Origin: a virus
Virus record (IMG/VR): IMGVR_UViG_3300025809_000142
Coordinates: 1-22,175 of that record
Length of the DNA: 22,175 nucleotides
Direction: 5' to 3' (one strand)
The notes below the pieces were generated by a model. The model was given only the letters and a program-made list of their open reading frames with translations, made no database searches and had not been told where the DNA came from. The translations under genes and the position numbers were made by a program. Numbering within the stretch: the stretch's first letter is position 1; each line of letters starts with the position of its first letter. Below, in pieces: positions 1-22,175 of the stretch.

Positions 1-3000
1 ACCAGTGCCTGAAACTGGGTCTCTGACATAGCTTATGGTTGTTTTATTCGTACTACTATTATAAAAGGAATACCACACACTCCCGAGCGTTCTTATATTG
101 CTATAATACTGATCCTGCAACACTGTCCCGGACTGGACATAAACCTGACCGGGTACTTGTACCGAACCCATTGCGGGCATATAGCCAGTCGCACTACTTA
201 GCGTTGGGCTCGAGATAATGCCGAGTGAAGTAGCTGACGGCGAAGGGTCGTTTACTTTCATAAACAACTCAAGTTTATAAACGTCGTCGTTTTCAAAGAC
301 ACCCCAGCCTGTCGCTGAAATATATGGCTTTCGCTTTATGTCTGAGCTCCCGGATGCCGGAATAGTTCCTTCAAAAATAGTAAAACTCGTCGATGCTGTG
401 AGATATGGAATCGTCTGAGTTGTTTGTTTTTTAAAGGGCACCAGTGTGTTGATGTCACCACTGATTGAACTCACATACAGGTTGTCAGCGTTTACATTTG
501 TAAAGTCTAACGTCCCGCCTGAGATAGTTCCGGCTGATAGGCTGCCTGTAACGATTCGTGACCCTTGGATTGATGTTGTATCAGTCTGAATGGCTGCAGT
601 AACTTGGGCGGCTGTTTGCAGATTGGAAATGTCTGGGATGTCAGTTGACAACGCAAAGCCGTCGTTATTGAGGTCCGATAGGTTAAAACCCGAGAGGCTT
701 ATTCGGGCCGCGTTAATGGTGCCAGTCGTAATCCGAGCGCCATCAATGACAGTCGTGTCGGCTGCAATTGCTGCAGATACTTGCGCAGCAGTTTGTAGTC
801 CAGTGACTAATCCGTCGGCGTAGGTTTCCATAGCTTCTTGAGCGGCTGTAAGTTCGGCCCCAGTTGCTAGATCCTCCACTAAGCCGTCGGCGTAGGCTTC
901 CAGTGCAGTTTCTACCGCATTGACCGCGTTTGTGATGTCAGTGTCTGTTGGAGCACTTGCAAATAACAAATCGGCGTATGCTGCTGCTGCTGTTTCAGCT
1001 GCTGTTTGGGCAGCCGTCAGCTCTGCAGTAGTAGCAAGGCCTGACACTTGTAGGTCGGCGTATGCCGCTGCCGCTGTTTCAGCTGCTGTTTGGGCAGCCG
1101 TCAGCTCTGCAGTAGTAGCAAAGTCTGAAACATCCGGGATGTCACTCGGCGACGCAAACGCATCGTTGTTGAGGTCAGAGGCGTTAAGCCCCGAAATGCT
1201 AATACGACCAGCGGCGATGGTGCCAGTGGTAATCCTTGCCCCATCAATGACAGTCGTGTCGGCTTCAATTGCTGCAGATACTTGCGCGGCTGTTTGCAGG
1301 TTTGTCGTGAGACCATCGGCATATAATTCAGCAGCGGCCTGCAGTGCAGCGCCCTGAGCCGTTGTCACATAGCCTGCCAGATCTGCGTTTGCCACATAGT
1401 CCGACAGGTCAATTGCCTCAACTGCATCCGACACCTCGGTCCCAGTAGCGTACAGGCTGTCGTTATTCAGCTCTGAGATGTTGATCCCTGAGATTGAAAC
1501 CCGTGCAGCATCAATGGTCCCGGTGGTAATCCGTGCCCCATCAATGACAGTCTCATCAGCTTCAATTGCTGCGGTGACTTGAGCAGCGGTCTGTAGGTTT
1601 GTTGTTAGACCGGCTGCATAGGTTTCGGCGGCTGACTGAAGCGCCGCTCCCTCAGCTGTCGTGATGTAGTCTGATAGATCCGGAAGATCATCGGCTTCGA
1701 GATACGAGGAAAAGTCGAGCGCGGCGACAGCTGCAGCTGCAGCTGCGGCATCGGTAAGAGCTTGTGCTGCTTCAAGCGCTGCTGCGTCCGCTGCGGCCTG
1801 TGCGGCTACAGCTGCTGCGTCAAGATTAGTCCCAGCTGTTAGCGTGCCAATATTCACTACAACTACGGCTGAGAACTTACCCACTGTATTCCGATACCTC
1901 ACAGCAATGTTGTACAGCTGCACGTCTTGAAGCCCCGTGATGGTATGGCTTTCCGTATCGGCTGGCAGAATCGCCCATGTGTAGACGCTCTCAGCATTTA
2001 GCTTGTAACCAACCTCAATACATTCAACAGCGGAGGTGCCTGTCGGCAGCTCATCCCATGTCACCGTGGCATCGGTGTGTGCTGTACCGTCATCATTGAG
2101 TCGCGTAGCTGTTGTTGCAGCAACATTTACCATCGCAGCTGGTTGATCAAATAGACTAGGCGTCATATTTAGCGCAGCAGCCTCCGCATCCTCATCCCCA
2201 ACGCTCCAGGGATAAATGGTTGCATCATAGATTTGGCCCTTTACCGTGACAGTAAGGTCTGCATTCATTGAGGTCTCGCGGACCCGATAGAGTTTGTTGA
2301 CAATATCTAGCGCGTCATTTGAGACCGTTATGACGTCCCCAACATCTAGCGCCATTGCCTGTGGCTGCGTTTTGAAAGTTATGTATTCCTGACTGCGTGA
2401 GTCCCTCACTGCAAATTCAGCCATGTCTCGTGCCTGATACATGTCAGTGACACCAATCAACTCAAATTCACTGTGCAACTCGTCGTCGTTGTCTGCAGAA
2501 ACATAGGCCTGATGAAGTGCGCTGCCTGCTGCGGGCCAACTAACTGTGTCGTCTTGGTAGCCTTTGTTTTCATTAGGGAACTTTATTGTCGCCCGGTTTA
2601 ACCGTTTAGATCTGTCTGCCCAGCCTAGATTGACACCGCCGATGATGTTGTCATTGCTGAAAGACATGACAGAGATGCCCTCTTCTTCCATCATCAACCG
2701 ATATTTACCATTAATAAAAGGCAGCGAGCCTTTCATTGTTTTGAGTAGTTCTTGGCAGTTGTCGATGGTTGAATTGTCAGACTCAAGGACAATATTTGTG
2801 GTGTAGCGCTTGCGTGAGTTTGCAGGCTGCCCATTTCGGTATCCGGGGAAAAACCCACCGACCGGAATAGAAATCATTGTCCCTGTCTCAGGGTCGTAAA
2901 AGCTTATCGACTCTTGCGCGGTCGGCTCGTCTGGTAGGTCAACCATAGTGTCGCAGGAGTTGGCTGCAGCAATGAAACTGGGTATATCAACATCGTTTAC

Positions 3001-3699
3001 TGAAAGCGCTCGACCATAATCTGCCAGTAAGTAGTCCAGCAGACACAGCGCCGGGTTATCTGACCATGCTTTAACTGTTGGGCTGTTGAGGTGCGTGCGA
3101 GGGTCCCACACCTTGAGTCCCTGAATCTCAGCAGTAATGTTGGGCTCACCTTGAAACTCTGGGTCATCAGGCTTGTAATAAAACCGACACCATGACCACG
3201 CAAGGTCCTGCGCTTTCATGCTTGAAGTGATAGCCCCATGATTGGACCGAAGCGCCGAGAACATCGTTTGATTTGGGTTCCCGTGCTTTGTAAGAATTCT
3301 CGCCCATGCCTTACTACCATTTGAAAACCGAGCGTGCCCTGTTTTGTCCTTGTCGATTTTATAGTTGCCAATTGAGTGCACCGGGCCCTGACACCACACA
3401 TCCAATCTGTGCAAATAGTCACTGTGATTTTTGGTGTTTGCGGTGCTCTCTCTTGGCGATATGTAGGCGCTGTCCCAGCCGCTAGTTTGTGGCATTGCGT
3501 ATCTGGACACGGCTTTCCAAGCATTGTCTGTCGAAATTCGCCTCTTTCCGTAAATCATTTTGATCGGGTTAGAGCCACCACTTTTGCTGAGCATCATGCC
3601 AGCCTGTTTGTCCTTCATCTTTTGCTGCATGTTTTTCATCAGCTGCGCTGCGCCGACGACGACAGCTACTACTGCCGCAATAACCCATCCAATAACCAT
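1..3699 (-). CDS. Tail tip / host-specificity protein, lambda J-like (partial, C-terminus beyond window)
   Basis: The reading frame is open from ATG at 3699 to the left edge: 1,233 codons without a stop, with the C-terminus missing. It likely forms the central tail tip that contacts the host receptor. Residues 2-21 are a strongly hydrophobic helix (GWVIAAVVAVVVG). A basic linker and a conserved-looking N-terminal region follow (PIKMIYGKRR near 46-55), and the segment to about 510 resembles the hub region of phage tail proteins. Residues about 523-620 look like a fibronectin type III domain. An Ala-rich, probably coiled-coil stretch lies at about 625-670, then repeated modules ending in IDGARITTGTI, as in the central part of J-type proteins. 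The ribosome site AAGGA precedes the ATG, and the previous minor tail gene ends 10 bases upstream. Position after the tape measure and two minor tail genes fits a tip protein. Family assignment is from overall pattern; the role is inferred. Confidence 0.85.
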   Translation of the reverse strand, partial: MVIGWVIAAVVAVVVGAAQLMKNMQQKMKDKQAGMMLSKSGGSNPIKMIYGKRRISTDNAWKAVSRYAMPQTSGWDSAYISPRESTANTKNHSDYLHRLDVWCQGPVHSIGNYKIDKDKTGHARFSNGSKAWARILTKHGNPNQTMFSALRSNHGAITSSMKAQDLAWSWCRFYYKPDDPEFQGEPNITAEIQGLKVWDPRTHLNSPTVKAWSDNPALCLLDYLLADYGRALSVNDVDIPSFIAAANSCDTMVDLPDEPTAQESISFYDPETGTMISIPVGGFFPGYRNGQPANSRKRYTTNIVLESDNSTIDNCQELLKTMKGSLPFINGKYRLMMEEEGISVMSFSNDNIIGGVNLGWADRSKRLNRATIKFPNENKGYQDDTVSWPAAGSALHQAYVSADNDDELHSEFELIGVTDMYQARDMAEFAVRDSRSQEYITFKTQPQAMALDVGDVITVSNDALDIVNKLYRVRETSMNADLTVTVKGQIYDATIYPWSVGDEDAEAAALNMTPSLFDQPAAMVNVAATTATRLNDDGTAHTDATVTWDELPTGTSAVECIEVGYKLNAESVYTWAILPADTESHTITGLQDVQLYNIAVRYRNTVGKFSAVVVVNIGTLTAGTNLDAAAVAAQAAADAAALEAAQALTDAAAAAAAVAALDFSSYLEADDLPDLSDYITTAEGAALQSAAETYAAGLTTNLQTAAQVTAAIEADETVIDGARITTGTIDAARVSISGINISELNNDSLYATGTEVSDAVEAIDLSDYVANADLAGYVTTAQGAALQAAAELYADGLTTNLQTAAQVSAAIEADTTVIDGARITTGTIAAGRISISGLNASDLNNDAFASPSDIPDVSDFATTAELTAAQTAAETAAAAYADLQVSGLATTAELTAAQTAAETAAAAYADLLFASAPTDTDITNAVNAVETALEAYADGLVEDLATGAELTAAQEAMETYADGLVTGLQTAAQVSAAIAADTTVIDGARITTGTINAARISLSGFNLSDLNNDGFALSTDIPDISNLQTAAQVTAAIQTDTTSIQGSRIVTGSLSAGTISGGTLDFTNVNADNLYVSSISGDINTLVPFKKQTTQTIPYLTASTSFTIFEGTIPASGSSDIKRKPYISATGWGVFENDDVYKLELFMKVNDPSPSATSLGIISSPTLSSATGYMPAMGSVQVPGQVYVQSGTVLQDQYYSNIRTLGSVWYSFYNSSTNKTTISYVRDPVSGTG
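540..1650 (-). repeat. Repeated modules inside the tail tip gene
   Basis: Three good copies and one diverged copy of a module with the core LQTAAQVSAAIEADTTVID followed by GARITTGTI and SGxNxSDLNND. The DNA cores begin at about 1541, 1244 and 743, with spacings of 297 and 501 bases, both multiples of three. The fourth, weaker copy lies near 560-600. Between the second and third cores sits an 84-base (28-codon) tandem duplication, with copies starting at 971 and 1055, encoding ATTAELTAAQTAAETAAAAY twice. All repeats keep the reading frame, so they are protein-level repeats, probably a trimeric coiled-coil or beta stalk. Confidence 0.85.
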
Positions 3700-3709
3700 T
3701 GTTTAGTCC

Positions 3710-4252
3710 TTACCGTTTACCCCATGCGATGTTGCTCATTTCGTCGTGGGCATATTTAAAAAAGTCGTCCCCCGGGTGGAGGTCCTGCTGTAATTTGTTT
3801 GAGCTGTACCTCCCGGACATTTGGTTGAAACTGGCCCAGTGGCTTGTCAGCTTTACAGTGAGATTTGAATTTGAACCGTTTTCTCGAACACTAAAGCTAT
3901 CGAGACTGCCCTTGTATAGGATAATAGGATCACCTTGAATCACATCGTCAATCAGTAACACCAACTTGATTACAGCGGGCAGCCCCCGGTAGCTTCCAGC
4001 AGCGTAGGCCTTCGCCAGTGTGTTTGTGACGTTACTGAGCTCGAGCGTGTAGGTCGCAAGATTTAGCTCTTGGGTTTGGTCGATGTTTGCGAATTTCACC
4101 AGCAGACCATTTGTGAGATAGGTGTCGCCACCGACGGTAAGGTCAGAGCCGTGGTTTGTGTAGCGCTGCCCCACTGGCAAGTCCACCAGATAGGCATATT
4201 CAAAATGATCGGAATTGAGCGCGTTGAGAAACGCTGTCGAGAAAGTCTGCAT
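3710..4252 (-). CDS. Minor tail protein (baseplate-hub/DUF2163-like candidate)
   Basis: A 180-residue protein. Its ATG overlaps the stop codon of the preceding gene in a TGATG arrangement (4250-4254), so translation is probably coupled. The N-terminal half (YLVDLPVGQRYTNHGSDLTV, about 21-40) is beta-rich, and the end reads HPGDDFFKYAHDEM then IAWGKR. A C-terminal 'D-F-(Y/F)...WGK/R' ending is familiar from small tail-tip proteins of siphoviruses that sit between the tape measure and the tip protein, where lambda has L, K and I. I cannot name the family with certainty; DUF2163-like is my best guess. Its role in assembling the tail tip complex is inferred from position. Confidence 0.7.
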   Translation of the reverse strand: MQTFSTAFLNALNSDHFEYAYLVDLPVGQRYTNHGSDLTVGGDTYLTNGLLVKFANIDQTQELNLATYTLELSNVTNTLAKAYAAGSYRGLPAVIKLVLLIDDVIQGDPIILYKGSLDSFSVRENGSNSNLTVKLTSHWASFNQMSGRYSSNKLQQDLHPGDDFFKYAHDEMSNIAWGKR

Positions 4253-4719
4253 CAGAGTCTCTCCATCACATCAATTTCAAAACGGACCAGACCGTCTCGG
4301 CTATATTCGATCGACTGGATGTCGCTTTTTAAACTCACGCGCATATATACGTTGTTGGTTACAGCAGAACCACCACCTAGTTTTAAAGGGTAGTCCCCGC
4401 CGTTTGTTTTACGCATATACAGTTTTGTGCTGTTGGTGTAGTTGTAGTATTCGCCAACGCCTGTGGAAGATGTTCCGAATACTGGTATTTTAATAAAGAA
4501 CACGCCAGACATCCCGGCTTGCTCCATAAGAAAAGCATGAATCGTTGAGAACTCTGTGCGAGTCATAGGCGGGTAAACCAGCGTAGCCTCGAATCTTTGG
4601 CCGCCGATTTTCCGAGTAAGAATTTTGCCTGACAACGACTCAGACTTTAGAGTGTTTACCTTTGATGTAATTTTAAAGGAGGCAGGCTCGGGGCTGACTG
4701 GTAGTAGCGGTGTTGGCAT
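4252..4719 (-). CDS. Minor tail protein (lambda M-like position)
   Basis: A 155-residue protein encoded directly after the tape measure gene but separated from it by 137 bases. ATG at 4719 is preceded by a strong AAGGAG site. The sequence is mainly beta-strand-like, with FEATLVYPPMTRTEF around 43-57 and a segment FFIKIPVFGTSSTGVGEYYN that may be an internal loop. No enzymatic motif is visible. By position it corresponds to the minor tail proteins that connect the end of the tail tube to the tip, as lambda M/L or distal tail proteins do. The role is inferred from context; the sequence alone does not name it. Confidence 0.7.
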   Translation of the reverse strand: MPTPLLPVSPEPASFKITSKVNTLKSESLSGKILTRKIGGQRFEATLVYPPMTRTEFSTIHAFLMEQAGMSGVFFIKIPVFGTSSTGVGEYYNYTNSTKLYMRKTNGGDYPLKLGGGSAVTNNVYMRVSLKSDIQSIEYSRDGLVRFEIDVMERL

Positions 4720-4759
4720 TAAAATGCTCCTTTTTTAAAAATAAAGGCTCACAGATTGG

Positions 4760-4825
4760 CCCGTGTCACACACAGCAGCCTATGCCCTGATGTTTATATA
4801 GGTCAGGTGCTTTGTGTGACATGGG
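4760..4825 (-). other. Nested inverted repeat in the gap between tape measure and minor tail genes
   Basis: The 137-base gap 4720-4856 contains arms 4760-4772 and 4813-4825. The inner nine base pairs (TGTCACACA / TGTGTGACA, 4764-4772 with 4813-4821) are perfect; the outer four include one imperfect pair. Inside lies a second stem, CCTGA/TCAGG (4786-4790 with 4803-4807), with a 12-base loop. No T-run follows immediately on the minus strand, so a simple intrinsic terminator is unlikely. It could be an RNA stability or processing element, or a protein binding site. The rest of the gap holds only the AAGGAG ribosome site of the next gene. Confidence 0.6.
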
Positions 4826-4856
4826 GTCTCTGTGGAGCTATTTGGCTTTTTGAGGC

Positions 4857-6941
4857 CTAAAACGGGCTGTTTTGCGCCGATTCGTTGTAGATTTCCCTAA
4901 TCATTCCCTCAAACTGGCCACGGTTGTTTCGCAGCATTGCTTCGACGTTCTCAGCATCTGAGCCGCTTACATTGAAGTTGAGGGTTGGGTTATTAGTGAC
5001 CTGGCTCTGGTTGGCGTTGCCAAGGAACTGCTTCAGATCACCGTTTAGCCTGCTGTCAACAACCCGCTCGCCTTTATCAAGCAAGTAGGTCCCTTCCCGG
5101 GGCACACTATCTATACCATCGTGAGCCTGACCGGTCAGTGCTGCAACTTTTGCGACTGCTGTCGTGGCGATGATCCCTGCTGATGCAGGTGCTGAGTTTG
5201 CACCAAAGGACGCAAGCGATGCCATTGCAGCAGCAGGTGCATAGGCTGCAGCCATAGTCGTACCCGCAGCAACCGACGCAGCAACACTGGTTGCAATGCC
5301 TGCGACTTCCATAGCCTTCATAAGCGTTTGCTGGAGGACCCAGTTCACACCCATTTCTACAAACGAGCCAATAACCTTGTCCAGGATTAATGATGCAATG
5401 CTTTTCAAGCCATCCTTTAAAGAAGTGACGCCTTTAATCATGTTAGTAAACACATTAGAAATAGGCTTGGCCATGTCCTCAAAGGCACCCCGCATAGTTT
5501 CTGCGGCAAGCGTCATTTCAGCCATTTTTTCAGTGCTCAATCCTGAAGGCGTTGTGCCCGCCGGATCAACGCCCGCTTCACCAAAGTCTGGCGAACCATC
5601 TGGATTTACCGGGTTGCCCGGACCTGAGTCCGAAGACGTAATCCCCAGCGCATCTTCTAGTGGCTTAAAGCCAGCAGTGCGTTCCAGGATGGCGGCTTTA
5701 AGTCGATCAATATTGCTTTTAGTTTTTTCAACATCAACTTGAAGAGTGATTGGCTCAATGCGGTCCAGGAAGTCAAAGCGATCCGCAGCCTTGTTCCATA
5801 GGTCAATTGCGTCATTGACAAAGTCTGACACTGTAATCAGCATCATATTAAAACCTTCTTCCATGAATAGCTGTAGGTTCTGCACTGCAATGCCAATATG
5901 ATCAATCGCGTTGGGGATACTTACAGTGAAACTTTTTAAAAGGAAGTTTTGTACTGCGCCCCAATTTTCATGGATTTTGCGCGCTACGTAGCCAAATACA
6001 ATTACTAGCGCTGTTAGGGCGGCACCAATTGGGTTAGCTATGATGATTACTGTCAGTGACTTAATGGCAATACCAAGCGCTACGATTGCCGGTATTGCAA
6101 TGGTATAAATAAACTGCGTTGCAAAGACTTCAAGGTTTTTACCCAAAAAGTCGAGACTAGTTGCCAGCGTTTTTGTAAAACCAAAAGACTCATCAGCACT
6201 AACTGCCATTTCTGTAAAGCTGTTCTTTACAGTCATTGCTGCTTGGCTTACTGTAAGTTCCATCGTTGATACGGATTTGCTCGTACTATCAAAGGCTGCA
6301 ATAAGAATAGGCATAATCTTAGCAGCTGTGAGCTTACCATCTGCACCCATTTGCTTCAGTTCACCACGTGTAACGTTGAAGCCTTTCGCCAACTCGCCAG
6401 CTAACACGGCGTTGTTTTCCATAACAGAACGAAGCTCATCGCCGTTTAATTTACCGGCAGCTAAACCCTGCGCCAACTGCCTTGCGGAGTTAGCAGCTTC
6501 CATAGTGCTTGCACCAGACAACAAGAATGTGTTGTTAACGGCTGCAGTTGCTTTTGCCAGCTCTTCCTGGTTAATGCCCAGATCTGCGGTTGCAATAGCC
6601 ATTTTAGTATAGACATCACCTGTGGCTGCGATGTCGCTGCGCGTAACTCTCGCAATAGTCGCGATGTCTCGCATTGCTATAGCTGTTTTGCGGGTGTCTT
6701 TTGTAAGTGCAAACATCCTGTTTTTTAAATTTTGCATTTGGTCAGCGAGCGCAATCATTGCGCCACCACCAGCAAGTGCCATAGCACCCGCCATAAGGCC
6801 TACCGCCTTTGTAATTTCCTTAAACTGCTTTGCTGCCCTTCTTTTAAATCGGGCTGTCGCCTTACCAGCTTTATCAAGCTCTTTTCTGTAGCCAGCAGAG
6901 TTCGCGACCAAGTCAACACTTAGTCGTGCTAATGTAGACAT
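4857..6941 (-). CDS. Tail tape measure protein
   Basis: A 694-residue protein that sets tail length and is ejected with the DNA. The start (MSTLARLSVDL) and the stretch to about 270, with ALADQMQNLKNRMFALT and later GDELRSVMENN and GKLTAAKIMPILIAAF, match the tape-measure domain of lambda H-type proteins. Hydrophobic segments occur at about 46-65 and 275-320, typical of tape measures thought to enter the inner membrane. Near residue 606 is the C-terminal motif AHDGIDSVPREGTYLLDKGE, shared by many tape measure proteins. ATG at 6941 has an AAAGGAA site that overlaps the end of the upstream gene. By the usual 0.15 nm per residue the tail would be about 100 nm (inference). Confidence 0.95.
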   Translation of the reverse strand: MSTLARLSVDLVANSAGYRKELDKAGKATARFKRRAAKQFKEITKAVGLMAGAMALAGGGAMIALADQMQNLKNRMFALTKDTRKTAIAMRDIATIARVTRSDIAATGDVYTKMAIATADLGINQEELAKATAAVNNTFLLSGASTMEAANSARQLAQGLAAGKLNGDELRSVMENNAVLAGELAKGFNVTRGELKQMGADGKLTAAKIMPILIAAFDSTSKSVSTMELTVSQAAMTVKNSFTEMAVSADESFGFTKTLATSLDFLGKNLEVFATQFIYTIAIPAIVALGIAIKSLTVIIIANPIGAALTALVIVFGYVARKIHENWGAVQNFLLKSFTVSIPNAIDHIGIAVQNLQLFMEEGFNMMLITVSDFVNDAIDLWNKAADRFDFLDRIEPITLQVDVEKTKSNIDRLKAAILERTAGFKPLEDALGITSSDSGPGNPVNPDGSPDFGEAGVDPAGTTPSGLSTEKMAEMTLAAETMRGAFEDMAKPISNVFTNMIKGVTSLKDGLKSIASLILDKVIGSFVEMGVNWVLQQTLMKAMEVAGIATSVAASVAAGTTMAAAYAPAAAMASLASFGANSAPASAGIIATTAVAKVAALTGQAHDGIDSVPREGTYLLDKGERVVDSRLNGDLKQFLGNANQSQVTNNPTLNFNVSGSDAENVEAMLRNNRGQFEGMIREIYNESAQNSPF

Positions 6942-6943
6942 AA

Positions 6944-7420
6944 TTATTTCCTTTTGTTTCGCCTGCTCTGTGTCTTGGCAAACTTTTCAATTGATTGGCG
7001 TAGGGTTCTGCGGAATCGCATAAACACGGGTTTTTCTTTGCCGCGAATTGCCGGACGTATAAATGGGCGAGCCTTAACACCGCGATCATTTTGTCCATAC
7101 TCTATTTGTAGGGCTTGGTAGCCACCTCGTTCGCGATTTCTTTTGCCGTAGCCCACATTGATTGATGTGACCATAAATGCATTTTTGCCAAGCTTCTCAA
7201 GGCGGGCAGGCGCGGAGGTACTTGACCAGCGCACCGACGCCTTAAGACCTCCAGACAACTCCGGAGCATTCCGCTTGATTTCTTGGAAGTTTGGCGTAAG
7301 CGCTTGCTTTGCTGCCTGGCGTGCCGCCTTACCTCGGATGTCACGATCAAGCATTAGTAGCTTTTCATTGAGTTCGCTAAGTCCGCTAACCTTTATTTTT
7401 ACATAGTCTTTATTGGCCAT
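6944..7420 (-). CDS. HK97 gp10-like head-tail/neck protein
   Basis: A 158-residue, strongly basic protein. KIKVSGLSELNEKLLMLDRD near the N-terminus, KRNAPELSGGLKASV in the middle, then EYGQNDRGVKARPFIRPAI, is the pattern of the HK97 gp10 / putative tail-component family: an N-terminal helix, a 'P..tG.L..s' motif, and a C-terminal 'A.PFlrPA' motif. Members act in completing or joining the tail and neck. Its start overlaps the end of the T frame by 11 bases (7410-7420), and it ends two bases before the tape measure ATG. The location between the chaperone and the tape measure is unusual; this family normally lies between the head-tail adaptor and the tail terminator. The family call is from motif recognition only. 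Confidence 0.8.
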   Translation of the reverse strand: MANKDYVKIKVSGLSELNEKLLMLDRDIRGKAARQAAKQALTPNFQEIKRNAPELSGGLKASVRWSSTSAPARLEKLGKNAFMVTSINVGYGKRNRERGGYQALQIEYGQNDRGVKARPFIRPAIRGKEKPVFMRFRRTLRQSIEKFAKTQSRRNKRK

Positions 7421-8083
7421 TGCTTTGCTCCGCTAATGATTTGAATATAGCCATTTCGGCCTGCTGCTTTTTGCGGCGATCGATCATAGAGATCTCGCGT
7501 GGCTGCTGATAAATTGCTATGAAGTCTGTAGGGAGTAATGCTTTTTTGTAGTTCCCGCTGCTGTTTGCAACGGCCGAGGCAATGAGACCTGCCCGATAGT
7601 CGGCGCGATTTTCCCCGAATGGTTCCAGGGTGCTATACGCCATCCATTCGGCCAACTCAAGGCTGCTTATACGGTTTTCTAATTCTCGTACTGTGCAACC
7701 AAGGTGACCCGCAAGCCTGAACTTAAACCTGCGGATCGGATCTCTTCTTAGTTTCCCTCGAGCTCCTCGACATCCTGGTCAGACATTCCTGACATTTGTC
7801 GAGCAACGTCAAATAGGCGATTCATAACCTGTGCATTTTTTTTGCCTAATTCAATAGCATCGCTATCTTTAAATAAGCGCTCACCGTCGTCTGTACATAG
7901 GGTTAACACTACAAGTCGAGCTCGCAAGTTTTCTAGGTTGGCCGCTGCGCCAATTGACATTTCAAAATGATCCCGCTCTCGAGCCGTTAGGCCTCGCACG
8001 TACACGTCACCCCCCCACTCAGGGACTGGTACTTTTTTAATATCAAGGTCTACAGCTTTAAAAATACTTTTTCTATCTAACAT
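7410..8083 (-). CDS. Tail assembly chaperone, -1 frameshift product (GT-like)
   Basis: If ribosomes slip back one base at 7751-7757, the 111-residue G protein continues for 113 codons in the -1 frame to the stop at 7410, giving about 224 residues. The extension holds a run of basic residues, then RELENRIS and ELAEWMAYSTLEPFGENRAD, which is the hallmark of lambda T / DUF4035-type sequences. In lambda the T part contacts the tail tube protein while G contacts the tape measure. An ATG lies inside the T frame at 7655, but the conserved part begins upstream of it (LAEWM), and no ribosome site supports independent expression. That favours the fusion. The frameshift itself is inferred from sequence. 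Confidence 0.85.
7748..8083 (-). CDS. Tail assembly chaperone, short form (G-like)
   Basis: A 111-residue protein beginning MLDRKSIFKAVDLDIKKVPV and ending in an acidic tail (SDQDVEELEGN). ATG at 8083 is chosen over an in-frame TTG at 8095 because GGAG lies at the correct distance before this ATG. Position between the tail tube gene and the tape measure gene, and the programmed frameshift at its end, fit the lambda G type of chaperone. That protein coats the tape measure during tail assembly and is absent from the virion. The stop TAA (7748-7750) directly follows a slippery heptamer. Function is inferred from context and general resemblance. Confidence 0.85.
   Translation of the reverse strand: MLDRKSIFKAVDLDIKKVPVPEWGGDVYVRGLTARERDHFEMSIGAAANLENLRARLVVLTLCTDDGERLFKDSDAIELGKKNAQVMNRLFDVARQMSGMSDQDVEELEGN
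7751..7757 (-). promoter_or_regulatory. Programmed -1 ribosomal frameshift site GGGAAAC
   Basis: Read on the minus strand, G GGA AAC fits the canonical X XXY YYZ slippery heptamer and is followed at once by the G-frame stop TAA. A -1 slip re-pairs both tRNAs on GGG AAA and continues CTA AGA AGA into the T frame. Lambda uses GGGAAAG at the equivalent place. I did not identify a stimulatory pseudoknot or stem; an adjacent stop codon may itself favour slippage. Confidence 0.85.
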
Positions 8084-8106
8084 TTTTGTCTCCAAATAAA
8101 ATAAGA

Positions 8107-8131
8107 GACGACTCCCTAAGCGGGAGCCGTC
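8107..8131 (-). terminator. Hairpin after the tail tube gene
   Basis: Minus-strand RNA forms a continuous 10-base-pair stem (arms 8122-8131 and 8107-8116) with a 5-base loop (8117-8121). The stem includes one G-U pair that would be an A-C mismatch on the plus strand, so the structure is specific to the minus transcript. A T-rich run (TCTTATTTTATTT) follows, as in an intrinsic terminator. It lies between the highly expressed tail tube gene and the chaperone gene, so it probably lowers downstream expression or protects the 3' end. Confidence 0.8.
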
Positions 8132-8142
8132 TGAGGTACTAC

Positions 8143-8580
8143 TTAAGCAAGCGTAAATGCGACAGCGCCATCAATGGCAATTTCAACATTTGCAGTTACA
8201 ACGTCTTCGACAGGTGTCTCAATTGAATAGCCTGAGACATAACCTGAAAACGTTGCTTGAGCGTCTTCGCTGCCTGATACCCACTTGACTGCGAAAACCT
8301 GCTTGTCGCCACTATCAAATACAGACTTTAGCTCGGTGTGACTTGCGTCACCGCAGACCCAGTTAAGTGTGAGCGAAAGAGTTCCAGAGTCTTTTTGGCC
8401 GACCAGCTTTTGCTTGTAGTCTGTGCCAAATTTGTTGTACTCAATAATGTTTGCAGAAAGCTCTAAGGTACCAATAGAAGCTACTTCAGCAATCTTAGTA
8501 GTGTTGTCGGCAGTAGTTGAAGTTAATGCCAGCATGTGAAGCTCGGTTGCTAGACCGTGGAATGGAGTTGCAATAGCCAT
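8143..8580 (-). CDS. Major tail (tube) protein
   Basis: A 145-residue beta-rich protein with a tail-tube pattern: ALTSTTADNTTKIAEVASIG near the start, then alternating strands, SGTLSLTLNWV in the middle, and VTANVEIAIDGAVAFTLA at the end. Tube proteins of the lambda gpV / phage_tail_2 kind show this N-terminal 'V.....' core and a final 'v.i.idG...' strand. It would stack as hexamers forming the tail tube. The ribosome site AAGGA lies before ATG 8580. Order after the tail terminator gene and before the chaperone, plus the hairpin just downstream, agree with a highly expressed structural gene. Confidence 0.88.
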   Translation of the reverse strand: MAIATPFHGLATELHMLALTSTTADNTTKIAEVASIGTLELSANIIEYNKFGTDYKQKLVGQKDSGTLSLTLNWVCGDASHTELKSVFDSGDKQVFAVKWVSGSEDAQATFSGYVSGYSIETPVEDVVTANVEIAIDGAVAFTLA

Positions 8581-8591
8581 ATTTTAAATCC

Positions 8592-8975
8592 TTAATTTGT
8601 ATAAATAGTTAAACTAATAATATTCCGATAGAGCTTGAGCTCTTCTTCATATGTATTTATTGCTGAGGTGATTTGGGCACTGGTTACACTGAAAGTGCCC
8701 ATTGGGCCGTGCATGCCATTTAAGAGCTGATCAATGTGGCCACTGAGCTCGCGCAGTGTTTCGTAACTTGGGCTGTAAACAAGCAAAGTAATATCGTGCC
8801 GGATTACTGTTTCCATTGACCCAGTCTGCGGCGCACGGTGGCCTCCGCTAATTTCAAAAACAATAGAGGTTGTTGTAGTACCCTGTGGGAGGCGCAAAGC
8901 GTAAATGTTGTTCCCTACGGCCGCGATAATATCAACATCAGTTAGAAGGTGATTACGAAAGTGTGGATCAATCAT
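8592..8975 (-). CDS. Tail terminator / completion protein (DUF3168-like)
   Basis: A 127-residue protein with the layout of DUF3168/gp17-type tail terminators: a start with DVDIIAAVGNNIYALRLPQG, SIVFEISGG in the first strand, then HDITLLVYSPSYETLRELSG, in which a beta strand precedes a helix. A C-terminal edge strand (YRNIISLTIYT) completes the fold. The protein would cap the tail tube end that joins the head. It overlaps the upstream adaptor gene by four bases (ATGA, 8972-8975), so translation is probably coupled. Family assignment is from pattern and position. Confidence 0.82.
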   Translation of the reverse strand: MIDPHFRNHLLTDVDIIAAVGNNIYALRLPQGTTTTSIVFEISGGHRAPQTGSMETVIRHDITLLVYSPSYETLRELSGHIDQLLNGMHGPMGTFSVTSAQITSAINTYEEELKLYRNIISLTIYTN

Positions 8976-9298
8976 GTGCGCTCCTCACAGACCATTTGTA
9001 TCTCGCGGTTGTTTAGTTGGACGTTGGCCACCGCAGTGATTTCAAGAGTCATACCATTCAAAACTAAAAAGGCTGATCTCGGGAGGGCGGCTAGTGCTGC
9101 GTAATATCTAAACCGCAAATCAAACTCTGTTTTAGATACTACCGTTTCGCCTGTGGAGTATTCTCTGCGAGGCTTAGTTGTTGCGCTGCACGCAAATACT
9201 CCAAGAGAAGTTGCACCACTCTCAATTTCACCAAAGTGGTTGGGTAATGCGTTTGGGATAAATATTTCGGCCTTGTTGTTTAATTTTCCAGCTCGCAT
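8972..9298 (-). CDS. Head-tail adaptor / joining protein
   Basis: A 108-residue protein starting MRAGKLNNKAEIFIP, the usual opening of phage head-tail joining proteins (SPP1 gp16 / phage_H_T_join group: an 'R.G.L..ri.i' strand, then a small beta-barrel). Later strands are EFDLRFRYYAAL and FLVLNGMTLEITAV, with the common final ELxC-like element replaced by IQMVCEERT. It would sit between the connector ring and the tail terminator and close the DNA-filled head. It begins four bases after the connector stop and overlaps the next gene by four bases. Confidence 0.85.
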   Translation of the reverse strand: MRAGKLNNKAEIFIPNALPNHFGEIESGATSLGVFACSATTKPRREYSTGETVVSKTEFDLRFRYYAALAALPRSAFLVLNGMTLEITAVANVQLNNREIQMVCEERT

Positions 9299-9302
9299 GT
9301 CA

Positions 9303-10205
9303 TCACCTCAACTTGTATGGGTGAAGGAGATCTTTTGCAGCGATCACTGGCTTGAGGGCTTTGATATTACTTCCGACAATCTCGTTCTCCCGGTTCTCCC
9401 AAAGACTGGCTGCAATAAGTAAAATCGCCATTTTGATGGGGGCCGGAACTGCTGGGGAGGCTGTCCCCACGATATGACTCACATTGATGACATCAACCTC
9501 ATTGGCAACATCAACAGGCCACTCTGTTCCCATTGCTGGGTAAATGTGGATTCGACCATTGCGCTTGAGGACTCTGTATTTCTCAGAGGGTAATACGACA
9601 GGCAAAAAATGGCTGTCCATATAAGTTATTGATGTGACAAATTGACTGACGCCACCATCTAAAATAAGTGGCTGCTTTTTGTTTCCATTAGTTTGTGGAA
9701 ACCTATCAAAAAACTGCGTCATCGCCCGAGTGATAAACATTCGCCCGGTGTATTGCTCAGCAAAATTTGTCGCGGCTTCAATCATGGTGATTGCCATGTT
9801 GAGCTCACCTTGATCCCCTGTTGTGTAGACAATATGTTTGAAAAACTCATCCGTCGTGACCGGGAAAGTCGCTGGCGATCCAGATACAACAACTGGGACC
9901 GCGTTGGCTTGAACCCATTCCGTTGTATAGAATTTTAGCTGTTGAGCTTCAAGGTCAAACCACAAATCACCTTCAAGTGCGTCAGTGGGCTCTGTAGCTG
10001 ATACGGTTGTCCCACGGGATTCCTGTTGCAGGGTTGTGATCTGTGCCGCAATTACGAGAGGGTTGTCACTAACTAATGTCGGAGCATTTGTGACGTCTCC
10101 GATGTACAACTTCGCGTCGGCTGAGTTGTAGAACATAGCTCCTGAGAGCAGGGTTGCCGGGACGTGTCCGACGACACCCGACCTGTTGATTTGAACTTGT
10201 GACAT
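9303..10205 (-). CDS. Head-tail connector with an N-terminal fibre-like extension
   Basis: A 300-residue protein in two parts. Residues about 118-300 fit the gp6-like/phiE125 gp8-type connector: VTTDEFFKHIVYTT, the helix AITMIEAATNFAEQYTGR, and the C-terminal PAPIKMAILLIAASLWENRE with LLHPYKLR. About the first 110 residues are unusual. SGAMFYNSADAKLYIGD (21-37) and GDLWFDLEAQQLKFYTTEW (79-97) are motifs met in phage fibre or fibre-attachment regions, not in connectors, which normally have about 180-190 residues. The frame is continuous and the AAAGGAC site precedes ATG 10205, so this looks like a true fusion. The collagen-like fibre gene lies just upstream, suggesting that the extension anchors or resembles fibres at the neck (inference). 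Confidence 0.8.
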   Translation of the reverse strand: MSQVQINRSGVVGHVPATLLSGAMFYNSADAKLYIGDVTNAPTLVSDNPLVIAAQITTLQQESRGTTVSATEPTDALEGDLWFDLEAQQLKFYTTEWVQANAVPVVVSGSPATFPVTTDEFFKHIVYTTGDQGELNMAITMIEAATNFAEQYTGRMFITRAMTQFFDRFPQTNGNKKQPLILDGGVSQFVTSITYMDSHFLPVVLPSEKYRVLKRNGRIHIYPAMGTEWPVDVANEVDVINVSHIVGTASPAVPAPIKMAILLIAASLWENRENEIVGSNIKALKPVIAAKDLLHPYKLR

Positions 10206-10255
10206 TGTTTGTCCTTTCGTTGGTTACCTTAGCTACCGAACAATACTTGCAAGAT

Positions 10256-10480
10256 TCAATTGATCTCTTCGGCCTCAGTGTCATCGACAAGACCTTGATT
10301 GGATGAAAATTGCGGGAGGTCTGTTGCAAAATCCGGGTGTGAGACGTAACTCTCAACGCTGGTGCATCCCAGTTTTTCTTCAATTGCCGTATAGCCAAAC
10401 CTATCGAGCTCAGGTTTTCTGACAAGCTGCCGTTGTTCGATTATTTTATCTTTATGATGCTTAGTCATAACATCTTTCAT
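10256..10480 (-). CDS. Hypothetical 74-residue protein
   Basis: A small ORF with a good GAGG ribosome site before ATG 10480, between the collagen-like gene and the connector gene. The sequence is charged: basic at the start (MTKHHKDKIIEQRQLVRKPE) and acidic at the end (DDTEAEEIN). No domain is recognised. A second ATG at codon 5 (MTKHH) is possible but lies further from the ribosome site. Residues 24-47 (ELDRFGYTAIEEKLG and following) could form a helix pair. It might be a small accessory or chaperone for the fibre or connector, but nothing in the sequence shows this. Confidence 0.6.
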   Translation of the reverse strand: MKDVMTKHHKDKIIEQRQLVRKPELDRFGYTAIEEKLGCTSVESYVSHPDFATDLPQFSSNQGLVDDTEAEEIN

Positions 10481-10512
10481 ATTTTTACCTCGGAATCATT
10501 GCAAGATACTTG

Positions 10513-13500
10513 CTAAAGATTTTCTAGTTGAGTTATGCGAGCCTCTAGCTCTTGAACAGTTTTGACGAGTAGCGGTACGAGCTTGCTCTGGTCTACTCCT
10601 TGAAGGAGGTCTTCTGTCCGGGTCACTTGGCTCTCTGTTCCATCTTCAGCCGTTACTGTTTCTGTAACTTCTTCTGTGGCGTCTTTCTCACCTGTAACAG
10701 CTTCTGGAAGATGCTCTTGCAGTTCGTGTGCAATAAAACCATCACTGCGCTGTTGCCCATCAACCCACCTAAAGTTAACAGCGTTTATAGCAAGCAGGCG
10801 TTCTGTTGCATTGCTGATAGGCTGCACATCTTCCTTGAGGCGATAGTCGGAACTGGTTGAGTATTGAGTCGAGTAGTGGCTGCTGGTTATTTTGCCCTTT
10901 ACAACGCCAGAACCATTTTGAAAAGCTATATGCCAATTTTGTGGATGATAGCCTGTTGAGGTGCTGACACTGCCCTTTGATATTATTGTCGCAGTGGCGT
11001 CACTGGTGTTTGAAGTCCCAGGATTTACAACAAGCTGCTGGTTAGCGTGTGTTACAGGGTTAGACGACCCACCGACACCGAACCGCTGGCTGTACCCATC
11101 TGCAACTGCAAAGCCAGCTGACGAACTGCCCATTGATAAATAGAGAGAACCTGCAGTGCTGCCGGGGTCTTTACTTAAGGTTGCGCCGCCAGAACCAATT
11201 CTAAAATTATTTGCAGTAACAGTGCCAGTCACCGTCCCACCTGAAAGCGGTAAAGCATTTAGGGCACCGTCGGCACCAGCGGGACCTTGTGGTCCAGTGT
11301 TACCTGTAGCACCTGTAGCACCTGTAGCACCTGTAGGACCTGTTGGACCCGTAGATCCAAAGTAGCCTCTCGGACCTTGAGGCCCTGTAGAGCCAGTATT
11401 TCCTTGTGGTCCAGTAGCACCATCATCGCCATCAGTTCCTGCTGCGCCTGTAGCACCTTGAGGGCCAGTGTTACCTGTTGGTCCTGCGGGACCTGTGGAT
11501 CCAAAGTAGCCTCTCGGACCTTGAGGCCCTGTAGAGCCAGTAGGACCTTGTGGTCCAGTAGCACCGTCGTCGCCATCAGTTCCTGCTGCGCCTGTAGCAC
11601 CTTGTGATCCAGTAGATCCGGTGTAGCCTCTCGGACCTTGCGGCCCTGTAGAGCCAGTAGGACCTTGTGGTCCAGTAGCACCGTCGTCGCCATTAGTTCC
11701 TGCTGCGCCTGTAGCACCTTGAGGGCCAGTGTTACCTGTAAGCCCTCTTGGACCTGTGGCACCTTGTGGGCCAGTAGCACCATCATCGCCATCAGTTCCT
11801 GCTGCGCCTGTAGCACCTTGAGGGCCAGTGTTACCTGTAAGCCCTCTTGGACCTGTAGCACCTGTAGGACCTGTTGGACCCGTAGATCCAAAGTAGCCTC
11901 TCGGACCTTGTGGACCTGTAGAGCCAGTAGCACCTTGTGGCCCAGTAGCACCATCATCGCCATCAGTTCCCGCAGCGCCTGTAGCACCTTGAGGGCCAGT
12001 GTTACCTGTAAGCCCTCTTGGACCTGTAGCACCTTGTGGTCCAATAGCACCATCGTCGCCATCAGTTCCCGCAGCGCCTGTAGCACCTTGAGGGCCAGTG
12101 TTACCTGTTAGCCCTATTGGACCTGTTGGACCCGTAGATCCAAAGTAACCTCTCGGACCTTGAGGCCCGGTAGAGCCAGTAGGACCTTGTGGTCCAATAG
12201 CACCATCATCGCCATCAGTTCCCGCAGCGCCTGTAGCACCTTGAGGCCCCGTGTTACCTGTACCACCTTGTGGACCGATAGCTCCAGTGTTACCTGTTAG
12301 CCCTATTGGACCTGTACCACCTTGTGGTCCTGTGTAGCCTCTCAGACCTTGTGGGCCAGTAGCACCATCATCACCAGCAGCGCCTGTAGCACCTTGTGGA
12401 CCTTGTGGGCCAGTAGCACCGTCGTCGCCAGCAGCACCTGTGTTGCCTTGTGGACCTTGAGCACCTGTGTTGCCTTGTGGACCAGTAGCACCTGTGTTGC
12501 CTTGTGGTCCAGTAGCACCATCATCACCATCAGCTCCTGCAGCGCCTGTAGTACCTTGTGGACCTTGTGCACCTGTAGAACCAGTGTCGCCTTTCAGACC
12601 TTGTGGTCCAGTAGCACCATCGTTGCCGTCAGTTCCTGCTGCGCCTGTAGCACCTTGGGGACCTTGTGATCCAGTAGCACCGTCGTCGCCAGCAGCGCCA
12701 GTAGCACCTTGAGGGCCTTGTGCGCCCGTAGCACCTTGAGGGCCTTGTGCGCCCGTAGCACCTTGCGAACCTGTAGCACCGTCGTCGCCATCAGCTCCTG
12801 CAGCACCTTGAGGACCTTGAGGACCTTGTGGTCCAGTGTTTCCTTGTAGACCTTGTGCACCGTCGTCGCCATTAGCTCCTGCAGCACCTTGAGGACCTTG
12901 CGGACCTTGTGGTCCAGTGTTTCCTTGTAGACCTTGTGCACCGTCGTCGCCATTAGCTCCTGCAGCACCTTGAGGACCTTGCGGACCTTGTGGTCCAGTG
13001 TTTCCTTGTAGACCTTGTGCACCATCGTCGCCATCAGCGCCTGTAGCGCCTTGTGGACCTTGGGGACCTGTAGCGCCATCGTTGCCATCAGATCCTGCAG
13101 CGCCTGTAGCGCCTTGTGGACCTGTAGCGCCATCGTTGCCGTCAGATCCTGCAGCGCCAGTAGCACCTTGTGGACCAATGTTTCCTTGTGGACCTTGTGG
13201 ACCTGTAGCGCCATCGTTGCCATCAGATCCGGCAGCGCCAGTAGCACCTTGTGGACCAATGTTTCCTTGTGGACCTGTAGCACCATCGTTGCCGTCAGAT
13301 CCTGCAGCGCCAGTAGCACCTTGTGGACCAATGTTTCCTTGTGGACCTTGAGCACCATCGTTGCCATCAGCTCCTGTAGCGCCAGTAGCACCTTGTGGAC
13401 CAATGTTTCCTTGTGGACCTTGAGCACCATCGTTGCCATCAGCTCCTGTAGCGCCTTGTGGTCCAGTGTTTCCTTGTAGACCTTGAGCACCATCGTCGCC

Positions 13501-14271
13501 ATCAGCTCCTGCAGCACCTTGTGGTCCTTGTGGTCCTTGTGGTCCAGTGTTTCCTTGTGGACCTTGAGCACCATCGTCGCCAGCAGCTCCTGTAGCGCCT
13601 TGTGGTCCAGTGTTTCCTTGTAGACCTTGTGCACCGTCGTCGCCATTAGCGCCCGCTGCGCCAGCAGCACCTTGTGAGCCTTGTGGACCTTGTGGACCTT
13701 GTAGACCTATAGCGCCATCGTTGCCGTCAGTTCCTGCTGTGCCCATAGCACCTTGGGGACCTGTGGCACCTTGTAAACCTTGGGGACCTTGTGTGCCTGT
13801 AGCACCAGCATCACCTTGTGGACCTGTGGCACCTTGTAAACCTTGGGGACCTTGTGTGCCTGTGGCTCCATCATCCCCAGTAACTCCCGCAGCGCCTGTA
13901 GCTCCTTGAGGGCCTTGGCTGCCGGTTTCACCTTGGATGCCTTGAGTACCTTGTGGACCAGCGGCACCTATTTCACCTTGGATGCCTTGAGTACCTTGCG
14001 GGCCTGTTGCGCCTTGAGCGCCATCAGGACCAACAATGGTAGTGATCTCAAAATACTCACCACGAAATAAATCTCCGGCAAGCGGCGCGTTGTTAAATGT
14101 TATTTCACTACCAGAGATACTGAAGTCTGTAATTTCATATTGCACGACTCCACCGATTGATATATCCAAATCTCGTGGGGTTGGGACTAATAGAGGCGCG
14201 CCATTGACTGACAATGTGAAAGTCGTCTGTACGCCATCAAATGACGCAGCAATGCTGTCAAAAAGGGCCAT
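10513..14271 (-). CDS. Giant collagen-like fibre protein with C-terminal peptidase S74 chaperone
   Basis: A 1,252-residue protein. Residues 1-80 form an N-terminal beta domain of the fibre-anchoring type ([17 protein letters not shown] and following). Residues 81-1001 are Gly-X-Y triplets, about 307 in a row with no interruption that I could find, rich in [12 protein letters not shown] and almost lysine-free; this should form a collagen triple helix. A non-collagen region follows at about 1002-1140. The end is an S74 (endosialidase-type) intramolecular chaperone: [12 protein letters not shown] with Ser1141 and Lys1146 as the expected dyad, [16 protein letters not shown], and the final helix [16 protein letters not shown]. 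Family knowledge predicts self-cleavage before Ser1141 after trimer folding, releasing 112 residues. GGAGG precedes ATG 14271. Such fibres are usually tail fibres; here the gene sits in the head region. Confidence 0.92.
11260..14035 (-). repeat. In-frame DNA repeats encoding the collagen triplets
   Basis: The Gly-X-Y region is built from tandem and dispersed units whose lengths are multiples of nine bases. Clear examples are an 81-base unit (27 residues) repeated three times with starts near 12780, 12861 and 12942, and a 99-base unit (33 residues) with copies from 11701 and 11800. Further variant copies occur at about 13080-13440 and 11480-12240. Near-identity of neighbouring copies suggests recent expansion by slippage or recombination. 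Long open frames on both strands here are by-products of the repeat. Confidence 0.9.
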
Positions 14272-14310
14272 GTGGCCTCCGTTATAGTTGTTTATTCGAT
14301 TGGAAAGAGG

Positions 14311-14328
14311 CCCTCCCCGAAGGGAGAG
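14311..14328 (-). terminator. UUCG-capped hairpin before the collagen-like gene
   Basis: Minus-strand RNA forms a 7-base-pair stem (14322-14328 with 14311-14317, one G-U pair) closed by a UUCG tetraloop (14318-14321) in the stable context CUUCGG. It begins 11 bases after the stop of the 58-residue gene. The following sequence CCTCTTTCC is only weakly T-rich, so partial termination or 3'-end protection is more likely than full termination. Confidence 0.65.
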
Positions 14329-14338
14329 GGCTTTAGCG

Positions 14339-14515
14339 TTACTGTGCGCTGGCTATACGAGTGAGCACTGCCGAGACATTAGCTACATAGACCGAATAGT
14401 TTGTATTATTCAGACTAGCAGTGAGGAACCCGACTGGAGTAGTTGTAGGTGGCGCACCTGCTTGCGTAGTGCCTAGTTTTAGGTAAGGCAATACTGTTCC
14501 GAGTTTTAAGTGCAT
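14339..14515 (-). CDS. Hypothetical 58-residue protein
   Basis: A small ORF whose ATG (14513-14515) overlaps the TAA stop of the 614-residue gene in a TAATG arrangement, so it is probably translated by coupling. The sequence opens [20 protein letters not shown], containing LKLGT twice. A Pro/Thr-rich linker (APPTTTPVG) follows, then a beta-like stretch ([14 protein letters not shown]). No family is recognised. The coupling to a virion-like gene and the UUCG hairpin directly after it suggest that it ends an operon segment and is a real gene, perhaps a small virion or fibre-assembly component. Confidence 0.65.
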
Positions 14516-16359
14516 TAGACCGCCTCCAACTCAATACTCTCTATACAGATCTTGGCAACATCATAATCTGAGTCGCTCGATCCTGCGTAAATTTGCCCTA
14601 ATTGAAGTATTAGCGTTAGTTGCTGTGCGCCGTGAATTTCGGACGCACTAATTGAGTCGCTGTATACCACAGTACCTGACCCACCAGAACTGGCATTTAT
14701 TGTAAATACATTAAATGGCGATAAATTCCAGTCATCACTGGTACCATTACCATCCAGATACCCTTTGACATTAACAGATCCGACTGTAGTCCCACCTAAC
14801 GTAACCTTTAAACGATAATTTGAGGTAGATGTGATCTCACTGACACCTGTAGGCATAGGTAGGTAAACACGATCGAAACCAGCGTACTGGTGAGGCATAA
14901 GGTGATAGACTAATTTGCCACCATACTCCGTAGAGTTGTACATTAGCATCATATCTTTATCGCGATTCATAACGGGGCAGAATGCTACTTGCCTGCCTGA
15001 GTTTCTATCTACTCCCCAGAACTTGCTTTGCCTAAAACTTTCATTGTAATTATTTGGAGAAGTGACGAAGTGCGTTGTCGTATTTTCCAAAGTAGTACTC
15101 GAAGACTGGTTTAAGTCTCTGAAATAAACATCACCCTTTGATACATCAACCGTGGCACCTAATACTAAGTATTGATTATAGGTACTTATAGTTGATTTAG
15201 TATCTCTATAACTACTGAAATTAGATTCAAATTTAGGTCCAAGCAAAACGGCAGATTTTTGAAAAGCGGGGGTGGTAGCCATATTGACTGAGGAAGTTAC
15301 ATCCATTTCTGTGGGGACTCCACTGCCAGATTTAAATAGGCAGTTCAACCAAAAATCGTCGTAGTACGAGAGATGTACAGTATGAGTATTGTTATGATCA
15401 TAATAGTATGTCCCTAAGTTTTTAAACTTGAAATTGATAGGTCCCGAATCTCCTTGCCTCTCATATTTAAAATAATAGCCCAGCAACAAGTGCTTGATGT
15501 CTCTGTTAACGCCTTGAGTAGCCGCCGTGTCATAATAGGGGGAGTACAGGTAGATGTAGCCTCCAGAGGTAAGACAATTTGCTTTAAACGTGAGGGCTGT
15601 TTTAATATACATTTTGTTAGAGGAGCTAAACGTATTTCGCATATTGATGTCGCGAAGTTCAACAGTCTCTCCGTAAATATACATCCTCATGCTTGAAGTA
15701 TTCATTGAATGTGAGATCGTTAACTCAGGAGCATCTACGGTCATTTTATTACCAAAGATGGCAGACGCTCCAAACCAATTCTCGGTATACCCTGTAGGGT
15801 TTACACGGTGAATAATTGTTTCCCCACCGCGTGTTGTTTCAGAAACCCAGCCTGCCGTTAGCGTCGTTAGCAGAAAGTTTGGACCCTTTAATAGGTCGGC
15901 CTTATTAGGAGTAACTAAATTACTTAGGTAATATTGAGGGTCTAGTTGATATGCCGGTTGAGTCAAATCTGCATACGGAACACCAGTCCTCCAGACTCCG
16001 GCAAAAGCATCTAGAGTGTTGGTGGTGTGCGTGCCCCAATTAACGTATTGCTCATCGCCCTTTATGGTGGTGTACTTTAAAAAGGAATGTTGAGCAGGGG
16101 CAGAGTCGAAGTAAACACCATAGTTTCCATTAACGTAAGTTTTTAAATCTGTTACGCCGCTTATCCAAGCAGGTCCAGTTATCCAAGGATTTGTGGGTAA
16201 GGCTTTTAATCGAATTTCATCACCATTGGAGTATCCGCTTTCTGGTAGGTTGTCTATGCTGTATGGATTAGAATATGATCCAGCCGTGCCTGAACCTGTA
16301 GTTCCGTGAACTCCGCCAGACGGCGATTCAATGTAGGGGTCGCACCAATAAATAGCCAT
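14515..16359 (-). CDS. Large putative virion protein (fibre or decoration; unknown family)
   Basis: A 614-residue protein. The N-terminus (MAIYWCDPYIESPSGGVHGT, then a Gly/Ser/Thr-rich stretch and GDEIRLKALPTNPW near 47-60) resembles the cap of right-handed beta-helix proteins on phage virions. The middle (about 210-290) has successive short strands such as MYIYGETVELRDINM and GGYIYLYSPYY. The last ~140 residues (from about 470) look like a separate beta-sandwich ending AKICIESIELEAV. No catalytic motif or signal peptide is evident. Its start overlaps the previous stop (TAATG, 16357-16361), and its stop overlaps the next start in the same way. It lies in the block between capsid and connector genes. 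A head or neck fibre, glycan-binding or depolymerase role is possible but unproven. Confidence 0.7.
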   Translation of the reverse strand: MAIYWCDPYIESPSGGVHGTTGSGTAGSYSNPYSIDNLPESGYSNGDEIRLKALPTNPWITGPAWISGVTDLKTYVNGNYGVYFDSAPAQHSFLKYTTIKGDEQYVNWGTHTTNTLDAFAGVWRTGVPYADLTQPAYQLDPQYYLSNLVTPNKADLLKGPNFLLTTLTAGWVSETTRGGETIIHRVNPTGYTENWFGASAIFGNKMTVDAPELTISHSMNTSSMRMYIYGETVELRDINMRNTFSSSNKMYIKTALTFKANCLTSGGYIYLYSPYYDTAATQGVNRDIKHLLLGYYFKYERQGDSGPINFKFKNLGTYYYDHNNTHTVHLSYYDDFWLNCLFKSGSGVPTEMDVTSSVNMATTPAFQKSAVLLGPKFESNFSSYRDTKSTISTYNQYLVLGATVDVSKGDVYFRDLNQSSSTTLENTTTHFVTSPNNYNESFRQSKFWGVDRNSGRQVAFCPVMNRDKDMMLMYNSTEYGGKLVYHLMPHQYAGFDRVYLPMPTGVSEITSTSNYRLKVTLGGTTVGSVNVKGYLDGNGTSDDWNLSPFNVFTINASSGGSGTVVYSDSISASEIHGAQQLTLILQLGQIYAGSSDSDYDVAKICIESIELEAV

Positions 16360-16571
16360 TATTTAGTCTCCAATGCGGATAATAAGTTACCAAGTACATC
16401 GGAGTTGAGTTCTTCAAAGGTTCCCCCTAGAGCAAACTGTGCTCGTGGACCACTAGTGTCCACCTCAACATCCTCTACGCTTCCATCGTCTTTCATAACT
16501 TTAAATATTATTGTTTTATCATCAATTTCAACGTATTCGTATTCAGCGATATTTAGGTAAGTCGTGTACAT
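16359..16571 (-). CDS. Hypothetical 70-residue protein
   Basis: ATG at 16571 follows the 56-residue gene by two bases, and that gene's final codons (GGAGGAG) form its ribosome site. The sequence (MYTTYLNIAEYEYVEIDDKT and following) is acidic, with beta strands in the first half and a helical end (EELNSDVLGNLLSALETK). No family is recognised. Its stop overlaps the start of the 614-residue gene, so the two are probably translationally coupled and may function together, for example as an assembly helper and its large partner. Confidence 0.7.
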   Translation of the reverse strand: MYTTYLNIAEYEYVEIDDKTIIFKVMKDDGSVEDVEVDTSGPRAQFALGGTFEELNSDVLGNLLSALETK

Positions 16572-16573
16572 GA

Positions 16574-16744
16574 CTACTCCTCCACTAAATAAATTGTGTT
16601 AGCCACAGGAGTCGCTGGAACTTCAGCAACAACCGAAATTGTGTAGCCGTTCAGTGTTCCGGCTGAAATACCCAAGGCATCAATTTCAGACTTAGTTGGG
16701 TTAGGCTCAGGCACCATGCCTGTATTGTTCACTTCTATAGACAT
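16574..16744 (-). CDS. Hypothetical 56-residue protein
   Basis: A small ORF with the ribosome site AGGAG before ATG 16744. It begins MSIEVNNTGMVPEPNPTKSE, continues IDALGISAGTLNGYTISVVA, and ends VANTIYLVEE. The Pro-rich N-terminus and the final NTIYLVEE strand resemble short linker or anchoring peptides of phage fibres ('TIYLV' ends are frequent there), but this is weak evidence. It lies nine bases after the 95-residue gene and two bases before the 70-residue gene, so it clearly belongs to the same transcription unit. Confidence 0.65.
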   Translation of the reverse strand: MSIEVNNTGMVPEPNPTKSEIDALGISAGTLNGYTISVVAEVPATPVANTIYLVEE

Positions 16745-16753
16745 GAGGGTCTC

Positions 16754-17041
16754 CTAGACGTGCATAGCGGCTAGAACTTCTAGACCACTTGTATTAGTTA
16801 CCACGACTCGAAACTCTGGAGACATGACTACTTCCTGTTGCGCATCGGCGTCTGACACAGTGAGTACATCTATCCAGTTGAAGTCGGAGCTGAGTCTTGC
16901 TTGCAACTTGACGGTGTCGCCACTGTTGCAGTTAGTTTGGAAAATTCCTGTACGGTTCCCTCGGGTCTCGAACTGAGTCACATCAGAGTCATAGGACACT
17001 GTGAGGCTTGGAGCCGTGAATAGTTTTAGTGCGTATGACAT
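16754..17041 (-). CDS. Small beta-rich protein, candidate capsid decoration protein
   Basis: A 95-residue protein first in line after the major capsid gene and its hairpin. An AAGGAA site precedes ATG 17041. The sequence alternates strands (FQTNCNSGDTVKLQARLSSD, then WIDVLTVSDAD, then PEFRVVVTNTSGLEVLAAM), consistent with an immunoglobulin-like or small beta-barrel fold. The position directly after the capsid gene is where decoration or head-stabilisation proteins are encoded in many phages (lambda D precedes its capsid gene). The decoration role is inferred from position and size; no family is recognised. Confidence 0.65.
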   Translation of the reverse strand: MSYALKLFTAPSLTVSYDSDVTQFETRGNRTGIFQTNCNSGDTVKLQARLSSDFNWIDVLTVSDADAQQEVVMSPEFRVVVTNTSGLEVLAAMHV

Positions 17042-17074
17042 AAAATATTCCTTAGTTTATTTTAATTAATAAGA

Positions 17075-17096
17075 GGCCGACCCCGAAGGGCCGACC
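17075..17096 (-). terminator. UUCG-capped hairpin after the major capsid gene
   Basis: Minus-strand RNA forms a continuous 9-base-pair stem (17088-17096 with 17075-17083) closed by UUCG (17084-17087) in the stable C(UUCG)G context. Two of the pairs are G-U and would be A-C mismatches on the other strand, so the structure is specific to the minus transcript. CTCTTATTAATT follows. It lies 19 bases after the capsid stop. Likely roles are partial termination and 3'-end protection that keep capsid mRNA abundant. Confidence 0.8.
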
Positions 17097-17114
17097 AATT
17101 TTGAGCGTCTAAAA

Positions 17115-18347
17115 TTAAGCTGCGATTGCAACTACCTTCAGAGCTTCGGTGTTCAATAACATTGAGCCAACACGCTTGCGTGTGTAGAAGCTGATAGCAC
17201 CATGAGCGCTGTATGGGTCGCGAAGCATAGAAACGCCAACACGGTCCACAACCTGATAGCCAGCTGCGAAGTCACCAAACACGATAGGCATGTTGCCAGC
17301 ACCGATTTCGGCCATATCTTCGTTGATCACAATCTCGTATCCGAAAATGCGACCAGCAGCAGCTTCAGTGATGTCACGCTGTAGGAAGTATTCACCGTCG
17401 GTGGTCTTTAGATCGACCAATACGTTGTGAGTAGCGCGGCTCATCATCCACTTGGCGTTGCCAAGATAGCCAGTTTTGGTGTTCAAAACTACTGAGCGCA
17501 GTAAGTTGATCACAGCGTCAGAAGTAGCACCCAAAGAAGACGCCTGTCCTGACTTGATAACCTGATACTTACCAAAGTCACGAGTAGCATCGCCTGCAAC
17601 GTATGCAGCAGAAGTGTCCAGACCATTCAAGATGCCGACAGGCTTGTTGACGCCGTTACCGTTCAAGAATGCAACATTCTCTTGCTCAGAGAATTCACGA
17701 GCAACCTCTCCAGCCAACCACGACTCGACATTGAAGAACGCATCTTCAAGGACGTGCTGATAGGCTTTAGGGCTTGCATATACTTCTCCAAATACTGCGG
17801 AGATCTTGTTGAGCTCTGGTGAGCCAGTGTTCGGGCGAGCACTTGTTTCGCCAACCCAGCCACTTGCTGAGCCGCCAACTGATACTAACTGAGAGTAGTC
17901 AGTAGTTGAGGTGCTAATGCCGCCAACTAGGCCACGGATTGGGCTGCTCTCGTGCTGCAGCTGGATGATGTTTGAAGCAACTTCAGTTGGTAGAGCAAAT
18001 CCACCTTGTGCGTCTACTGAGATTTGTACGTCAGCAGCTTTTGCGCGAAGTCCTTCGACGCCTTTGCGAGCGAAAGTTGCAAGCATATCTTTGTTGTCCA
18101 TTGTGTTGGATTCCTTAATTGAGGAGGTTTTAAGAGCTGGGCGATCGGCTTTTGCTTCGAGCGCCTCAACTTTGTCGTTGAGAGATTTAATCTGAGCATC
18201 GGAGTCGGCCTTGACTTGGTCGAGTGCTTCAGTTGATACCTTTGATTCGATCAAAGCATCAGTTGCCTCGGTCTTTGCTTCCAAAGCATCTGCCACTTGC
18301 TTCAGACTCACATCTTCAGCGATTACGTTTTCGATTTGGTCGGTCAT
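17115..18347 (-). CDS. Major capsid protein, HK97 fold with N-terminal delta domain
   Basis: A 410-residue protein from ATG 18347, chosen over an in-frame ATG at 18359 because the latter has no ribosome site while GGGAA precedes 18347. Residues 1 to about 105 are helical and charged (LKQVADALEAKTEATDALIE and ALDQVKADSDAQIKSLNDKV), matching the delta/scaffold domain that the prohead protease removes. The mature HK97-type body follows from about 110, with GGFALPTEVASNIIQL at 115-130 and later SGWVGETSARPNT and FLNGNGVNKPVGILNG. It ends with KRVGSMLLNTEALKVVAIAA. It builds the icosahedral shell. The protease gene stops one base upstream. Confidence 0.95.
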   Translation of the reverse strand: MTDQIENVIAEDVSLKQVADALEAKTEATDALIESKVSTEALDQVKADSDAQIKSLNDKVEALEAKADRPALKTSSIKESNTMDNKDMLATFARKGVEGLRAKAADVQISVDAQGGFALPTEVASNIIQLQHESSPIRGLVGGISTSTTDYSQLVSVGGSASGWVGETSARPNTGSPELNKISAVFGEVYASPKAYQHVLEDAFFNVESWLAGEVAREFSEQENVAFLNGNGVNKPVGILNGLDTSAAYVAGDATRDFGKYQVIKSGQASSLGATSDAVINLLRSVVLNTKTGYLGNAKWMMSRATHNVLVDLKTTDGEYFLQRDITEAAAGRIFGYEIVINEDMAEIGAGNMPIVFGDFAAGYQVVDRVGVSMLRDPYSAHGAISFYTRKRVGSMLLNTEALKVVAIAA

Positions 18348-18348
18348 T

Positions 18349-19023
18349 TTATTTCCCATTAATTATTTGTAACATCCGCTTGAGCTCGGCTTGAACCTCG
18401 GCGTCTGTAGATTTTGAGTCAATTTCTGGAGCATCACGCGCCTCGTCTATCCCGGAGAAACCTTTGGCCAGAATGGCCTTGGCATCTTTTCGAGAGACAC
18501 CTGCATCACGCAGGACCTTCTCTAGGGATCGAATGTCGTGGTCCGATTTCACGGCGGTCACGACAGACTCTTGGTTTGCCGGTATTGCTACCAGAGATAT
18601 TTCATGAAGGTCTATTTCATGAAGTAAATTTGCGCCGGATTTCCGGTCGTACTCTTCGCGCACAACTCGGTATCCGATTGACATTGCATCGAGTGCTCCG
18701 TCTTTTAATAGTGCATAGGCCTCATCAGCATCGCGCACGCCTTTGGTCAAACGACCCTCGACATAGAGACCCTTGTCGTCCTCGCGCATCGACGTCCAGA
18801 CCCCGATGGGTCGAGTGGTGTCATGGTGAGCGAGCATTTTGACTTTGGTCCCGGCTGCCTGATGGTTGGCGATGGACTTAATGAATGCGCCGCGCTGGGT
18901 AATGTCCCCGGCACGGTCCTGATGGTCGAACGTGTTTGCATATCCTGAAAACTTTCGCTCGTCCGATTCATCGAGGGCAAATGACTTGTGGTCAAATGCT
19001 ATTACCATTTTTTTAACTGTCAT
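18349..19023 (-). CDS. Prohead protease, HK97 family (peptidase U35/S78-like)
   Basis: A 224-residue protein. The start ATG 19023 (MTVKKMVIAFD) overlaps the portal stop by 11 bases and has AGGAA upstream; a longer in-frame start at 19095 would lie entirely inside the portal gene and lacks support. FSGYANTFDHQDRAGDI (25-41) and KMLAHHDTTRPIGVW (62-76) contain the expected catalytic histidine, and LDAMSIGYRV (111-120) contains the likely catalytic Ser115. SLVAIPAN (143-150) is the typical strand after it. The enzyme cleaves the delta domain from the capsid protein and then itself during head maturation. The remaining C-terminus is helical (RSLEKVLRDAGVSRKDAKAI). Confidence 0.95.
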   Translation of the reverse strand: MTVKKMVIAFDHKSFALDESDERKFSGYANTFDHQDRAGDITQRGAFIKSIANHQAAGTKVKMLAHHDTTRPIGVWTSMREDDKGLYVEGRLTKGVRDADEAYALLKDGALDAMSIGYRVVREEYDRKSGANLLHEIDLHEISLVAIPANQESVVTAVKSDHDIRSLEKVLRDAGVSRKDAKAILAKGFSGIDEARDAPEIDSKSTDAEVQAELKRMLQIINGK

Positions 19024-20230
19024 CAACTTGTTCCTGTGGTTGATCGTCGGGCTCTTCTCCGAACTGTAAATTATTGGACTGGGTGACAAACTCATCGCCT
19101 CCGTCTCTCGGGTTATATCCGAGCTCAGTGCGTGCCTCGTTTGGTGACATCACGCCCGCTGTGATCATTGTGTTGTAGGTCGCCACTCGGGTTGTCATAT
19201 CGGTGCGCAGCAGGTTGGAGACGTCGAATTTAAAACATTGAGTTGTCACATTGAGCAGTGCCTTGTTGAGACGTGCCTCGATCAACATCAAATAAGGCAG
19301 CATTGTCGCCTTGTAAAATGCGAGATCTTGATGCTCGATGTTTGAGAACGTGGCACGATCCAGATCACCAATCATGTGAGGTGGCACCCGGAACATTGCG
19401 CAGATTTCGGATCGCGTGTATTTACGGGAGTCCAGCAGCTGGACCTGATCAGGCGTCATAGAGACAGGTGAGAATTTCAAGCCCTGCTCTAATATTGCGA
19501 CCTTGTGAGAATTACTGACACCACCATGACTGGCGTTCCAACTCGCTTTGATATTTTCAAAGGAGTCATCGTCGAGGATGCCGTCAGTGTGGAGAACACC
19601 TCGAGGCGTTGCGTCATTTGTGAATACGTTCGCCGCATAGTCCCGGGCATCGATGCCTGCGCCGACAGTGTTGGCGTTGTATTGAATAGGCGAGACACCT
19701 GTCACACCATCGAGAGACATGCCTCGGATGTGCAGGATCTGGTCCGGGCTCATGACGTCCTGATCACCATTGTCGAATGTGACGACATAAACGACGTTAT
19801 ATTTCGAGTCCTGCTGGACCGATACGTTCTCAGTCTTCAATGGTAGGATCTCGACGACCTTACCGGAGCTTGTGCGGTTTATGTAGCCATAAAAATTGCC
19901 AGACAGGCAAAGATTTACCATCACATAACTAAAAAACTCCGCGCCTGTTTGATACTCATTCGGACTGTTCATCATGAGCGTATATAGCGGTGCTGAAACA
20001 TGCGCCTCACGGCCAGCAGGTGTGTCACGATACAGGTGACAGGGTAGCGTCGACATTGTGTCAGAGAGGACCTTGACGCAGCTGTAAACGGTATTCATGC
20101 GCATGGCCTGCTCATTGGTCACCGATCTTGTGGCTCCCGAAACACTGCCGAAAAAGTCCGACAGGGCCGAACTGTTAAACGGTAGCGAGATTGGCGCTGC
20201 TTTTTCTTTGCGCCAGTTAAATAGAGCCAT
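19013..20230 (-). CDS. Portal protein, HK97 type
   Basis: A 405-residue protein from ATG 20230 (MALFNWRKEK), preceded by AGGAGG; the longer in-frame start at 20284 would overlap the terminase end and lacks a ribosome site. The N-terminus has NTVYSCVKVLSDTMSTLPCH, followed by a 'P..L....PN' type segment (LYTLMMNSPNEYQTGAEFFS). The clip region has ILHIRGMSLDGVTGVSPIQY, and FSNIEHQDLAFYKATMLPYL is the conserved C-terminal helix of Phage_portal family members. Twelve copies form the DNA entry channel and the terminase docking site. The end is acidic (GEEPDDQPQEQVDDS). It starts 19 bases after the terminase stop. Confidence 0.95.
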   Translation of the reverse strand: MALFNWRKEKAAPISLPFNSSALSDFFGSVSGATRSVTNEQAMRMNTVYSCVKVLSDTMSTLPCHLYRDTPAGREAHVSAPLYTLMMNSPNEYQTGAEFFSYVMVNLCLSGNFYGYINRTSSGKVVEILPLKTENVSVQQDSKYNVVYVVTFDNGDQDVMSPDQILHIRGMSLDGVTGVSPIQYNANTVGAGIDARDYAANVFTNDATPRGVLHTDGILDDDSFENIKASWNASHGGVSNSHKVAILEQGLKFSPVSMTPDQVQLLDSRKYTRSEICAMFRVPPHMIGDLDRATFSNIEHQDLAFYKATMLPYLMLIEARLNKALLNVTTQCFKFDVSNLLRTDMTTRVATYNTMITAGVMSPNEARTELGYNPRDGGDEFVTQSNNLQFGEEPDDQPQEQVDDS

Positions 20231-20249
20231 TCTGGCCTCCTGTAGGGGG

Positions 20250-21932
20250 TTATAAGGTGCGAATCCCGCGAGATCGATAGACATCCAGCTGCAGGCCTCC
20301 GTTGACCTTGAGCCTGCCCAGAGCCATCACCAGAGCGATGACGCCGTCGATCTTATTCTTGTCGCTGTCCTTTTTAATTTTAATATTGTCGTTTGGGTCG
20401 ATGTAGAGGACGCAATTGCTGATCATCCAAGATAAAACTGGATCACCACCGTGGATAATATTGCGACCCTTGACGGCCTTCTCGAGCTCTTTTGAGGGAT
20501 CTGACATTGACATGATTCCCTGCGCGAACTTCACCATCGGGGCCCCTTTTTCAATCAGGGAGGCTGATAGCTGTGTTGCGCCATAGGCGTCATATGCAAT
20601 CTCGCGCACGTTATAAGTTCCCATAGCTTTCAACACATCCTCTTCGATATAACTGAGATCTGTGATGTTGCCCTCGGTCGTTGTAATGTGCCCGGCGTCT
20701 GTCCACTCACGATATTTGTTGCCGATGAACCCGGTGGCGTTTGCCACGGTGTCCTCCGGTAGATAGTGATTTAGATATGGGTATAGCTTGCCGTCCTCGA
20801 CGAAAATCAGAGCCATCGAGGCAAAATCAGAAACCGATGCAAGGTCCAGACCTATATAGCAAGGTTTACCCTTAAAGTGACTTATCGGTGGCCGCTCACC
20901 TTTGGACTGTTCCCAATCGTGCGAGGTGATCCACGCAGCTGAGCTAGACATCCACTGATTCAGTCGTTTTGTCCGAAAGTTGGTTTCAGCAGTCGGCGAC
21001 TCCATAGCCTGCAGAGCCATTCTTTCAAGATCATCCGGGAACACGCTGATCCCATAGGATGGATTTGCTTTTTTCCAGACCTCGGGATCTGTCCAGTCAT
21101 CGTCGACATCGATGGTCCAGATCGACGCAAAAAATGTGTCGTCATGAACATCGAGAGACGGATCGAGGACTTTCACGCAGTATTCGCGCAGCTCGTAGCA
21201 AATGCCCTCGCGATTGGTCCCTGCAGTCGTGATTGCAAAAATTATCGGCTGGGCTCTTGCACCACTGGCCACGTTCAACACGTCCCAGATCTCGGAGCTC
21301 TTGTGGACGTGTAATTCGTCGACCACTGAGAAACTAGGGTTCCGGCCTTCCAGAGATCCAGCATCTGACGACAGGGGTTCGAACTTTGACCCGGAGGCAT
21401 CGTGGAGAATTGCGGATCTGTGGACCTTGAGGTGCTGCAGTAGATCTGGTGATTTTTTGACCATCGCCTGAGCATCACCGTGGACGATACGGCTCTGGTC
21501 CCGGGTGGTAGCTGCTGAGTAGATTTCGGCAGCAGATTCTCGATCGGCGATCAGACCATAAAGTGCCAGACCTGAGCAGAATGTTGATTTCCCAGACTTT
21601 CGTGGGACCTCGATGTAAGCGGTCCGGAATCTTCGGTATCCGTCGGACGTCCTCATCCAGCCATAGAGCTGCGTAATAATGAAGATCTGCCAGTCGGCGA
21701 GCTCGAGGGGCTTCCCGGCGAGGGGACCCTTCAAGTGCTTGAGGAATCCGAAAAATTTGATCACCCGGTTGGCAGCTTCACCGTCATAATAAAATTGGCT
21801 GTCTTTGTTTCTGTGTTTGCGCCGATCCTCAACGGCGCGGGTGCAGGCATGGACTAACGGCTGCGCTGCTGGTTGTTCACCAGATACAACACGCTCCGCA
21901 TAGGCCCAGCCCGACGATTCATGTTGCAGCAT
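20250..21932 (-). CDS. terL: Terminase large subunit
   Basis: A 560-residue protein that pumps DNA into the prohead and cuts it. The Walker A motif is VPRKSGKS (109-116), Walker B is FSVVDELH (201-208, Asp205-Glu206), and the coupling motif is AITTAG (233-238). The nuclease domain follows with the expected acidic residues: Asp363 in YIGLDLAS, Asp448 in IAYDAYGA and Asp529 in KIDGVIALVMALG. This is the Terminase_1/HK97 type. ATG 21932 has an AAGGAG site. No small terminase subunit is visible; it probably lies to the right of the window, before the 40-residue gene. Confidence 0.97.
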   Translation of the reverse strand: MLQHESSGWAYAERVVSGEQPAAQPLVHACTRAVEDRRKHRNKDSQFYYDGEAANRVIKFFGFLKHLKGPLAGKPLELADWQIFIITQLYGWMRTSDGYRRFRTAYIEVPRKSGKSTFCSGLALYGLIADRESAAEIYSAATTRDQSRIVHGDAQAMVKKSPDLLQHLKVHRSAILHDASGSKFEPLSSDAGSLEGRNPSFSVVDELHVHKSSEIWDVLNVASGARAQPIIFAITTAGTNREGICYELREYCVKVLDPSLDVHDDTFFASIWTIDVDDDWTDPEVWKKANPSYGISVFPDDLERMALQAMESPTAETNFRTKRLNQWMSSSAAWITSHDWEQSKGERPPISHFKGKPCYIGLDLASVSDFASMALIFVEDGKLYPYLNHYLPEDTVANATGFIGNKYREWTDAGHITTTEGNITDLSYIEEDVLKAMGTYNVREIAYDAYGATQLSASLIEKGAPMVKFAQGIMSMSDPSKELEKAVKGRNIIHGGDPVLSWMISNCVLYIDPNDNIKIKKDSDKNKIDGVIALVMALGRLKVNGGLQLDVYRSRGIRTL

Positions 21933-21954
21933 GGCTGTCTCCTTGTGCTAAGGT

Positions 21955-22077
21955 TTAATTACTCTTTTTCGCGGGCTTGGCTGCAGGCTTTGGGGCTGGC
22001 TTTTTAGGTGCAGCAGGTGCCGGGGCGACATAACGTCGCGCAGTTTCGCACCACTCATAAACGATTGGCTTTTTCAT
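21955..22077 (-). CDS. Small basic Ala/Pro/Lys-rich protein
   Basis: A 40-residue ORF with AAAGGA before ATG 22077, 22 bases upstream of the terminase start. It begins MKKPIVYEWCETARRYVAPA and continues as a low-complexity tail of Ala, Pro and Lys ending KPAKKSN. Such tails are seen in nucleic-acid-binding or flexible linker peptides. Function is unknown. It might be a small accessory to packaging or a translational leader for the terminase gene. No family is recognised. Confidence 0.55.
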   Translation of the reverse strand: MKKPIVYEWCETARRYVAPAPAAPKKPAPKPAAKPAKKSN

Positions 22078-22101
22078 GTTTGATCCTTTAGTTGTAAAAC
22101 G

Positions 22102-22122
22102 AAAAAACCGCAACATGTGCGG
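22102..22122 (-). terminator. Intrinsic terminator before the packaging genes
   Basis: On the minus strand CCGCA-CATGT-TGCGG is followed by six T residues (arms 22118-22122 and 22108-22112, T-run 22107-22102). The stem is only 5 base pairs (a G-C-rich one), but the T-run is good. It lies 24 bases before the 40-residue gene and should end or attenuate transcription from genes to the right. No promoter is visible between it and the small gene, so readthrough or antitermination is implied. Confidence 0.7.
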
Positions 22123-22145
22123 CTCTTTGGGGGGGTTAAGGCGTT

Positions 22146-22161
22146 AGGCCCCGGAGGGCCT
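22146..22161. other. Perfect hairpin near the window edge
   Basis: AGGCCC/GGGCCT stems (six base pairs) surround a four-base loop. On the plus strand TTTT starts in the stem's last base, resembling a plus-strand terminator. On the minus strand no T-run follows. It could be the 3' end structure of a gene beyond the window. The edge prevents a firm call. Confidence 0.4.
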
Positions 22162-22175
22162 TTTAGTAATTAGTT

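What the first reader, a model, noticed from the sequence alone, without database searches (positions are those of the whole stretch)
10513..14271. Collagen-like fibre with about 307 uninterrupted Gly-X-Y triplets encoded inside the head gene cluster
Seen: residues 81-1001 form Gly-X-Y in one unbroken register (921 residues), flanked by a fibre-type N-terminal domain and an S74 self-cleaving chaperone with Ser1141/Lys1146. Known: S74 domains trimerise and cut themselves from phage tail fibres. Inference: an extended triple helix would measure roughly 250 nm or more at about 0.29 nm per residue, longer than the predicted tail. Its gene lies between capsid and connector genes, not among tail-tip genes, so it may be a head or neck fibre.
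Basis: partly seen in the sequence, partly recalled or inferred. Interest (0 to 1): 0.72.

Follow-up and report, generated by a model that had tools for sequence, protein, structure and literature searches.

The report
Giant collagen fibre, probably neck-anchored
A marine bacterial virus, probably of SAR92-type bacteria, encodes a fibre whose collagen-like shaft would be about 270 nm long, over twice its predicted tail length, and comparison with relatives suggests that the fibre is fixed to the virus neck through an extra domain on the head-tail adaptor.

Summary
The ORF at 10513-14271 (-) encodes 1252 aa with 308 unbroken Gly-X-Y triplets (residues 81-1004) and a Pfam S74 chaperone with the Ser1141/Lys1146 pair. 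An independent contig carries the same fibre with 319 triplets.
New here: the MCP-to-adaptor interval is a swappable cassette. The fibre's N-terminal domain (fibN) is shared by relatives with quite different shafts. The adaptor just downstream (9303-10205) carries a ~112-aa N-terminal extension on an RcGTA-type adaptor core. All 5 extended adaptors with a complete interval have a fibN protein; none of 22 short adaptors does. A close relative with 90-100% identical neighbouring genes but no fibre has the short adaptor. The tail-tip protein stays conserved between the two main fibre cassettes, and long relatives show no other fibre gene there.
I favour a trimeric, self-trimmed, neck-anchored capture fibre (0.5) over a capsid or tail fibre. 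Linkage could explain the co-variation: on the adaptor tree it rests on one change. No complex was modelled and no virion has been seen. Nearest functional analogues are the phiCbK head filament and A-1(L) neck fibres. The parts are known; the combination and length are unusual.

The parts
10513..14271 (-). Collagen-like fibre gene, 1252 aa
14032..14271 (-). fibN: N-terminal domain of the fibre (residues 1-80), proposed virion-attachment domain, shared with relatives that carry other shafts
   Evidence: 51-74% identity across relatives; PHROG tail-fibre family phrog_18673 E 1.6e-12; model pLDDT 65
11260..14031 (-). Collagen shaft: 308 uninterrupted Gly-X-Y triplets (residues 81-1004)
   Evidence: Pfam PF01391
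10852..11259 (-). Distal region between shaft and chaperone (residues 1005-1140), the predicted tip after self-cleavage
   Evidence: position only; no Pfam match of its own
10513..10851 (-). S74 intramolecular chaperone, residues 1141-1252, Ser1141/Lys1146
   Evidence: PF13884 E 9.7e-11; motif
9870..10205 (-). N-terminal extension (about 112 aa) of the head-tail adaptor; two beta units, a helix and a flexible linker; proposed fibre dock
   Evidence: alignments, model, co-occurrence table
9303..9869 (-). Head-tail adaptor core
   Evidence: TIGR02215 E 3.3e-10; RcGTA adaptor E 9e-12 by sequence, E 3.2e-9 by fold
10256..10480 (-). Small gene between fibre and adaptor, an internally deleted form of a 150-174 aa gene in relatives
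14515..16359 (-). 614-aa protein of unknown function in the same interval; also present in fibre-less relatives
   Evidence: no Pfam, PHROG or NCBIfam match
16359..16571 (-). 70-aa gene of the same interval
16754..17041 (-). 95-aa gene next to the capsid gene, possible decoration protein, present with and without fibre
17115..18359 (-). HK97-type major capsid protein, border of the variable interval
   Evidence: PF05065, TIGR01554

Best explanation
The gene makes a trimeric fibre. The C-terminal S74 domain trimerises the chains, drives folding of the distal region and of the collagen triple helix, and then cuts itself off before Ser1141. The mature fibre keeps fibN at its base, a shaft of about 268 nm and a tip made of residues 1005-1140. 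fibN holds it at the head-tail junction, docked on the N-terminal extensions of the 12-copy adaptor ring. It acts as a long flexible capture arm that first tethers the virion to a host surface structure or polysaccharide, after which the conserved J-type tail tip takes over. Shown here: ORF, register, S74 match and residues, modular architecture, adaptor homology, co-variation of fibre and extension. Inferred: trimer, cleavage, triple helix, adaptor copy number (from RcGTA), neck docking, capture role.
For: (1) Every complete MCP-adaptor interval with an extended adaptor has a fibN protein (window plus 4 other records), and 12 further extended-adaptor records show an S74 domain or collagen run upstream; none of 22 short-adaptor records with a complete interval does. 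(2) L030 has the 70-aa gene 100% and the 614-aa gene 90% identical to the window but no fibre and a short adaptor. (3) L034 has only a fibN protein, a free-standing copy of the extension (118 aa) and an extended adaptor between capsid and closure genes. (4) The adaptor core is that of RcGTA, a dodecamer on the outward face of the portal (PMC7296036). (5) fibN keeps 51-74% identity while shafts differ (collagen, mixed, none), as expected of an anchor. (6) The J tail-tip protein stays conserved (last 330 aa 72-82%) between collagen and fibN-200 cassettes, and no other fibre-like gene follows J in three long relatives. (7) Precedent: A-1(L) neck fibres are trimers held by their N-terminal domain on a neck ring (PMC10966104).
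Against: Fibre and adaptor genes are neighbours, so co-inheritance by linkage could give the same pattern; on the adaptor tree extension and fibre each change once. On the MCP tree fibre presence changes three times, but only one change is forced by well-supported branches. No interface was modelled. fibN-like domains also occur in baseplate-wedge and other structural proteins of cyanophages, so the domain does not fix a location. The fibN model is of low confidence and its fold matches are not significant. J of the fibN-501 type (L071) has a divergent C-terminus.
Confidence: 0.5

Rival explanations
1. Capsid (head) fibre: the fibre is anchored on the capsid shell, perhaps through the 95-, 70- or 614-aa proteins encoded between it and the capsid gene, like the RcGTA head spikes or the phiCbK head filament.
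For: Gene order MCP, 95 aa, 70 aa, 614 aa, fibre; in L034 and in the L017/L020/L145 group a fibN protein directly follows the MCP; RcGTA, whose adaptor is homologous, carries head spikes (PMC7296036).
Against: The 95-, 70- and 614-aa genes occur with and without the fibre, whereas the adaptor extension tracks it. In the window the fibre gene lies next to the adaptor side, not the MCP.
Confidence: 0.27
2. Tail fibre whose gene is merely displaced: fibN binds a tail-tip or distal-tail protein and the gene sits among head genes by rearrangement.
For: PHROG relatives are mostly annotated tail fibres; fibN-like domains occur in cyanophage baseplate-wedge proteins; weak profile and fold matches of fibN to distal tail proteins (E 0.035 and worse).
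Against: The position between capsid and adaptor is kept in all relatives that span it. The distal-tail and J genes stay well conserved between the collagen and fibN-200 cassettes, with no matching change at the tail tip.
Confidence: 0.18
3. Sub-hypothesis that cuts across the three locations: the co-variation of fibre and adaptor extension is linkage only, and the extension is a separate neck decoration or itself a small neck appendage. (Its probability is not exclusive of the capsid and tail rivals.)
For: Single change on the adaptor tree; genes only about 300 bp apart; the extension resembles generic fibre-type beta modules; neck collars without fibres exist (PMC10491603).
Against: The free-standing copy of the extension sits beside a fibN protein in L034; the extension persists with very different fibres but is absent from all 22 fibre-less records.
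Confidence: 0.4

Closest known systems
E. coli prophage collagen-like fibres (EPclA-D, PMC3368898)
   Same: Phage fibre with N-terminal phage domain, Gly-X-Y shaft and C-terminal domain; shaft lengths vary by multiples of three
   Different: Their longest collagen domain is 322 aa with one interruption; here 924 aa, uninterrupted. Other end domains (PfN, PfC); no S74 is listed among their domains
phiCbK head filament (PMC3556154)
   Same: Siphophage with a flexible filament of about 200 nm outside the tail, used for first contact
   Different: Sits on the apical head vertex; candidate protein gp76 is a 2799-aa lectin-domain protein and the paper does not mention collagen
Neck fibres of Anabaena phage A-1(L) (PMC10966104)
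   Same: Trimeric fibres about 100 nm long held by an N-terminal domain on a neck ring
   Different: Myophage, bead-chain of three proteins, 15-mer neck ring, no collagen mentioned
S74 (endosialidase-type) self-cleaving fibres
   Same: C-terminal chaperone with Ser/Lys pair five residues apart
   Different: Here placed after a giant collagen shaft, in a head/neck gene cassette
RcGTA adaptor Rcc01688 (6tba, 6toa)
   Same: Adaptor core
   Different: RcGTA adaptor is 197 aa and matches from its first residue, without the N-terminal extension

Membership tests
Collagen-like proteins (PF01391) | Uninterrupted Gly-X-Y repeats over the Pfam cut-off | tested here: met
   450.9 bits against cut-off 27.2; 308 triplets
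Collagen-like proteins (PF01391) | Actual triple helix (CD spectrum, protease resistance) | not testable with these tools
   Needs expressed protein
Peptidase_S74 fibres | S74 domain above cut-off at the C-terminus | tested here: met
   42.2 bits against 22
Peptidase_S74 fibres | Catalytic Ser/Lys five residues apart | tested here: met
   S1141/K1146; same in relatives; reference spacing S578/K583
Peptidase_S74 fibres | Self-cleavage before the serine | not testable with these tools
   Needs virion or recombinant protein mass spectrometry
Neck-attached fibre | Encoded with and dependent on a neck protein | tested here: inconclusive
   Perfect co-occurrence with the adaptor extension but a single change on the adaptor tree
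Neck-attached fibre | Seen at the neck in virions | not testable with these tools
   No micrograph
RcGTA/TIGR02215-type head-tail adaptor | Sequence and fold match of the core | tested here: met
   E 3.3e-10, score 40 against cut-off 39; E 9e-12; Foldseek E 3.2e-9
Tail-tip fibre | Encoded with tail-tip genes | tested here: not met
   Gene lies between capsid and adaptor; no fibre gene follows J in three long relatives

The most novel reading that the evidence does not exclude
Siphophages of this marine group use the 12-copy head-tail adaptor as a socket for interchangeable, self-trimmed fibres of up to about 270 nm, so first contact with the host is made by a neck-borne collagen tether while the tail tip stays constant.
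Probability: 0.4. Interest if true: 0.72.

Novelty: new variant of a known kind. Interest (0 to 1): 0.55.

Why it matters
If the fibre sits on the adaptor, a standard neck protein has become a docking platform for exchangeable adhesins, and variation that normally lies in tail fibres would lie at the neck. A 924-residue uninterrupted collagen, made by a bacterial virus, would also be a useful test of how bacterial-type collagens stay folded. A prophage-type relative in a SAR92-clade genome gives a possible route to experiments.

Tried and rejected
Pfam and PDB searches for the adaptor extension and fibN gave no convincing family; my first impression that the extension is an Mtd-type N-terminal domain was not supported by Pfam. 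Fold search with fibN gave phage fibre anchors at the top but none below E 0.23. phmmer of the S74 region against the PDB found nothing, so S74 rests on Pfam and the motif. DNA search with the non-collagen 3' part found no named phage. Collagen-driven similarities to Klebsiella, Synechococcus and other phages and NCBIfam adhesin names such as SclB reflect the repeat only and were not used. A statistical claim of independent co-evolution was dropped because the adaptor tree shows one change. A literature search for SAR92 phages gave nothing specific.

Full report
OBSERVATION. The ORF at 10513-14271 on the minus strand encodes 1252 aa. Gly occupies every third position without a break for 308 triplets, residues 81-1004. 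Pfam gives Collagen E 1.7e-138 and Peptidase_S74 E 9.7e-11 at residues 1141-1193. Ser1141 and Lys1146 have the five-residue spacing of the known self-cleaving dyad (S578/K583 in MYRF, equivalent to the phage endosialidase pair; PMC3742443), and relatives keep the motif. The register is not an assembly accident: independent contigs carry 319 (L009), at least 246 (L013), 130 (L011) and 128 (L010) triplets. The window and L009 differ in length by exactly 11 triplets.

SIZE. At 0.29 nm per residue the shaft is about 268 nm. That rise agreed with microscopy of a 111-residue phage collagen (PMC3368898). The 694-aa tape measure predicts about 104 nm of tail, by a rule of thumb of mine. The longest collagen domain in the E. 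coli prophage survey is 322 aa with one interruption. Among the few other records I measured, the longest runs were 266 triplets in a viral contig with no other match to this phage (L012), 187 in a 735-kb phage genome (L168) and 131 in Roseobacter phage CRP-114 (L140). This is not a systematic census.

SURROUNDINGS. The window is a 22,175-base IMG/VR record. Running in the - direction it holds TerL, portal, protease, HK97 capsid, 95-, 70- and 614-aa genes, the fibre, a 74-aa gene, adaptor, closure, terminator, major tail protein, tail assembly chaperone, a tail-completion-like gene, tape measure, distal tail and J genes. A near-identical relative (L144) and two others (L142, L143) show that after J come a small gene, a lysozyme-like gene and, further on, genes that I read as regulator and integrase (these readings by eye, not tested), and no further fibre-like gene. 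A prophage-type region with a 97% identical capsid protein and an 83% identical adaptor extension lies in a SAR92-clade genome. The host of the window phage is therefore probably of that group, by inference.

THE CASSETTE. In relatives with 56-100% identical capsid proteins the stretch between capsid and adaptor changes content. Kinds seen include: (a) 95+70+614 aa plus the long collagen fibre (window, L009, L011); (b) a 200-aa fibN protein, a 207-aa protein, a short collagen protein (57-71 triplets), a 700-990-aa repeat protein and small genes (L017, L019, L020, L024, L145); (c) a 501-aa fibN protein with an F5/8-type C domain (below cut-off) next to a free-standing copy of the adaptor extension (L034); (d) a 95-aa gene, one or two large genes and a fibN protein with a shorter, interrupted or absent collagen part (L028, L032, L037, L038); (e) no fibN, S74 or collagen protein at all (L026, L030, L042, L088). 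fibN is 51-74% identical to the window's across kinds while what follows it differs.

THE ADAPTOR. The adaptor core matches TIGR02215 (40 bits, cut-off 39) and the RcGTA adaptor by sequence (E 9e-12) and by fold (Foldseek E 3.2e-9). In RcGTA this protein is a dodecamer on the outside of the portal (PMC7296036). The window protein has about 112 extra N-terminal residues that the model shows as two beta units and a helix joined to the core by a low-confidence linker at 102-111. The second half resembles motifs of tail-fibre and neck families, weakly.

CO-VARIATION. With profile searches, all five records with a complete capsid-to-adaptor interval and an extended adaptor (window, L020, L024, L034, L145) have fibN; L020 and L024 are near-copies in this stretch. 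Twelve more extended-adaptor records with an incomplete interval show S74 or collagen upstream; 22 records with a short adaptor and a complete interval have none of these (window; Pfam S74 confirmed in L069, L154, L156, L162). Other extended-adaptor records are cut off before any fibre could be seen. Many of the 22 are distant and have very short intervals, so the telling ones are the closer relatives L026, L030, L042, L078 and L088. L030 shares the 70-aa gene at 100% and the 614-aa gene at 90% with the window, yet lacks fibre and extension. The adaptor tree puts all extended adaptors on one side of one branch (support 93/94), so the association is a single event there. On the MCP tree fibre presence changes three times in the best tree, with only one change forced by strong branches. 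The fibre and the adaptor type therefore seem to travel together relative to the capsid gene, but linkage of neighbouring genes can explain that as well as contact.

TAIL TIP. J is 72-82% identical in its last 330 residues between collagen and fibN-200 cassettes, so the tail tip does not change with that swap. L071 (fibN-501 type) has a divergent J C-terminus.

MECHANISM. S74 domains trimerise fibres and cut themselves off, from established work on endosialidases. Collagen needs a trimerising domain to set the register, and the C-terminal S74 with the residues before it can supply it. fibN then attaches the trimer. Trimers on a 12-copy ring would need a symmetry change; A-1(L) holds five trimeric fibres on a 15-mer (PMC10966104). 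A flexible tether of this length outside the tail recalls the 200-nm phiCbK head filament, which binds the flagellum before the tail engages (PMC3556154). What the tip of this fibre binds is unknown; carbohydrate-type domains occur in fibN proteins of L034 and L038, both below the Pfam cut-off.

VERDICT. The parts are known families; the shaft length and the combination with an extended adaptor are unusual.

Noticed in passing
10256-10480: The 74-aa gene between fibre and adaptor is an internally deleted version of a 150-174-aa gene that is intact in L010 and L020.
   Followed up: partly
14515-16359: 614-aa protein with no family match; 90% identical copy in a fibre-less relative (L030), 51% in L026. 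Function unknown.
   Followed up: no
L034 9006-9362: Free-standing copy of the adaptor extension (118 aa) beside the fibN protein, followed by an extended adaptor.
   Followed up: partly
L145 2707-9977: SAR92-clade genome region with a fibN-200 cassette, including a 988-aa low-complexity repeat protein and a 290-aa gene like phrog_26179.
   Followed up: partly
L012 4859: Another viral contig with 266 unbroken Gly-X-Y triplets in a 996-aa protein.
   Followed up: no
L162 2414-3331 and L161 802-1767: A 305-321-aa gene between fibre and extended adaptor, of unknown function; different cassettes have different genes here (for example the 290- and 245-aa pair).
   Followed up: no
10513-14271: A third of the collagen Y positions are Thr (101 of 308); from my own knowledge Thr at Y is glycosylated in some collagens, but I looked for no glycosyltransferase beyond the families searched and found none in the window.
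   Followed up: no
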